This document shows, piece after piece, positions 1 to 64,000 of a stretch of DNA of 64,000 nucleotides (position 1 is its first letter; each line of letters begins with the position of its first letter). The position numbers were made by a program, and so were the translations under genes. The stretch spans positions 1 through 64,000 of the forward strand of contig WIAL01000028.1 in assembly GCA_015519975.1 (NCBI GenBank), in the 5' to 3' direction. This DNA comes from Hydrogenothermaceae bacterium (GTDB lineage: Bacteria > Aquificota > Aquificia > Aquificales > Hydrogenothermaceae). The notes under the pieces were generated by a model. That model worked only from the letters and a program-made list of their open reading frames with translations. It made no database searches and had not been told where the DNA came from.

Positions 1-1
1 A

Positions 2-691
2 TATACAAATATTGCCGGATTATTTAACTCTTTGAAAGATACTGTTTCAAAGAAAGTTGAATCTTATTTAAATCAACTTGATTTGCCAAAAGAAAAAAAA
101 GATGATCTTATGTATAAAATAGAAGTTTTTCTAAACAGCTATGAAATTATATATCCATTAATTTACTTTGAAATTCCAAATATATCACCAGACTTTTTTG
201 ACCCATCTCAAAAATATAAAAGTGTGATAGATAAATTTATGGAAAATATTTTTAGCTTTCGTTTTTTTATATTCTTTATTTTTGGGCTTGTAATTTCTTT
301 AACAGGAATATATGAAATATATTACAAGGAAAATGATATTAGTTTAATAATTTCTTTAATCGGAATATTTCTTATATTATTTTCAATAATTGATGCATTA
401 TTTTTTAACAAAAAGTATATTAAAACTTTTATAGATGAAAAAAAAGCTCTTTTATTATTTTCAATTATGGAAAATTTAGAACAAATAGAAAAGATAACTC
501 TAGAATCTATGCTTGAACAAAAAAATAATTTAATAAAGGAAATAAATGAACTTATAATGGAAGAATTTGAAACATACTCTTTAGGCGGTAAAAAACTTGA
601 AAACCTGAAAGAAAACATAAAAAAACTAAAAGATGAAGGATATAATCTGTTAAATCAATTAAAATTTAAACTGGAAGAAAATGCTACCTAA
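2..691 (+). CDS. Hypothetical two-TM membrane protein, 5'-truncated by the window edge
   Basis: I do not recognise this family. The reading frame is open from base 2, so the TTG at 32 is probably internal and the true start lies upstream of the window. The visible part has a charged N-terminal helix region and two hydrophobic segments close together (near codons 72-95 and 103-125 counted from the TTG). A long, Lys/Glu-rich, probably coiled-coil C-terminal half follows. It would sit in the inner membrane with a cytosolic coiled tail. The last 11 bases overlap the next gene, which suggests translational coupling with the DUF86-like protein. Confidence 0.6.
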   Translation, partial: YTNIAGLFNSLKDTVSKKVESYLNQLDLPKEKKDDLMYKIEVFLNSYEIIYPLIYFEIPNISPDFFDPSQKYKSVIDKFMENIFSFRFFIFFIFGLVISLTGIYEIYYKENDISLIISLIGIFLILFSIIDALFFNKKYIKTFIDEKKALLLFSIMENLEQIEKITLESMLEQKNNLIKEINELIMEEFETYSLGGKKLENLKENIKKLKDEGYNLLNQLKFKLEENAT

Positions 692-1547
692 AGTTATAGA
701 TATAAAATTCTTAAATGAAAAAGCCTCAAAGGTAAAAACTTATTTAAAAAAATTAAATCAAATATTAGATTTAGGGGAAGAAGAGTTTAAAAATAAACCA
801 ATATACCCTGATAGAACTAAATATTATTTAGTTATTCTTAAAGATGAAATTGAACAAATTTCCTGCCATATATTAACTGTAATGTACGGAAAAAACTTTA
901 AAGAAAATTGTATAAAAAAAATAGCAGAAGAAGAAATATTTGACCCTAAGCTTTCTAGATCACTTTTAGATCTAGATAACTTCATAAATCAGCTCATGGA
1001 AAAAAATTTAAATTATGAGCCTGAGAATATGTACTCTATTGTTAAAGATATTATCAGTACATTGGATAACATGTTTATTCCACAGCTATCAAAAATAGTT
1101 AAAGAACTTAAAGAAAAACAGCCTTCATTAAAAATTCCTGTTAACTTAAAAAGGGTTCAGCAAAATATTTCTGCAATTGTTTCAAATATAAAAAAATTAG
1201 ATACTTTTTTAAAGTATAATAAAGAAGAATTCTTAAATTCTCCGCTTTTTTTAGATAGATCTAAATATTTTTTAGTAGTTGCTGTTGACGGAGCTGTATG
1301 GATATGTAAGCACATTTTAAGGAAATTAGGAGATAAACCTGATAAGAATTGCTTTTTAAAACTTTATGAAAAAAATATCTTAGATAAAGAAACTGCCGAG
1401 TATTTAAATGAGCTTTACAGTTTAAGGGAAAAACTTGCAAATCCAACTGAAGATATTCCAAAAGAGAAAATTTACTTTTTTAGTATTAATGCAAAAAAAT
1501 ATTTCAACTCTTTTGTAAAAGATATTATAGAAGCAATTAAAGGTTAG
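681..1547 (+). CDS. Tandem HepT/DUF86-like helical protein with degenerate active-site motif
   Basis: The 288-residue protein is an internal duplication. Residues about 8-130 and 155-288 align with each other, each with a long helix, an FxNxPxxxDRxKYxLV segment, an xCKHIL or SCHIL segment and a similar tail. The pattern resembles the DUF86/HepT fold, which in toxin-antitoxin systems carries an RX4-6HXY RNase motif. That motif is not intact here: the second copy reads LREKLANPTED and the first has no equivalent. RNase activity is therefore doubtful and a scaffolding role is possible. No MntA-type nucleotidyltransferase lies beside it; its partner is the overlapping membrane protein. The stop overlaps convergent fur by 11 bases. 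The family call is by eye. Confidence 0.6.
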   Translation: MLPKVIDIKFLNEKASKVKTYLKKLNQILDLGEEEFKNKPIYPDRTKYYLVILKDEIEQISCHILTVMYGKNFKENCIKKIAEEEIFDPKLSRSLLDLDNFINQLMEKNLNYEPENMYSIVKDIISTLDNMFIPQLSKIVKELKEKQPSLKIPVNLKRVQQNISAIVSNIKKLDTFLKYNKEEFLNSPLFLDRSKYFLVVAVDGAVWICKHILRKLGDKPDKNCFLKLYEKNILDKETAEYLNELYSLREKLANPTEDIPKEKIYFFSINAKKYFNSFVKDIIEAIKG

Positions 1548-1980
1548 AATTTTTAGAACATTCTTTACAAAGACCAAATATTTCAAGTCTGTGAAATGAT
1601 GGGGTAAACTGGTAGTTTTTACATATTTTGTCCTGCAGTTTTTCTATTTCTTCTTCGTGAAATTCTATTATTTTTCCACAAGTTGTACATATTAAGTGGT
1701 CATGATGTTCTTTAAGGGATATTTCATAAATGGTTTTATTATCAAATTTTATAACTTCTGTAACAAGTCCCATATCTTTTAATATGTTTAACGTTCTATA
1801 AACAGTTGCCCTTGAAACATTAATGTTTTTATTTTTTATATTATGTACAATATCTTCCACCTGAAAATGTCCTTTTGTATTTAATATTTCATCTAAAATT
1901 GTTTCCCTTTGCTGTGTAAATTTAAGATTCTTTTCCTTTATATACTTTTTAAATTCTCTCTTTGCCAATTTTTTATTCAT
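1537..1980 (-). CDS. fur: Fur-family metal-dependent transcriptional repressor
   Basis: This 147-residue protein has the Fur/PerR/Zur layout. An N-terminal winged helix (about 1-90) includes LKFTQQRETILDEIL and SRATVYRTLNILKDMGLV. The dimerisation domain carries the regulatory-metal motif HHDHLIC and two CxxC pairs (CTTC and CKEC) that normally hold structural zinc. Sequence alone does not show whether it senses iron, zinc or peroxide. Its start codon overlaps the stop of the upstream flavin reductase by 4 bases (ATGA), so the two are likely co-translated. Several zinc and copper systems in this window are candidate targets. Confidence 0.9.
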   Translation of the reverse strand: MNKKLAKREFKKYIKEKNLKFTQQRETILDEILNTKGHFQVEDIVHNIKNKNINVSRATVYRTLNILKDMGLVTEVIKFDNKTIYEISLKEHHDHLICTTCGKIIEFHEEEIEKLQDKICKNYQFTPSFHRLEIFGLCKECSKNSNL

Positions 1981-2585
1981 TTCAAGTCAGGTCTCCTTAC
2001 TTCTATTGTATTTTCTTTACTTACAATACAGTAATTAGCCCCACCAAGTCTGCCGACGATTTCAAGTTTTGTTGTATCTACGTATCCTTTTTCGTTTAAT
2101 ATCTCATCTGCTACATGAACTTTAAGAACTTTTCCAAAAATAATACCCATTTTACCAATTTCAAGTATTTCGAATTTTTCACATTCTATATTAACAGGAC
2201 TTTCTGCAACAAGTGGAGCCTTTACTATATCTGCAGCAGCAGCAGTTAATCCTGCCTTTTCAAATTCATCTATATCTGGTTCAAATGCTACTGAAGATAT
2301 ATTCATTCTTTCTAAAAGCTCTTTTGTTACCATATTTACAACAAACTCACCTGTATCTTCAATGTTTTGCCATGTGTCTTTTTTATTTTTTTCGTCCTTT
2401 TTACCAACTGAGATCATCAGTAAAGGGGGATCTGAAGAAACACCTGCGAAGTAACTAAAAGGGGCAAGATTATAAATCCCGTCTTTACTAACCGTAGAAA
2501 TCCAGGCAATAGGACGGGGGACAATAATACTGGTCATTAATTTATAAACTTCTTTAGGAGATAAATCTTTTATATCTATATCCAT
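1977..2585 (-). CDS. Flavin reductase-like FMN-binding protein (flavoredoxin type)
   Basis: The 202-residue protein shows the hallmarks of the flavin-reductase/flavoredoxin FMN-binding split barrel: VPRPIAWISTVSKDGIYNLA near residues 22-41, APFSYFAGVSSDPPLLMIS, and TGEFVVN. Members bind FMN and reduce flavins or pass electrons to other redox proteins. The substrate cannot be read here. It is transcribed just ahead of fur with a 4-base overlap, which points to a redox or metal-stress role. Length is typical for the family. Confidence 0.85.
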   Translation of the reverse strand: MDIDIKDLSPKEVYKLMTSIIVPRPIAWISTVSKDGIYNLAPFSYFAGVSSDPPLLMISVGKKDEKNKKDTWQNIEDTGEFVVNMVTKELLERMNISSVAFEPDIDEFEKAGLTAAAADIVKAPLVAESPVNIECEKFEILEIGKMGIIFGKVLKVHVADEILNEKGYVDTTKLEIVGRLGGANYCIVSKENTIEVRRPDLK

Positions 2586-2587
2586 TT

Positions 2588-3202
2588 TTAACCCTCAAAA
2601 ACAGTTTTTAATATTTTTTCATAATTTGCATCAATTGGAAATTTTTTATATTCTTTACCTAAATAAATGAGTTTTTCTTTATCTATAGAAAAATATGGAT
2701 TTCTCATTACAAACTGCAAAAGCTGTGTTATGTTGCTTGGTTTTTTAGAAAAACCGGCTCTTTCAAAATCAATAAGAACCACATTTTCATTTTTATCAAC
2801 GAGGGCATTTTTTAAAGGTCTTTGCATTTCATCTTTATTTATTCCTATTTTGTCTAAAACTCTTGCCTGCTCAAAAAGCTGATATATAAGATTTTTGTAG
2901 TTATATTCATTAATATAATCTTCCAAATGAACTCCATCTATATATTTATATGCAATAAAATCTTCTCCTTTAAATAAAAACCTCCCTCCAATACCATGCT
3001 GATTTACGATTTCCAAGATTTCCCCTTCTTTTTTTATGGCATTTATATGTTCTTTTTTATTTGGAACTTTTATAGATAAAGTTTGTCCATCAAAATTTGC
3101 TTTATAAACTGTACCTCTCCAGCCTTTTCCTATAATCTCTATATTCTTAAGCTCTTTTTTTAAATCTTTAAATTTCGTAAATGTCCTCAGCATGCTGTAC
3201 AT
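2588..3202 (-). CDS. Atypical RIO/Bud32-like predicted protein kinase
   Basis: This 204-residue protein keeps the kinase N-lobe: a glycine loop IIGKGWRGTVYKA near residues 23-35 and an invariant-Lys strand LSIKVPN. The catalytic loop lacks a normal HxD, and the DFG motif is replaced by IDFERAGF followed by PSNITQLLQF. This resembles a small predicted-kinase family common in archaea (COG2112-like). Kinase or ATP-binding function is inferred and the substrate is unknown. The start overlaps the 3' end of the upstream LOG gene by 35 bases. ATG 3202 and ATG 3193 both lack a clear Shine-Dalgarno site, so the exact start is uncertain. Confidence 0.7.
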   Translation of the reverse strand: MYSMLRTFTKFKDLKKELKNIEIIGKGWRGTVYKANFDGQTLSIKVPNKKEHINAIKKEGEILEIVNQHGIGGRFLFKGEDFIAYKYIDGVHLEDYINEYNYKNLIYQLFEQARVLDKIGINKDEMQRPLKNALVDKNENVVLIDFERAGFSKKPSNITQLLQFVMRNPYFSIDKEKLIYLGKEYKKFPIDANYEKILKTVFEG

Positions 3203-3842
3203 AGAAAGATTTTACTTCATTTACGATTTCATCTAAATCGTCCATTACCTTAAAAAGCTCAAAGTCTTCAGGACTTATGTAATGATTCTCCAAAACAGAA
3301 TTCCTTATCCATTCAACAAGCCCATTCCAATATTCACTACCGTATAAAAATACAGGGAATCTTTTCAATTTTTTAGTTTGGATAAGCACTAAAACCTCTG
3401 TAAGCTCATCTAATGTACCGTATCCTCCAGGAAATAATATATAAGCTGTTGCATACTTTACAAGCATAACTTTTCTTGCAAAAAAGTAATGGAAATTAAG
3501 CTGAACTTTAGCATATTTATTTGGAACCTGTTCTAAAGGAAGTGCAATATTTAATCCTATTGAATTTCCTCCTGCTTCATAAGCTCCCCTATTTCCTGCT
3601 TCCATTATTCCGGGGCCACCGCCGGTAACAATAGAAAATCCTTCTTTTGCAAGTTTATATGCAAGTTGCCTTGCAGCCTCGTAATATTTATCTCCTTCTT
3701 TTACCCTTGCTGAACCAAATATTGTGACTGCAGGAATATATTTTGGCATAATATCAAAGCCGTCAACAAAATCTCCAATGATTCTAAAAAGTCTCCAAGC
3801 TTCTTCCTTCTTAAGCTCATTAATTTGATATTTCTCTATCAT
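3168..3842 (-). CDS. LOG-family nucleotide phosphoribohydrolase-like protein
   Basis: The 224-residue protein belongs to the LOG / lysine decarboxylase-like Rossmann family. It shows VTGGGPGIMEAGNRGA near residue 77 and PGGYGTLDELTE near residue 138, the phosphate-binding and catalytic motifs of cytokinin-activating LOG enzymes. Bacterial members hydrolyse nucleoside 5'-monophosphates to free base and ribose 5-phosphate. In this setting it is probably a housekeeping nucleotide-salvage enzyme. It is followed immediately by the kinase-like gene, which overlaps its 3' end. Confidence 0.85.
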   Translation of the reverse strand: MIEKYQINELKKEEAWRLFRIIGDFVDGFDIMPKYIPAVTIFGSARVKEGDKYYEAARQLAYKLAKEGFSIVTGGGPGIMEAGNRGAYEAGGNSIGLNIALPLEQVPNKYAKVQLNFHYFFARKVMLVKYATAYILFPGGYGTLDELTEVLVLIQTKKLKRFPVFLYGSEYWNGLVEWIRNSVLENHYISPEDFELFKVMDDLDEIVNEVKSFYVQHAEDIYEI

Positions 3843-3854
3843 TTTCCCACCCTT

Positions 3855-4283
3855 TTAAAAATTTGTATATCTTACAGCACTTATTAAAAATATAACAATA
3901 AGTCCTAAAATAAAGTTTAAAGTAATAAGATTGGAAATCTTCATAAAAATAGGAGGTTTATTTTCAGCTGTTGGGATTTTTTTATATAGTCCAAAATATA
4001 TATAAGAAAATACCACAACCATAACAAAATAAATAAAAAGTTTTAGGTCAAATAAAGGGATATTTACAAAATATTTAGCTTTTATCCCACCTGTAATAAA
4101 AAGAACTATTATCGATGCCCATACAAAAGGAAAAAACTTGTCCATAACTGATTTTAGAAACTGTAATTTTTTATCACCAAGCTGACCTAGATTTGGTTTT
4201 AAAACAAACAGTATGTAAAACATTCCTCCAATCCAAACCAAGACAGCTAATATATGAAGCCACAAAATAACTGCATCAAGCAT
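3855..4283 (-). CDS. CopD-like four-helix membrane protein
   Basis: This 142-residue protein has four predicted membrane helices. The first carries ILWLHILAVLVWIGGMFY, with the Trp-x-His and WIGGxxF pattern of CopD/HemJ-like integral membrane proteins, where conserved histidines may bind haem or copper. Function is inferred only at that level. Its start overlaps the 3' end of tatC by 8 bases, so it is probably in the tatBC transcription unit. Co-location with Tat fits a role in exported metalloprotein assembly, but the sequence does not prove this. Confidence 0.65.
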   Translation of the reverse strand: MLDAVILWLHILAVLVWIGGMFYILFVLKPNLGQLGDKKLQFLKSVMDKFFPFVWASIIVLFITGGIKAKYFVNIPLFDLKLFIYFVMVVVFSYIYFGLYKKIPTAENKPPIFMKISNLITLNFILGLIVIFLISAVRYTNF

Positions 4284-5046
4284 TTCTTTCCTCCCTCGAT
4301 CTTTGACTTCTTGGATAAAGAATTTTCGCCATATATATGGATATTTCGTAAAAAACTATTAAAGGAAGAGCTAAAAATACCTGGCTTATAACATCTGGAG
4401 GAGTAATAAGGGCAGCAAAAACAAAAGCACCAATTATAAAATAAGGTCTAATTCTTTTTAAACCCTCAGGAGAAACAAGACCAAGCCTTGCAAGTAAAGA
4501 TAATATTACAGGAAGCTCAAACGTAATACCAAAAGCTACAATCAACCTTATTACAAAAGAAATATATGAACTAACTGACAGCATTGCTTCAACATCTAGC
4601 TGTGTATAACCAAAGTTAAGTAAAAATCTTATTGCAAGCGGCAGAACTCCCCAAAAAGCAAAAGCCGCTCCAGCGAGAAAGAAAATGGTTGTAAAAAATA
4701 CAAAAGGTATTAAAAGTTTTTTTTCATTTTCGTAAAGGGCAGGTTCTATAAATTTCCATACCTGATAAAAAATAACAGGAGAAGATACCACAAAACCCAT
4801 TAAAAGTGATATTTTTAAAGCCGTAAAAAATGATTCTGTAGGAGTTAAGGCCACAAGTTTCAAGTCAGGAAAAACTTTATGAAGCGGTGTCTGAAAAACA
4901 TTAAAAAATATTTCAACTTTGGTAAAAACTGCAACAGCACCTATAAAAAGAGCTATTAAACTTTTTATTAATCTATCTCTAAGTTCTGCTAAATGCTCCG
5001 TTAAGGGTGCTTCATACTCTTCTGGATTTTTTATTTTATCCGTCAT
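4276..5046 (-). CDS. tatC: Sec-independent protein translocase subunit TatC
   Basis: The 256-residue protein is TatC, the core membrane receptor for twin-arginine signal peptides. The cytosolic N-terminus carries LTEHLAELRDRLIKS (residues about 15-29), the conserved segment that contacts the RR motif. Six hydrophobic helices follow, with the conserved SPVIFYQVWKFIEPALYENE region near residue 85. Its start overlaps tatB by 11 bases. The length is typical. Confidence 0.95.
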   Translation of the reverse strand: MTDKIKNPEEYEAPLTEHLAELRDRLIKSLIALFIGAVAVFTKVEIFFNVFQTPLHKVFPDLKLVALTPTESFFTALKISLLMGFVVSSPVIFYQVWKFIEPALYENEKKLLIPFVFFTTIFFLAGAAFAFWGVLPLAIRFLLNFGYTQLDVEAMLSVSSYISFVIRLIVAFGITFELPVILSLLARLGLVSPEGLKRIRPYFIIGAFVFAALITPPDVISQVFLALPLIVFYEISIYMAKILYPRSQRSREERNA

Positions 5047-5371
5047 TTATATTTTCCTCTTTATTTTTGCTGAATGATATTTTTTCCCTTTTCGGTTGAT
5101 AATCTTCTGTATATTTTGGCTTTGAAAGTTCTTGCTCAAATTCTTTTTCAAACTCATCTTCAGGAGTGGTTTTTTTTGATGATGTATCAGGAAGTTTTTT
5201 TATATCATCTATTTCACTAATAACAGATGTTTTTACCTCATCAACTGTAGATTTCACTTCTCTAAATATTCTTGCCATTTGCTTTACTGCTTCAGGAAGC
5301 CTTTTTGGACCTAATACTATAATAGCAACTATCATTATTACAATTAATTCAGTCATTCCAATTCCAAACAT
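5036..5371 (-). CDS. tatB: Twin-arginine translocase subunit TatB (TatA/B family)
   Basis: This 111-residue protein has one N-terminal membrane helix, then the hinge motif LGPKRLPEAVKQ and an amphipathic helix (RIFREVKSTVDEVK). The acidic residue after FGIGMT and the longer charged tail favour TatB over TatA, although the two are hard to separate by eye. I chose ATG 5371 because a GGAG motif lies seven bases upstream. A TTG one codon earlier would be only four bases from it. No second TatA-like gene occurs in the window. Confidence 0.85.
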   Translation of the reverse strand: MFGIGMTELIVIMIVAIIVLGPKRLPEAVKQMARIFREVKSTVDEVKTSVISEIDDIKKLPDTSSKKTTPEDEFEKEFEQELSKPKYTEDYQPKREKISFSKNKEENINDG

Positions 5372-5408
5372 CAAAAATCTCCTAAAGTAAAATAATTTTA
5401 ATTATATC

Positions 5409-7937
5409 TTAAAAAACAACGTTTATACTAAACTCTATCCTGAATTTGTTTTCTCCAGCTTTACGATCTAAAACTTGGGCATAATCAAACATAAATGCAC
5501 CTGCTGGAGTTGGAACCAGTATTCCTATACCTGCTGTTTTTCTAAGTTTAAACTTTTTATATTCTTTTCTATTTTCGAAAATATTTCCCGTATCAAAAAA
5601 TAAAAACCCATATAAGTTAAAAGACGGAAATATTGGAAATCTTAAGTCTGTATTAATATAAACATAACTATTTCCACCTTTACCATTGTTTGAAATTTCT
5701 TCATATCCAAATCCTCTAATGGTATAAAAACTTCCTAAGAAATACCTTTCCGATATAGGAAGCTTATCAATACTTATAAAATTACCGCCTGAAGCAAAAT
5801 TTTGAGTTAATACAAAAGAAAATATCTTGTAATAATATCTGAAACTAAAATTTCCAAAGAAATACTCAACATCTGAAAATGTTTTTCCGGCATTACCTCT
5901 AAAATAAAAACCTGATGTTGGGAATATTTTATTATTTCTATTATCGTAATCTAAACCTAAAAATAATCTAAAAAGTTCATAAGGATTTTTTGTAAATACA
6001 TTTGTGTTTTTTAAATTATTCTTTTCATAACTTAGTATTAAAAACTGCCTTACCCATTTATTTGGTCTTTTTGAGTATTCTACTCTTCCACCTTTTTTAA
6101 CAACATCATAATATTTGTGATTTTGAAGGGATGAAAATACAGATAAGAATAAGGACGAATATTTTGGAAGCAGTCTGTTCCCAAATGAAAGATTATAGTT
6201 TGTATTAAGCTGTGATGCATCTACATATCCATTTATCTCAAATCCATAACTAAATAAATTTTTTAAAATAAGTAGTAAAGATGCTTTTAACTTTTCAATA
6301 CTATTATATCCAATAGTTCCTTGAAATAATCCTCTTTTATCTTCCCCAAGAACAAATATTTTGTAAACTTTTCCTTTTTGCTTTTCAATGTAAAAATCTG
6401 GATTAATAAAGTTAAAAATATAGGAGTTATATAAAAAGTTAAGCTGATTATCTGTTATTTCTTTCTTAAAAACTTCATTTTCTTTTATATTCCACTTAAT
6501 AACTTTTGGCTTTAGATGCCATGTTCCATAAATAAAAGGAACAGAAGTTTTATACTGTTTCCCTGTATTTATATAGTATGTGGCATTTACTAGTATTTCA
6601 CCTTTTCTTTCTTTCAAGTCTATTTTAAACTTGGCAGTTGCATCTAAATATCCATCATTTTTAAGCTGTGTTTTTATGTTTTCTAGAATATTTACAAGAA
6701 TGTTTCCATTATAAACTGTAGGTAATCTTAATTTTATTTTAGGTTTGTAGCCTTTAAACTTTACAGATTTTATTATAAATTTCCTACCCTTATAAATTTC
6801 AATAAAAATATTTAACCTACCATCATTTTTTTTATAAGAAATTGTGTAATATGCGTTTTTATAGCCATTTTTATTTAAGTTATTTATATAATTTTCTAAT
6901 ATATCAATAAATATTTGTTCTTCAAAATATTTATTTTCTAATTTCTTTAATTTTTCTTTAATATCTTTTGGAATATTATGATCAGAATTAATTTTCACTG
7001 TTGAAACTTTATACCTTTTACCTTCGTATATGTATATTGTAATAAAAGCTTCTTTTTTTTCCAAAAATTCATTATAAGAATAATCAACACTTGCATCTAG
7101 AAAGCCTTTAGATCTATAAAACTGCTGAATTTTTTCTGCAAATTTTTGTATTTGATAATAATTCACGCCATTTTCTTCGAATTCTGAGTATTTTAAAAGA
7201 GTTTTATCGTTTATAGAGTAATTACCAACAAATCTAATTTTGTATTTAAAACCGTGAACTATATTTATATACAGCAAAATTTCTTTTTTGTTCAATTTGT
7301 GTAAACTAAATATAGAAACGAATGCATCGTAATATCCTTCTTTTTTTATTTCTTGAAGCAATTTATCTATACTTGACTGTACATTTGAAAAATTAAAATT
7401 TTTATTTTTTAGATTTAGTATTTTTTCATATTTTTTTTGAATTTTTGGTGAAATATTTTTATCTGAGAGAAATTTTATGTTTTTTATTCTATATTTTTTA
7501 TTTTCATTTATTTTTATAAAAATAGTTGAGTTTCCGTCTTTATCAGTCTCAAGTTTAACATAAATTTCTGCATCTAAAAACCCATTATCAAAATAAAACT
7601 GCTTTAATTTTAATGGAATGATTGAAAAATCTTCTTGTGATATATATTTTCCTTCATATACACCAGATATACCTTTAATTTCTCTATCCCAATAAGATTT
7701 ATTACCCTTTATAATTATTTTTCTAATTAAAGGCTTTCTTATTAAATAAAGTTTATTTTTTTCATATTTTATATCTAAGAAACTCTCTGTTTTCTTTAAA
7801 AACTTAACTATATCTTCTTTTTTATTTAAACTGTTATAAACTTCTTTAATATTATTTTTGGGAAGTGGATAGTTTGAAATGATTTCAAGGCCAAAAGCTT
7901 GAAATACTACAAAAAGAATTATGTAAAAAAATCTCAT
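5409..7937 (-). CDS. bamA: Omp85-family outer-membrane assembly protein (BamA-like)
   Basis: The 842-residue protein has a signal peptide (MRFFYIILFVVFQAFG), then five POTRA-type repeats. Their recurring pattern is visible as FYFDNGFLDAEI, IKKEGYYDAFV, FYRSKGFLDASV, LNKNGYKNAYY and LKNDGYLDATA. A C-terminal 16-strand-type barrel from about residue 500 carries the Omp85 lid motif YTIRGFGYEE and ends in Phe. It would insert beta-barrel proteins into the outer membrane. A TamA-like role is the alternative, but the POTRA number favours BamA. It is divergent from comF, with 30 bases between the chosen starts. Confidence 0.85.
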   Translation of the reverse strand: MRFFYIILFVVFQAFGLEIISNYPLPKNNIKEVYNSLNKKEDIVKFLKKTESFLDIKYEKNKLYLIRKPLIRKIIIKGNKSYWDREIKGISGVYEGKYISQEDFSIIPLKLKQFYFDNGFLDAEIYVKLETDKDGNSTIFIKINENKKYRIKNIKFLSDKNISPKIQKKYEKILNLKNKNFNFSNVQSSIDKLLQEIKKEGYYDAFVSIFSLHKLNKKEILLYINIVHGFKYKIRFVGNYSINDKTLLKYSEFEENGVNYYQIQKFAEKIQQFYRSKGFLDASVDYSYNEFLEKKEAFITIYIYEGKRYKVSTVKINSDHNIPKDIKEKLKKLENKYFEEQIFIDILENYINNLNKNGYKNAYYTISYKKNDGRLNIFIEIYKGRKFIIKSVKFKGYKPKIKLRLPTVYNGNILVNILENIKTQLKNDGYLDATAKFKIDLKERKGEILVNATYYINTGKQYKTSVPFIYGTWHLKPKVIKWNIKENEVFKKEITDNQLNFLYNSYIFNFINPDFYIEKQKGKVYKIFVLGEDKRGLFQGTIGYNSIEKLKASLLLILKNLFSYGFEINGYVDASQLNTNYNLSFGNRLLPKYSSLFLSVFSSLQNHKYYDVVKKGGRVEYSKRPNKWVRQFLILSYEKNNLKNTNVFTKNPYELFRLFLGLDYDNRNNKIFPTSGFYFRGNAGKTFSDVEYFFGNFSFRYYYKIFSFVLTQNFASGGNFISIDKLPISERYFLGSFYTIRGFGYEEISNNGKGGNSYVYINTDLRFPIFPSFNLYGFLFFDTGNIFENRKEYKKFKLRKTAGIGILVPTPAGAFMFDYAQVLDRKAGENKFRIEFSINVVF

Positions 7938-7967
7938 TCATCTTCCAAAAATGTTATTTTATATTTT

Positions 7968-8645
7968 ATGTTAATTAGTTTAATTGAAAATATTATCTAT
8001 AACAATAAGTGTAAAACTTGCGGAAAAACATTTTACTTTAAAAATCAAAATCTTTTTTGTGAAAACTGCACATCAAAAATAAAACAGTCAAATCTTATTT
8101 ACTGTAAAAGCTGTGGGAAGAAGACATCTTACTGCATAAACTGCATTAAAGAAAGGAAATTTGATGAGATAAAAATATTTACAACATATTCAGGAATTTT
8201 AAAAGAAATGATAAAGAACTATAAATTTGGAAATTATAAAAATTTATCAAAAACTCTAGCAGATATAATCAAAAATGACTTTCAAGATTTTTTAGAAAGT
8301 AAAAAGATAGATTTTATATTATATGTTCCTTCTTCGTATAAAAAAGTAAAAGAAAGAGGATTTGACCATTTATATGAAATTTTAATTAAACTTTTACCAA
8401 AAGCTGTCATAAGACAGGATTTAATAAAAATTAAAGAAACAAAGCTTCAGGTTCAGCTTGATAAAAAAGAAAGACAAGAAAACTTAAAAGGAGCATTTGA
8501 GATTAAAAATCCGTATATTTATAAAAATAAAAACATACTAATATTTGACGATATAATAACAACTGGAGCAACTTTAATGGAATGTTTTTATACCGTAAAA
8601 AAGGCAAATCCTTGCAAAATATACAGTTATGTTATTGCCTGTTAA
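7968..8645 (+). CDS. comF: ComF-family phosphoribosyltransferase-like competence protein
   Basis: The 225-residue protein begins with zinc-ribbon cysteines (CKTCGK, CENC, YCKSCGKK, YCINC within the first about 55 residues). It ends in a type I phosphoribosyltransferase fold with the PRPP-binding motif ILIFDDIITTGAT. This is ComF, needed for handling single-stranded DNA during natural transformation and linked to the primosome in some bacteria. ATG 7968 gives the normal family N-terminus. The frame stays open further upstream into bamA, but those residues do not fit. No strong ribosome-binding site is visible. It converges on rnr with a 4-base overlap. Confidence 0.85.
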   Translation: MLISLIENIIYNNKCKTCGKTFYFKNQNLFCENCTSKIKQSNLIYCKSCGKKTSYCINCIKERKFDEIKIFTTYSGILKEMIKNYKFGNYKNLSKTLADIIKNDFQDFLESKKIDFILYVPSSYKKVKERGFDHLYEILIKLLPKAVIRQDLIKIKETKLQVQLDKKERQENLKGAFEIKNPYIYKNKNILIFDDIITTGATLMECFYTVKKANPCKIYSYVIAC

Positions 8646-10741
8646 CCTTCAACCAAAGACAGATCTAATTTTTTCAAGTCTTCATCAACTTTTTCAATTC
8701 TAACCTTAACCTTATCTCCGAGCCTAAAGGATTTTTTCTTATCTTCCCTTATAAGTCTGTGATTTTGTTCATCATAAATGTAGTATCCTTCAAGTGAAGA
8801 AATTGGTATTAAACCTTCTATTATATACCTTTCAAGTTCTACAAATAATCCAAATGAGGTAACTCCTGTAATTACACCTTCAAACTCTTCTCCAATGTGT
8901 CCTGAAAGAATTCTAAGTTTAAGTATATCAAGGGCATCTCTTTCTGCATCATCTGCTACCCTTTCCATTTTTGAGCACTGCTGGGCAACTTCTTTTAATT
9001 TTTCAGGAAGCACTTGAAGATCTTTCTTAGTAAACTTTTTCTTTATAGATTTTTTCAGCATTCTGTGTACTACTAAATCAGCATATCTTCTAATTGGAGA
9101 TGTAAAGTGGGTGTAAGTTTCAAGAGCAAGTCCAAAATGACCTATATTTTCAACAGTGTATTTTGCCTGCTTCATAGTTCTGAGTGCCATAAATCTAAGG
9201 AGTTGTTCTTCAGGTGTACCTGCAGCCATCTTTAGTATTTTTTGAATGAACTTTGGAGTAACTTCTTCTGGATAAGAAACTTTAAAACCAAGACCTGCCA
9301 CTAAATCTACAAACTTAATAACCTTTTCTATGTTTGGTTCTTCATGTGTTCTATATATAAAAGGCTCCTGAGTTTTTTCCATATGTTTTGCAACTGTAAT
9401 ATTTGCAATAATCATAAATTCTTCTATTAGCCTATGGGCAAAATGTCTCTCATATGGAACAACGTCATAAGGATCACCTGTTTCTGTAAACAGTATCTGA
9501 CTTTCAGGAAGGTCAAAATCAATACTTCCTCTTTTTTCTCTTTCTTTTAGGAGTATTTTTGCCAATTCTTCCATATGTTTTAAAGGCTTTACAACATGTG
9601 GGAATTTTTCTTCAAGATCTGGATCTCCAAGAATTATACCAAGAGCCTGATCATAGGTTAGCCTAGCTTTACTTATAATTACACTTTCATAAATATCATA
9701 ATCTATAACTTTTCCTTTAGGGTTTATAAGCATTTCACAGGTAAAAGCGTATTTTTTCTCATTTGGACGCAAACTGCAAAGCTTGGATGCTAATCTTTCA
9801 GGAAGCATATGTAAAGCATACTCAGGTAAATAATAAGTATTTCCTCTTTCAAAAGCCTCTTTATCAATTGCCGACCCTTCTTTAACATAATGGGTTACAT
9901 CTGCAATATGTACAAAAAGCCTGTAATTTTCCCCTTCTTTTTCTATAGCAACTGCATCATCAAAGTCCCTTGCACTTTCCGGATCAATTGTAAAGCATAC
10001 CTGCTTGGTAAGGTCTCTTCTATTTTTAGATATAACAACTCTATCAGATAGGTTCTCTACTTCTTTTTGAGCTTCAGGGGAATGCTTTAAAGGAAGATTG
10101 TATTTACGGGCTATAATTTCTGCAACTGTTTTTGTATTTTTAGTTTTTCCAAGTATTTCAACTATTTTACCTTTAGCTAAAACTTTTGGTGCAGGATAAG
10201 TTTCTATTTTTACAACAACATAAGTACCTTTTGGTATTTTTTGCGCCTGCTTTTTAGGTACGTATATTTTATGAGGTATTACTGTATCGGAAAGTAAAAC
10301 ATAATAACCGTTTTTATCTTTTTTTAATACCCCAACAGCTTCTTTTACAGCTCTTTCTAAAACTTTTATAACTTTAGCTTCTTCTTTCTTTTTTCTTTTT
10401 ATAGGTTTTACAAGTACAACATCTCCATCAAAAAGATATCTCATTTCTGGAGGAGGTATGAAAAGATCTTCAACTTCTTCTCCTACAATTAAAAATCCAT
10501 ATCCACTTGGATGTGCTTCAACAGTTCCTTTTACTAACTCTTCTTTTGGCTCTTCTTTTCTTAAGAAATACTTTCCTTTTTCATATTTTATAAATTTATT
10601 TTTTTCAAGCTTTTTTAAAAGTTTTTTTAAAGCTTTTTTTTCGCTTTTAGGAATGCCAAGCTTTTTATAAAGAGTTTTAAAATATATAGGTTTTTTTCTA
10701 CTTTTTAAAAACTCTAAAACTTCCTTTTCCGTTATTTCCAT
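8642..10741 (-). CDS. rnr: Ribonuclease R
   Basis: This 699-residue exoribonuclease has the RNase R order: an N-terminal winged-helix segment (about 1-60), cold-shock/OB domains, an RNB catalytic domain with TIDPESARDFDDAVAIE near residue 255, and a C-terminal S1 domain from about 620 (EFEGVITGVTSFGLFVEL). The aspartates in the DPxxxxDFDDA stretch bind the catalytic metals. It degrades structured RNA 3' to 5'. A Shine-Dalgarno AAGGAG precedes the ATG. It is the last gene of the leftward run that begins at the Crp-type regulator. Confidence 0.95.
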   Translation of the reverse strand: MEITEKEVLEFLKSRKKPIYFKTLYKKLGIPKSEKKALKKLLKKLEKNKFIKYEKGKYFLRKEEPKEELVKGTVEAHPSGYGFLIVGEEVEDLFIPPPEMRYLFDGDVVLVKPIKRKKKEEAKVIKVLERAVKEAVGVLKKDKNGYYVLLSDTVIPHKIYVPKKQAQKIPKGTYVVVKIETYPAPKVLAKGKIVEILGKTKNTKTVAEIIARKYNLPLKHSPEAQKEVENLSDRVVISKNRRDLTKQVCFTIDPESARDFDDAVAIEKEGENYRLFVHIADVTHYVKEGSAIDKEAFERGNTYYLPEYALHMLPERLASKLCSLRPNEKKYAFTCEMLINPKGKVIDYDIYESVIISKARLTYDQALGIILGDPDLEEKFPHVVKPLKHMEELAKILLKEREKRGSIDFDLPESQILFTETGDPYDVVPYERHFAHRLIEEFMIIANITVAKHMEKTQEPFIYRTHEEPNIEKVIKFVDLVAGLGFKVSYPEEVTPKFIQKILKMAAGTPEEQLLRFMALRTMKQAKYTVENIGHFGLALETYTHFTSPIRRYADLVVHRMLKKSIKKKFTKKDLQVLPEKLKEVAQQCSKMERVADDAERDALDILKLRILSGHIGEEFEGVITGVTSFGLFVELERYIIEGLIPISSLEGYYIYDEQNHRLIREDKKKSFRLGDKVKVRIEKVDEDLKKLDLSLVEG

Positions 10742-10750
10742 TTATTCTCC

Positions 10751-11506
10751 TTAGAATGAAACTCCTACTTCTCCAAAAAACCCTTTAAATTTAATATCAG
10801 AATATAAACTGTCAATATCATCTAACTTTAATCTTTGATATCTATATCCTGCTCCTATATATGCTTTACCAATTAATGGAATACCAACTAATGTAAACAT
10901 ACCCATTCCTTTTATATCAATTAAAGAGTTTCCTTGATATGCTATACCTTTACCTTCAACATCTGCTTCTATAGGTATCCCTGGCAAACTAACGTGTGCT
11001 CCCGCATACACCATAGGTATAGGTGCTGTTACATCTGCTTTACCTTTTCCAACTACAGGAGCTTTTACATAAGCATATCCATCTAAATATTTAACTGCAA
11101 GTCCAAGTCTTGGCGTAATAAAAGGCAGTGGGATGTTATAGAATAAAGATAAGTCATATTGATCTAATTTTAGTTTTGTATCAATAGGAACCCCTGTGGT
11201 ATAGGTTTTTCCAGCAAAGGTAAAAGGAATAGTTACTGTCCCGCTTCCTTCATAATTTGTTGGTAAATACTCCAGTTTTATATTCGGAAGAACTGGAAGT
11301 CCTATTTGTACATATGCATTAACATTATTTGAATCTCCAAGTTTTAAATCATCTTTAACATCAACTTGAGTTCCTTTGTATTTTACCCATCCCGATGGCG
11401 AAAGATTTATATATCCTACACCTACATCAAGATCAATTAAGGGCACTGCAAAAGATGTTCCAACTATCCCAGTAGACATTAAAATAGCAATCGATAATTT
11501 TTTCAT
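10751..11506 (-). CDS. Small outer-membrane beta-barrel protein
   Basis: The 251-residue protein has a Sec signal peptide ending near GTSFAVP, alternating hydrophobic beta strands throughout, and a C-terminal aromatic residue (GEVGVSF), as expected for an outer-membrane barrel. Gly-rich strands such as IDLDVGVGYINLSP resemble a small barrel family of unknown role (TIGR04219-like). I see no ligand-binding motif. Its start lies 4 bases after the argD stop, so the two are co-transcribed. Nine bases separate it from rnr. Confidence 0.75.
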   Translation of the reverse strand: MKKLSIAILMSTGIVGTSFAVPLIDLDVGVGYINLSPSGWVKYKGTQVDVKDDLKLGDSNNVNAYVQIGLPVLPNIKLEYLPTNYEGSGTVTIPFTFAGKTYTTGVPIDTKLKLDQYDLSLFYNIPLPFITPRLGLAVKYLDGYAYVKAPVVGKGKADVTAPIPMVYAGAHVSLPGIPIEADVEGKGIAYQGNSLIDIKGMGMFTLVGIPLIGKAYIGAGYRYQRLKLDDIDSLYSDIKFKGFFGEVGVSF

Positions 11507-11510
11507 AATA

Positions 11511-12647
11511 TTATCCTCCCAATACTTTTTCTAAAATATTTAATGCTTCATCTATTTCATTTTTATTAATAATTAATGGAGGAACAAAACGCAAGGTATT
11601 TTTACCTGCAGTGCCTATTATAAGCCCATTTTCAAGGCACTTTTTAGCAACTTCTTTTGCATTAATCTCTTCAGGTAAATCTGCTCCAACCATTAATCCA
11701 ATTCCTTTTGCTTTTAAGCCTATTTTCTTTAGATTTTCTTTCAAATATAATCCCTTTTCGTAAACTTCATTTAAAAAATTAGGTTTTAGAATTTCATTTA
11801 AAACAACCTTTGCTGCTGTCATAGAAAGGTAATTACCTCCAAATGTAGAACCGTGAGTTCCAGGGGTAAAAGCCTTTGCAACTTCTTCTTTTGCAACTAC
11901 CGCCCCAACAGGAACGCCCCCAGCAAGTCCCTTCGCTAATGTAATAATATCTGGCTCAAAATTAAAATGCTGATAAGCAAAAAGTTTTCCCGTTCTTCCT
12001 ATTCCGGTTTGTACCTCATCTATAACAATTAAAATATCATTTCTTTTAGATATTTTAATAATTTCATTTAAAAACTCTTCATTAATAGGATTTACACCAC
12101 CTTCTCCTTGCACAATTTCAAACATGATAGCTGCAGTATTTTCTGAAACCGCTTTTTTTAGACTTTCTACATTGTTAAACTCTGCATACTTTATGCCTTG
12201 AAGTAGAGGCTTAAATCCCTCGTGGTATTTTGGCTGGGCAGTTGCTGTTAAAGAACCTATTGTTCTACCGTGGAATCCTCCTGTAAATGTAATTATTTCA
12301 TATTTTTCAGGATTTCCTTTGTCATAAAAGTATTTTCTAACAAGTTTTATTGCCGTTTCATTTGCCTCTGCTCCGCTATTGCAGAAAAACACTTTTCCAT
12401 TTTCCAGTGAATTTTTAACAAGTATCTCTGCCACTTCTTCTTGTGGCTTTATTTTAAAAAGGTTTGAAACGTGTATTAATTTTTTTGCTTGACTGCAGAT
12501 AGCATCTGTAAGCTTTGGATGTGCATAACCAAGTGTGTTTACTGCTATACCTGCAAGCATATCAATATATTTATTTCCTTTGTTATCATACAAATAAACA
12601 CCTTCTCCTTTTTCAAAATAAACATCATATCTGGTATAGTTTTCCAT
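11511..12647 (-). CDS. argD: Acetylornithine aminotransferase
   Basis: This 378-residue class III PLP-dependent aminotransferase shows FFCNSGAEANETAIKLVRKY, GGFHGRT, the PLP-contact motif VIDEVQTGIGRTG and the Schiff-base lysine in ITLAKGLAGG. It would convert N-acetylglutamate semialdehyde to N-acetylornithine in arginine synthesis. Succinyl-DAP aminotransferase activity in lysine synthesis is possible too. I chose ATG 12647 over an upstream TTG at 12659 because it overlaps the stop of the preceding GGDEF-EAL gene as TAATG, a usual coupling arrangement. No other arginine gene is nearby. Confidence 0.9.
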   Translation of the reverse strand: MENYTRYDVYFEKGEGVYLYDNKGNKYIDMLAGIAVNTLGYAHPKLTDAICSQAKKLIHVSNLFKIKPQEEVAEILVKNSLENGKVFFCNSGAEANETAIKLVRKYFYDKGNPEKYEIITFTGGFHGRTIGSLTATAQPKYHEGFKPLLQGIKYAEFNNVESLKKAVSENTAAIMFEIVQGEGGVNPINEEFLNEIIKISKRNDILIVIDEVQTGIGRTGKLFAYQHFNFEPDIITLAKGLAGGVPVGAVVAKEEVAKAFTPGTHGSTFGGNYLSMTAAKVVLNEILKPNFLNEVYEKGLYLKENLKKIGLKAKGIGLMVGADLPEEINAKEVAKKCLENGLIIGTAGKNTLRFVPPLIINKNEIDEALNILEKVLGG

Positions 12648-14545
12648 TAAATATCCCAACTTTTATCCTCCAAAAACTCTTCTATAGGTTTTGGCTTACT
12701 AAAATAATAACCTTGGCCGTATTCTACACCAATTTCTATTATCTTTTGAAGTATTTTTTCATTTTCAACATATTCAGCTATTGTTTTAATTCCGGTGTGT
12801 TTACAAAATTCTGTAACAGCCTTTACAAGCTCTTCAGATTTTTTATTTTCAAGTATAGTTTTTATAAGATTTGCATCTATTTTCACATAATCTATATCAA
12901 GTTTTAAAATATATTCAAAGTTAGAATATCCACTCCCAAAATCATCTAAGCTAAGCTCATATCCTTTTGCTTTTAAATTTTTCAAATTTTCCAAGACTTT
13001 TGAGTAATTTCTAATCTCCTCGGTTTCAATCACTTCAAGTTTTAGTCTTTTTATCATTTCTTCTTTTAAAGAAAGTAAGTATTCTACTGTGGAGTCATTT
13101 ATAAGATCTGAAGGCGATAGATTTATACTTACATTTAAATATTCATGCTTTTCTAATATATTTAGATTAAACTCAATTACTTTTTTAGTTAATTTTGCAT
13201 AAATATAGGTGTTTTTTATAACTTCTAAAAATTTATCTGGATAAATTAAATTCCCATTGTCTTTTAGCCTTACTAAACTTTCAAAATATAAAACTTTTTG
13301 TGTTTTTAGGTCTAATACAGGTTGATAGTGACATACGAGATTTCCTTTTTCTATTAAATCATTTATTTTTGAAATTGATGTAAAAGTTTCTCCTTCTTCG
13401 TAAATTTCCATACGGTTTCTACCATTTAACTTTGCTTTATACAAAGCAATATCCGCTTTTTTTATAGCTTCTATTAAAGATTTTTCTCGTTCTGTATCCA
13501 GATACACTCCTACAGATGCTGTTAATTTTATTACTTGTGAATCTATTTTAAATGGATAATTTCTTATTCTTCCTAAAGCTCTTTGAATAGCATTAATAGC
13601 AAAATATTTATTAAGTCTATCTTTTTTTATTAATACTAAAAATTCCTCTCCGCCGTATCTAATGATTATGTCTTCTCCTTTTCTAAAGGAAAGTTTTAAA
13701 ACTTTTGCAAAATCTTTTAATATCTGGTCTCCAGCTTTATGCCCGTAAGTATCATTAATTTTTTTGAAAAAATCAATATCAAATAAAGCTACTGCATAAT
13801 TTTTATAGTCAAATGTAACGATAATATCCTCAAGAAAATTCCTGTTATAAACCCCTGTAAGTTCATCTACATATGCTTTTCTTTTAAAATAGATAGCTTT
13901 TAAACTTGTGAGAAGAATTATTAAAATAGAAATTACTGCAAAAATTATAATAATATTTAACAGCCATTTTATTAAATCAACTATATTTTCAATTGATTTT
14001 AATGTCTGAATTGTAAAATCTACAAATACTATCGCCTGAACTTTATTATTGACAAGAAACGGATATAAAATTGTGATACCTATATTTTTAACTGTGGTAA
14101 ATTCCTGAATTATTATCTGAGTTTTTTTTGTTTTATAAATTTTTTTTATAATTTTTTGTTCAGTTAAAGTTGGAAAAAATATTTCATCGTGTTGAACTTT
14201 TTCTTGTGGAGAAGCATCAGCTAAAAACTTATAAATATTTCCTTCTTTATATATAGCAAATATATTCTCTACATTTTTATCTATTAAATAGCTAAGTTTT
14301 TTTTCTAAACTTCTTCTAACTTCCTCTTTTTTCAAATCTTCTATAGAATTTATATGATATTGTTTAACTATTTCTTTGTTTATATTTCTTAAAAATGCTT
14401 TATACGGTGAAGATATATAATAAATTAGTTCATTTTTTGCTTTTTTTTCTATTTTAGGTAAAAAAAAGTGAAATACCAATGAAATTATAAGAACTACTCC
14501 TATTAAAATTAAAAACAAAAATTTATTATTAGTATTCTTTATCAT
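12647..14545 (-). CDS. Membrane GGDEF-EAL c-di-GMP enzyme with extracytoplasmic sensor
   Basis: The 632-residue protein has a membrane helix near the N-terminus, a periplasmic sensor of about 150 residues and a second helix (about 190-215). A GGDEF domain carries RYGGEEFLVLI and a C-terminal EAL domain carries FESLVRL, SINLSPSDL, LDDFGSGYSNF, VKIDANL and QGYYFSKP. The GGEEF signature and most EAL metal and catalytic residues are present, although AEGVE reads AEYVE. It may therefore both make and degrade c-di-GMP. It overlaps the gene for the periplasmic YfiR-like protein by 4 bases, which suggests that protein regulates it. Confidence 0.88.
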   Translation of the reverse strand: MIKNTNNKFLFLILIGVVLIISLVFHFFLPKIEKKAKNELIYYISSPYKAFLRNINKEIVKQYHINSIEDLKKEEVRRSLEKKLSYLIDKNVENIFAIYKEGNIYKFLADASPQEKVQHDEIFFPTLTEQKIIKKIYKTKKTQIIIQEFTTVKNIGITILYPFLVNNKVQAIVFVDFTIQTLKSIENIVDLIKWLLNIIIIFAVISILIILLTSLKAIYFKRKAYVDELTGVYNRNFLEDIIVTFDYKNYAVALFDIDFFKKINDTYGHKAGDQILKDFAKVLKLSFRKGEDIIIRYGGEEFLVLIKKDRLNKYFAINAIQRALGRIRNYPFKIDSQVIKLTASVGVYLDTEREKSLIEAIKKADIALYKAKLNGRNRMEIYEEGETFTSISKINDLIEKGNLVCHYQPVLDLKTQKVLYFESLVRLKDNGNLIYPDKFLEVIKNTYIYAKLTKKVIEFNLNILEKHEYLNVSINLSPSDLINDSTVEYLLSLKEEMIKRLKLEVIETEEIRNYSKVLENLKNLKAKGYELSLDDFGSGYSNFEYILKLDIDYVKIDANLIKTILENKKSEELVKAVTEFCKHTGIKTIAEYVENEKILQKIIEIGVEYGQGYYFSKPKPIEEFLEDKSWDI

Positions 14546-14997
14546 TTTTGTGCCAATCTTTTAGATACAACATAATTTTGCAATTCTTTATTTACTTTTA
14601 TATTAAATAGATCAAGATTTTCTTTTATTAAGATTATCTGTGGTCTTCCTTTCCTCCAGTAAAAAGCCCCAATACAGTTTTGACAATTCTTAAATGATAT
14701 GTAATCAAGAGCAAAAGCAGGTTTTTTAAAGCTTATTTTTTCTTCTATTCCTTTCACTAAAATAATATCTGCCAACTGACAATTAGTTATTTTAAATTCG
14801 CTAAAATTTTCATACTCTTTTTTTTCATATTCATGAAATTTATAAAGGCAAACCTTTGGATTTTGTTTATTAGTTAAAGATATGACTATTTCCGAAATAA
14901 TTTTTATTTCTAAAAGCTTAGCTTTATCTATTGCAAAAACTATGTTTATTAATGCGAAAGTCATTATAAAAACAAAAGTTAACCTTTTTTTCATCAA
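14542..14997 (-). CDS. Exported small protein, candidate YfiR-like periplasmic regulator
   Basis: The 151-residue protein has a signal peptide (MMKKRLTFVFIMTFALINIVFA), a compact mature domain, a CQNC motif near residue 108 and a following GAFYWRKGRPQIILIKENLD segment. The shape and position recall YfiR/DUF4154 proteins, which bind the periplasmic domain of a diguanylate cyclase and restrain it. The match is by context and pattern, not by strong motif. It overlaps both neighbours by 4 bases (outer-membrane receptor upstream, GGDEF-EAL downstream), so the three are probably one translationally coupled unit. Confidence 0.6.
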   Translation of the reverse strand: MMKKRLTFVFIMTFALINIVFAIDKAKLLEIKIISEIVISLTNKQNPKVCLYKFHEYEKKEYENFSEFKITNCQLADIILVKGIEEKISFKKPAFALDYISFKNCQNCIGAFYWRKGRPQIILIKENLDLFNIKVNKELQNYVVSKRLAQK

Positions 14998-16904
14998 AAC
15001 ACCTTTTCTAAGCTAATTAGAAACCTTCTATCGAAGCTCTGGTATGTTCCAGAAGTAGTAGGAGTTACAAAAACTGCTTTAGCTGATGAATTCAATACGT
15101 TTTCTCCTTTAATCTTTAAAGAAAATCCGTTTTTAAATCCATATGTTGCACCTAAAGATAGATCATAAGAATCATCAACTTTGATATTTTGATACTTAAA
15201 ACTATTTCTATATAAAAACGTGGAAAAATAGTTTAATTTTTTAAATTGCCCTTCTAATATTAAATTAATTCCATCAGATGAAGAAAGATCATTGTAATTT
15301 ATAGAATCTAAACGCCATCCATTTACTCGTAAAGTATTATTTTTTAGTTTTATATTATATTCTAAAGAATAGAGCCAAGATTTATAATTTTTTGAATTAT
15401 TAATATACCCTTGACTTGTAGGAATTAATATATTTTTTGTTTCACTGAAAATGAGTGTTGCATTTATATTTTGGCTACTTGAAAATAAATATTTTCCTTC
15501 CAAAAATAATGTATTTAATCTCATAGGTTTTAAATTTTCTCTTTTTATTTCTATATAAATTAATGGAGGTGGTAAATAGCTCTGTGTAGCGTACATTTTA
15601 AAGTTGTATTTATCTTTGTTAAAAAGAAAACCTAATTTTTTATCAAAAACTATTCTATCTTTATTAGTATACCAGTCGTATGAAGATAGTTTCCCATTTG
15701 CAAATAAACTTAAGTATTTATTAACTGCATATTTATAATTTAAAAATAAAGAAATGAAATGATCTTCTTCTTCATAATCAGGTTCATAATCATATACAAC
15801 CACATTTGATGGATAAATTATTTTTTTGCCTCGCGCATTTTGCTGATAATCTTGGTAAGTAATTCCAGTATTTATAAAATGTTTATTAAATTCAAAATCC
15901 TTTGTCATATGTAGTATAAACTTTGTAAATGTAGCATCCTCATTAAGATATATTGGCACACCATATTGATTATTGACATATTTTAAATAATAAACACCAA
16001 CATCTTCGTTTTTTTCTATATAATTTCTATCTTGCCAATCATAAGAAATTAGGATCTTAAAGGATTTATCATCAAGTAATTTTTGTGATAAAGAAAAAAA
16101 TATGTCTGTTGATTGCATCTTGCCGTAATCTGGAGCAAAATTCGGAGAAAACCCACCCCACACTCCTCTATCTACATGGGATGCTGAGATTTGTACTTCT
16201 GTGTCAATATAATTAAACTTTAGATAAAAATGTTCCCTTTTTTGGTTTCTATCTAGATTATGTGAGTTTACAAAAAGTTTATCATATTTTTTCTCACCTT
16301 TGTTTACAAGTATAAAATATCCAAAATTTCGTGTTAACTGCCTTGCATCCGAAAATGTAACTGAATAACCTTTTTTATTATCCATAAGACCTTTTAATAT
16401 TGATACATTTTCCTTTTTAGGATCTTTAGAATAAAGATTTACTATAATCACTCCATTTTCTACTGATGTTCCTGATATTGAATTTGTGAAATAAATTTCT
16501 GCTTTTTGTATATTATCAAGAGGAAATTCATCATATGTTAAAAATGGACTTGATGTTTGCATAGAACTTAACTCATGACCATCTAAAAATATTCTAACAA
16601 CGTAACTTATTGGTTTTGGGCTTGCACTTGAAAATACATATTGAAGAACTCCAAAACCATTTGGATAAACTGTTCCAAAAGGAAGTAATTTTAATAAATC
16701 TGTAACTGTGTTTAATTGTAAATTCTCTATATCTTCTCTAGAAAAGACATAAACTTTCCCAAGTGTTTCATCAACTGTTTTTCGGACTTCTGCTGTTTCA
16801 TATTCTTCCAGCAGTTTAGAAATGTCCTCTTGTGATTTTGATACGCTTAAAAACCCTGTAACTAAAAAAGATATTATAAAAAAAATTAAAATCCTACTTT
16901 TCAT
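14994..16904 (-). CDS. TonB-dependent-receptor-like outer-membrane protein with plug domain
   Basis: This 636-residue protein has a signal peptide, then a plug-like domain (about 40-155) with TLGKVYVFSREDIENLQLNT and VRIFLDGHELSS. A long beta-barrel with many aromatic strands follows and ends in SLEKVF. No convincing TonB box can be seen, so it may act as a sensor or be gated differently. The ligand is unknown. The gene sits between a Crp-type regulator (11-base overlap) and the YfiR-like and GGDEF-EAL genes, suggesting an outer-membrane input to c-di-GMP signalling and not only nutrient uptake. Confidence 0.75.
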   Translation of the reverse strand: MKSRILIFFIISFLVTGFLSVSKSQEDISKLLEEYETAEVRKTVDETLGKVYVFSREDIENLQLNTVTDLLKLLPFGTVYPNGFGVLQYVFSSASPKPISYVVRIFLDGHELSSMQTSSPFLTYDEFPLDNIQKAEIYFTNSISGTSVENGVIIVNLYSKDPKKENVSILKGLMDNKKGYSVTFSDARQLTRNFGYFILVNKGEKKYDKLFVNSHNLDRNQKREHFYLKFNYIDTEVQISASHVDRGVWGGFSPNFAPDYGKMQSTDIFFSLSQKLLDDKSFKILISYDWQDRNYIEKNEDVGVYYLKYVNNQYGVPIYLNEDATFTKFILHMTKDFEFNKHFINTGITYQDYQQNARGKKIIYPSNVVVYDYEPDYEEEDHFISLFLNYKYAVNKYLSLFANGKLSSYDWYTNKDRIVFDKKLGFLFNKDKYNFKMYATQSYLPPPLIYIEIKRENLKPMRLNTLFLEGKYLFSSSQNINATLIFSETKNILIPTSQGYINNSKNYKSWLYSLEYNIKLKNNTLRVNGWRLDSINYNDLSSSDGINLILEGQFKKLNYFSTFLYRNSFKYQNIKVDDSYDLSLGATYGFKNGFSLKIKGENVLNSSAKAVFVTPTTSGTYQSFDRRFLISLEKVF

Positions 16905-17556
16905 ATGTACAGTCCTTTAATAAGTATATAAATTTTTTTTCAATAAATATTTTATTCTCTTTTTTTAACTTGTTAAATAAGTTTGAAACCGTTTCCCTTG
17001 TACTTCCCACCATGTCAGCAATATTTTGATGGGTTAAAGGGATATTTATTTTAACAAATTCTGGTTTTTCTGTTGTTTCCACACCAAATTTTTCAGAAAG
17101 CCTTTTCAAAAGAGATAAAAGCCTTTCCTCTACAGGTTTAAAAACAATGTCTGAAAGGGCAACCTCAAGGGTGTATTTTTTCAGTCCAAGGTACTTTCTC
17201 ATCTGAAAGTTTAAATTAATGTCCTGATTTATAAGTTTTTCAAAAAAGTTTTTATGTATCATACAAAGGAGGGTATCTGTTAGAGCCTGTGCATATTCAT
17301 CACAGCATTCTGTTATTTGTCCAAAGATTTCCCCTTCCTTTAAAATGTCTGTTATAAACCTTTTTCCATTTTCTTCTCTGTAAAGAATTACTTTCCCGGA
17401 TTTTACAAGATAGACATATTCTGTGTTTTCCGGAGTTGTTATTATAGAGTTTTTCTTGAACTCTTTCATAAAGGAATTTTCTTCAAGGCTGTTCATAAGC
17501 TCCTGAGATAGATTTTTAAACAGATCTATCCTTTTTATAAACCATAACTTTTCCAT
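16894..17556 (-). CDS. Crp/Fnr-family transcriptional regulator
   Basis: The 220-residue protein has an N-terminal cyclic-nucleotide-binding-type barrel (VYLVKSGKVILYRE, LKEGEIFGQITECC), a long dimer helix and a C-terminal winged helix with THQNIADMVGSTRETVSNLF as the recognition segment. The N-terminal Cys cluster of oxygen-sensing FNR is absent. A Cys pair in ITECCDEY could sense metal or redox, which is speculative. ATG 17556 was chosen because AAGGT lies upstream and MEKLWFIKRIDLF is a normal family N-terminus. It is divergent from the DoxX/RiPP operon and leads the leftward receptor and signalling genes, so it may control either. Confidence 0.88.
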   Translation of the reverse strand: MEKLWFIKRIDLFKNLSQELMNSLEENSFMKEFKKNSIITTPENTEYVYLVKSGKVILYREENGKRFITDILKEGEIFGQITECCDEYAQALTDTLLCMIHKNFFEKLINQDINLNFQMRKYLGLKKYTLEVALSDIVFKPVEERLLSLLKRLSEKFGVETTEKPEFVKINIPLTHQNIADMVGSTRETVSNLFNKLKKENKIFIEKKFIYLLKDCTYEK

Positions 17557-17624
17557 TTTGTAATCTACCTTACAGTTTTTTATAAGTTTTGTATGTATAT
17601 TAAAAATTGTCAAGGAGGAATGAA

Positions 17625-18080
17625 ATGTTCTGGAAAATTTACAAAACTTACGAAGATATTTTAAATAATGGACAGGATTATTTTATTTTAATAGTAAGGC
17701 TTTATTGGGGATGGCTGTTTTTCAGGGCTGGTTTCTGGAAGTTTACCCACCATGAGCAGGCAGCAGGCTTTTTCAATTACTTAGGACTTCCTTTTCCAGA
17801 GTATTTTGTAATATTTATAGCTTTTGTGGAAACCTTTGGAGGTATATTTTTATTCCTTGGGTTTTTTTCAAGAATTACAGCCCTTATATTAACCTTTAAT
17901 ATGATAGGTGCTTTTTTAGTAGGACATAGAGAATCTCTTTTATCTATATTTTCAAAACCTGAAGATTTTTACATGGCTCAGCCTTTAACATTTTTGCTTG
18001 CTTCACTAATTGTACTCTTTTTTGGAGCAGGGAAAATATCTATTGACTATTTCTTATTAAAGAAGTACTATAAATCATAG
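17625..18080 (+). CDS. DoxX-like membrane protein of a RiPP (bufferin-type) operon
   Basis: The 151-residue protein has four hydrophobic helices and DoxX-family features: LYWGWLFFRAGFWKF near residue 26, LPFPEYFVIFIAFVETFGG, and an RITALILTFNMIGAF helix. DoxX-like proteins recur in bufferin-type operons, where their job is unsettled. ATG 17625 is preceded by AAGGAGG with good spacing; a TTG-initiated extension at 17607 would start ahead of that site. It heads a four-gene rightward operon with the Cys-rich peptide, MNIO enzyme and DUF2063 protein. Confidence 0.85.
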   Translation: MFWKIYKTYEDILNNGQDYFILIVRLYWGWLFFRAGFWKFTHHEQAAGFFNYLGLPFPEYFVIFIAFVETFGGIFLFLGFFSRITALILTFNMIGAFLVGHRESLLSIFSKPEDFYMAQPLTFLLASLIVLFFGAGKISIDYFLLKKYYKS

Positions 18081-18103
18081 TAATTAAAAGGAGGTATTTT
18101 GTT

Positions 18104-18463
18104 ATGAAGAAAAAAGTTACAGCAATATCAACAGCAGTTGGAATGGTAGCAACAACAGCACTGGCAGACAATCTTGTAAGCTATCAGCAGGGTAAAGTGT
18201 CAGACAGCCGTTATCTTCTTGCTTCTGCAGATGAAATGACCTGCGGTAAAGAGATGAAGGAAAAGGTGAAAGAGTGCAGAAAAATGATGCAAGATATGAG
18301 ATGTGGAAAAGAAATGATGGAAGAAATGAAAGAATGTAAGCAAATTATGCAAAAGTATAAAGAAATGAACTGCGGTAATATGATGAATAACAATTCTAAA
18401 GAAAATAATACAAAGAAAAAAGCTAAAGAAATGGCTTGCGGTCAATGTGGAGCGATGAAATAA
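18104..18463 (+). CDS. Secreted Cys/Met-rich RiPP precursor peptide (bufferin/oxazolin-like)
   Basis: This 119-residue protein has a signal peptide with likely cleavage after TTALA (residue 21). The mature part is rich in Met, Lys, Glu and Cys. Seven cysteines lie at 47, 58, 67, 78, 90, 112 and 115. Five are followed by Gly, and four sit in an [E/D]MxCG motif (EMTCG, DMRCG, EMNCG, EMACG). A 20-residue unit is repeated: C47/C58 and C67/C78 are spaced identically. This resembles the EGKCG repeats of Cys-modified copper-binding precursors acted on by DUF692 enzymes. An AAGGAGG site precedes the ATG, and the MNIO start codon lies inside its 3' end. Copper binding is inferred; only the sequence pattern is seen. 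Confidence 0.82.
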   Translation: MKKKVTAISTAVGMVATTALADNLVSYQQGKVSDSRYLLASADEMTCGKEMKEKVKECRKMMQDMRCGKEMMEEMKECKQIMQKYKEMNCGNMMNNNSKENNTKKKAKEMACGQCGAMK

Positions 18464-19281
18464 TTAAGGGAGCCGGTCTTGGACTTAGAACTTCATTTAT
18501 AGAAGAAGTTTATGATTACCAACTAAAGCCAAACTGGTTTGAAGTTGCTCCTGAAAACTGGATAAAAAAAGGCGGATACTTAAAAAAACTTTTTGAAAAA
18601 ATAAGACAGGATTTTCCTATTGTATGCCACGGGCTTTCTCTATCTATAGGAAGCCCTGACCCTTTAAATTTTTCTTTTTTGAAAGAGCTAAAAGATTTTC
18701 TGGATTACTATGAGATAAAAGTTTATTCAGAGCATTTAAGCTTTTCCTATTTTAACGGAAGCAACACTTACGATTTACTTCCCCTTCCTTTTACTGTAGA
18801 AATGGCAGATCACATCATAGAAAAGGTGAAAATTGTTCAGGACTTTCTAGGCAGGCAGATAGCCCTTGAAAATGCTTCTATCTATCTGATACTTGAAAAG
18901 GAAATGGAAGAGCACGAGTTTATAAAATACATAGTTGAGAATGCAGGCTGTAAACTTCTTCTTGATGTTAATAACGTTTATGTAAATTCTGTAAATCACG
19001 GCTTTGACCCTTATCAGTTTATAGATAAAATTAATCCTGACTGGATTGAATACTACCACATAGCAGGACACGACAGAGTTGAAGAAAACTTGATAATAGA
19101 TACCCACGGTCAAGAAGTTATAGATGATGTTTATAATTTAATGGAATACACTTTAAAAAAACTCGGCAGTAAACCTGTTTTGCTGGAAAGGGACAACAAT
19201 ATCCCACCTTATAATGAGCTTTTACAGGAGTATAAAAAAGTCAAAAACTTAGTGGAAAAGCATGAAAAACAAATCATTTGA
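18445..19281 (+). CDS. DUF692 multinuclear non-haem iron oxygenase (MNIO), RiPP-modifying
   Basis: The 278-residue TIM-barrel protein shows DUF692/MNIO signatures: GAGLGLRTSF, WFEVAPENW, CHGLSLSIGSPDPLN, YSEHLSFS, ALENASIY, LLDVNNVYVNSVNHGFDP, YYHIAGHD and DTHGQEV. The conserved His, Glu and Asp residues in these motifs bind two or three irons in relatives such as MbnB. Such enzymes oxidise precursor cysteines to oxazolone/thioamide or thiooxazole groups. I chose ATG 18445, which overlaps the precursor gene by 19 bases; a TTG at 18436 is less likely. The peptide encoded just upstream is the evident substrate. Confidence 0.92.
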   Translation: MWSDEIIKGAGLGLRTSFIEEVYDYQLKPNWFEVAPENWIKKGGYLKKLFEKIRQDFPIVCHGLSLSIGSPDPLNFSFLKELKDFLDYYEIKVYSEHLSFSYFNGSNTYDLLPLPFTVEMADHIIEKVKIVQDFLGRQIALENASIYLILEKEMEEHEFIKYIVENAGCKLLLDVNNVYVNSVNHGFDPYQFIDKINPDWIEYYHIAGHDRVEENLIIDTHGQEVIDDVYNLMEYTLKKLGSKPVLLERDNNIPPYNELLQEYKKVKNLVEKHEKQII

Positions 19282-19966
19282 TATTTTAGAAAAATTTTAT
19301 AAGTCTTTAATACTTGGGGAAAATTTTTTAAACCTTCCAGAAAACCGGCTTTCACTATATCAAACCCTTGTGTTTAACAATATTGAAGACACATGCTCAA
19401 AGGCTTTTCCAATAACAAAAAAGATTTTAAAAGAAAACTGGGGTAGTTTGATAAGAGATTTTCTGAAAAACCATAAATTTTTTTCCCCTTACTTGTGGGA
19501 AGTTCCAAAGGATTTTATTTCTTACCTTGAAAATAAAGGTTTTTTTAAAGACAAGAGATTTCTTTATGAGCTTATGGTTTATGAATGGGTAGAAATGGAA
19601 GTTTTTAATGAGGATCTGCCTGTCAATCAAAGGCAGTTAAACTGGTATGAAAAGTATAAAATATCAAACACAGCAAAACTTTTAAACTTTAAATATCCTG
19701 TTCATAAAATTTCTAAAATTGGTATTGAGCAGATAGAGAAGCATGAAGGCAGTTATTTTTTAATAATATATCAAAACCCTGAAAATTATGAGGTTGAGTA
19801 TTTAGAAATTACTTCTTTTTTATATGAAGTTTTAAGCAGTTTAGACGATACACTTTTCAAAAATACTTCAAAAATTTGCGATAAATACGGAGTAAGTTTT
19901 GAGGAAATTGCTCCCCAGCTTGAAGAGTTTTTTAAACTTTTGATAAAAAATAAAATCATAGTTTAA
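19262..19966 (+). CDS. DUF2063 protein, MNIO partner
   Basis: The 234-residue protein has a DUF2063-like N-terminal domain (about 1-95) with RLSLYQTLVFNNIEDTCSKAFP and WEVPKDFISYL, then a second mixed domain ending in a winged-helix-like segment. DUF2063 proteins pair with DUF692 enzymes and are thought to present the precursor to them, as MbnC does for MbnB. Its ATG overlaps the MNIO gene by 20 bases, which strengthens the functional link. The stop overlaps the convergent acyl-CoA synthetase gene by 11 bases. Confidence 0.85.
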   Translation: MKNKSFDILEKFYKSLILGENFLNLPENRLSLYQTLVFNNIEDTCSKAFPITKKILKENWGSLIRDFLKNHKFFSPYLWEVPKDFISYLENKGFFKDKRFLYELMVYEWVEMEVFNEDLPVNQRQLNWYEKYKISNTAKLLNFKYPVHKISKIGIEQIEKHEGSYFLIIYQNPENYEVEYLEITSFLYEVLSSLDDTLFKNTSKICDKYGVSFEEIAPQLEEFFKLLIKNKIIV

Positions 19967-22079
19967 GTATCAAATGCTCTTCTGTTTTTTTATTTAGCTT
20001 TATTCTACCGTCAACAGCATAAATGTTATCTCCACTAACAATAAGAGGGTTTATATCAAGTTCTTCAATTTGTGGATTTTCGTATATTAAAGATGAAACC
20101 CTAATTAAAACCTCAGCAAGCTTATCTATATTGGCTGGAGGAATATTTCTAAAGCCCTTTTTAAGCAATTTATAAACCTTCGTTTCTTTTATCATTTCAT
20201 AAGCAAAATTTTTACTTAGTGGTGGAAAATCAAAAGAAACATCTTTTACAAACTCTGTGTAAACTCCGCCAAATCCAAACATTAAATACTGCTTGAAAAG
20301 TTTATCCCTCGCACTTCCGATTATAAGTTCAAATCCTTTTTCTACCTGCTCTTCTACTATTACACCTTCAATTCTTGCCTCTTTTTTGTAGTTTTTCGCA
20401 TTTTCAATAATTTCTTCAAATGCTTTTTTCAACTGCTGTTTGTTTTCTATATTTAAGATAACGCCTCCTGCCTCTGTTTTATGAAGTATGTCAGGAGAAC
20501 TTATTTTGGCAACTACCGGAAAGTTTATTTTAAGGTCATTAATTTCTCCTATAGTTTTTAATAAAATTGTTTTATTTATAGGAATGCCGTAAGACTGAAG
20601 TATTTTTTTTGTTTCGTACTCTGTAAGGAGAGTTTTACCATTTTTTAAATACTGTTTTATTAAACTTTTACTTTCACTGCTTTTATATATTTTGACGCTG
20701 TCTTTTTCTATTAAGCTTTTTAAATAATTATACTTCCAGGAAAGAACCATACTGTCTACAGCTTCTTCAGGGGTTTCATAAACGGCAACTTTATTTTTTT
20801 CTAAAAACTGCCTTGCTTTTTCTACCTTTTGACCTCCTATTATTGAAAAATAAAAAGGTTTATCACTTTTTTTCTCATTTAAAAGATTTACTATTTCAAC
20901 AGCTGTTTCATAAGGTTTTGTCATAAACTGGGGCGTCATTATCCCAATAATACCGTCATTATCATCAGCTTCTAAAAGTATATCAAGGGCTTTTCTATAT
21001 CTTTCTGGCGGTGCATCTCCTATAATATCAACAGGGTTATTTTTACTCCAAACAGGAGGAAGGACTTTATTTAATTTTTCCATGGTTTCACTGCTCAGCT
21101 GTGCAGGGCCTAAATTCCACATATCAAGCCTATCAGTTGCAAGGACGCCAGGTCCCCCTGCATTTGTAAGAATTACAAATCTGTTTCCTTTAGGAAGAGG
21201 CTGCTTTGAAAATCCTTCTGTCAAATCAAATAAAGCCTCAACAGACAAAGCTCTGACACACCCAGTTCTTTTAAATAAAGCTGAATAAAGAAAATCCTTT
21301 CCTGCAATTGCTCCTGTGTGGGATACGGCTGCCTTTATACCGTGTTCTGATCTTCCAGCTTTTGCAATTATAATAGGAATTTTAGGAGTTACATTTAAAG
21401 CATTTTTGGCAAAACTTTCCACATTTTTCAAACTTTCCATATATATAAGAATTCTTTTTACATTTTCCTTTTTAGATAAATAACCTATAAGCTCCCCAAA
21501 CTCAATATCTGCCATATTTCCAATGCTAACGCAGTAGCTAAAACCGATATTTTCATTTATAGCCCAATCTAAAATTGAAGCAAATAATGCTCCGCTTTGA
21601 GATATAAAAGCAGTATCTCCTTTAATAGGCATTGAAGAGCCAAAGTTTGCATTTAGATTAATTTCAGTATTTATAAAACCAAAACAGTTAGGTCCTAAAA
21701 ATCTAATTCCATATTTTTTTGCTATATTTACTATTTCATCTTCAAGCCTTCTTCCTTCTTCTCCAGTTTCTCTTCCGCCTGCAGATATCACAACTGCTGA
21801 CTTTACTCCTTTTTTACCAAGCTCTTCCATAACTTCAGGAACTATTTTTAAAGGAACTGCAATGATAGCAAGATCTATATCTTCATTTATTTCATCTATA
21901 GACTTATAAACTTTTAAACCTTCAATTTCATCGTATTTAGGGTTTACTAAAAATAATTTTCCTTTATAACCGCCGTCTAGAATGTTTTTTAAAAGGGCAT
22001 ATCCAACCTTTTCTTTTTTTGCTGTTGCTCCAATTAAAGCTATGGATCTTGGATGAAATAAATAATCAAATGCTTGCAT
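19956..22079 (-). CDS. ADP-forming acyl-CoA (acetyl-CoA) synthetase, fused alpha-beta
   Basis: The 707-residue protein fuses an N-terminal CoA-binding Rossmann domain (FHPRSIALIGATAKKEKVGY), succinyl-CoA-ligase-like domains with the phosphohistidine motif AAVSHTGAIAG near residue 250, and a C-terminal ATP-grasp domain (ILHKTEAGGVILN, ELDINPLIV). It would interconvert acetyl- or acyl-CoA, ADP and phosphate with the acid, CoA and ATP. This type is typical of archaea and some thermophilic bacteria. Protein acetyltransferases with a similar N-part exist, but no GNAT domain is present here. Confidence 0.88.
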   Translation of the reverse strand: MQAFDYLFHPRSIALIGATAKKEKVGYALLKNILDGGYKGKLFLVNPKYDEIEGLKVYKSIDEINEDIDLAIIAVPLKIVPEVMEELGKKGVKSAVVISAGGRETGEEGRRLEDEIVNIAKKYGIRFLGPNCFGFINTEINLNANFGSSMPIKGDTAFISQSGALFASILDWAINENIGFSYCVSIGNMADIEFGELIGYLSKKENVKRILIYMESLKNVESFAKNALNVTPKIPIIIAKAGRSEHGIKAAVSHTGAIAGKDFLYSALFKRTGCVRALSVEALFDLTEGFSKQPLPKGNRFVILTNAGGPGVLATDRLDMWNLGPAQLSSETMEKLNKVLPPVWSKNNPVDIIGDAPPERYRKALDILLEADDNDGIIGIMTPQFMTKPYETAVEIVNLLNEKKSDKPFYFSIIGGQKVEKARQFLEKNKVAVYETPEEAVDSMVLSWKYNYLKSLIEKDSVKIYKSSESKSLIKQYLKNGKTLLTEYETKKILQSYGIPINKTILLKTIGEINDLKINFPVVAKISSPDILHKTEAGGVILNIENKQQLKKAFEEIIENAKNYKKEARIEGVIVEEQVEKGFELIIGSARDKLFKQYLMFGFGGVYTEFVKDVSFDFPPLSKNFAYEMIKETKVYKLLKKGFRNIPPANIDKLAEVLIRVSSLIYENPQIEELDINPLIVSGDNIYAVDGRIKLNKKTEEHLILKL

Positions 22080-22146
22080 ACTTTCCTCTTTTGGTTTTAA
22101 ATCATATAAGATTAAACTTAATAAACTTAATGGAGGAAGTCAATAA

Positions 22147-23337
22147 ATGGTAGATAAAGATTTTACACCTGAGGAAAGAAAAGCCACACTTGGTCTTGCA
22201 GGTGTTTTTTCACTTAGAATGCTTGGATTATTTTTAGTACTGCCTGTTTTATCTATTTACGCTTCAAAATTTCCAGGAGCCACTTCTTTTTTAGTTGGTC
22301 TTGCCATTGGTGCATACGGATTAACTCAGGCATTTTTCCAGATACCTTACGGCCTATGGAGTGATAAATACGGAAGGATTCCAATTTTAATATTTTCAAC
22401 GATAATATTTTTCCTGGGAAGTGGTCTTGCTGCTTATGCTTCTTACGAGCAAAACATTTATCTTTTAATTGTTGGTAGATTTTTACAGGGTATGGGAGCT
22501 GTTTCATCGGTTGTTATTGCTCTGATTGCCGACCTTACAAGAGAAGAAGTTAGAACAAGAGCAATGGCAACCATTGGTGCTTCTATTGGAATGGCTTTTG
22601 CTTTTGGTATGGTTTTAGGGCCGTTAATTGCTGCCCATTTTGGACTTGGAGGAGTTTTTGCATTTACTGCAATACTTGCCTTAATCTCCTTACCTTACAT
22701 CATCTGGGGAATTCCAAGACCTAAAGTAATAGTCCATCACGATGATGCCGAGTTTACAGGCTCCTATCTTGGAACTGTTCTAAGGGACAGCAACCTTTTA
22801 AAAATGGATTTTGGAATGTTTACACTCCACATGGGATTAACTGCAGTATTTACAGTATCTCCTTTAATACTTGAAAAATTTATTTCTCCTTCAGATATAT
22901 GGAAGGTTTACCTTGTTATGTTTTTAGTAGGTCTTACAATAATGGTCCCTTCTACTATAATTGCTGAGAAAAAAGGCCTTATAAAAGAGGTAAAAATTGC
23001 TGCAATTATTATCCTTCTAATATCTTTTGGGTTATTTGCAAAATTTGAAAACTCATTCGTACCGGCTGTAATAGCTATAATAGTTTACTTTAGTGGATTT
23101 ATGATGCTTGAACCTATAATGCCATCTTTAATGAGTAAATACGCTCCAAAACATTTAAAAGGAACAGCTTCCGGAGTATTTAATACATCACAGTTCTTAG
23201 GAGCATTTGTTGGTGGTATTTCAGCAGGTTATTTACTTAAATACGGCGAATACGCCGTATTTCTTTTTGTAGGGATAATCACTTTTATATGGCTTTTAAC
23301 TGTTTTAAGTATGAAAATGCCAGAGAAAAAGTCTTGA
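22147..23337 (+). CDS. MFS transporter (DHA-type efflux)
   Basis: This 396-residue protein has about twelve hydrophobic helices. The MFS loop motif appears as GLWSDKYGRIPIL near residue 76, and a motif-C-like glycine-rich stretch as GMAFAFGMVLGPLIAAHFG. The pattern suits the drug:H+ antiporter family, but the substrate cannot be read. A GGAGG site precedes the ATG. It is divergent from the acyl-CoA synthetase gene with about 67 bases between starts. Confidence 0.88.
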   Translation: MVDKDFTPEERKATLGLAGVFSLRMLGLFLVLPVLSIYASKFPGATSFLVGLAIGAYGLTQAFFQIPYGLWSDKYGRIPILIFSTIIFFLGSGLAAYASYEQNIYLLIVGRFLQGMGAVSSVVIALIADLTREEVRTRAMATIGASIGMAFAFGMVLGPLIAAHFGLGGVFAFTAILALISLPYIIWGIPRPKVIVHHDDAEFTGSYLGTVLRDSNLLKMDFGMFTLHMGLTAVFTVSPLILEKFISPSDIWKVYLVMFLVGLTIMVPSTIIAEKKGLIKEVKIAAIIILLISFGLFAKFENSFVPAVIAIIVYFSGFMMLEPIMPSLMSKYAPKHLKGTASGVFNTSQFLGAFVGGISAGYLLKYGEYAVFLFVGIITFIWLLTVLSMKMPEKKS

Positions 23338-23370
23338 CACAATAGTCTTCAAGTACTAGTTTTAGGTATT

Positions 23371-23541
23371 ATGGAGGATTTAAGAGCTTATGAAATCATG
23401 CCTGTTGAACCTATCTCCGATACCGAAAGGAGACAGAGGGCATGGATTTTAAAAAGGAAGCTTAAAAAGAAACTTTTAAAGAAACTGCAGGAAAAGCCTA
23501 AAAGTAAAATTAAAAAGCACAAGATAGATATTTACATATAA
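23371..23541 (+). CDS. Small basic protein, 56 residues, unknown function
   Basis: A 57-codon frame between the MFS gene and the diguanylate cyclase encodes a protein with an acidic/proline-containing start (MEDLRAYEIMPVEPISDTER) and a very basic helical remainder (RKLKKKLLKKLQEK and KIKKHKID). An AGG precedes the ATG by about seven bases. A TTGACA box overlaps the MFS stop codon at 23334-23339, 32 bases upstream of the ATG, but its matching -10 (TAGTTT) is poor. The fully open frame across the whole gap and the consistent composition support a real gene. A nucleic-acid-binding role is possible from charge only. Confidence 0.6.
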   Translation: MEDLRAYEIMPVEPISDTERRQRAWILKRKLKKKLLKKLQEKPKSKIKKHKIDIYI

Positions 23542-23565
23542 CTAACTAGATTAGAGCTTTTATAA

Positions 23566-24600
23566 ATGAAACAGTTTTTAGAAAATTTTTATGTTGAAGA
23601 AAAGTTTGTAAAAAAACTTATTTATTTTTTTGGTATAACAGGATCAGTAGTTATAGGATTATTTTCAGTAATAAATTATTTTCTGTTAGGAAATTATATA
23701 TTAGCTTATTTTGAATTTATATCTTCCCTTTTCCTTGTAATTGCAGTTTTTTACTTAAGAACAACACAGGATATTAGAATTTCTTCTTATATGCTCATTA
23801 CTATATTTGCATCTTTACTTATTGTTTTAATATTTTTAGGTGGTATAAATAAAACAGGAATTATATGGCTTGCTTTGTTTCCATTTCAGGTGTTTTTGTT
23901 TAGACCTTTAAAAGAAGCATCAATTATAGTTGGTGTTTTTGGTATGCTGCTTGTTTTTATTCTAACTTTCCAACTAGTAGGTATAATTTCTACAGCTTAT
24001 AAGTCTTCAACACTTTCTATGCATATTCTGTTTTACTTTATTACTTCAATTTTTGCCTTTTTCTACAAAAAAATATTAACAAATACCCACTTAAGTATGC
24101 TTTCTTTAATAGCAAGAGATCCTTTGACAGGTCTTTTTAATAGAAATTTTATATTCGATATTCTTAAAACAGAATCAAGTAGATTAAAACGAAAAAGTAT
24201 TAATAACATTTGTATAATTTTTATAGATCTAGATAGATTTAAAAAAATAAATGATACTTTAGGACATGAAATGGGAGATTATGTATTAAAAAAAGTAGCA
24301 GGATTTTTCTTAAAAAATACCCGTAAGGAAGATTATGTTGCAAGAATTGGAGGAGATGAGTTTTTATTTTTATCAGTAAACTGTTCTAAAAAAGACTTAA
24401 ATAAAAAATTTGAAAAACTAATTGAAGATTTCGAAAAGGAGTTTAATCAATATAACCTTTCTTTTAGCTACGGATTAGTTGTCATTCCGACCGACGAAGA
24501 AAGCGCAGTAAAAGCTTTAAATTTAGCTGACAAAAAAATGTACAGTATGAAGAAGAAGAAAAAAGGGGAAGAACCCCTTTCTCAGCTTAGTACAGTCTAA
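23566..24600 (+). CDS. Membrane diguanylate cyclase (GGDEF)
   Basis: The 344-residue protein has six hydrophobic helices in the first about 165 residues and a C-terminal GGDEF domain: RDPLTGLFNRNF, DLDRFKKINDTLGHEMGD and ARIGGDEFLFL. An inhibitory-site RxxD (RKED) sits just upstream of the GGDEF loop, so product feedback inhibition is likely. No EAL domain is present. The substrate is GTP and the product c-di-GMP. The last 14 bases overlap metK on the other strand, and its 3' codons contain the metK terminator hairpin. Confidence 0.9.
   Translation: MKQFLENFYVEEKFVKKLIYFFGITGSVVIGLFSVINYFLLGNYILAYFEFISSLFLVIAVFYLRTTQDIRISSYMLITIFASLLIVLIFLGGINKTGIIWLALFPFQVFLFRPLKEASIIVGVFGMLLVFILTFQLVGIISTAYKSSTLSMHILFYFITSIFAFFYKKILTNTHLSMLSLIARDPLTGLFNRNFIFDILKTESSRLKRKSINNICIIFIDLDRFKKINDTLGHEMGDYVLKKVAGFFLKNTRKEDYVARIGGDEFLFLSVNCSKKDLNKKFEKLIEDFEKEFNQYNLSFSYGLVVIPTDEESAVKALNLADKKMYSMKKKKKGEEPLSQLSTV
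24555..24580 (-). terminator. Rho-independent terminator of metK, inside the cyclase coding end
   Basis: On the minus strand a 7-bp perfect stem (AAAGGGG / CCCCTTT, 24562-24580) with a 5-base loop is followed at once by a U-rich tail (TTT then CTTCTT). It begins 7 bases after the metK stop. The same bases encode the last codons of the convergent cyclase gene. Without a long U tract on the plus strand, it should stop mainly metK transcription. Confidence 0.75.
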
Positions 24601-25789
24601 AATGTCTTTGAAGGAATTTTTTCCATGTTTCAGGAAGTTTGTCTATTTCTTCCTGAGCTATTTTTCTAACAACTTCTTCTATACCTTTTATATCTTTAGA
24701 GGTTCTTAATTTAACATCACAAACCTGAGGTTCAGTGATAGGCTTTCCTATTTGGCTAACAAGGTAAACATAAGCTTCTTCAACTTCCTCAACCTCTGAA
24801 ACTATTCTTTCAGCCATATCCATTGCAGCGGTGTTGTAAATTTTTCCTATATGAGATACAGGGTTTTTACCTGCCGCAGCTTCTAAACTCATAGGTCTGT
24901 AAGGAGTAATAAGTCCGTTAACCCTGTTTCCTCTACCAATTTCACCATCATCACCAGCTTCAGCAGAAGTTCCTGTTACTGTTATATAAACGGAGCCTTT
25001 TTCTTCTTCATCTGCTGTGTTTAAGAAAATCTTAACTTCTTTTGTTGTTAATTTTTGGGCAATTGAGTAAGCATAGTTCTCAATTATTTCTTTTTTCTCT
25101 TTGTAATCATTAATATCTTTTACATATTTATCAACAAAAGCCATTGCAATTGTTACTCTAATTTGGTCGTAATTTCTAACGCCCATAATTTTTATATCTT
25201 CACCAACATAAGGATGATCCTTCTTAAACTCCTTACTGTTTAAAGCCCTTTCAAGTTCGTAAACTATAGTTTCTGTGTCATCAAACGGAGCAAATCCAGT
25301 TCCAAATGAAGTGTCATTTGCTAAAGGAATTTCTCCTTTTTTCTGAAATCTTTCAAAAAGTTCTACAAGATCTTTTGATCCTGGTTTTAATTTTGGAACT
25401 ATTATTATATGATTTGTTATATCAAGATTTGGAATATTTTCCTTAAGCCATTTGTGAGCTGTCTCTATGGCAAGCTCTTCAACTGGAAGTCTTTTTCCAT
25501 CATACTCATTTATAGCTCTTCCAGTTAGATAAACCTCAATTGGAGAAACCATAAAACCGCCGCCAAATCTAGGCTCGGCGATCCCTCCAATTAAAAGCGC
25601 TTTATCAACATTATGGTGCATTATAGCCCCGCATTCTTTCAAATAAAGCTCTGATAAAGCAATTGAGAGCTCCTCTCCAAGAGCATCACAGATAGTATCA
25701 GGGTGACCTGTACCTTTTCTTTCAACTATTTCAACAGGTTGGTTTTCAACTTTTGTAAATTCTAAAAGACCAATAGAAATATTTGCCAA
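24587..25789 (-). CDS. metK: Archaeal-type S-adenosylmethionine synthetase
   Basis: The 400-residue protein belongs to the archaeal methionine adenosyltransferase family, not the common bacterial MetK. It has VERKGTGHPDTICDALGEE near residue 23, IMHHNVDKALLIGG, GGGFMVSPIEVYLTGRA, GDDGEIGRGNRVNGLITPYR and NPVSHIGKIYN. It makes SAM from methionine and ATP. This archaeal form is found in Aquificota, which supports the lineage call. A GGAGG site precedes the ATG. Confidence 0.95.
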   Translation of the reverse strand: MANISIGLLEFTKVENQPVEIVERKGTGHPDTICDALGEELSIALSELYLKECGAIMHHNVDKALLIGGIAEPRFGGGFMVSPIEVYLTGRAINEYDGKRLPVEELAIETAHKWLKENIPNLDITNHIIIVPKLKPGSKDLVELFERFQKKGEIPLANDTSFGTGFAPFDDTETIVYELERALNSKEFKKDHPYVGEDIKIMGVRNYDQIRVTIAMAFVDKYVKDINDYKEKKEIIENYAYSIAQKLTTKEVKIFLNTADEEEKGSVYITVTGTSAEAGDDGEIGRGNRVNGLITPYRPMSLEAAAGKNPVSHIGKIYNTAAMDMAERIVSEVEEVEEAYVYLVSQIGKPITEPQVCDVKLRTSKDIKGIEEVVRKIAQEEIDKLPETWKKFLQRHFRLY

Positions 25790-25852
25790 TTTTTTACCTC
25801 CAACGAAATTATGAAAATTTTGAAGTAATTAGGATAATATATTTTATAAAAC

Positions 25853-25881
25853 TTTACAATAAGCTTAGATTAGTATAAAAT
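25853..25881 (+). promoter_or_regulatory. Possible promoter for rpsT (distal)
   Basis: TTTACA at 25853-25858 and TAAAAT at 25876-25881 are separated by 17 bases, giving a leader of about 55 bases before rpsT. It lies in the divergent metK/rpsT gap. The same region read on the minus strand has TTGTAA and TATCCT, also 17 bases apart, as a possible metK promoter. Both are predictions in AT-rich DNA. Confidence 0.4.
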
Positions 25882-25895
25882 ATTAGCCTTGATTT

Positions 25896-25924
25896 TTGAC
25901 TTAAAATTTTATAAATTATATCTA
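25896..25924 (+). promoter_or_regulatory. Possible promoter for rpsT (proximal)
   Basis: TTGACT (25896-25901) and TATCTA (25919-25924) are spaced 17 bases apart, a close match to the sigma-70 consensus. Transcription would begin about 25931, leaving only the Shine-Dalgarno AAGGAGG in the leader. Confidence 0.4.
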
Positions 25925-25943
25925 GTTTTTGAAGGAGGAATTT

Positions 25944-26216
25944 ATGGCTCATACAAGAAACGCAAGAAAAAGAGTAAGACAGGCTGAAAGAAGAAGATTA
26001 GAAAACAGATATCATATATCAAGAATGAGAACTGCTTTTAAAAGAATAAGAGAAGCATTAAAAGAAGGAGACATTCAAAAAGCAGAAAGTTTACTTCCTT
26101 TAGCTCAAAAGATAGCATATAGAGCAGCTGCTAAAGGTGCTATACACAAAAATGAAGCAGCAAGAAGAGTTTCAAGATACGCTCAAAAAATAAACGCTGC
26201 AAAAGTCCAAGGTTAA
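25944..26216 (+). CDS. rpsT: 30S ribosomal protein S20
   Basis: The 90-residue basic helical protein starts MAHTRNARKRVRQAERRR and contains RTAFKRIREAL and AYRAAAKGAIHKNEAARRVSRY, the S20 pattern. It binds 16S rRNA in the small subunit. ATG 25944 follows a strong AAGGAGG and gives the standard N-terminus. An upstream ATG at 25929 would add five residues and lie before the ribosome-binding site, so it was rejected. Confidence 0.95.
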   Translation: MAHTRNARKRVRQAERRRLENRYHISRMRTAFKRIREALKEGDIQKAESLLPLAQKIAYRAAAKGAIHKNEAARRVSRYAQKINAAKVQG

Positions 26217-26231
26217 TATAATAAATACTGT

Positions 26232-26308
26232 GGCGGTGTAGCTCAGCTGGTTAGAGCACACGGCTCATATCCGTGCGGTCGCAGGTTCGAGTCCTGCCAC
26301 CGCCACCA
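26232..26308 (+). tRNA. tRNA with CAT anticodon, probably elongator tRNA-Met
   Basis: The 77-base sequence folds as a cloverleaf. A 7-bp acceptor stem GGCGGTG/CACCGCC, a D arm beginning GCTCAGCTGG, an anticodon stem CACGG/CCGTG with loop CTCATAT and anticodon CAT at 26266-26268, a T arm with GGTTCGAGTCC, and an encoded 3' ACCA. G1-C72 pairs and the anticodon stem lacks the three G-C pairs of initiators, so it is not tRNA-fMet. A tRNA-Ile2 whose CAT is converted to lysidine cannot be excluded by eye. tilS starts 6 bases after the CCA. Confidence 0.93.
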
Positions 26309-26314
26309 TTAAAA

Positions 26315-27658
26315 ATGAATGTTGAAAAAAAATTCCTCCAATGCATAAAAGATTTTAATTTAATTTCTAAAAACGATAAAATTCTCATAGCTTATTCTAC
26401 AGGTGCAGACTCATCGGCTTTAGCCTTCCTGCTCGCAAAATTAAAAGACTATCTTAAAATAAAAAAAATAGCCCTTGCTTATTTAAATCACAGCATTAGA
26501 AAAGAATCTGACGAAGAAGAAATTTTTGCCAAACAATTTGCTGAAAAACTTGGAGTTGAGGTATTTACAAAAAAAGTAAATATTCCTTACCTTTCTAAAA
26601 AAGAAAAAAAATCCATAGAACAAAAAGCAAGAGAAGAAAGATACAAGTTCTTCACAGAAATTTTACAGGAAAAAGGTTTTAATAAAATAGCTACCGGTCA
26701 TCATCTTTCAGATTTAGCAGAAACCATGGTTTTATGGTTTATTCAAGGAAATAAAAAAGGTATGATGGGATTTAAACCAAAAGAAGGAAATATAATAAGG
26801 CCTCTTTATTATCTAAAAAAGGAAGAAATTTTTGAATATGTGAAGAAAAATAATATTCCTTATAGAGAGGATGTAACTAATAAATCTATAGATTATTTAA
26901 GAAATAAGGTTAGAATTGAAGTTATTCCTAAACTTAAAGAGATAAATGAATCTTTAGAAAGCTCTTTAATGGTATTGTCAAATCTTGCTTTTGTAGATGA
27001 GGATTTTTTCAGCTCACAAATTGAAAAATTTAAACTTGAAGAAAAGATATTAAATTTAAGTGGTGTTTCAGATGCTATTTATTATAGGATTTTAGATAAA
27101 TGGATTTATTACCAGATAAACTGCAAAATTTCATACAATCAGATGTGGCAGTTGATAAAAAACAGAAAAAAGAAGAAATACAAATTAAAAATTTGCAAAA
27201 ATTATTATTTAATTAAAGAAAATGAAACATATATACTAAAAAAAGAAGAAAAGAAAGAAAAAATAAACTACTCATATGAAATAAAAGCAGGTGGTGAAAT
27301 TCTTATAAAAGAATCTAATGTAAAAATAAAATCTTACATAACTGACATAGAAAATCTACCTAACATAAAAGATGAAAAAAAGGTAGCGTGCTTTGATATT
27401 GGTAAAATTGATAAAAATACTAAATTTATAATAAGAAATAGAATGAAAGGAGATAGATTTAAACCTTTTGGTTCTTCAGAAAAAAAACTAAAAGATGTTA
27501 TGATAGATTTAAAAATTCCTGTAGATATGAGAGACAACATACCTTTAGTTGTTTTTCAGGATAAAATATTATGGGTTGCAGGATACAAAAGAAGTGCATA
27601 TTTTCCTATTAATGAAAATTCTAAAAAAGTGATTTGTTTTGAAATAAAGGAGGTTTAA
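26315..27658 (+). CDS. tilS: tRNA(Ile)-lysidine synthetase
   Basis: The 447-residue protein has the PP-loop ATPase signature as AYSTGADSSALAFLL near residue 27, GHHLSDLAETMVLWF near residue 130, REDVTNKSIDYLRNKVR, and a C-terminal TilS substrate-binding domain (IRNRMKGDRFKPFG). TilS adds lysine to C34 of tRNA-Ile2 (CAT). ATG 26315 begins six bases after the tRNA; a frame extension into the tRNA is not a start. No Shine-Dalgarno site fits in that gap, so translation may follow tRNA processing. ftsH follows with 3 bases between. Confidence 0.93.
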   Translation: MNVEKKFLQCIKDFNLISKNDKILIAYSTGADSSALAFLLAKLKDYLKIKKIALAYLNHSIRKESDEEEIFAKQFAEKLGVEVFTKKVNIPYLSKKEKKSIEQKAREERYKFFTEILQEKGFNKIATGHHLSDLAETMVLWFIQGNKKGMMGFKPKEGNIIRPLYYLKKEEIFEYVKKNNIPYREDVTNKSIDYLRNKVRIEVIPKLKEINESLESSLMVLSNLAFVDEDFFSSQIEKFKLEEKILNLSGVSDAIYYRILDKWIYYQINCKISYNQMWQLIKNRKKKKYKLKICKNYYLIKENETYILKKEEKKEKINYSYEIKAGGEILIKESNVKIKSYITDIENLPNIKDEKKVACFDIGKIDKNTKFIIRNRMKGDRFKPFGSSEKKLKDVMIDLKIPVDMRDNIPLVVFQDKILWVAGYKRSAYFPINENSKKVICFEIKEV

Positions 27659-27661
27659 GCT

Positions 27662-29548
27662 TTGCAAATATCAAAAAGTTTGTTTATATGGTTTTTAATT
27701 GGGGCTTTAATGATACTTGCATTTAACATGCTTGGTTCTCAAACTACAGCCTCAAATAAAATTTCATTTACCGAATTTGTCCAGATGGTTCAGGAAAACA
27801 AAATAAAAGAAGCTACCGTAAAGGGAAGTGAAGTTATTGCTGTAACTGCTGACGGTAAAAAAATAGAAAGTGCAGTTCCTACCGGATATTCCAAGATATA
27901 CGACATACTTGCTGAAAACGGTGTAAAGGTAACTGTTATACCAACTGAAAATAATAGCTGGCTTATGACACTGCTTGTTTCATGGCTTCCTATAATTCTG
28001 TTCATAGGACTGTGGATTTTTATGATGCGGCAGATGTCAGGGGGAGCAAATAGGGCTTTTTCTTTTGCAAAAAGTAAAGCTAAAGTTTATTTAGAAGAAA
28101 AGCCAGATGTGAAATTAGATGATGTTGCTGGAATGGATGAAGTTAAAGAGGAAGTTAAAGAGATAATAGATTTCTTAAAAGATCCTCAAAGGTTTCAAAG
28201 ACTTGGCGGTAGAGCACCAAAAGGTATTCTCTTTTATGGAGACCCTGGTGTTGGTAAAACACTCCTTGCAAAAGCAATAGCAGGTGAAGCAAATGTTCCA
28301 TTTATTTCCATATCTGGTTCAGACTTTGTTGAAATGTTTGTTGGGGTTGGTGCTGCAAGGGTTAGAGATTTATTTGAAACAGCTAAAAAACACGCACCTT
28401 GTCTTGTATTTATAGACGAGATAGATGCTGTTGGTAGGGCAAGAAGCGGTGTTGGATTTGGCGGCGGACACGATGAGAGAGAACAAACATTAAACCAGCT
28501 TTTAGTTGAGCTTGATGGATTTGATTCAAACGAAGGAATTATTGTAATAGCTGCAACAAACAGACCAGATATATTAGACCCTGCATTACTCAGACCTGGA
28601 AGATTTGACAGGCAAATTTCAGTTCCAAAACCTGATGTGAAGGGAAGATTTGAAATACTTAAAGTTCACGTTAAAAAGAAAAATATTCCACTTGGAGACG
28701 ACGTTGACTTGATGGTGATTGCAAGAGGAACTCCGGGATTTTCAGGGGCCGACCTTGCAAATGTAGTTAATGAGGCAGCACTTCTTGCAGCAAGAAGAAG
28801 AAAAGAAAAAGTCACAATGAAAGAGTTTGAAGATGCTATGGATAGAATAATGATGGGTCTTGAAAGGAAAGGGATGGCAATAACTCCAAAAGAAAAGGAA
28901 AAAATTGCCTACCACGAAGTTGGACACGCACTTGTTGGTGTTATGACAAAAGAAGCAGATCCGCTTCATAAAGTCTCAATTATTCCAAGGGGAATGGCCC
29001 TTGGGGTTACAGTAAATCTTCCTGAAGAAGATAGACACCTTTACTCTAAAAAAGACTTAATGGCAAGAATACTACAGCTTTTTGGAGGTAGAGCAGCAGA
29101 AGAAGTATTTTACGGCAAAGACGGTATTACAACAGGAGCTGAAAATGACCTGATGAGAGCAACAGAACTTGCCTACAGAATGGTTGCATCTTGGGGAATG
29201 TATGATGAGATAGGACCTATTCATGTATCTACCACAAGAAACAATCCATTTATGCCTTCACAGTCTCCTGAAATAAGTGAGGAAACAGCAAGAAAGATTG
29301 ATGAACAAGTAAACAAAATACTTAGAGAATCTTATGAAAAAGCCAAAAATATAATTGAAAGTTATAAAGATGCTGTAGTTGCAATTGTTGAACTTTTACT
29401 TGATAAAGAAACAATTACCTGCGAAGAATTTTTTGCAGTACTTGAGCAATACGGAGTACCCGTATTAAATAGATGTAGAAAAACTGAAGTTACAGTCGTA
29501 TCTGAATCTTCAAGACCTGATGTACCACCAGGAGAACTTCCAGCTTAA
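27662..29548 (+). CDS. ftsH: ATP-dependent zinc metalloprotease FtsH
   Basis: The 628-residue protein has two N-terminal membrane helices (about 7-24 and 101-120) flanking a small periplasmic domain. An AAA+ module follows with Walker A GDPGVGKT and Walker [12 protein letters not shown], plus the SRH motif [20 protein letters not shown]. The zinc site is HEVGH near residue 420. It degrades membrane and regulatory proteins. The start is TTG 27662, eight bases after AAGGAGG. The tilS-ftsH order is common in bacteria. Confidence 0.95.
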
Positions 29549-29558
29549 AGGAGAAAAG

Positions 29559-30323
29559 ATGATAGATACACACTGTCATTTAGATATGCTTAAAACAGAG
29601 GAAGATTTAAAAGATAGTATAGAAAAAGTAGACTATCTTCTTACCATAGGATGTGATAAAGAAGAAATAAAGAAAGCAATTGAACTTGCAAATAAATATG
29701 ATAATATTTTTGCATCGATTGGATATCATCCTTATGATGTAAACGATATTACAGATGAAGATCTAGAAGAGCTTAAAGAACTTGCTCAAAAGGAAGAAAA
29801 AGTTATTGCAATTGGAGAATGCGGTCTTGATTATTATAGGGATTATACCCCAAAAGACAAACAAAAATACTTTTTTGAAAAGCAAATAAAAATAGCCAAA
29901 GAGCTAAATCTTCCTTTAATAGTCCACTCCAGGGAAGCTCCCAGGGATACAGAAAAAATACTTGAAAAGTATGCACCTTATCCTGCATCAGGGATAATCC
30001 ACTGCTTTGGCGGTGATATGCAGATGATGGAAAAATGTGTTGATATGGGATTTTACATATCTTTTGCTGGAAATGTTACTTATCCTAAAGCAGAAAACTT
30101 AAGACAAGTTTTAAAAAAGGTTCCACTGGACAGACTTTTACTGGAAACAGATAGTCCATTTTTAGCTCCCCAGAAAAAAAGAGGCAAGCCAAATAAGCCA
30201 TCATATATTTACTATACAAGAGACTTTGTGGCAAGTTTGCTGGGAATTTCCCCAGAAGAACTTGAAAAAATAACAGATGAAAATGCCAAAAGACTTTTAA
30301 AAATATCTCAACCTGTTTCCTGA
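29559..30323 (+). CDS. tatD: TatD-family metal-dependent hydrolase/DNase
   Basis: The 254-residue TIM barrel starts MIDTHCHLD and has AIGECGLDYYRDYTPKDKQ, PLIVHSREAPRDT, GIIHCFGG and LLLETDSPFLAP, the metal-binding motifs of TatD. It acts as a 3'-5' exonuclease or deoxyribonuclease. ATG 29559 has an AAAGGAG site 5 bases upstream and overlaps nothing; the longer frame from 29520 runs inside ftsH and was rejected. Its stop overlaps the convergent gene by 16 bases. Confidence 0.93.
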   Translation: MIDTHCHLDMLKTEEDLKDSIEKVDYLLTIGCDKEEIKKAIELANKYDNIFASIGYHPYDVNDITDEDLEELKELAQKEEKVIAIGECGLDYYRDYTPKDKQKYFFEKQIKIAKELNLPLIVHSREAPRDTEKILEKYAPYPASGIIHCFGGDMQMMEKCVDMGFYISFAGNVTYPKAENLRQVLKKVPLDRLLLETDSPFLAPQKKRGKPNKPSYIYYTRDFVASLLGISPEELEKITDENAKRLLKISQPVS

Positions 30324-32359
30324 TTGTACTGCTTATAAAGGGCTATTATATTAGCTGGAGGTACAGGTTTGCTTAAGTAAAATCCCTGTACTTCGTCACA
30401 TCCTATTTCTTTTAGAAATTCTAACTGCTCTTTTGTTTCGACACCTTCTGCAACTGTTCTAAAATTAAATGTTCTCGCAAGATTTATCATTGTTTTAACA
30501 AGCACTGCACTCTGCTGGTTGTGCGGAAGATCATCAATAAATGATTTATCTATTTTCAGGTAATCTATTGACATTATTTTCAAATAACTTAAAGAAGAAT
30601 TTCCGGTCCCAAAGTCATCTATGGAAATTTTAATGCCCATTTCCCTGAGAGTTTTTAGCTTATCAATAATCAAATCAGGATACTGCATAGCTTCCGATTC
30701 TGTTATTTCTATTCCCAGTTTAAGACTTTTAAAATTTTTAGCAAGTACCTGAGTTTTTATAAAATCTGTAAAATCTGCTTCCAGTATTTGCTGAATGTCA
30801 ACATTAACGTTTACCTTAACGTCCTTTACTCCCTGTTTTTCCCACATTTGAGCCTGATTTAAAACTTCTTTAAAAATCCACTTTCCAACCTCTTTTATTA
30901 ACCCCGTTTCTTCTAAAATAGGTATAAACTCTGCAGGTGAAACAAAACCAAATTTTTTACTGTTCCATCTAAGGAGTGCCTCTACTCCTGTTATTTTTAA
31001 ATCTTTTACAGAGAATATAGGTTGATAAACAAGGAAAAATTCTTTATTCTCAATGGCAGTTTTTATGTAAGATGTCAACTCTGCTCTTCTTAAACTTTTA
31101 ACTATAATACTGTCATCAGCAAGTACAGCAACGTTTTTCCCTAATTTCTTACCGTGGTACAGGGCTATGTCTGCAATTTTTAATAGATCTTCATAAGTAT
31201 CCCCGTGCTCAGGATATTTTGCTATACCTGCAGTTGATGTTATATCAATTTTGTAATCTTCAATAAAGAAAGGTTTATCAAGATGCTCGATAGCTTTTTT
31301 TACTATCTTTATAAGATTGCTATCAGAGTTGAAAGATTCCTTATTAATGTACATTAAAAACTCATCTCCTCCAAACCTGCCGACAAATCCCCTGTTTCCA
31401 ATAAACTCTTTTAGCCTTCCTGCATAAGCCTGTAAGAGCTTATCGCCTATCATATGACCAAACAGATCATTTATCTCTTTAAAATTGTCCGTGTCAAATA
31501 AGACTATTGCAAATTTTTCCTTATTTGAAATTGCCTGTTTTACTTTCTTTTCAAAGAAATACCTATTATACACTCCTGTTAAGTAATCATAGTGAATGTA
31601 CCCTTTTAACTTTTCTATCATCTGATTTATATGCTCTGCTATTAGCCGTATTTCATCATTTCCATAGATCTGTACCTTTTTATCAAGATTCCCCTGTGAA
31701 ACTTCCTCTAAAACCTGAATTATATTTTCTATTCTTCTGGAAATGTACTTTTTGAAAATTAGATTTAAAATAAATCCTGCAACGGCAATACTTACTAAAA
31801 ATATAATTATGTTGGATACAAGGAAAGATATTCCAGATAGTTTGTCATTTAAAAAGTTATACTCCACAAGTAGAATACCGTGTTCTCTAGGTCTAATTTC
31901 TCCTTTTTTTCTAAAAAATACATTTTCAATAAAGTATATCTTGTTCTTATTCTCATTAAAGAAGTATTTCAAATTTTCTTTATAAATGTTTTTTTCTTTT
32001 AAACGAGGATAGATGTCAAAAATGTTTTTTCCGATATATTTCTTTTTTGATGATAATATGATTTTTCCATCAGGTGAAACAAGAAATACATTTTCAATAT
32101 TTCTTTGCGTTGAAAGATATGCTATTACAGCTTCAATATCCGAGAGATTATTTTGATTAAGGTTTTTCTCAATAATCTCTGCAGCAAGTGAGGTTTTTAT
32201 TTTTATATCTTCTATTACATGCTTTTGTAGCTGTGAAAAGTAAATTTTTGAGTATGAAACAGAAAAGATAGTAAGGGCCACTAAGGCTGTAATGATAAGA
32301 CTTAAATAAAATAAATGACTTATTTTTAACTTTAAAATATACTTAATAAAGTCAGCCAA
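30308..32359 (-). CDS. Membrane GGDEF-EAL protein with periplasmic sensor and HAMP
   Basis: The 683-residue protein has an N-terminal membrane helix, a periplasmic domain of about 140 residues with a Cache-like segment (VFLVSPDGKIILSSKKKYIG), a second helix near 175-200 and a HAMP linker. A GGDEF domain (GRFGGDEFLMY, intact, with no RxxD inhibitory site) and an EAL domain follow (GVEALLRWN, LGIEITESE, IDDFGTGNSSL, LKIDKSF, VAEGVET, QGFYLSKP). Both active sites look intact. Its start directly abuts the stop of the lone substrate-binding lipoprotein gene, suggesting that protein is its ligand sensor. Confidence 0.9.
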   Translation of the reverse strand: MADFIKYILKLKISHLFYLSLIITALVALTIFSVSYSKIYFSQLQKHVIEDIKIKTSLAAEIIEKNLNQNNLSDIEAVIAYLSTQRNIENVFLVSPDGKIILSSKKKYIGKNIFDIYPRLKEKNIYKENLKYFFNENKNKIYFIENVFFRKKGEIRPREHGILLVEYNFLNDKLSGISFLVSNIIIFLVSIAVAGFILNLIFKKYISRRIENIIQVLEEVSQGNLDKKVQIYGNDEIRLIAEHINQMIEKLKGYIHYDYLTGVYNRYFFEKKVKQAISNKEKFAIVLFDTDNFKEINDLFGHMIGDKLLQAYAGRLKEFIGNRGFVGRFGGDEFLMYINKESFNSDSNLIKIVKKAIEHLDKPFFIEDYKIDITSTAGIAKYPEHGDTYEDLLKIADIALYHGKKLGKNVAVLADDSIIVKSLRRAELTSYIKTAIENKEFFLVYQPIFSVKDLKITGVEALLRWNSKKFGFVSPAEFIPILEETGLIKEVGKWIFKEVLNQAQMWEKQGVKDVKVNVNVDIQQILEADFTDFIKTQVLAKNFKSLKLGIEITESEAMQYPDLIIDKLKTLREMGIKISIDDFGTGNSSLSYLKIMSIDYLKIDKSFIDDLPHNQQSAVLVKTMINLARTFNFRTVAEGVETKEQLEFLKEIGCDEVQGFYLSKPVPPANIIALYKQYNQETG

Positions 32360-33307
32360 CTACTTTTCCTTTACAAACCTAACATCTATTAACTCTTCAG
32401 GTTTAAAATTAAAATTTTTATCGATTAAATTTCTTTCTTTTAAAATTTTAGTAATTAAAGCAATCGTTTCCTTTAATTTGGTAGTCATTAATTTTACGTT
32501 TTCTTCTCTGGAAGGAAGAATTAAGCCTTCATAACTTTTTTTAACTTCCTCTATAGATATACCTTCCCTCTGAGCAACCATTTCAAATGCATTTTCAGGA
32601 CGAGTTTTTAAAAAATTTAAACCTTCAAACCATGAATTTACAAAATATTTTACAACGTTTTTATTTTTATCTATAAAATCTTCCTCAACGATAAAAACAT
32701 CAACAATTTCGCCATAAATCTTACTGCTGTCAAATAAAATTTTACCTCCTTTTTTTAAAAGACGGGTTTTAACAGCTTCAAATGTAATAACTGCATCAAC
32801 TTTGCCTTCGATAAAAGCCTTATAATGCTGATTTACTTCCAGAGGAACAATTATAATGTCTTTCTTATTTAATCCTGCCTTTTCCAATATTCGTGTAAGA
32901 AAAAAAGCACCTAAAGCTGTATTTTCAACACCTATTTTCTTTCCTTTTAAATCTTTTAGACTTTTTATATAAGGCTTTACAATCAATACATCTGCTCCAT
33001 TTGAAATATCAGCAATTAAAACAATTTTCGGATCGAAGCCAAGGGATTTTAGAAAAATAACTTCATCTACAGTTAGACCTGCTCCGTTTAAAAGATTTTT
33101 TCTGTAAGCCCTTATAACCTGTGATGATGAGCCAAACTCAACAAGTTTTACCTTATCTTGATTAAGTTTACCTATTTCCCTTGCAATATATATTGGCTCA
33201 TATCCGGGCCATACATTTGTACCAACCTTTAGTGTCTCATTTTGGCTATTGCAGGAATACATTAAAGAAATAAATATTAAAATAATAATATAACTGAATA
33301 TCCTCAT
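32360..33307 (-). CDS. NMT1/SsuA-type substrate-binding lipoprotein without a transporter
   Basis: The 315-residue protein has a lipobox-type signal peptide (ISLMYSC) and a type II periplasmic binding fold of the NMT1/ThiY/SsuA kind: LKVGTNVWPGYEPIYIAREI, LKGKKIGVENTALGAFFLTRIL and VDAVITFEA. Related proteins bind taurine, nitrate or thiamine precursors; the ligand here cannot be read. No ABC permease or ATPase gene is adjacent. The next gene, starting at the following base, is a GGDEF-EAL sensor, so this probably acts as a signal-capture protein. Confidence 0.87.
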   Translation of the reverse strand: MRIFSYIIILIFISLMYSCNSQNETLKVGTNVWPGYEPIYIAREIGKLNQDKVKLVEFGSSSQVIRAYRKNLLNGAGLTVDEVIFLKSLGFDPKIVLIADISNGADVLIVKPYIKSLKDLKGKKIGVENTALGAFFLTRILEKAGLNKKDIIIVPLEVNQHYKAFIEGKVDAVITFEAVKTRLLKKGGKILFDSSKIYGEIVDVFIVEEDFIDKNKNVVKYFVNSWFEGLNFLKTRPENAFEMVAQREGISIEEVKKSYEGLILPSREENVKLMTTKLKETIALITKILKERNLIDKNFNFKPEELIDVRFVKEK

Positions 33308-33377
33308 AATACCCTTTGTTTACTTATAATAGAATTTTTATTGATTATAACTATAATAAGAAATGGAGGTAAAAGCA

Positions 33378-33989
33378 ATGGAAAAATACGATGTAATTAT
33401 TATTGGCGGTGGACCTGCTGGACTTTCTTGTGCAATAACTTTAGCTTCTGCAAATGACAGATTTGAATTTACAAAAAATAGAAAGTATCTGGTTATTGAT
33501 AATAATGGAGGATCGGACCTGTTAAAAGCTGAAATTAACAACGTTGCAGGGATTCCTGAAGGAACCTTGGGAAAAGATCTCCTTGAGCAAATTAAAAATC
33601 AGGCATCAAAATATGAAAATGTATATATAAAAGAAGGAAGAGTGGTAAAAGCACAGGAAAACGAAAATAGGTTTACGGTAGAAACAGAAAATGGAGAGAA
33701 ATACGAAGCAGAAGTCATTGTCATTGCAACAGGATTTCATGAGTTTTCAATAGAAGGTTTAAATGTTGAAGTGATTGATAACGTAAACTCTCCAAGACCG
33801 GGAAAAGTAATGATCAAACACGATGGCTTTTTCAAGGTTAGAGATAACCTGTGGGTAGCAGGTAATGCTGCAGGATGTTACACAATGTTTGCCTCGGCTA
33901 TTGGCTCAGGTGCACATGTTGGATGTGGAATACTAAGCAAGTGGGCAGGTAAAAACGTGGTTGTTCACGATGTTCCCAATAAGGGCTAA
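33378..33989 (+). CDS. Minimal thioredoxin-reductase-like FAD protein lacking the NAD(P) domain
   Basis: The 203-residue protein starts with the FAD dinucleotide fold VIIIGGGPAGLSCAITLA, has VIVIATGFHEF near residue 120 and ends with the second FAD motif NLWVAGNAAGCYTMFASAIGSG. Normal thioredoxin reductases have about 310 residues, with an inserted NADPH domain and a redox CxxC; both are missing here. It would bind FAD and need a different electron partner. ATG 33378 follows GGAGG; an upstream ATG at 33363 was rejected. It converges on the outer-membrane gene, and the two stops share a hairpin. Confidence 0.8.
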   Translation: MEKYDVIIIGGGPAGLSCAITLASANDRFEFTKNRKYLVIDNNGGSDLLKAEINNVAGIPEGTLGKDLLEQIKNQASKYENVYIKEGRVVKAQENENRFTVETENGEKYEAEVIVIATGFHEFSIEGLNVEVIDNVNSPRPGKVMIKHDGFFKVRDNLWVAGNAAGCYTMFASAIGSGAHVGCGILSKWAGKNVVVHDVPNKG

Positions 33990-34012
33990 AAGGACAGTTC
34001 TGTCCTAAGCCC
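33983..34012. terminator. Hairpin spanning two convergent stop codons
   Basis: GGGCT (33983-33987) and AGCCC (34008-34012) enclose an inner perfect 6-bp stem AGGACA/TGTCCT with a GTTC loop. The stop codons of the FAD protein and the convergent outer-membrane protein both lie in it. No U tract follows on either strand, so termination is likely but not certain. Confidence 0.5.
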
Positions 34013-34987
34013 GTAAATTATATCTTTCTTTTTTTCTTTTATATGCTGCAAATCAGCTGTTATCCAAAAATGTTTTACTACTTTTTTTCTGTAATATGTT
34101 TCTACTACATACTGGCTTAAATCTCCTTCTACAAATCCATATGCAATTCCTAAAATAGATTTTTTCATTAAAAATCCTTTTCTTACATAACCAAGTGAAA
34201 AATGATACAAATTTTCATTTAAATTTTTTGATAATCTCCCCCAAAATCCATTTTTATTAAATGTATAATCCCACGAAATTCCTGCACCATTAAAATTATT
34301 ATCTGCATTAATTGTAGTATAAAATATAGGTCTAAGATTCAAACTATTTTTTCCATAATCAAGCTCAATCGTATAGTAATAGCCGTCTTCAGGATCAAAA
34401 CTTGACACGGCTGTTCTTAAAGTATAAGTATCATTAAACCTATATCGAATTAATATACCTGCGTTATATGATGGATAAGAGGCTATAGGATTGCTAACAA
34501 ACATTGAATTCATAAACTGTTCTTGCTCTGATTGGGCATACTCTATATTATCAACAAAACCGGAAATATCCACTAATCCGAATCCCAACGTAACATTGTT
34601 GAGACTTTTTGCATACCACAGTTCAAGTAAATATTGCCTGTCAGTATTGTTTATATCTTTAACAGAAGATTTCAAATCCCCTGCAAAAGTTTGAAGCGTA
34701 TAACCTCTTTTGGACATGTACGGACCAAGTCCATCATTAACTGCATATGCCGTGTTTATGAAAACTTCATCACTTTTTGTAAAAAAGTAATCTAAAAATA
34801 TGTATGTAATATTATTTAAAACTGAGTAGTTTTTTATTCCTTGAAGTAAAGAAACATTATAAATATCTATTTTATGTTTATGATATAAATGTCTTGAGAA
34901 GATTTTCCTTTCACTCATAGATTCTTGAGCTATACCCGTGTTGCATACAAAAATAAGTACCAAAGCTATAAAAATTAATTTTTTTAT
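33986..34987 (-). CDS. Exported outer-membrane protein with apparent ATA start
   Basis: I do not recognise the family. The mature part is rich in aromatic beta strands and ends YGLRTELSF, as an outer-membrane barrel would. The first standard start (TTG 34963) cuts the signal peptide in half. Reading upstream in frame from ATA 34987 gives KKLIFIALVLIFVCNTGIAQ, a complete signal peptide, and a CAGGAG ribosome site sits nine bases before it. No ATG, GTG or TTG lies between that site and 34963. I therefore annotate ATA as the start, for 333 residues. It is divergent from the gene at 35009. Confidence 0.6.
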   Translation of the reverse strand: MKKLIFIALVLIFVCNTGIAQESMSERKIFSRHLYHKHKIDIYNVSLLQGIKNYSVLNNITYIFLDYFFTKSDEVFINTAYAVNDGLGPYMSKRGYTLQTFAGDLKSSVKDINNTDRQYLLELWYAKSLNNVTLGFGLVDISGFVDNIEYAQSEQEQFMNSMFVSNPIASYPSYNAGILIRYRFNDTYTLRTAVSSFDPEDGYYYTIELDYGKNSLNLRPIFYTTINADNNFNGAGISWDYTFNKNGFWGRLSKNLNENLYHFSLGYVRKGFLMKKSILGIAYGFVEGDLSQYVVETYYRKKVVKHFWITADLQHIKEKKKDIIYGLRTELSF

Positions 34988-35008
34988 TGTAAAGATCTCC
35001 TGTTAAAT

Positions 35009-35371
35009 ATGACCAACAACATAAACATACAAAATAACAATGATATGATACTAAATATAATGAAGTTTTTAAAGGTATTTGTGCATGTACTTTTGTTTAT
35101 AGGAATTTTATTTAGCACTTTTCATGATTTTGTTTTTTATAAAATTGACCCGTGTATGTCAAAAATTGAAATTGTTATAAAACCTGATAAACTTGATAAA
35201 AAAGACCCTTTTTGTAAAATCCATAATGAACTTCATAAAAGTTTTATACTAACGTATAGCATAAGAAAATTTGACTCAAAACCAAGAGAAGAAAAAAATT
35301 TCTTTTATCAAAAACCTTCCTTGAAACTTTATTCAATAAAAATATTCAAGCCACCAAAACAGTTTGCCTAA
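35009..35371 (+). CDS. Small membrane-anchored Cys/His protein leading a metal-efflux operon
   Basis: The 120-residue protein has one hydrophobic helix (about 22-42), then a short periplasmic tail with DPCMSK, DPFCKIHNELHKSF and a C-terminal PPKQFA. The Cys and His residues could bind metal, which fits its place 57 bases before the CusCBA/CzcCBA genes. A comparable small His/Cys protein with a terminal RAPP motif leads the zinc cassette at 53033-53311. No strong ribosome-binding site precedes the ATG; internal ATGs at 35045 and 35060 are alternatives. The family is unknown; DUF2946-like is a guess. Confidence 0.6.
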   Translation: MTNNINIQNNNDMILNIMKFLKVFVHVLLFIGILFSTFHDFVFYKIDPCMSKIEIVIKPDKLDKKDPFCKIHNELHKSFILTYSIRKFDSKPREEKNFFYQKPSLKLYSIKIFKPPKQFA

Positions 35372-35428
35372 ATATCTATAGGGATTACTCTGTCTTTTCA
35401 TACTTAATTTAACTGGAGGTAGTTATTT

Positions 35429-36610
35429 ATGTATAGGATATTTGTTGTCCTGTTTTTATTGTCTAATATTGTTTATGGTGAAACTTTAAAGCAGATTGTG
35501 GATATAGCACTTAAAAAAAGCCCTTTTTTAAAACAGTATGAATTACAAATAAAAGCGGTAGAAGGTGAGCTTAAAAAAGCAGAAAGTTTTAATAATCCTG
35601 ATTTAAATATTGGATTTAGTAGAATTTATTCACAGGTAGATGGATGGAGTACAGCACTTACAGATTTTGGAATAAATCAACCTCTTAGGCTCTGGGGAGA
35701 AAGAAAGTACGCTATAGCATCTGTAAAATTAAAGAAAATAGCTTTTGAAAACTTATACAAACAACAAAAAAGAAATCTGATTTCTAATATTTATAGACAA
35801 TTTTTCTCAATACTTGCTTTGAAAGAAACAATTAAAACAAAAGAAAAAGAAATAAAAACACTTGAAAGTTTGTATCAGTTCGTTCAAAAAAGTTATAAAC
35901 TTGGAGAAAGCATACCCCTTGATACTCTTCGTATAGAGAAGGATTTAGCCGTTGCAAAAGTTGAGCTTGAAAAATTAAAAGCACAGCTTCAGGCTGCTAA
36001 GAATAGTTTAACTGCAATAGTTGGGCAAAATATAAACTCCGTTGAAGGAGATATTTACAATTTTAGAGATATTAAGGACATAAATTTATCCCAAGTTCCT
36101 CAAATTAAGTATTTACAAGACTTGATAAAAAGTATAGATGAGCAGATTAAAAGGCAAAAAGCCCTTGCAAAACCTAAAGTTTCTATAGGAGTAAGGATAG
36201 GAGAAGATGCAGTAGAGTTAGGAAAATACGAATTTGGAGTAGGATTCAATATAAATCTTCCTGTTTTTTACAGAAGACAGGGTGAAATTATACAGCTTAT
36301 CAGCCAGAAAAATATAATCAAAACAAAGATTAATCAGCTTAAGCTAAATTATACAGCTACGTTAAACGGTCTTAAATCTCAAGAAAAAATATTAAAAAAA
36401 CAATTTGTAAAGATAGATAAAAATATAATTCCAACAATATCTAAGGCATTATCAATTGCAGAAAAAAGTTTTAAGCTAAGAACCATATCTTTTTTTGAGT
36501 TTTCAAACGTTCGCCAACAATATTATGAAACTATTTATTACAAGATAGACCTTGCAAGGCAAATACAAAATATCTACGCAAGCTACATAAAAATAGGAGG
36601 TTTAAGATGA
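35429..36610 (+). CDS. Outer-membrane efflux protein (CzcC/CusC, TolC family)
   Basis: The 393-residue protein has a signal peptide (MYRIFVVLFLLSNIVYG), then two long coiled-coil repeats typical of outer-membrane efflux proteins: LKQIVDIALKKSPFLKQYE and ESFNNPDLNIGFSR in the first half, LAKPKVSIGVRI in the second. It would form the exit duct of a tripartite heavy-metal pump. A GGAGG site precedes the ATG. It overlaps the adaptor gene by 4 bases (ATGA). Confidence 0.9.
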   Translation: MYRIFVVLFLLSNIVYGETLKQIVDIALKKSPFLKQYELQIKAVEGELKKAESFNNPDLNIGFSRIYSQVDGWSTALTDFGINQPLRLWGERKYAIASVKLKKIAFENLYKQQKRNLISNIYRQFFSILALKETIKTKEKEIKTLESLYQFVQKSYKLGESIPLDTLRIEKDLAVAKVELEKLKAQLQAAKNSLTAIVGQNINSVEGDIYNFRDIKDINLSQVPQIKYLQDLIKSIDEQIKRQKALAKPKVSIGVRIGEDAVELGKYEFGVGFNINLPVFYRRQGEIIQLISQKNIIKTKINQLKLNYTATLNGLKSQEKILKKQFVKIDKNIIPTISKALSIAEKSFKLRTISFFEFSNVRQQYYETIYYKIDLARQIQNIYASYIKIGGLR

Positions 36611-37683
36611 AAAGATTAACAGTATTTTTATTAGTACTTTTTATAAATTTTGTAGTATTGGCTGAAGAAAATGAAGAAAAAAAATTAGATAAAGTAAAAA
36701 TATCTGAAGAAGTTATAAAACAGCTTGATATAAAAGTTGAAAAAATCCAAAAAAGAAGTTTAACAATAACAAAAAAATATCCGGCAGTTGTGAAAGATGA
36801 TTTAACACTGTCTCAGGCTGTTTACTCACCTGTTGAAGGACTTATTAAAAGGCTTTTTGTTAAAGAAGGAGATAAAGTTAAAAAAGGTCAAAAAGTAGCC
36901 TTAATATACTCACCAAAAATTACAAAGCTTCTATCAAATATATACCTTGCAAAAGTAAACCTTGAGAATGCCAGAAAAGTTTATGAAAGGGAAAAACAGC
37001 TTTATGAAAATCAAGTAATCCCTTATACAAGATACTTTAATGCAATGGTTAATTATGAAAATGCAAAAGGAAAACTCGAAGCCCTTGAAAAAACTTTAAA
37101 GGCGTATGGAGAAATTGAGGATGGATTTATTGTATTAAGGTCCAATATGAACGGATATGTGGCAAAACAAAATGTGATTTTAGGAGATAGCGTTAATTTA
37201 AATAAACAGATTTTTAAAATTCATTCTCACGAGAGACTTTGGGTTGTTGCGTTTGTTCCTGTTCAGGATATTACTCTATTTAATAGGGGAAAGAACATAA
37301 AAATCATTTCACCTATAGGTAGTTCCTACGGAAAAGTTGATTTTATAAGTCACAGCGTTGATCCCGATACTAAAAGAAATCCTATAAGAATAATAGCAGA
37401 TAACAGCAAGGATACTTTAAAACCAAATATGTTTGTAGATGTTCTTATATTCACAAAACTGCCTGAAAGTCTTTATATACCTGCCTCTGCCGTTGTTTAT
37501 CAGGAAGATAAAGTTTTAGCATTTGTTAAAGAAAATAATTACTTCCATCCTGTAGAAATAAAAATAGGCAAAAGAGCAGGAGAATATTATCAGGTACTGG
37601 CTGGCTTAAAAGAAGGTGATAAAGTTGTTGTAAAAGGAACAGTTCACCTAAAAGCTAAATTCTTCGGAGAAGCAGAGGAATAG
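36607..37683 (+). CDS. RND periplasmic adaptor (membrane fusion protein)
   Basis: The 358-residue protein has a signal peptide, a barrel-sandwich hybrid (YSPVEGLIKRLFVKEGDKVKKGQ, residues about 77-99), a helical hairpin (YLAKVNLENARKVYEREKQL), and the beta-barrel and membrane-proximal domains (FVDVLIFTKLPESLYIPASA). It links the inner-membrane pump to the outer-membrane channel and in CusB-like proteins also binds metal. No clear Met cluster is seen, so the metal cannot be assigned. Confidence 0.9.
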   Translation: MKRLTVFLLVLFINFVVLAEENEEKKLDKVKISEEVIKQLDIKVEKIQKRSLTITKKYPAVVKDDLTLSQAVYSPVEGLIKRLFVKEGDKVKKGQKVALIYSPKITKLLSNIYLAKVNLENARKVYEREKQLYENQVIPYTRYFNAMVNYENAKGKLEALEKTLKAYGEIEDGFIVLRSNMNGYVAKQNVILGDSVNLNKQIFKIHSHERLWVVAFVPVQDITLFNRGKNIKIISPIGSSYGKVDFISHSVDPDTKRNPIRIIADNSKDTLKPNMFVDVLIFTKLPESLYIPASAVVYQEDKVLAFVKENNYFHPVEIKIGKRAGEYYQVLAGLKEGDKVVVKGTVHLKAKFFGEAEE

Positions 37684-37694
37684 GAGGTTAGGAA

Positions 37695-40600
37695 ATGATA
37701 AGCTGGATACTTCAATATAGATTGTTAGTTTTATTTGCATTAATAGGACTGATAGGTTATGGATACTACTCATTTAAAACAATTCCTGTTGATACTTTTC
37801 CAGACCCAACACCACTACAGGTAAACATATACACAGAAGCACCAGGATATTCTGCAGAAGAGGTAGAAGCCCTCATTACAAAAAGGATAGAAACTGTAAT
37901 GTCTGGAATAAAAGATGTAGAAAAGGTTAGAAGTGAAAGTATCCCAGGATTATCGTATGTTTCTATATTTTTTAAAGACGGAACAGATATTTATTTTGAT
38001 AGAAGACTTGTAATGGAAAAGCTTCCAGAAGCCCAAAGCCAACTCCCAGAAGGAATTACACCAATAATGGGACCAAATACTTCTGGTCTTGGTAATGTTT
38101 TATTGTATGCACTTGTTGATAATACAGGGAAATACTCTCTTACAGACCTGAAAGCTATTCAAGAATGGACAATAAGACCAATTTTAAAAGCTATAAACGG
38201 AGTTGAAGATATAGTCCAGTGGGGACCAGAAAAAGCCTTTTTAGTAAAGCCAGATATTGAAAAGCTGTTAAAATACAACCTTTCTTTAGATGATATATTT
38301 GAAGCAGTTGATAAAAATGGAGGTCTTGCAGGAGGAGGATACACAAAAACAGACGAAGGAGACCTTGTAATAAGAACAGTTGCAAGTATTACAAGCATAA
38401 AACAAATAGAAAATATTCCAGTAAAGTTTGATAATGGACAGGTAATAAGAGTAAAAGATGTCGCAAAAGTAGTAGAAGATGAAGTTCCTCAAAGAAGAGG
38501 TGCATTTACACTAAACGGACAGGAAGTTCAGGGGAACATAGTTTTAAAAAGAATAGGAGAAAACACACAGGCATTAGTTGAAAAACTAAAGGCAGAAATT
38601 GATAGGATAAATAAAGAAGTTTTACCAAGTGGTGTTGAGATAAAACTACTTTACGACCAGTCTTACCTTACAGAAAAAGCTCTTGCTACAATCCAGAAAG
38701 CCCTACTTGAAGGAATTATTTTAGTTTCAATAGCAATGATTTTATACCTTGGAAATATTAGAGCTGCAATTTTGGTAATACTTTCTATCCCATTTACCCT
38801 TTTAATTTCATTTATTTTAATGAAACATTATGGACTAACTGCAAACCTTATGTCGTTAGGAGGTCTTGCAATAGGTCTTGGACTATTTGCAGATGCAACA
38901 GTTGTTGTTATTGAAAATATTTTTAGGCACTTATCCCATAACAAAGATGAAGTAAAAGATAAATTAACAAAACTTGAAATAATTAAACTATCTGTTCAGG
39001 AAATTACAAAGCCAGTTGTGTTTGCAATTTTAATTATTATGGTAGTTTTTCTTCCAATATTTAGCTTTGAATCTGTTGAAGGAAAATACTTTAAACCACT
39101 TGCAATAACAATTATATTTGCCCTTGCATCTTCTTTATTTGTAGCGATTATCACAATGCCTGTTTTAGCTTACTTTGGATTGAAACCAGGAAGCGAAAAG
39201 ACAATCTTTATGGAAATTATAGAAAAAGCTTACTTAAAACTTTTAAATGGAGCTATGAAAATAGGGGCAGTTTTATTTATTTTAACTATAATCCTCTTTG
39301 GAGGAAGCTTATATCTGTTTACAAAAATTGGAACAGAATTTACACCGGAACTTGATGAAGGAGCAGTTTTAATAGAAACATACCTTGATCCTAATATTTC
39401 ATTAGATGAAAGTAAAAAGGTAGCAAAGTATATAGAAAACAAAGCAAAAGAGTTTAATGTTGTAAAAAATGTATTTACAACAATAGGTAGAGCAGAAAAA
39501 GGGGAAGTTCAAGATGTTAACTATATGGAAACATGGATACTATTAAAACCTTACAAAGAGTGGAAACAGTTTTCATCAAGGAAAGAGTTTGAAGAAGCTT
39601 TAAGAAAAAAACTTGAAGATTTACCAGTTGCAGGTTTAATATTTACCCAGCCTATTGCAATGAGAATTGAAGAGCTACTATCTGGAGTTAAAGCTACTAT
39701 AGCAGTGAAAATATTTGGAGATGATTTAAGCAAGATTAATGAAATAGCCTACAAGGTAGAAGAAGTTGCAAAACATACAAAAGGCTCTAAAGATGTAGAA
39801 ACAGAAGCCCAAACAGGAAAATTCCAGCTTCAAATAATTCCAAAGTATGATGTACTGTACAAATATGGTTTTACAGTAGATACCCTCCTATCTTTAGTTG
39901 GAAAGTATATGGCAGGAGTAGAAGTAAACGAATTTAGAAAAGGGCTTATTAGTTTTCCGATTTTTGTAAAACTCCCAGATAAATATCTATATGATGTAGA
40001 AGTAATAAAAAATATCCCTGTTTATAAAACAGACGAAGGAACTCTATTAAGGCTTAAAGATGTTGCAAAAGTTAAAGTAGTTCCGGGATTTTTCAAGATT
40101 AGACACGAAAATGGTTTAAGGTATGCATTAGTTCAGCTAAACATTGAAGGTAGAGACCTTGGAGGATTTATAAAAGAGCTTCGAGAAAACATAAAAAAAG
40201 AAATAAAAATGCCAGAAGGATATTTTGTAGAATTTGCAGGTCAGTTTGAAAATCAGGAAAGGGCAATGAAAAAACTTTCAATAGTTGTTCCAATAGCAAT
40301 TTTACTAATATTTTTACTACTGTTTATTAACTACAACTCTGTAAAAGATTCTTTAATAATCATGCTTAATGTCCCATTTGCCACAATTGGAGGAATTATA
40401 GCTCTTTATTTATCTGGATTTAACCTATCAGTTCCAGCTGCTATTGGATTTATTGCAGTATTTGGTATTGCAACCTTAAATGGAGTAGTTTTAGTTTCAT
40501 ACATTAGGCAAATGCTTGAAGAAGGTTTCGATATAGATGAGTCTATTTCCAAAGCAACAAGACTTAGACTTAGACCTATATTAATCACTGCTACTGCTGC

Positions 40601-40763
40601 ATCACTTGGTCTTGTTCCAATACTGTTTACAAACGATATAGGCTCTGAAATTCAAAAACCAATAGCGGTTGTTGTTATAGGAGGTATATTTACATCTACA
40701 TTTTTAACATTAATACTACTTCCGATTGTTTATAAGTTTGCTTATAGGTTCGGTAAATTTTAA
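37695..40763 (+). CDS. Heavy-metal RND efflux pump (CzcA/CusA family)
   Basis: The 1022-residue inner-membrane antiporter has a first helix followed by TIPVDTFPDPTPLQVNIYTE, a periplasmic porter domain, and the proton-relay helix near residue 400 reading GLGLFADATVVVIENIF. A second porter domain and helices follow (PATIG-type segment NVPFATIGGIIAL). The DxxxxxxxE spacing in helix 4 and the lack of drug-pump features place it in the heavy-metal efflux branch. Whether it exports copper/silver or zinc/cobalt cannot be read. The terminator follows its stop by six bases. Confidence 0.92.
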   Translation: MISWILQYRLLVLFALIGLIGYGYYSFKTIPVDTFPDPTPLQVNIYTEAPGYSAEEVEALITKRIETVMSGIKDVEKVRSESIPGLSYVSIFFKDGTDIYFDRRLVMEKLPEAQSQLPEGITPIMGPNTSGLGNVLLYALVDNTGKYSLTDLKAIQEWTIRPILKAINGVEDIVQWGPEKAFLVKPDIEKLLKYNLSLDDIFEAVDKNGGLAGGGYTKTDEGDLVIRTVASITSIKQIENIPVKFDNGQVIRVKDVAKVVEDEVPQRRGAFTLNGQEVQGNIVLKRIGENTQALVEKLKAEIDRINKEVLPSGVEIKLLYDQSYLTEKALATIQKALLEGIILVSIAMILYLGNIRAAILVILSIPFTLLISFILMKHYGLTANLMSLGGLAIGLGLFADATVVVIENIFRHLSHNKDEVKDKLTKLEIIKLSVQEITKPVVFAILIIMVVFLPIFSFESVEGKYFKPLAITIIFALASSLFVAIITMPVLAYFGLKPGSEKTIFMEIIEKAYLKLLNGAMKIGAVLFILTIILFGGSLYLFTKIGTEFTPELDEGAVLIETYLDPNISLDESKKVAKYIENKAKEFNVVKNVFTTIGRAEKGEVQDVNYMETWILLKPYKEWKQFSSRKEFEEALRKKLEDLPVAGLIFTQPIAMRIEELLSGVKATIAVKIFGDDLSKINEIAYKVEEVAKHTKGSKDVETEAQTGKFQLQIIPKYDVLYKYGFTVDTLLSLVGKYMAGVEVNEFRKGLISFPIFVKLPDKYLYDVEVIKNIPVYKTDEGTLLRLKDVAKVKVVPGFFKIRHENGLRYALVQLNIEGRDLGGFIKELRENIKKEIKMPEGYFVEFAGQFENQERAMKKLSIVVPIAILLIFLLLFINYNSVKDSLIIMLNVPFATIGGIIALYLSGFNLSVPAAIGFIAVFGIATLNGVVLVSYIRQMLEEGFDIDESISKATRLRLRPILITATAASLGLVPILFTNDIGSEIQKPIAVVVIGGIFTSTFLTLILLPIVYKFAYRFGKF

Positions 40764-40769
40764 GTGTAG

Positions 40770-40788
40770 GCCCCCTTTTCGGGGCTTT
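40770..40788 (+). terminator. Terminator after the metal-efflux operon
   Basis: GCCCC (40770-40774) and GGGGC (40781-40785) form a perfect G-C stem with a six-base loop, followed by TTTAT. It stands out against very AT-rich surroundings and lies six bases after the pump stop codon, so it separates the efflux operon from the permease. Confidence 0.7.
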
Positions 40789-40829
40789 ATCATAGTAAAT
40801 TACTTTTTATATGTTATAAATATTTAACT

Positions 40830-41690
40830 ATGGATATTTTGAAATTATTTTCTCAGTTTATTGATAAGTTTGTATATTACTCACTTGATATTTTGCCTTA
40901 TTTTTTTATTGCTACCATTGTCGGTGCGTTTATTCAGTCATACATTAGTTTTAATTTTATCAGGAGATTTATAAATAAAAAATATTCACCTATAATTACG
41001 GCTATTTTTGGAAGTTCTGCTCCTGTTTGTTCTTGTTCGATGATACCTATAGCTCAGACTATAAACTCTCTTTCAAAGAGTTATGCTCCTGCAGTAGCAT
41101 TTTTAATTTCTGCACCAATTTTATCTCCTGTTGTATTCTTTTTAATGCTTGGTATGTTTGGATGGGAGCTAACTATTTTTAGATTTGTTTTTGGCTTTTT
41201 AATTGCTTTAATAATTGCATATATAGTAGATTTGTTTTTTAAAAAACCTCCTTCACTTCCTATGTTTTCTTCAGGAGGACAAAATTTAAGTAAATGGAAG
41301 GCTTTTAAACTCGCATTTAAAGATATTTTTATAGGAACAGGAAAATATGTTCTACTTGGTCTTTTAATTGCTTCAGCAGTAGCCGTGCTAATTCCTTCTT
41401 CTCTTGTTACTAAATTTGCAAACTTTCCTTTCTCATATTTATTTATCACTATTTTTTCAATTCCAATTTATGTATGTTCTGGAGAAGAAATTCCCATTGC
41501 AAAATCTTTTGTTGATTTAGGTTTTTTACAGGGACAGGCTTTAACATTTATGCTTGCATCTGCAGGGATATGTATCCCCACAATATCTGCCACCTTTAAA
41601 TTATTTCCTAAAAAACTTGCTGTACTCTATGTTTTAGTGTGGTTTTTTGGTTCAATAATCGGCGGAATTTTATTTGATATTCTCTTTTAA
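40830..41690 (+). CDS. SO_0444/ArsP-like metal permease
   Basis: The 286-residue protein has about eight hydrophobic helices and the motif FGSSAPVCSCSMIPIAQ near residue 65, plus AVAFLISAPILSP. The CxC next to a Pro-rich segment is typical of the permease family that includes ArsP and the copper/zinc efflux protein SO_0444. Its place just after the RND operon supports metal export. A short gap with no strong ribosome site precedes ATG 40830. The metal or metalloid is uncertain. Confidence 0.82.
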   Translation: MDILKLFSQFIDKFVYYSLDILPYFFIATIVGAFIQSYISFNFIRRFINKKYSPIITAIFGSSAPVCSCSMIPIAQTINSLSKSYAPAVAFLISAPILSPVVFFLMLGMFGWELTIFRFVFGFLIALIIAYIVDLFFKKPPSLPMFSSGGQNLSKWKAFKLAFKDIFIGTGKYVLLGLLIASAVAVLIPSSLVTKFANFPFSYLFITIFSIPIYVCSGEEIPIAKSFVDLGFLQGQALTFMLASAGICIPTISATFKLFPKKLAVLYVLVWFFGSIIGGILFDILF

Positions 41691-41693
41691 ATC

Positions 41694-42011
41694 TTATTTA
41701 TTTTTCATAAGATCTAATGTAAAAAGTATAAATGCTCCTGATAATATTCCAAATAAATCAGCTACCAGATCAGGAATTTCTCCACTTCTATAAGGCAAAA
41801 AGTACTGTACTGCTTCGATAAAAATTCCAAATAATAAAGAAAAGAAAATTGTATCTAGATATCCCTTTTTATAAGAAAATCTAAATAAAATTGGATAAAT
41901 AAAAAATGCAATAAAATGATTTAATTTGTCAGAAGTTGGTGTTTCAGGCACAGGGTAAAATGATAAAAATGCAACTACTAAAGTATAAATCCAGAATATA
42001 ATTTTAAGCAT
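41694..42011 (-). CDS. VanZ-like membrane protein
   Basis: The 105-residue protein has four hydrophobic helices and the VanZ-family pattern: SDKLNHFIAFFIYPILF near residue 27 and EAVQYFLPYRSGEIPDLVADLFG near residue 62. In some bacteria VanZ proteins lower teicoplanin susceptibility; the usual role is unknown. It overlaps gmk by 8 bases at the end of the nuoH-N operon. Confidence 0.8.
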   Translation of the reverse strand: MLKIIFWIYTLVVAFLSFYPVPETPTSDKLNHFIAFFIYPILFRFSYKKGYLDTIFFSLLFGIFIEAVQYFLPYRSGEIPDLVADLFGILSGAFILFTLDLMKNK

Positions 42012-42624
42012 TTTCCATCAGTTTCCTGAGGTTGTTATCTTTAATAATAGAAATCTCAAACCGTTCAGTTTTATTTCTTTGAGCCAGTATTATAGTTTTA
42101 ATTTTTTCTTTTGCTTCTTCTAAAATATCATTAATTACAATGTAATCATATTCTTTCCATGCAGGAAATTCTTTTTTAGCTGTTTCAAGTCTTTTTTGTA
42201 TTTCTTCAGGAGAATCCCCTCTTTTTTTCATTCTGTTTACAAGCTCCTCAATTGAAGGTGGAATTAAAAATATAGTTGTTAAAGGTCTTATTTTTCCTTT
42301 TACCTGCCTCATTCCCTGTACATCTATTACTAAAATAACATCTTTTCCTTTATTTAAAAGTTTTTCAACTTCCTCTCTTGGCGTTCCGTAATAATTTCCG
42401 TGTACAATTGCATATTCTAAAAATTTTCCTTGTTTTATGCCTTCCTCAAATTCTTCCTTAGAAAGGAAAATATAGTCTTTTCCGTTTACTTCGCCTTCTC
42501 TTGGCTTTCTTGTCGTACAGGTAATAACCCTTGTAAGATTTGGAATCTCTTTTAAAAGAAGATTGGTGATGGTTGTTTTACCACCACCGGCCGGAGCTGA
42601 TAATATAAAAAGTTCTCCCTTCAT
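42004..42624 (-). CDS. gmk: Guanylate kinase
   Basis: The 206-residue protein has the P-loop LSAPAGGGKTTITN near residue 8, TCTTRKPREGEVNGKDYIFLS and FLEYAIVHGNYYGTP, the GMP-binding motifs of guanylate kinase. It phosphorylates GMP to GDP. Its ATG overlaps the nuoN stop by one base (TAATG), so it is the tail of the complex I transcription unit. That is an unusual but plausible position for a housekeeping gene. Confidence 0.95.
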   Translation of the reverse strand: MKGELFILSAPAGGGKTTITNLLLKEIPNLTRVITCTTRKPREGEVNGKDYIFLSKEEFEEGIKQGKFLEYAIVHGNYYGTPREEVEKLLNKGKDVILVIDVQGMRQVKGKIRPLTTIFLIPPSIEELVNRMKKRGDSPEEIQKRLETAKKEFPAWKEYDYIVINDILEEAKEKIKTIILAQRNKTERFEISIIKDNNLRKLMENA

Positions 42625-44114
42625 TATCTACCAATACCGGCAATTAAAAGAGAGCTCATTTGTGTAGATATTCCCCAGAACACTGTTGGATATATTCCAA
42701 GTATTAAAACAATAACCGCCATTAAAATTAAAATTGATTTTTCAACGCCGTTTATATTAAACGATATATTTTTAACAGGTTCGTACATATACATTACAGA
42801 AACAACTCTTAAGTAATAACCTGCAGATATAATACTCATAACAACTAAAACAACAGCAAGCCACCATATATCAGAACCAATTAAAGCTAAAAAGACTCCA
42901 AGTTTTCCGAAAAATCCAACTGTTGGAGGAATTCCAAGAAGAGAGAACATAAAAACAAGCATCACAATTGCAATTAATGGACTTCTTTTAGCAAGCCCTT
43001 TAAAGTCATCAAATGTATTGTTCCAGCCTTCTGTTTTTTCTAAAAATGTTAAAACTGCAAATGCTCCAATAGACATAAAAATGTAAACAAGTGTATAGAA
43101 TATAAACGCAGCAAAACCCATACCTGTTGGTGCAGCAAGGGCTGCAGTTATGTACCCTGTGTGTGCAATTGATGAGTAAGCAAGCATTCTTTTGATGCTT
43201 TTTTGTCTTAATGCTATGAAGTTTCCTACTGTCATAGACAGAGCTGCAAGTATAGACCATACAAGCGCCCAGTCTTTTGAAATAAATGGAAATGCTTCAA
43301 CCATTACCCTTAAAATAAGTGCAAATGTTGCAATCTTTACAGCCACAGCCATAAATGTTGTTATTGGAGTTGGTGCACCTTCATAAGCATCTGGCGCCCA
43401 GTGATGGAAAGGCACAGCTGCGGCTTTTAGAGCAAGACCCAATACAAGTAACACCATACCTGCAATTAAACCTATATTTGCATCATTCAAAGCAGCTCTG
43501 GATATTTCCATAAAATCAAAAGTTCCGGAAGCTCCGTAAAGAAGAGCGATTGCATAACTTATAACTGCAGTTCCCGCACCACCAATTATTAAATATTTAA
43601 AAGCACCTTCTTTTGATTTATAGTCAAAATCTTTAAGTTTTTTATTTTTTGTTTTAAACATACCAACAAGGATGTATGTGGTAATAGAAGAAAGTTCAAG
43701 ACCAACATAAAATGTAAACAAATTAGGAGAAGAAACCATTATCATCATACCAAGAAGGGCAAAAAGGGTAAGATAGTAAAACTCTCCAAAATAAATGTCC
43801 TTGCTTTCAAAGTATCTTCTATATGTGGCAACAATTATTATTGTTGAAATAAGAAGGAAAAGTTTAAATAAAAGTGAAAAACCATCTACAACGTAAAGAC
43901 CGTAGAGAGTAAGGTCTCCCTGTTTTATAGTAAATATGCTTAATAGAGAAAGCAAAAGACCTATAACTGTTGTAGCACTAATTAATATTCTATTTTTGGA
44001 AAATAGTTCTTCAAAAAATACTATAAATGCTGTAATTAAAACTATTATCTCAGGTATTAAAACCCCAAAATTTGGAACCCCAACTGCAGAAACTAGCTGC
44101 TCTATAATCGACAT
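42624..44114 (-). CDS. nuoN: NADH dehydrogenase-like complex I subunit N
   Basis: The 496-residue protein is an antiporter-like membrane subunit with fourteen or so helices. It shows [36 protein letters not shown] (the conserved Glu region) and [20 protein letters not shown]. It helps pump protons in complex I. It lies directly after nuoM, with 3 bases between. Confidence 0.93.
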
Positions 44115-44117
44115 CCC

Positions 44118-45626
44118 TTATCCTCCTATAAACTTTGAAAGAATGGAAAGTGAAGTTGTATTTATAAGATCAACCCACCATTTAGGGTAAACTCCTATTA
44201 CAAACATTAAAATTATAAGTGGAAGGAAAGATAAAAACTCCGAAGCAGTCATATCTCTAGTATTTCTCCACTTGTGAATAATTTTACTGTCTACAAGTTC
44301 TTCCATAAACATTGTTTTATGATAAAGTCTGAGTGTATATCCAGCACCAACAACAAGAGCTATACCGGCAAGAACTGCAAACCATACATTAGTTTTAAAT
44401 GTGCCAAGAAGTGCTAAAAACTCACCTACAAAACCTGAAAGCCCAGGAAGACCAACTGATGCCATCGCAGATATCATGAAGAATGTTGCAAAAACCGGCA
44501 CATACTTTGCCATACCACCTAAATCTTTAAGCATATAAGAATGTGACCTTTCATATATCCATCCTGCAGCAAGGAAAAGCGCAGCTGATGTTAAACCGTG
44601 AGAAATCATAGTTATTATTGCACCGTTCATACCTTCAACATTAAGGGCAAATGTTCCAAGGGTTACAAAGCCCATATGAGAAACAGATGAATAAGCAATG
44701 ATTCTTTTAATATGCTGCTGAGCAAGCGCCATTGCAGCCGTGTATATAATAGCTATTACACCAAGTGTAAACATTACAGGAATAAAATATTTTGAAGCTT
44801 CTGGAAACCAAGGAAGAGAAAATCTCACAAATCCATAAGTTCCCATTTTTAGGAGTACTGCAGCAAGTATTACAGAACCTGCTGTAGGAGCCTGAACGTG
44901 AGCAGCTGGAAGCCACGTATGGAACGGCCACATTGGAACCTTAATTGCAAAACCAAGGGCTAAAAGTAAGAAAAATATTATTTCAAGATTAAATGGAAGT
45001 CCTAAGTTTGCCAGATCAAAATAACTTGTTGAAAGTTTTCCTGTATGGAAGTATTGATAAACATACATTCCAACAACACCAAGAAGGAGGAAAAGAGAAC
45101 CAAAAAATGTATATATAAAGAACTTAGTTGCTGCATAAATTCTTTCAGCGTATCCCCATACCCCAATAATTAAGAACATTGGGATAAGCATAGCTTCCCA
45201 GAATATATAAAACCAAACCATATCCCATGCTACGAAAACTCCAATACATGCAGCTTCAAGAACTAAAAATGCTATAAAGTACTCTTTAACTCTTTTCTTT
45301 ATATTTACACTCCAAATGAAAGAAATAAGAAAAGAAAGAGCTGTAAGCCAGAACATTGTTAAACTAAGGGCATCTACCCCAACTTCATAGGAGACACCAA
45401 ACTGAGGTATCCAGTTGTATTTTTCATAGAACTGAATTGCATAATGTGAATAATCATAAGCAAAAAGCATCCAGGTAGATATTACAAATACAATTGCAGA
45501 TATTACTATGCTAATAGGTTTAGCAAACCTTTCACTTAGGAAAAATAATATTCCGGCGGCAATTAACGGAAGTACTATTGAAACTGTAAGCCAAGGAAAA
45601 CTTGCCGGTTCAAATTGAAATTCCAT
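44118..45626 (-). CDS. nuoM: NADH dehydrogenase-like complex I subunit M
   Basis: The 502-residue antiporter-like subunit has the NuoM signatures FYIFWEAMLIPMFLIIGVWG (functional Glu), KVPMWPFHTWLPAAHVQAPT and RIIAYSSVSHMGFV. It pumps protons in the membrane arm. It lies between nuoL and nuoN, the usual order. Confidence 0.95.
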   Translation of the reverse strand: MEFQFEPASFPWLTVSIVLPLIAAGILFFLSERFAKPISIVISAIVFVISTWMLFAYDYSHYAIQFYEKYNWIPQFGVSYEVGVDALSLTMFWLTALSFLISFIWSVNIKKRVKEYFIAFLVLEAACIGVFVAWDMVWFYIFWEAMLIPMFLIIGVWGYAERIYAATKFFIYTFFGSLFLLLGVVGMYVYQYFHTGKLSTSYFDLANLGLPFNLEIIFFLLLALGFAIKVPMWPFHTWLPAAHVQAPTAGSVILAAVLLKMGTYGFVRFSLPWFPEASKYFIPVMFTLGVIAIIYTAAMALAQQHIKRIIAYSSVSHMGFVTLGTFALNVEGMNGAIITMISHGLTSAALFLAAGWIYERSHSYMLKDLGGMAKYVPVFATFFMISAMASVGLPGLSGFVGEFLALLGTFKTNVWFAVLAGIALVVGAGYTLRLYHKTMFMEELVDSKIIHKWRNTRDMTASEFLSFLPLIILMFVIGVYPKWWVDLINTTSLSILSKFIGG

Positions 45627-45641
45627 TCTTTTCCTCCATCC

Positions 45642-47603
45642 TTACTTTACTATTAAAAATATTGATAAGAAAACAAGTATACCTATAGACATCTGCAGTA
45701 CATATGCTGCAATTCTGCCAGACTGCGTAAGCCTTAACGCCCCACCTGCAGCAAGTGATACTTTGGCAGAACCATCTACTATTCCATCAATAATAAATCT
45801 ATCACCAAGTTTCCATAGGAATACTGAGAATTTATAGTATCCATAAACGAATATCGCATAATAAATATTATCAAAATACCATCTATTGTAGAAAAGTTTA
45901 TATAAAGGCTTAAACGTTTCACCAAGCCATTCATAGCTGATAACTTTCTTCTGATAAACAATATAAGCAAAGAAAATACCACCAAGTGCTGTCAGCAGCG
46001 CAAGAATTCCAAGTGGAGATGTTAGCGACTCAATAAGGAAATGCACTGCATCTTCCGGAACGTGTACATGGTGTGCTCTTGATAAACCTTCTTCCATTAA
46101 TATTTTAGTTTTTTCAGGTACGAAATCTTCAGACATTACCCTTGGATCTAAAGAAGGTCTTAAGAAGTTTAAGAAAAACTCCCTGAAAAATCCTAAAACT
46201 ACTGCGCCAGTAGCAAGAACTATTAGAGGCACCGTCATATTAGGAGGAGATTCGTGGACGTGAGATTTTACATGAGGATCAAGCCTATCTCCATTTTCAA
46301 ATGCAAGGAAGTAAAGTCTAAAGATATAAAATGCAGTTAATCCTGCACCGGCCCAGAGAAGTGCCCATACAACCCAGTTTATATGAAATGCTGCTTCAAT
46401 AATTGGGTCCTTTGAGAAAAATCCAGCAAAAGGAGGAATTCCTGCAAGAGCAAGGGCACCAACTAAAAATGTAGCTGCAGTAATTGGCATGTATTTTCTA
46501 AGCTGCCCCATTTTCCATACATCAAGGATATGGTGAATTCCAATTAATACAGAACCTGCAGCAAGGAATAAAAGAGCTTTGAAAGTGGCGTGAGATGCAA
46601 GATGGAACATTCCATCTCCAAAAAGCCCAAGTCCTTCTGCAGCAAACATATATCCAAGCTGAGACATTGTAGAGTAAGCAATAATTCTCTTTATATCATT
46701 TTGAACAAGCCCCATTGTAGCAGCAACAAATGCTGAAGCAGTACCTATGTATAAAACAACATCTAAAGCTACAGAAGAAGATGCAAATAAAGGCATTAAT
46801 CTAGCTACCATATAAACACCAGCAGCAACCATTGTAGCTGCGTGAATTAAAGCAGAAACTGGAGTTGGACCTTCCATAGCATTTGGAAGCCATATATGAA
46901 GTGGTATTTGAGCAGATTTACCAACTGCCCCACCAAATAAAAGAAGTGCAATTAATGTAATTACAAAACCTTCAGCTTCAGGAATTTTTGCAAATATATC
47001 AAGATAATCAAGCGTTCCAAAAGTAACAAAAGCAAGAAGTATTCCAATTAAAAATGACCAGTCACCAACCCTATTAACAATAAAAGATTCAAATGCAGCA
47101 TTTGCAGCTGATTTCTTAAAGTGAAAGTAACCAATCAAAAGATATGACATTAAACCAACACCTTCCCAACCAAAAAACAGCTGAACAAGGTTATCAGATA
47201 AAGTAAGCATTAACATCATGAAAACAAACATAGATAAATATGTGAAAAATCTTGGATAAGACTCGTCACCTCTCATATATCCTGTTGCAAATATAAAGAT
47301 AAAAGTTGAGATAACAGTTACAACACAGGACATTAATGCAGATAACGGATCCCATAAAATACTTACAGATATTTCATAATTTCCAAGAGGCATCCATGTA
47401 AATAGTTTTAGGTCGTAATGACCTCCTGTTTGCATAACATGTATAAAACCAGATACAGAGGCTACTGCTGCAATGGCTACCCCTATAACAGCAACTATCC
47501 CAGATAAAGGCTCCCTTAGTAATTTATAACCAAGCAGTCCTGTTATGATAGCAGCAATTAAAGGTGCAAAAGGCACTATCCATAAATAGCTTAAATTTTC
47601 CAT
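45642..47603 (-). CDS. nuoL: NADH dehydrogenase-like complex I subunit L
   Basis: The 653-residue distal antiporter-like subunit has FFGWEGVGLMSYLLIGY, IPLHIWLPNAMEGPTPVSAL and RIIAYSTMSQLGYM. The C-terminal extension contains the long lateral helix region expected for NuoL. It lies 14 bases after nuoK. Confidence 0.95.
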   Translation of the reverse strand: MENLSYLWIVPFAPLIAAIITGLLGYKLLREPLSGIVAVIGVAIAAVASVSGFIHVMQTGGHYDLKLFTWMPLGNYEISVSILWDPLSALMSCVVTVISTFIFIFATGYMRGDESYPRFFTYLSMFVFMMLMLTLSDNLVQLFFGWEGVGLMSYLLIGYFHFKKSAANAAFESFIVNRVGDWSFLIGILLAFVTFGTLDYLDIFAKIPEAEGFVITLIALLLFGGAVGKSAQIPLHIWLPNAMEGPTPVSALIHAATMVAAGVYMVARLMPLFASSSVALDVVLYIGTASAFVAATMGLVQNDIKRIIAYSTMSQLGYMFAAEGLGLFGDGMFHLASHATFKALLFLAAGSVLIGIHHILDVWKMGQLRKYMPITAATFLVGALALAGIPPFAGFFSKDPIIEAAFHINWVVWALLWAGAGLTAFYIFRLYFLAFENGDRLDPHVKSHVHESPPNMTVPLIVLATGAVVLGFFREFFLNFLRPSLDPRVMSEDFVPEKTKILMEEGLSRAHHVHVPEDAVHFLIESLTSPLGILALLTALGGIFFAYIVYQKKVISYEWLGETFKPLYKLFYNRWYFDNIYYAIFVYGYYKFSVFLWKLGDRFIIDGIVDGSAKVSLAAGGALRLTQSGRIAAYVLQMSIGILVFLSIFLIVK

Positions 47604-47617
47604 TTATACCCCTCTTT

Positions 47618-47920
47618 TTACAATTTTAATTCTGTTAAAGTATCAACAGAAACATCTTTTCTAAGTCTGTAGATGGCCATAATAAGACCAAGACCTACTG
47701 CAGCTTCAGCTGCTGCTATTGTAAGAATAAAAAATACAAAAACCTGACCTGCAACATCGTGCAGTTTCATGTCAAATGCAACAAATGCTATGTTTACTGC
47801 ATTCAACATAAGTTCTGTTGATATAAGCATTGCAATAATATTTCTTCTTATAATTATACCTATCAGACCAAGAACCATTAAAAGTCCACTTAATGCTATA
47901 TAGTATTCGTAAGGAATCAT
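47618..47920 (-). CDS. nuoK: NADH dehydrogenase-like complex I subunit K
   Basis: The 100-residue three-helix subunit shows NIIAMLISTELMLNAVNIAF (conserved Glu) and FFILTIAAAEAAVGLGLI, the diagnostic NuoK helices. Its start overlaps the nuoJ stop by 4 bases. Confidence 0.95.
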   Translation of the reverse strand: MIPYEYYIALSGLLMVLGLIGIIIRRNIIAMLISTELMLNAVNIAFVAFDMKLHDVAGQVFVFFILTIAAAEAAVGLGLIMAIYRLRKDVSVDTLTELKL

Positions 47921-48441
47921 CCCTGAGCCTCCTGTTTTTCTTCTTTTCTACCTATGATAATTGCACCTATCATTGCAACAAGAAGTATTAAAGATGCAAC
48001 TTCAAATGGGAAAAGGTATTTTGTAAACAGCATTGTACCGACAGCTTTTGCATTTCCTATTTTTTCAATAACTTCAGGAGAAAAAATTCCTGTATTTGAC
48101 TGCCATACCCCATAAATTGAAACATAAGCAAGCTCTAAAAAGATTAAAAATCCAACAGGAATAGATAAAAGCATATATTTAGGATCAACAGCTTTTCCTT
48201 TAAATTCTGGAACTGTTGATATGACAAGAACATAAAATACAACTATAGCAACTGCATATATTAAAAGTTGAAGGGCACCTACAAGTTCTGCTCCCATAGT
48301 AAAAAACAATCCTGAAACCATTATTAATGTTGAGATTAAAGATAAAACTGTATAAACAAGGTTTCTAAAAAATATTGTTCCTATTGCAGATAAAACTGCT
48401 AAAGTTGAAAACGTCCAAAAAGCTATCTGAGTTAACTCCAT
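47917..48441 (-). CDS. nuoJ: NADH dehydrogenase-like complex I subunit J
   Basis: The 174-residue subunit has five hydrophobic helices with FFTMGAELVGALQLLIYAVA and VVFYVLVIST, matching the NuoJ helix that bears the pi-bulge. The order nuoI-J-K-L is standard. It overlaps nuoI by 10 bases. Confidence 0.93.
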   Translation of the reverse strand: MELTQIAFWTFSTLAVLSAIGTIFFRNLVYTVLSLISTLIMVSGLFFTMGAELVGALQLLIYAVAIVVFYVLVISTVPEFKGKAVDPKYMLLSIPVGFLIFLELAYVSIYGVWQSNTGIFSPEVIEKIGNAKAVGTMLFTKYLFPFEVASLILLVAMIGAIIIGRKEEKQEAQG

Positions 48442-49043
48442 TTAATTTGCCCCCACAATTTTTCTCTAGCTTCATCATCTATCCAAATTCTATCAGGCTC
48501 ATTATACCTTCTTTTGTCAAAATCAAAGCCTCTTTCAGACATATCATCTAAATGAATAGTGCAATCTTTTCTTGTATAAGCAGCTGATTCATAGCTGTCA
48601 GTCATAATTATGCAGTCCACAGGACATGCATCTACACAAAGACCACAGTATAAACAGTTTAAAAGATTCATATCAAATCTTTTTACTCTTTTTTTTCCAT
48701 TTGGAAGCTGCTCAGCTTCTATATTAAAAAGTGTAGGCACAGGACATGCCTGCTGGCACATATAGCATGCCACACATCTGCTTTCACCTTCTTTTATTTC
48801 CATAAATTGAAGTAAAACGTTAAAAGAAGGTGGTTCCTTACCGTCCCTAACTCTATGTGCGTGAGTACCTCTAAATCTTTTTGGAGGTGTTAATTTTTCA
48901 TAAGGATACGCGGTAGTAATAGTTTTTCTAAAGAAATTTTTTATTGTAACTTTCATTCCTTTTATAAAATCAAGAAAGAAAATTCTTTCCGTATTTGAAA
49001 GCTTAGGTCTTTCTAAATATTTTATTTTAACCATTTTATCCAA
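48432..49043 (-). CDS. nuoI: Complex I subunit I, two [4Fe-4S] clusters
   Basis: The 203-residue protein has two ferredoxin motifs, CVACYMCQQACPVP near residue 97 and CLYCGLCVDACPVD near residue 132, which hold clusters N6a and N6b in the peripheral arm. It passes electrons towards NuoB. Its start overlaps nuoH by 8 bases. Confidence 0.95.
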   Translation of the reverse strand: MDKMVKIKYLERPKLSNTERIFFLDFIKGMKVTIKNFFRKTITTAYPYEKLTPPKRFRGTHAHRVRDGKEPPSFNVLLQFMEIKEGESRCVACYMCQQACPVPTLFNIEAEQLPNGKKRVKRFDMNLLNCLYCGLCVDACPVDCIIMTDSYESAAYTRKDCTIHLDDMSERGFDFDKRRYNEPDRIWIDDEAREKLWGQIKWS

Positions 49044-50043
49044 AAATCATTATCCATATTGCTACAACAAGTATGTTTAAAAGGGAAAGCGGAAGCATTA
49101 CTTTCCAAGCAAGTTCTGTAATCTGGTCAACTCTGTATCTTGGAAGCGTCCAGTGAACCCATAAGAAGAACATAAACATCATTGCAAGCTTTAAGAAAAA
49201 CCATACAAATGGTGAAATTGGTCCAAAAATGTGTGGACCGTTCCATCCCCCAAAGAATAAAATTACTGCTATTGCACTTAAAACAAAAGTAGCTATATAC
49301 CACTCTGCAAGTGGAAATAATCCAAACTTCATAGCTGAGTACTCTGTATTGTATCCAGAAACAAGCTCTGCTTCTGCTTCCTGAACATCAAAAGGAGTTC
49401 TTCCTGTTTCTGCAAGTATTGCAAATAATATAACTACAAATCCAAGTATATTAGGAATAATAAACCAAAGTCCCTGCTGTGCTTCAACAATTCCTTTTAA
49501 TGAAAATGTCCCAGCCTGCATAATAGGACCTACCATTGCAAAGCCAAGGGCAACTTCATAACCAATTAAAACTGCAGCTTTTCTAAGACCACCAATCATT
49601 GGATATTTAGAGTTTGAAGCCCATCCTGCAAATATTACTCCGTAAATAGAAATACTACCAAATGCAAGGGCAAGTATTAATCCAACATTAAGGTCTGTTA
49701 TGTAAGGCTTTATTTCAAATCCAAATAAATTTACAGGCTGACCAAAAGGAACAACTGCAAGTATCATTATAGCCGGAACAAAGGCAAGTAAAGATGCAAG
49801 ATAGAATAAAACTTTATCTACACCTGAAGGAACAATATCTTCTTTTGTTAGAACTTTTAAAGCGTCAGCTATAGGCTGAAGTAATCCATGCCACCCAACA
49901 TGTAAAGGTCCTGGTCTTTGCTGTACGTGTCCAGCAAACTTTCTTTCGATCCACGTTAGATATGCTGCAAGTAAAAACATTCCTATTATAAAAATTACAG
50001 ATTTTATCCCTATAGCTATACTTGTAAGAATAAGCTCTTCCAT
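49036..50043 (-). CDS. nuoH: Complex I subunit H (quinone-site membrane subunit)
   Basis: The 335-residue protein has about eight helices, ERKFAGHVQQRPGPLHVGWHG near the N-terminus and the loop AETGRTPFDVQEAEAELVSGY around residue 217, which lines the quinone channel. An AGGGG site lies just before ATG 50043. It is separated from nuoCD by the zinc cassette, where many genomes place nuoEFG. Confidence 0.95.
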   Translation of the reverse strand: MEELILTSIAIGIKSVIFIIGMFLLAAYLTWIERKFAGHVQQRPGPLHVGWHGLLQPIADALKVLTKEDIVPSGVDKVLFYLASLLAFVPAIMILAVVPFGQPVNLFGFEIKPYITDLNVGLILALAFGSISIYGVIFAGWASNSKYPMIGGLRKAAVLIGYEVALGFAMVGPIMQAGTFSLKGIVEAQQGLWFIIPNILGFVVILFAILAETGRTPFDVQEAEAELVSGYNTEYSAMKFGLFPLAEWYIATFVLSAIAVILFFGGWNGPHIFGPISPFVWFFLKLAMMFMFFLWVHWTLPRYRVDQITELAWKVMLPLSLLNILVVAIWIMIFG

Positions 50044-50088
50044 GTTAGCCCCTACTCCATTTTTAGTTAAAAAATCTTAACATAAGAG

Positions 50089-50112
50089 AAAAAAAAATTA
50101 AACACTGTTTGA
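50089..50112 (-). terminator. Weak terminator candidate between znuB-like gene and nuoH
   Basis: On the minus strand a six-pair, AT-rich hairpin (centred on AAAC-AGT-GTTT) is followed by nine Ts. The stem has only one G-C pair, so it would be weak, but the U tract is long. It lies in the 78-base gap, the largest within the nuo region, where a second promoter for nuoH-N could start. Confidence 0.35.
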
Positions 50113-50121
50113 TTTTTAATA

Positions 50122-50841
50122 TTATCTTATCACAGCTACAAGAATGCAAACTCCAGATAAAATCGCAGATATTGTATATCCAACAGGGAAGTCAAAATTT
50201 ACAGCTAAAATGATAGCTAAAAAGGAAACTATAACTCCATATGAAACTCCTATGATAAAAGCTTTATCTTTATTAAATAGTATTCCAACAAATGCCGGTA
50301 TTACCAAGAATGAAAAAACCACCAAAACACCTACAAGAGAAACAGAGTGAACTATGGTTAGAGCAAAAATCGGGAAATAGATAAACTCGTAGTATCTTGA
50401 ATTTTTTGAAAAATAAAGAATAGCAAAAAATACAGAGTATAAAATCCCAGTTATAAAAATATCCTTAAAATCCACATACAAAACATCAGAAGCAGTCAGC
50501 TCTTTTATATGCTCCATTCCTGAAGGGTCTTTTGACATTATCAAAAATAATGTGGAAAATCCAAAGGCATAAAAAACTCCAATAAATGCCTCAGTATATC
50601 TGTCCTTTTTAGTTATAAAAGCAATAATTAAAGCTGTTAGAACAGCAAACAAAACAGAAAATATATACTTAAATTCTCCGTGGAAGAAAATAAGGGAGAA
50701 GGCAGTTCCTACTGCTGCCATCTGCCCTACTGCAAGGTCTGTAAAGATAATCTGTCTTTTTATTATTTCTATTCCAAGATATGTGTGCATTAAAACGATT
50801 ATAAAAATGATTAAAAATACAGGTATAAGAATATCTATCAT
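50122..50841 (-). CDS. Metal (zinc-type) ABC transporter permease, ZnuB-like
   Basis: The 239-residue protein has seven or eight hydrophobic helices. The metal-ABC-3 pattern appears as YLGIEIIKRQIIFTDLAVGQMAAVGTA near the N-terminus and SFLVIPAFVGILF near residue 185. It would pass zinc or manganese delivered by the adjacent binding protein, whose stop overlaps its start by 4 bases. No ATPase gene lies in the cassette. Confidence 0.83.
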   Translation of the reverse strand: MIDILIPVFLIIFIIVLMHTYLGIEIIKRQIIFTDLAVGQMAAVGTAFSLIFFHGEFKYIFSVLFAVLTALIIAFITKKDRYTEAFIGVFYAFGFSTLFLIMSKDPSGMEHIKELTASDVLYVDFKDIFITGILYSVFFAILYFSKNSRYYEFIYFPIFALTIVHSVSLVGVLVVFSFLVIPAFVGILFNKDKAFIIGVSYGVIVSFLAIILAVNFDFPVGYTISAILSGVCILVAVIR

Positions 50842-51725
50842 TCTGTAAGTCTCCTTACTATTTCATCAAATAATGAGTAAATATCCTTTACCTGTGGCAG
50901 AGAGTTTACATCGTGGGGAAGTAAAAATGCTTTTATGCCTGTTTTCTTAGATAAAAACTCAACAGGGTCTTTAGGATTGTAAACTGCATAGGCGATAAAT
51001 GATATTTTATGACTTTTTGCCAGCTTCAGGAGCTCTAAAAGGTGAGAAGTTGTTGGGGGAATTCCGGGGAAAGGCTCTAATATTCCAGCAACGTTTATCT
51101 TGTATCTTAGAAAGAAATAATCAAACATTCTATGGTATTCAAAGGCACTGCTTCCTTGGAGTTTTTTCATCTTCTCATTCCATTTGGCTAAATGTTTATT
51201 CCAGCTTTTTTCAAAATTTTTTAGATTTTCTTGGTAGAATGAGCAGTTTTTAGGATTCAAAATACATAGTTTTTCTTTTATAGCCTCTGCCATTTTAGGA
51301 ATTTTCACAGGGTCTAAACAAAAATGTGGATTTCCCTGTGGGTGAACATCTCCAAAAGCCCGTGAAACTGTAGTTGGTTTTTGAATAAGCTCAAATAATG
51401 TTGATAAATCTAAAAATCCAGCTTTCCCTGGAAGAATTTTTCTGTTATTTGCTCTTTTAAGAAGTGGCGGAAGCCAGCCAATCTCAAGCTGTGCTCCGTT
51501 TATGATTAAAAGGTCTGCATTCCTAAGCTTAACCGCAAGGGAAGGTCTTTCAGGGACAAAGTGGGGATCCCATTTTCCATCAGATAAAGAAGAGATATTT
51601 ACTTTATCTTTAGCTATTTCTTTGACTATACTTTTTATATATGGATATGTTGTCACAACATTTATTTTTGCTTTTGCAGTTAAAATTATTCCAAGTATTA
51701 AAAACAAAATTGATAAAACTCTCAT
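50838..51725 (-). CDS. Zinc-type periplasmic binding protein, ZnuA-like
   Basis: The 295-residue protein has a signal peptide and a cluster A-I metal-binding fold: INVVTTYPYIKSIVKEIA, KWDPHFVPERPS (first His), AFGDVHPQGNPHFCLDP (His pair) and SAFEYHRMFDYFF. The histidines fit a zinc or manganese site. There is no long His-rich loop. It precedes the permease and follows the His-rich outer-membrane gene, so it should act in zinc uptake. Confidence 0.88.
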   Translation of the reverse strand: MRVLSILFLILGIILTAKAKINVVTTYPYIKSIVKEIAKDKVNISSLSDGKWDPHFVPERPSLAVKLRNADLLIINGAQLEIGWLPPLLKRANNRKILPGKAGFLDLSTLFELIQKPTTVSRAFGDVHPQGNPHFCLDPVKIPKMAEAIKEKLCILNPKNCSFYQENLKNFEKSWNKHLAKWNEKMKKLQGSSAFEYHRMFDYFFLRYKINVAGILEPFPGIPPTTSHLLELLKLAKSHKISFIAYAVYNPKDPVEFLSKKTGIKAFLLPHDVNSLPQVKDIYSLFDEIVRRLTE

Positions 51726-51743
51726 CGTTTACCTCCTGATTTT

Positions 51744-52979
51744 TTAAAATGCGTGTGCTCCGTGTGCTCCAATTACAAGATTAAACTCAACAATAAACTC
51801 ATTTATCTTTTTTCTTTCGTCTTCTAAAAACTTACTTCTATCATAGTTATATTGAAATCTAATCCTTGAAAACTCTGAAGGTGTAAACTCAATCATAAAT
51901 GAGTATCTGTCTAAATCATCAGGTTTATTTTGTCCATTTATCTCGTTTTTATTTAATAGGTCATATCTAAAACCTGTTCTCCATCTCTGGCTAAATCTAT
52001 AAACAGTCTGAATATAAAATCCTCCCTGTTTTTTATTTAGATTTGAAAAATTACTGTTTTTATAAACTTTTCCGTCCAAATCCCTGTAAAAATACTCTCC
52101 CTGAACAGAAATATACCTGTAAGCATCTAAAAAGTATTTTACTGTTAAATCAATTCCATAGATATTAGAGTCTCCCCCAAAGGCATGGGGCTCTTCTTCA
52201 TCATCAAGATGGTTAAATCTTGCTTTTCCTGTTAGATAAGATAATCCACCTAAAAGGGTTAAGTTTCCAATATCATAAGAGGATTTTACAATAGCAGTAT
52301 AAAGGTTTGGCTTTGAGGCTTTGTCAAAAATAGTGTTTCCATTTTCCTCAACAACTTCGTATCCAAAACTAAGTTCGTTTTCTCCTTGAAGAACTTCTAT
52401 CCCAAGAAGCAAATAAAAAGAAGTAGGAGCAATCCATGTTAGCTGAACACCTTTTTCATTCAGTCCTTCATCACCAAATAGAACCTTATACACAAGAGGA
52501 ATATCAACAAAATCCCAGTAGTGCTGGTGTTGTTGGTTTATTCTTCCAATAGAACTTAAAAATTTCCCTCCTTTTAGTTGAAGGTTGTAAGGAAGTGAAC
52601 GGGTAGTAAAGTAAAGCTCTTCAATGGCAAAATCATGCTCTGTTAAATGAAATATACCAACTAAATCGAAATAAGGGTCAACTGTAGAAGTTATGGCAAG
52701 TTCTCCATAGTTAAAATTAAATCCCCTTTCTGCGTTTATTGGAGCATGCTCATGCCCACTGTGAGAATGAAATATTTCGTGAACAAAACCGGAAATGCCT
52801 AAAGATTTATAGGTTGAGTCCTTTATATTCCTGTTAACGTAGGAAAAATCACCTATTAAAGATATATTTGGAACAAATTGGTTCTGGGCAAAGGGGTTTG
52901 TAAATGATGAGGTTGAATAGTTTTGCCCGTATGAGATACCAAATATAAACAAAACAATATAAATCACAAACTTTTGCAT
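51744..52979 (-). CDS. His-rich outer-membrane protein, putative zinc porin
   Basis: The 411-residue protein has a signal peptide (FIFGISYG), beta-barrel-like strands and a His-rich loop FHSHSGHEHAP near residue 92, plus FHLTEHDF, INQQHQHYWDF and a terminal HGAHAF. No plug domain or TonB box is visible, so it resembles a porin more than a TonB receptor. Its position upstream of ZnuA- and ZnuB-like genes suggests zinc passage across the outer membrane. The TAGGAGG site before the ATG is good. Confidence 0.75.
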   Translation of the reverse strand: MQKFVIYIVLFIFGISYGQNYSTSSFTNPFAQNQFVPNISLIGDFSYVNRNIKDSTYKSLGISGFVHEIFHSHSGHEHAPINAERGFNFNYGELAITSTVDPYFDLVGIFHLTEHDFAIEELYFTTRSLPYNLQLKGGKFLSSIGRINQQHQHYWDFVDIPLVYKVLFGDEGLNEKGVQLTWIAPTSFYLLLGIEVLQGENELSFGYEVVEENGNTIFDKASKPNLYTAIVKSSYDIGNLTLLGGLSYLTGKARFNHLDDEEEPHAFGGDSNIYGIDLTVKYFLDAYRYISVQGEYFYRDLDGKVYKNSNFSNLNKKQGGFYIQTVYRFSQRWRTGFRYDLLNKNEINGQNKPDDLDRYSFMIEFTPSEFSRIRFQYNYDRSKFLEDERKKINEFIVEFNLVIGAHGAHAF

Positions 52980-53032
52980 ACGGTTCCTCCTATTTAAAAA
53001 GTCAATAGTTTTAAATCTTCTTGAGTTTTTGT

Positions 53033-53311
53033 TTACAGGATAATGACAGGAGGAGCCCGCTGATTTGCTTTGAAAGCGATTGTTTTTGAAGGGTTTTTAT
53101 AATTTATAGGAACTTCAAAAGGTTTTTCTTCTGGAATGACTAATTTTACAGGATTAAAATCTGGTTCTTCTGCAGTTTCATTAATCTGAAAAACACATAC
53201 AGGACAGTCATAATGGGGCTTAAGATCCGAGTGATGATGTGTCGCTGATAAAATTGTGGAAAATATAAATAAGCCTATTAAAATAAGCTTTTTTAACATT
53301 TTATTATTCAT
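53033..53311 (-). CDS. Small exported His/Cys protein in the zinc cassette
   Basis: The 92-residue protein has a signal peptide (LKKLILIGLFIFSTILSA), then HHHSDLKPHYDCPVCVFQ and a C-terminal ANQRAPPVIIL. His and Cys residues make it a plausible periplasmic metal-binding or sensor peptide. Its ATG directly follows the nuoCD stop without a gap. It resembles in layout the small protein at 35009-35371, which leads the efflux operon. The family is unidentified, possibly DUF2946-like. Confidence 0.72.
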   Translation of the reverse strand: MNNKMLKKLILIGLFIFSTILSATHHHSDLKPHYDCPVCVFQINETAEEPDFNPVKLVIPEEKPFEVPINYKNPSKTIAFKANQRAPPVIIL

Positions 53312-55063
53312 TTATCTATCAGTTTCACCAACAACCGGGTCTAAGCTTCCCAGTAGTACAACAGCATCTGCTATTGTTCTACCCTTTATAAGCTCAGGGA
53401 ATATTTGAAGGTTATAAAAAGCTCCTGACCTTATTCTTGTTCTATAAGGTCTGCCTTCCCCTTTGCTTATTATATAAAATCCAAGCTCTCCTCTTGGGTT
53501 TTCTCCAGATAGATAAATTTCCCCTTCCGGTGCTTGCTCTCCATATATTCTAAGGTTAAAATCCTTTACCATTGATTCTATTGAAATAAAAGTTTCATCT
53601 AATGTTGGAAGAACATAAGGATTATCTGTTGCTATATGCTTATCATCTTTTAATTTTTCTAATTTTTCTACACACTGCTTTACAATATTTAAGCTCTGTC
53701 TCATTTCTTCCATTCTAACTAAATATCTATCGTAAGAATCTCCAACTGTACCAAGGGGTATCTCAAAATCAACTTCATCATACTTATCTGTAGGCTGTAT
53801 CATTCTAATATCATAGGCAACTCCTGAAGCTCTTGCTACAGCACCTGTAAGCCCGTAATTATAAACATCTTCTTCTTCAATAATTCCAACGCCCACATTT
53901 CTCTTAAGCCATACTCTATTTTTTGTAAGTATTGTTTCATACTCTTCTAGTTTTGTTGGGAAATCTTTTATAAAGTGATTAATTACATCCAGCGCACCTT
54001 CCGGAAGATCAAGCCTTACTCCGCCTATTCTAATATAAGAAGAATTCAGCCTTATACCTGCTATACCTTCTATAATATCCATTATTTTTTCTCTTTCTCT
54101 GAATGTATAAAGGAAAATAGTTAATGCCCCAAGGTCAAGAGCATAAGTTCCAAGCCAGAGGAGATGAGAATTTATCCTTTGGAGTTCACACAGCATAGTT
54201 CTTATCCATTTTGCTTTTTCTGTAGGTTCAACATTTAAAAGCTTTTCTACTGCATTCACATAAGCAACATTACTGCAGATGGCAGATATATAATCCATTC
54301 TGTCTGTATATGGTATAAACTGCGTATATGTCACATTTTCAGCTATTTTTTCTACTCCCCTGTGGAGCTGACCGAGTATAATATCGCAGTTTTGAACCTT
54401 TTCTCCTTCTAAATCAAATAAAAACCATATAGTTCCGTGGGTTCCTGGATGCAAAGGTCCCCAGTTTAAAACTATCTGGGCTTTTTTTTGAATTCTCTTT
54501 TTTTCTGTTTCTTCTAAATCTTCCATAGTAGGAATAGCTGTGTGATATTCTTCGTAATCATGACTTGGCATACTTCCAGGTTTTTCATTTAAAGATGGTA
54601 GATATGTATCTTTTATTCCTTCAATTGGAAAATCTTTTCTAAGAGGATAATACTGGTAACTTTCCCACATGAACATTCTTACAAGATTTTCATGGCCTTC
54701 AAATTGAATACCAAACATATCATAGGCTTCCCTTTCAGCCCACTTTGCACCTTTCCACAAACCTGTTAAGGAAGGAAGTCTTTCATTTTCTGCCCATGTT
54801 TTTATGCAAATTCTTTTTTTTAAGATCAGAGAGTATAAGAAATATACGCCTTGAAAACGTGGTTTATGCAGTGGATAGTCTGCCACTGTAAAGTCTATAA
54901 ACATTTTAAACTGTAAATTAGGATTTTCTTTTATTTCTTTTAAAAAGGGCAAAAGTTCATTTTGGTTAATTTCAAAATAGGGAAGTTTTTCATTGTCCAC
55001 AAACTTTAAAGATTCAAAATTATCCCCTATAAAAGCAATATCATCCTGTTTAGTCCAGAGCAA
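53312..55063 (-). CDS. nuoCD: Fused complex I subunit CD
   Basis: The 583-residue protein joins NuoC (about 1-170; ERLPSLTGLWKGAKWAEREAY and YPLRKDFP) to NuoD (about 195-583; LNWGPLHPGTHGTIW, LGQLHRGVEKIAE, TDRMDYI). NuoD forms the quinone-binding peripheral core. Fusion is also seen in some other bacteria. It seems to start at TTG 55063, eight bases after GGAG. Confidence 0.94.
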   Translation of the reverse strand: MLWTKQDDIAFIGDNFESLKFVDNEKLPYFEINQNELLPFLKEIKENPNLQFKMFIDFTVADYPLHKPRFQGVYFLYSLILKKRICIKTWAENERLPSLTGLWKGAKWAEREAYDMFGIQFEGHENLVRMFMWESYQYYPLRKDFPIEGIKDTYLPSLNEKPGSMPSHDYEEYHTAIPTMEDLEETEKKRIQKKAQIVLNWGPLHPGTHGTIWFLFDLEGEKVQNCDIILGQLHRGVEKIAENVTYTQFIPYTDRMDYISAICSNVAYVNAVEKLLNVEPTEKAKWIRTMLCELQRINSHLLWLGTYALDLGALTIFLYTFREREKIMDIIEGIAGIRLNSSYIRIGGVRLDLPEGALDVINHFIKDFPTKLEEYETILTKNRVWLKRNVGVGIIEEEDVYNYGLTGAVARASGVAYDIRMIQPTDKYDEVDFEIPLGTVGDSYDRYLVRMEEMRQSLNIVKQCVEKLEKLKDDKHIATDNPYVLPTLDETFISIESMVKDFNLRIYGEQAPEGEIYLSGENPRGELGFYIISKGEGRPYRTRIRSGAFYNLQIFPELIKGRTIADAVVLLGSLDPVVGETDR

Positions 55064-55078
55064 TTATCAAACTCCGTT

Positions 55079-55101
55079 AAGTAAAGCTTAAAGCTTTACT
55101 T
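55079..55101. repeat. Perfect 9-bp hairpin between nuoB and nuoCD
   Basis: AAGTAAAGC (55079-55087) and its complement GCTTTACTT (55093-55101) are separated by five bases. The hairpin includes the nuoB stop and ends just before the nuoCD ribosome site. No U tract follows, so it is more likely a processing or RNA-stability element than a terminator. Confidence 0.7.
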
Positions 55102-55614
55102 ATTAATGGGGAAAGAAGGCTCTGCTTTTTTTATCGGAATTTCTTTGAACTCTTTTCCTTCTCTTTTAGCTTTTATTTTCTTCTGAAGTTCTAAAATTCC
55201 CCAAAGTAATGCCTGCGGAGTTGGAGGACAGCCAGGAACGTACACGTCGACAGGAATAATTCTATCCACCCCTTGAAGTGTTGAATAAGTAGGAAACGGA
55301 CCACCTGCAGATGCACATCCACCCATTGATATTACCCATTTAGGGTCAGGCATCTGGTCATATATGAGCTTAAGCATAGGAGCAACTTTATTTACAACAG
55401 TTCCTGCAACTATTAAAACATCTGACTGTCTTGGCGAACCTCTAAATATTATCCCAAGCCTGTCAGTATCAAATCTTGATGCTGCCGTGTGCATCATCTC
55501 GATAGCACAGCAAGCAAGCCCTATAGAAACAGGCCATAAAGAATTTCTTCTTCCCCAGCTTAAAACTTCTTCTGCTGTTGTTAATATTATTCCATTGTTG
55601 TTCATTATTGCCAT
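55096..55614 (-). CDS. nuoB: Complex I subunit B, N2 cluster
   Basis: The 172-residue protein has [15 protein letters not shown] (adjacent cysteines), [13 protein letters not shown] and [15 protein letters not shown], the four-cysteine site of cluster N2. It passes electrons to quinone together with NuoD. Its start overlaps nuoA by 10 bases. Confidence 0.96.
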
Positions 55615-55973
55615 GATAACGCTCCTTTTTTCCAGGCATAAATAAATCCAAATATAAGTATTGTTAAGAATAAGAACATCTCAACAAAAATAAGTCCTGC
55701 ATTTATGCTAACAAAAGTTTTGTAAACTACAGCCCAAGGAAATACAAAGGCTGCTTCAAGGTCAAACAGCACCAGAAGAAGACCAAGTAAATAGTATTTT
55801 TGGTCTAATGTTGTTTGGGCAGTTTTATCGTAAAGAGGAACTCCACATTCGTACGGATAGTCTTGAAGAGGGTCAGGTACTTTAGGAGCTATTAATCTAT
55901 TAATAACTAATAAAGCTACACCAACTATAGTTGCTGCTATAAAAAATATTACCAGTGAAAAATATCCGTCCAT
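55605..55973 (-). CDS. nuoA: Complex I subunit A
   Basis: The 122-residue protein has three helices and the loop [13 protein letters not shown], with [21 protein letters not shown], typical NuoA. It is the first nuo gene, preceded by GAGAGGAAG and a candidate promoter. Confidence 0.95.
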
Positions 55974-56014
55974 CTTCCTCTCCTAAATCAAACACCGTTT
56001 TATTATGGATAATA

Positions 56015-56043
56015 AAAATACCTTATAATTTTTCACATTTCAA
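56015..56043 (-). promoter_or_regulatory. Candidate promoter of the nuoA-B-CD operon
   Basis: On the minus strand TTGAAA (56038-56043) and TATTTT (56015-56020) are 17 bases apart, with the nuoA ATG about 40 bases downstream. It lies in the 73-base gap after the ABM-domain gene. AT-rich DNA gives many such matches. Confidence 0.4.
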
Positions 56044-56046
56044 GGC

Positions 56047-56367
56047 TTATTTTTCTTTAATTACTTCATAAAGTTCAACTGTAGGTCTTCCAGCAAACCA
56101 TTCTTTAGGTGGAGGATTTTTATGGGCTTCCTCAAAAGCTTTACTTTCAGTATATTTTCTAAAGCTTTCCATATCTTTCCAGTACGTTTCTATTATGAAA
56201 ACATTATTTTTATTTCCTGGAGGAAACTCTTTTGGCTCTAAAATATTCATTTTTATAAAACCTTCTTGCCCGGTTAAACCTTTTTCTCCAAATTCTTTTT
56301 TTGCTCTTTCTGCAAAATCCTTTGCATGTTCTGGATTTATTGGAAATTTAGTCATTACTACAATCAT
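56047..56367 (-). CDS. ABM-domain (HmoA/IsdG-like) protein
   Basis: The 106-residue protein has the dimeric alpha-beta barrel pattern of antibiotic-biosynthesis-monooxygenase proteins: MTKFPINPEHAKDFAERAKK, GFIKMNIL, VFIIETYWKDMESFRKYTES and FEEAHKN. Some relatives degrade haem (HmoA/IsdG). Here haem degradation is only a possibility. Its ATG overlaps the stop of the 37-residue membrane peptide gene (ATGA). Confidence 0.8.
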   Translation of the reverse strand: MIVVMTKFPINPEHAKDFAERAKKEFGEKGLTGQEGFIKMNILEPKEFPPGNKNNVFIIETYWKDMESFRKYTESKAFEEAHKNPPPKEWFAGRPTVELYEVIKEK

Positions 56368-56477
56368 TCTTCATCTCCTCCTTTTTTAACTTCTTTGTAA
56401 AGATAAGCAAATAATGTTCCTATAAATATCGCAACCATACTGTAAATAAAAATAGCTTCAATTGTATAAGGCGTCAT
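56364..56477 (-). CDS. 37-residue single-helix membrane peptide
   Basis: A frame of 37 codons begins at ATG 56477, six bases after a strong GGAGG, one base after the stop of the M3 peptidase gene. It encodes a short N-terminus, one membrane helix (about residues 5-27, AIFIYSMVAIFIGTLFAYLY) and a charged tail KEVKKGGDEE. Its stop overlaps the next ATG by ATGA. This tight spacing argues for translation. The function is unknown; its size recalls accessory subunits of membrane complexes. Confidence 0.75.
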   Translation of the reverse strand: MTPYTIEAIFIYSMVAIFIGTLFAYLYKEVKKGGDEE

Positions 56478-56478
56478 T

Positions 56479-58461
56479 TTATTCCTCCACAGTTTTAATC
56501 CCGCTCAATCTTAAAAGTGCATTTATATCAGGTTCTCTCCCAGCAAAACTTTTAAATATTTCAGCAGCCGGCTTACTTCCACCTTTGGTTAAAACCTCTT
56601 CATAAAAACTATCTGCTATTTCATCATTATATATGCCGTTGTCTATAAACATAAAATATGCGTCAGCAGATAGAACTTCAGCCCATTTGTAGCTGTAATA
56701 TCCAGCAGCATATCCACCTGCAAAAATATGTGAAAAAGACCACTGGAACTTATTGTAAGAAGGCGGTTTAATTACTGCTACTTCCTGCCTTACTTTATCA
56801 AGTATTTCCTGAACCTGCTCAGCATTATACTTATCTAAATGTATCAACATATCAAAAAGTGCAAACTCAAGCTGTCTAACCATTGCAAGAGCAGATAAAA
56901 ATGTTTTTGTATTTTTAAGCCTATTTATCATATCATCAGGCATCGGCTGTCCTGTTTTATAGTGCTTAGCGAACGTTTTTAACACTGATGGTTCGTACGC
57001 AAACTGCTCTAAAAACTGAGAAGGAAATTCAACAGCATCCCACTCAACTCCAGATGTTCCACTTACAGATGCTTCTTCTACCTGACTTAAAAGATGATGA
57101 AGGGCATGTCCCATTTCATGGAAAAGTGTTTCAACATCATAAGGTCTAAGTAAAGAAGGTACATCCTTTGAAGAAGGTGCAAAGTTGCAGACTATATACG
57201 CTACAGGCAGAACCTTTTCTCCTTTTAAGTTTACATAATAAGGTATCCATTCATCCATCCATGCCCCGTCTCTTTTACCTTCCCTTGCCTCCAAATCCAT
57301 GTAAAGTCTTCCTATAAGCTTTCCTCTTCTATAAAGATGGAAAACGTCTACTGTTTCATCCCATACAGGAACATCTACTTTTTCAAATTCAAGTTTAAAA
57401 AGTCTGTTTAAAAAGTTAAAGAGCCCTTCAACAACCTTTGATTTTTCAAAATAAGGCTTATACTCTTCATCATTTACATTTATTTTTTCCTTTTTCAGTT
57501 TTTCCGACCAGTATGCAAAGTCAAATGCTTCAATTTTTTCATTAAACCCTTTAGATTTTGCAAACTCTTGAAGTTCTTCAAACTCTTTTTCTGCCTGAGG
57601 TTTGCTTTTTTCTGCTAAAGTTCTTAAAAACTCAATAACTTCTTCTGGAGAGTTTGCCATTTTCTTTGCAAGTGAAAGCTCAGCATAATTTTTAAATCCA
57701 AGTAAATTTGCTTTTTCGTGTCTTAAAGCAAGTATTTCTTCAAGTATTTTGTCATTTTCAGGAGCTCTTGTTACATAAGCCTTATAAAGCTCCTCTCTTT
57801 TTTCTCTATTTGAGCCGTAAGTCATATATGCTATGTAAGATGGCTGGTGAAGTGTAAATCTGTAAACTGTTTTTCCATCTTTTTCTACAGTAGCTGTTTT
57901 AAGGTCTGTTTCAGGTAGTTCCTTAACATCCTCAAAATCTTCTATAATCATTTCATAGGCGTTAGTCGCATTTAAAAGGTTTTGTGCAAAGCTGTTTTGA
58001 AGTTCTGAAAGTTTTATATTTATCTGTTTAACTTTTTCTCTTTTTTCTTCTTCAAGTCCAACACCTGAAAGTTCAAAATCTTTTATTGAGTCTTCAAGCA
58101 CTTTAACCTGCTCATAAGTTAGATTTTCTTTTTCATTTTCATAAATTTCCTTAAATGCTTTGTAAATTCTTTCATCCTGTCCTAAATTTGTATAGTACTC
58201 TGTTAAAACAGGTAAAAGTGAAGAGTAAACTTCCTGTGTTTTTGGAGAGTTTTTAACATAATTTAGATGGGCAATTGGCTGGAAAAACTCTCCAAGTTTT
58301 ATATTAAACTCTTCATAAGGCTTAACAAAGCTTTTATATGTTTTGTTTTCTACTTTTAAAAGTTCTTCAATCCTTTTTTTGTTTTCTTCTATCTGATTTA
58401 AAACCTTTTCTTTAAGCTGGTCTAAATTTTCATCACTGTATATAAATTCTGGAAAACTCAT
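56479..58461 (-). CDS. M3-family oligopeptidase (oligopeptidase A-like)
   Basis: The 660-residue metallopeptidase has the zinc site LFHEMGHALHHLLS near residue 450 and the downstream EFPSQFLEQFAYEP and WSFSHIFAGGYAAGYYSYKW segments of thimet-like peptidases. It degrades short peptides in the cytoplasm. It is followed by two small genes in the same operon. The length fits oligopeptidase A (PrlC). Confidence 0.92.
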   Translation of the reverse strand: MSFPEFIYSDENLDQLKEKVLNQIEENKKRIEELLKVENKTYKSFVKPYEEFNIKLGEFFQPIAHLNYVKNSPKTQEVYSSLLPVLTEYYTNLGQDERIYKAFKEIYENEKENLTYEQVKVLEDSIKDFELSGVGLEEEKREKVKQINIKLSELQNSFAQNLLNATNAYEMIIEDFEDVKELPETDLKTATVEKDGKTVYRFTLHQPSYIAYMTYGSNREKREELYKAYVTRAPENDKILEEILALRHEKANLLGFKNYAELSLAKKMANSPEEVIEFLRTLAEKSKPQAEKEFEELQEFAKSKGFNEKIEAFDFAYWSEKLKKEKINVNDEEYKPYFEKSKVVEGLFNFLNRLFKLEFEKVDVPVWDETVDVFHLYRRGKLIGRLYMDLEAREGKRDGAWMDEWIPYYVNLKGEKVLPVAYIVCNFAPSSKDVPSLLRPYDVETLFHEMGHALHHLLSQVEEASVSGTSGVEWDAVEFPSQFLEQFAYEPSVLKTFAKHYKTGQPMPDDMINRLKNTKTFLSALAMVRQLEFALFDMLIHLDKYNAEQVQEILDKVRQEVAVIKPPSYNKFQWSFSHIFAGGYAAGYYSYKWAEVLSADAYFMFIDNGIYNDEIADSFYEEVLTKGGSKPAAEIFKSFAGREPDINALLRLSGIKTVEE

Positions 58462-58471
58462 TTTTCCTCCT

Positions 58472-59428
58472 TTAGGTTATCTTTAATTTATGGGCTTTTC
58501 CTACTATTTCTAAGATATGCTTATATCCTTTTTTGTTCAAATGTTCTTCAAGTCCTTCTATTACTTTTAACGGAGAATAAGGATCATAAAAGTTTGCCGT
58601 TCCTATCTGAACTGCAACAGCTCCGGCCAAAAAGTGCTGGAGTGCATCTTCTGCAGTTGTTATTCCTCCAACGCCTACAATAGGAATGCTGCTTCCGTAC
58701 TTTTCAAAAACTTGATATATCATTCTTACTGCAACTGGAAGTATAGCAGGACCTGATAAACCGCCAGTTTTTGTTGCAAGTATAGGCTGTTCTTTATTCA
58801 CATCTATTGCCATACCAAGAAGCGTATTTATTAATACAAGTCCGTCTGCTTTTGCTTCAACGCAAGCCTGTGCTGTTTGTGTGATGTCTGTAACATTAGG
58901 GCTTAGTTTTACAAGTAGTGGCTTATTCGTTATTTGTTTAAGTTTATAAACAAGGTTGTAAAGAGTTTCCGGATCCGAGCCAAAGGCTATACCACCTTTT
59001 TTTACATTTGGACAGGAAACATTTAACTCTAATGCATGAACTCCGTCTGTTTTATCTAAAAATTCTCCAACTTTTAGATATTCTTCCTCGTCTTCCCCAA
59101 AAACATTTGCAATTATTACAGTATCGTAATTTCTAAGCTTTGGTAGTATATTTTTTGAAAAATACTCAATCCCTGGATTTTGAAGACCTATTGAGTTAAG
59201 CATTCCGGCAGGAGTTTCAACTATTCTTTGAGGAGGATTTCCAGTCCTTGGTTTATATGAAAGTCCTTTTACTACCACTGCTCCAAGTTTTGAAATATCA
59301 TAAAGATTTTCAGCCACTTCAAGGCCATAAGAGAAACATCCTGAAGCTGTCCATACTGGATTTTTAAACTTTATTCCAAAAAGTTCATAAGATAGACTGT
59401 CTTCCAATGGTTTTACTATTTTTTCCAC
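58472..59428 (-). CDS. pyrD: Dihydroorotate dehydrogenase (class 1B type)
   Basis: The 318-residue FMN-dependent TIM-barrel enzyme has [47 protein letters not shown] (catalytic Cys of class 1) and [14 protein letters not shown]. It oxidises dihydroorotate in pyrimidine synthesis. The catalytic Cys supports class 1B, which normally pairs with an electron-transfer subunit PyrK that is not seen nearby. Confidence 0.93.
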
Positions 59429-59436
59429 TTCTTTTT

Positions 59437-60750
59437 TTACAACCTCCAGTATAAAAAGCCTTCTTTTTTGGCTTTTTCTTTATTATACAATCCTTTAATA
59501 TCTATTAAAACTGGGTTTTCTCCCATAATTTTTTTATATTCTTGAAAATCCAGTTCTTCAACAAAAGGCTTGTGCTTTACGGCAACAATAATTGCGTCGT
59601 AAGGAGTTTCTTTTTCAATATTATCTAAAAGCTCTATACCGTACTCTTTCTTCACTTCGTCAGGATATGCAAAAGGATCATGTACAAAAACATCTATTCC
59701 ATACTCTTTAAGTTCATTATATACATCAATAACCTTTGTATTTCTTATATCAGAAATGTTTTCTTTGAAAGTTAAGCCTAAAATTAATACTTTACTTCCC
59801 TTTACTGCTTTTCCTGCTTTTATCAGTTTTTTTACTGTATTTTCTGCCACAAATTTACCCATGTAGTCATTTATTCTTCTTCCCGCAAGAATTATCTCGG
59901 GATGATATCCTATAGCCTGTGCTTTAAATGTAAGATAGTAGGGGTCTACACCTATACAGTGACCACCTACAAGTCCAGGTTCAAATCTTAAAAAATTCCA
60001 TTTTGTTGACGCTGCCTCTAAAACAGACTTTGTATCTATTCCCATTTTATTGAAAATCATAGATAGTTCATTCATTAGTGCTATGTTTAAATCTCTTTGT
60101 GTATTTTCAATAACTTTAGCTGCTTCTGCTGTTTTTATATCCGGTGCTTTGTGAATACCTGCTGTTATAACACTGCCGTAAAGCTGTGATAAAAATTCTG
60201 CAGTTTCTGGTGTATCTCCTGCCACAACTTTTTTTATTTTATCTATAGTATGTAGTTTGTCTCCTGGATTTACCCTTTCCGGTGAATATCCAACATTAAA
60301 ATCTTTCTTCCATTTTAATTTGCTTTCTTTTTCCAAGATAGGAACACATTCCTCCTCGGTAAGCCCGGGATAAACAGTAGATTCATAAACCACTATAGAA
60401 CCTTTTTTCATAAATTTGCCTACTGTTTTTGTAGCAGATTTTATTGGTCTAAGATCAGGTATATTGTGCTGGTCTATAGGAGTTGGCACAGTTACTATAA
60501 TGACCTTGGCTTCTGATATTTCTTCAGGATTATCTGTAAACTGGATACTACTTTTTTCAAGTTTTTCTTTTTCTACTTCCCTTGTTCTATCATAACCTTT
60601 TTTTAACTCTTCTATTCTTTTTGAATTAATATCAAATCCTATAACATTAAACTTTTCATCCAGTAAAACAGCAAGAGGAAGGCCTACGTATCCTAATCCT
60701 ATCACAGCAATTTTTTCTTTGTTTCCTTTTTCAAAATCTTTAATATTCAT
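59437..60750 (-). CDS. UDP-N-acetylhexosamine dehydrogenase (WbpA/TviB-like)
   Basis: The 437-residue enzyme begins with the Rossmann motif [19 protein letters not shown]. It has [20 protein letters not shown] and the catalytic site [13 protein letters not shown] near residue 265. This pattern favours UDP-N-acetyl-galactosamine or -mannosamine dehydrogenases over UDP-glucose dehydrogenase. It makes a uronic-acid donor for a surface polysaccharide, in line with the adjoining deacetylase and glycosyltransferase genes. Confidence 0.9.
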
Positions 60751-60758
60751 ATCAACCT

Positions 60759-61817
60759 CTACTTTAAACTGTATTGAATTATTTTAGTTAGAAAACTTGT
60801 AAAATCTTTGGCTATGGCTATTCTTGGAATTAAATAAACATTTTGCCCTTTTTTAACTATATCTTTTTCAACGGTGTAGGCACAATCAAAATAATTTTTA
60901 GTGATATTAACCAAAGTATCATCATAATGACCAAATGGATAAGATAAATGTCTTATTTTTTGTCCTGTAATACTTTCAAGTTCTTTTTTTGAAGTTTCAA
61001 GCTCTTTTTTTAATCTTTCTTCCCTTTCTTCTTGTGTTTCAAAGTTTAAAAATGAACTAAAATTTTTCTCAAGCTCTTTTCTTAGAACCTCTTTCCAGTT
61101 TTTTTGTTTAAAAAAGTTTTTATCCAGATTTTTTATAAAGTTTTTAACTTCTTCTTTTAAAAAACCTCTTTTAACAGAAAGGTTATTTTTATCAGGAAAA
61201 AGAGGATACCCTATTTTAGGCTCATCTAAATCAGAAAAATCATTGGATTTGCCGTAAGCGTAAATATTACTCCAGTGTCCATTTTTCCCATCATAAAAAT
61301 CAATAATTTTATCTTCATAAAATACCTTGGCATGTACATGGGCATGTCCCTGAATATCAAAAACATCTTTCATTTTGTTAAGTTCTTCTACTGTAAGAAA
61401 ATCTTCCGATTTTCCAGTTTTTAAAAACTCATAATTAGCCTGTGCCATTGTTTTAGGTTTGTAAAGCTCATCAAAAGATACTTTATTATTCCAGTAATCT
61501 TCCAGTGTAGGTCTAACGGTACCTTCTTTATTTATTCTACTTGTTATTGGAAAGATAGTTGCTTTAAGTTTATATTTTTTCAAAATAGGATAAGCATAAA
61601 TAAAATTATCAACATATCCATCATCAAAAGTAATGACTACGGAAGGTTTATCAGGGAGTTTATCGTTAGATATATATTCACAAACATCATCTAAAGTAAT
61701 TACATTAAAAAATTTTTTTAGTATTTTCATCTCAAAATCAAAGGTCTTATAAGCAACATCAAACCCCCACTTTGGAAGAATTTTGTGGTAAAAAATTATG
61801 AAAATATTATTTTTCAT
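60759..61817 (-). CDS. Polysaccharide deacetylase-family (NodB-like) protein
   Basis: The 352-residue protein has the NodB motif VVITFDDGYVDNFIYA near residue 60 with the catalytic and metal-binding Asp residues, an HxxxH-type segment in QGHAHVHAKV near residue 158, and RHLSYPFGHYDDT. A Lys/Glu-rich helical insertion lies around residues 225-285. It would de-N-acetylate a polysaccharide or lipid-linked sugar. No signal peptide is visible. Its start overlaps the glycosyltransferase gene by 11 bases. Confidence 0.87.
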   Translation of the reverse strand: MKNNIFIIFYHKILPKWGFDVAYKTFDFEMKILKKFFNVITLDDVCEYISNDKLPDKPSVVITFDDGYVDNFIYAYPILKKYKLKATIFPITSRINKEGTVRPTLEDYWNNKVSFDELYKPKTMAQANYEFLKTGKSEDFLTVEELNKMKDVFDIQGHAHVHAKVFYEDKIIDFYDGKNGHWSNIYAYGKSNDFSDLDEPKIGYPLFPDKNNLSVKRGFLKEEVKNFIKNLDKNFFKQKNWKEVLRKELEKNFSSFLNFETQEEREERLKKELETSKKELESITGQKIRHLSYPFGHYDDTLVNITKNYFDCAYTVEKDIVKKGQNVYLIPRIAIAKDFTSFLTKIIQYSLK

Positions 61818-62907
61818 TTACCAGTTCCTCAAAAAGTTTTATATATTTATTTGTTGTGTTTTCAATTGAATAATTTTCTGCCGTTTTAACAGCATTAGAA
61901 GCAATATTTTTATACTCTTCATCTGAAAGATTCAGTAAAAACTGCATTTTATCTTTAAATGCATCAAAATCTCCTACAGGTACTGAAAAACCATTATATC
62001 CATCTTTTAAGTACTCATCTATTCCCCCTGCAAGTGTAGAAAGTACAACTTTACCTGATGCCATTGCCTGAAGCAAAGCTCCTGCTATTCCTTCCAAGTT
62101 AGAAGATAAAACAAAAAAGTCCGATGCATGTAAAATTTCCGGCACATCTTTTCTAAAACCAAGCCCCCTAACCTTATTTTCTATACCAAATTTCTGAGCT
62201 AATTCTTTTGCCTTTATGTCTGTTTCCAGTCCTACCAATAAAAGAATACAGTTATCACAATTTAATTTAGAGAAAGTTTCAATTAATTTATCTTGAGCTT
62301 TAACTTCAGGATTCCAGTTTGCTACATTTACAAAAATTTTTGCATCTAATGGTAGATTAAGATCTTTTCTTATTTCTTCTTTCGATTTATTTACATTTTT
62401 AAATCTGTCAATTTCAATACCACTTTCAATTGTTATCAGCTTTTCTGGGAAAAAATTTTCTTTTTCAAGCTTTTCTTTAACTTTTTTTGAAACAACTACA
62501 ATTTTGTCTGCAGCAGAGTACTTAAGATATTTAGATAAAAAAGAAGGAATTCTTCCTGAACGTTTTACATTAATTATTTTAGGATTTGTTTTTAAAAATA
62601 GTTTTGCTATTCTTACATAATCAAAGGCATGTGGAGAGTTTGCTATTACAATATCAAAATTTCCGTTGTCTATAATGTTTATTAACCTTTTATAATTTTC
62701 CCATCTGTATCTGGCATTTTTTATATGATTTTCAAAAAAATGGGTCTTAACATTATAAGGTTTTAATTTTTCTACCATTTCCTTATATTGAAAAGAAAGG
62801 GCTATTTCAACGTCAATGTTTCTTTTTTTTAATTCTCTTGTAAGCAAGTAAACCTGCTCTTTTGTACCACCCCAGCCATATCCATCAACAACCTGCAGTA
62901 TTCTCAA
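61807..62907 (-). CDS. GT4-family glycosyltransferase
   Basis: The 366-residue GT-B enzyme has VDGYGWGGTKEQVYLLTREL near the N-terminus, the acceptor/donor linker segment VVSKKVKEKLEK, and the GT4 donor motif SSNLEGIAGALLQAMASGK near residue 270. It transfers a sugar for surface polysaccharide or lipopolysaccharide. It seems to start at TTG 62907; the AGGAG site 10 bases upstream lies in one arm of an inverted repeat shared with the divergent gene. Confidence 0.88.
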   Translation of the reverse strand: MRILQVVDGYGWGGTKEQVYLLTRELKKRNIDVEIALSFQYKEMVEKLKPYNVKTHFFENHIKNARYRWENYKRLINIIDNGNFDIVIANSPHAFDYVRIAKLFLKTNPKIINVKRSGRIPSFLSKYLKYSAADKIVVVSKKVKEKLEKENFFPEKLITIESGIEIDRFKNVNKSKEEIRKDLNLPLDAKIFVNVANWNPEVKAQDKLIETFSKLNCDNCILLLVGLETDIKAKELAQKFGIENKVRGLGFRKDVPEILHASDFFVLSSNLEGIAGALLQAMASGKVVLSTLAGGIDEYLKDGYNGFSVPVGDFDAFKDKMQFLLNLSDEEYKNIASNAVKTAENYSIENTTNKYIKLFEELVNEK

Positions 62908-62917
62908 TTAAAAAAAG

Positions 62918-62960
62918 CTCCTGATGATATAATTTAAATGACAAAAAATTATATCAGGAG
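62918..62960. promoter_or_regulatory. Inverted repeat with both Shine-Dalgarno sites of two divergent genes
   Basis: CTCCTGAT plus ATAATTT (62918-62925 and 62929-62935) is the complement of 62946-62960, with a 3-base GAT insertion in the left arm. Each arm carries a TATAAT and an AGGAG, one set per strand. It may be an operator or a symmetric divergent promoter. No good -35 boxes are visible. Confidence 0.55.
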
Positions 62961-62967
62961 TGGATAA

Positions 62968-63969
62968 GTGCAAGCAAAAACAGTTTTACTTACAGGAGCT
63001 GCCGGATTTATAGGCTGGAAAACAGCCCAGCTTTTACTTGAAAAAGGCTACAAGGTAGTTGGCATTGACAATATGAATAATTACTACGATCCGAGATTAA
63101 AAGAATGGAGAAAGTCACAGCTTGAAAAATATGAAAGTTTTAAATTTTTTAATGTAGATATTGAAAATTTAGGAGCATTAAAAGTTTTATTTGACAGCTT
63201 TAATTTTGATTATATTGTAAACCTTGCAGCAAGGGCAGGCGTTAGATACTCCATAGTAAATCCCCATGTTTATTTAACCACAAATGCACACGGAACTTTA
63301 AATTTACTTGAGCTTATGAAAGAAAATTCAGTCAAAAAATTTGTTCTTGCTTCAACTTCTTCATTATATGCAGGACAGCCAATGCCGTTTAAAGAGGACC
63401 TACCTGTAAACACACCTATTTCTCCTTATGCTGCATCTAAAAAGGCAGCTGAGGTTATGTCATATACATATCACTATTTATACGATATAGATGTTTCAGT
63501 AGTTAGATATTTTACAGTATATGGTCCTGCTGGAAGGCCTGATATGAGTATTTTTAGATTTATAAAATGGATAGATGAAGGAACTCCAATAAAGCTTTTT
63601 GGAGATGGTTCTCAAGCAAGAGACTTTACTTATGTTGATGATATTGCAAAAGGAACAATTCTTGCAATGGAAAGAGAAGTTGGCTATGAAATAATAAATC
63701 TTGGTGGTGGTAAAAACCCAATATCTTTAAAAACTATAATAGAAAAAATAGAAAACTTACTTGGCAAAAAAGCAAAAATAGATTACAAGCCTTTTAATAA
63801 AGCAGACATGATGGAAACATGGGCAGATATAGAAAAAGCAGAAAAATTACTTGGCTGGAAACCTGAAATTGACATTGATGAAGGTTTAAAAAGAACGGTT
63901 GAATGGTATTTAGACAATAAAGACTGGGTAAAAGATATATCCCTTGAGGAGAATGTACAGAATATTTAA
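62968..63969 (+). CDS. NAD-dependent sugar-nucleotide epimerase (UDP-glucuronate 4-epimerase-like)
   Basis: The 333-residue short-chain dehydrogenase has TGAAGFIGWKTAQLLLEKGY at the start, IDNMNNYYDPRLKEWR, the catalytic SSLYAG and YAASK motifs near residues 131-156, and YGPAGRPDMSIFRFI. The Asn/Tyr-rich segment after the first strand is typical of UDP-glucuronate 4-epimerases. It starts at GTG 62968 with AGGAG just upstream. Together with the divergent genes it supplies sugars for surface polysaccharide. Confidence 0.9.
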   Translation: MQAKTVLLTGAAGFIGWKTAQLLLEKGYKVVGIDNMNNYYDPRLKEWRKSQLEKYESFKFFNVDIENLGALKVLFDSFNFDYIVNLAARAGVRYSIVNPHVYLTTNAHGTLNLLELMKENSVKKFVLASTSSLYAGQPMPFKEDLPVNTPISPYAASKKAAEVMSYTYHYLYDIDVSVVRYFTVYGPAGRPDMSIFRFIKWIDEGTPIKLFGDGSQARDFTYVDDIAKGTILAMEREVGYEIINLGGGKNPISLKTIIEKIENLLGKKAKIDYKPFNKADMMETWADIEKAEKLLGWKPEIDIDEGLKRTVEWYLDNKDWVKDISLEENVQNI

Positions 63970-64000
63970 TGATTTTCAAGATAATCCTGAAATTTTTTAA
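63969..64000 (+). CDS. Start of a further gene, cut by the window edge
   Basis: An ATG at 63969 overlaps the epimerase stop (TAATG). Ten codons read MIFKIILKFF before the sequence ends. The hydrophobic start suggests a membrane protein or signal peptide. The function cannot be read. Confidence 0.45.
   Translation, partial: MIFKIILKFF

Follow-up and report, generated by a model that had tools for sequence, protein, structure and literature searches.

A putative captophorin-type operon with a divergent EMxCG precursor and a linked Crp/Fnr regulator in the Hydrogenothermaceae

A 64,000-nucleotide stretch of a Hydrogenothermaceae (Aquificota) genome (G000, contig C17), hereafter the window, carries a compact set of four plus-strand genes (17625-19966) encoding, in order, a DoxX-family membrane protein, a Cys- and Met-rich precursor peptide, an MNIO (DUF692) enzyme and a DUF2063 partner protein, with intergenic spacings of 23, -19 and -20 bp (Table 1). 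This is the operon described in the original prediction, and the suggestion of a probable thermophile is in keeping with a genome that belongs to the Hydrogenothermaceae and is congeneric with WFXI01000015.1. The MNIO is the only one encoded by the genome, the 119-aa precursor is the only small Cys peptide at the operon locus, and the DUF2063 protein also matches 3DEE (phmmer, E=8.8e-8). A neighborhood comparison of Aquificota loci placed DoxX next to the MNIO cluster in only some relatives. Between positions 16500 and 20500 there was no match to Rfam families, and a promoter and terminator scan of the locus gave matches that did not rise above chance level. Divergent from the operon is a gene for a Crp/Fnr-family regulator, the frame of which is also open from an upstream TTG at 17613.

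Table 1 Features of the operon and its divergent regulator in the window
Feature	Position	Strand	Evidence
Crp/Fnr-family regulator, 220 aa from ATG 17556	16894..17556	-	PF00027, PF13545
Predicted Crp-type operator TGTAATCTACCTTACA	17559..17574	.	perfect TGTAA-N6-TTACA
DoxX-family membrane protein, HvfX-like but under the HvfX model cut-off	17625..18080	+	PF07681 E=1.7e-17
Precursor peptide, 119 aa, 7 Cys, 16 Met	18104..18463	+	family of 8; no model above cut-off
Predicted Sec signal peptide of precursor, residues 1-21 (ALA/D)	18104..18166	+	inspection by eye, hydropathy
Conserved segment SYQQGKVSDSRYLL, residues 26-39, candidate recognition (leader) sequence	18179..18220	+	conserved in 8/8 relatives
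Precursor core, roughly residues 44-118	18233-18457	+	
MNIO (DUF692) enzyme	18445..19281	+	PF05114 E=4.2e-100
DUF2063 / PME-type 1 partner protein	19262..19966	+	PF09836 E=4.7e-13; NGO1945_C E=2.8e-7

The N-terminus of the precursor, read by eye, consists of KKK, a hydrophobic stretch and ALA/D, and is separated from the core by GKVS[DE][ST]R, upstream of the first Cys, with GKVS, R36 and L39 invariant in all eight relatives (alignment A1). Four of the seven Cys occupy [E/D]MxCG sites (C47 EMTCG, C67 DMRCG, C90 EMNCG, and C112 EMACG), one lies in another CG site (C115 GQCG), and two are in non-CG contexts (C58 KECR and C78 KECK). These contexts bear out the predicted counts of seven Cys and four motifs, and even two or more [E/D]MxCG motifs were found in 0 of 5000 shuffled precursor sequences. 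The predicted 20-residue repeat is present as an imperfect tandem (12/20 identity, reached in 0 of 5000 shuffles), and the described richness in Met amounts to 14 per 98 residues beyond the predicted signal peptide. The precursor gene is conserved, with dN of 0.17 and dS of 1.9 (near saturation) between the host genome and its relative G002. AlphaFold2 modeling of the precursor (three sequences) gave only weak helices with a pLDDT of 50. A helical Cu-storage model was rejected on the basis that Cys/Met periodicity at 100 degrees was significant in none of the sequences (p 0.09-0.91).

A search profile derived from A1, the alignment of eight precursor relatives, matched 8 of the 136 Aquificota genomes with one copy each, the host and seven further Hydrogenothermaceae, and in every case the MNIO is directly downstream of the precursor. 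All eight members retain both non-CG Cys, mostly as KEC[KR], and the CG slots are filled by EMxCG, DMRCG, EASCG, ESSCG, GMTCG and, once, EGKCG. Since relatives have EASCG, ESSCG, and EGKCG in the same slots, [E/D]MxCG is one version of an ExxCG motif that varies across the family, and the Met described as flanking each site is not a rule of the family. The G002 precursor (L004 1160-1495) has lost one CG Cys (ASYGS) and has GNGG opposite MNCG of the window, with both KEC[KR] Cys retained. Searches of Pfam and NCBIfam, including the HvfA models NF050188 and NF050137, placed neither the window precursor nor the relatives tested in any described family above cut-off; the two HvfA models also had no match in the four Aquificota relatives tested, while matching the control precursors (an EGKCG-like precursor from Moraxella, P0002 and, weakly, an E. 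albertii precursor). A tblastn search of plasmid records, the sole search set outside the Aquificota, returned no match to the precursor. The new subtype that had been proposed thus stands as far as the models are concerned, but not as a separate chemistry, given the variable ExxCG motif. Hundreds of unclassified precursors with signal peptides and 1-18 Cys have been reported upstream of MNIO genes (PMC12452194), so that an unclassified precursor as such is to be expected.

The MNIO scored narrowly under the cut-off of the HvfB model NF003818 (350.5 bits, cut-off 360; a relative at L010 reached 360.7 bits) and was also under those for BufB (298 bits, cut-off 310) and MbnB (58 bits, cut-off 325). 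The DUF2063 protein (HvfC model, 135.8 bits, cut-off 142) and the DoxX protein (HvfX model, 53 bits, cut-off 80) also fell short, and the scores of these proteins below the curated Hvf cut-offs are counted against a captophorin assignment. The maximum-likelihood tree of the MNIOs groups all 17 Aquificota sequences in a single clade (support 98/96), the sister of which is the EGKCG-type enzyme from Moraxella (98/92), with the Buf1 and Buf2 enzymes (100/99) at a distance. Together with the MNIO and DUF2063 family matches, this tree agrees with the class originally proposed and places the operon on the Hvf (EGKCG) side. By analogy with characterized members, the operon is likely a captophorin-type (HvfABC-like) pathway by which these Aquificota make a copper-buffering RiPP, with Cys modification and Cu binding as presumed properties. 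Within the HvfABC/captophorin (5-thiooxazole) class, the precursor itself appears to form a divergent branch, with a variant sequence that is new and a kind that is already known.

Members of the Aquificaceae, along with one extra cluster in genome G006, have a second type of precursor, type B (L003, L010, and L013-L019). The type-B clusters share with the window the same MNIO clade with ERDN and precursor sites of the forms E[GA]xC[AG] and KEMxC[AG]. They differ in that the precursor is mostly divergent from the MNIO gene and in the absence of both KEC[KR] and the GKVSDSR segment, with sites that read EGKCAG, KEATC[AG], and KEM[TA]CAG; by these motifs, the type-B precursors bridge EGKCG and EMxCG. 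Separate MNIO clusters for the two precursor types (L037 and L038) occur together in G006, each with a perfect TGTAA-N6-TTACA upstream. Aquificaceae type-B clusters (L041 9261-10836, L043, and L044) have a rhodanese gene and one for a CxxCxxCC (PF03692) protein nearby, which may point to a connection with sulfur metabolism.

In the fontiphorin, oxazolin and gonophorin systems, the MNIO converts Cys to 5-thiooxazoles, each of which lowers the mass by 4 Da (PMC13097082). FonBC tolerates most non-Pro changes at motif positions 1-2, Arg at position 1 excepted, as well as A, R, or T at position 3, and prefers a small residue after the Cys, leaving sites with a charged residue there unprocessed, and the products of such reactions bind Cu(I) (PMC13097082). 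The position-3 residues of the window [E/D]MxCG sites are T, R, N, and A. Because FonBC rejects a charged residue after the Cys, C58 and C78 (KEC[KR]) may stay thiols. The E248-R249-D250 motif of the MNIO is invariant among relatives, as are the His/Asp/Asn motifs, and D250 aligns with the catalytic base FonB-D249. R15 is kept, and T16 and N251 stand in for FonB R16 and F250, sites that have been assigned to substrate selectivity (PMC13097082), and site choice may therefore differ. The residue after the catalytic Asp is Asn in all Aquificota MNIOs, Phe in L021 and 3BWW on the EGKCG side, and Asp in the Buf2 (Cys-Lys) enzymes L024 and L025. By analogy with FonBC, modification would be expected at the five CG sites and perhaps not at C58 and C78, bearing in mind that the window enzyme has Asn in place of the FonB Phe. 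It is possible, if somewhat improbable, that all seven Cys are modified, KEC[KR] included, with the Asn at the FonB-F250 site admitting CK as well as CG contexts. In favor of this, N251 differs from both the Phe of the Lys-Cys enzymes and the Asp of the Buf2 enzymes, and Buf2-type enzymes accept CK sites (PMC13097082); against it, Aquificaceae enzymes with the same Asn are paired with precursors that have no KEC[KR], and FonBC rejects a charged residue after the Cys (PMC13097082).

Beyond the operon, the divergent Crp/Fnr-family protein seems to be a regulator dedicated to this gene set. Neither this regulator with its operator nor the conserved leader segment and the two conserved non-CG Cys featured in the original prediction. 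The perfect TGTAA-N6-TTACA palindrome between the regulator and the operon is one of three found in 64 kb (0.15 expected), and the clusters in G002, G006 C136, and G006 C21 are preceded by the same palindrome, for a total of four clusters including the window. In the window and in G002, the palindrome can also be read as coding, at the start of the longer Crp frame, while those in G006 are not adjacent to the crp start. Sites with two mismatches, a threshold picked post hoc, occur in the divergent gaps of G059, G075, G071, and G070; amongst MNIO genomes without a Crp orthologue, a site with at most two mismatches is present in G071 only. Of the 136 Aquificota genomes, 6 have a Crp orthologue (E<=1e-20), and each of the six also has an MNIO, compared with 17 of 136 genomes with an MNIO overall, counts that are uncorrected for kinship. 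In five of the six, no more than 2 kb separates the orthologue from the MNIO, and in G078 the orthologue is on a different contig from a truncated, sub-cut-off MNIO match. The literature on the MNIO RiPP class consulted for comparison makes no mention of a link to a Crp/Fnr regulator. A wider regulon drawn from genome-wide sites was rejected, as 14 of the 15 other TGTAA-N6-TTACA sites inspected in the host genome fall within reading frames. Downstream of crp on the minus strand (12647-16904) are genes for a TonB-receptor-like protein (Plug just under cut-off), a secreted-looking protein of 151 aa and a GGDEF/EAL protein, which, based on their overlapping ends, likely constitute a signaling operon. 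The TonB receptor and GGDEF/EAL genes were rejected as parts of the system due to their absence beside the G002 cluster.

In the proposed mechanism, the DUF2063 protein would bind the conserved GKVSDSR..L segment in the cytoplasm and present the peptide to the iron MNIO, a role with a parallel in a Microbulbifer cluster, where a conserved N-terminal leader has been modeled to bind the DUF2063 protein (PMC12538549). The MNIO would turn the five CG-site Cys into 5-thiooxazoles (-4 Da each), with C58 and C78 probably remaining free thiols, and the modified peptide would then be exported by Sec. In the periplasm, the thiooxazole thiolates could bind Cu(I), aided by Met thioethers and C58/C78, so that Cu(I) would be safely held, with DoxX as a putative membrane accessory and the divergent Crp-family protein controlling its own gene and the operon via the shared palindrome. 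More specifically, and only tentatively, the product may be a mixed-ligand copper peptide that combines thiooxazoles at the CG sites, KEC[KR] thiols and Met thioethers and is switched by a dedicated Crp/Fnr copper/redox sensor.

The copper-type label given to the operon is an argument from analogy. Three P-type ATPases of the host genome (contigs C20, C41, and C11), all away from the operon, exceed the Cu-ATPase model cut-off; the CsoR family was not found in the genome. No copper genes are present beside the operon and, with the rhodanese and CxxCxxCC protein near the Aquificaceae clusters and the literature leaving other metals open (PMC12452194, PMC13097082), this would fit a modified peptide that targets another soft metal or metalloid (gold, mercury, arsenic, or silver) or sulfur or oxidative stress. 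Such a role is considered unlikely, as the characterized members on the EGKCG side bind Cu(I) (PMC13097082, PMC12538549) and bulbicupramide has no appreciable binding of Ni, Zn, Mn, or Fe. A reading of the peptide as a Cu(I) protein that resembles a metallothionein and carries no modification, with a different substrate for the MNIO, would suit the Met/Cys-rich composition and a modification that is presumed, but is highly improbable given the overlapping precursor and MNIO genes, their strict one-to-one pairing and a locus that holds no other small Cys peptide.

Read as a captophorin-type pathway, the operon would extend to the Aquificota a class characterized so far in the Pseudomonadota, and thermophilic captophorin enzymes would be useful for structural work. 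With an EGKCG/EAxCG/EMxCG series in one clade and two Cys contexts per substrate, MNIO site choice is directly testable, and the linked Crp/Fnr gene offers a handle on the signal that switches such clusters on.

Amongst known systems, the HvfABC pathways (oxazolin, fontiphorin, gonophorin, and bulbicupramide) share with the window an MNIO and DUF2063 pair, a precursor with Cys repeats that is secreted (as predicted for the window) and, often, DoxX. These EGKCG captophorins further share the ExxCG sites and the nearest MNIO clade, whereas the window precursor has EMxCG/EAxCG in place of EGKCG, the additional KEC[KR] Cys, a Met-rich composition and the GKVSDSR segment, and the window differs in the T/N at FonB R16/F250, the linked Crp regulator and the lack of a match to the HvfA models. 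Bufferin 1 (DUF2282) and bufferin 2 (Cys-Lys) have in common with the window the MNIO/DUF2063/DoxX cassette and a Sec signal peptide, predicted by eye in the window, though the precursor has no DUF2282 match and the MNIO lies outside the Buf1 group of the tree, as well as outside the Buf2 group and without the Buf2 Asp at the specificity site. Methanobactin (MbnABC) shares the MNIO superfamily and, presumptively for the window, Cys modification and Cu(I); it is set apart by the low MbnB match (58 of 325 bits), by DUF2063 in place of MbnC, which a family-model search did not find in the window operon, and by the predicted signal peptide of the window precursor.
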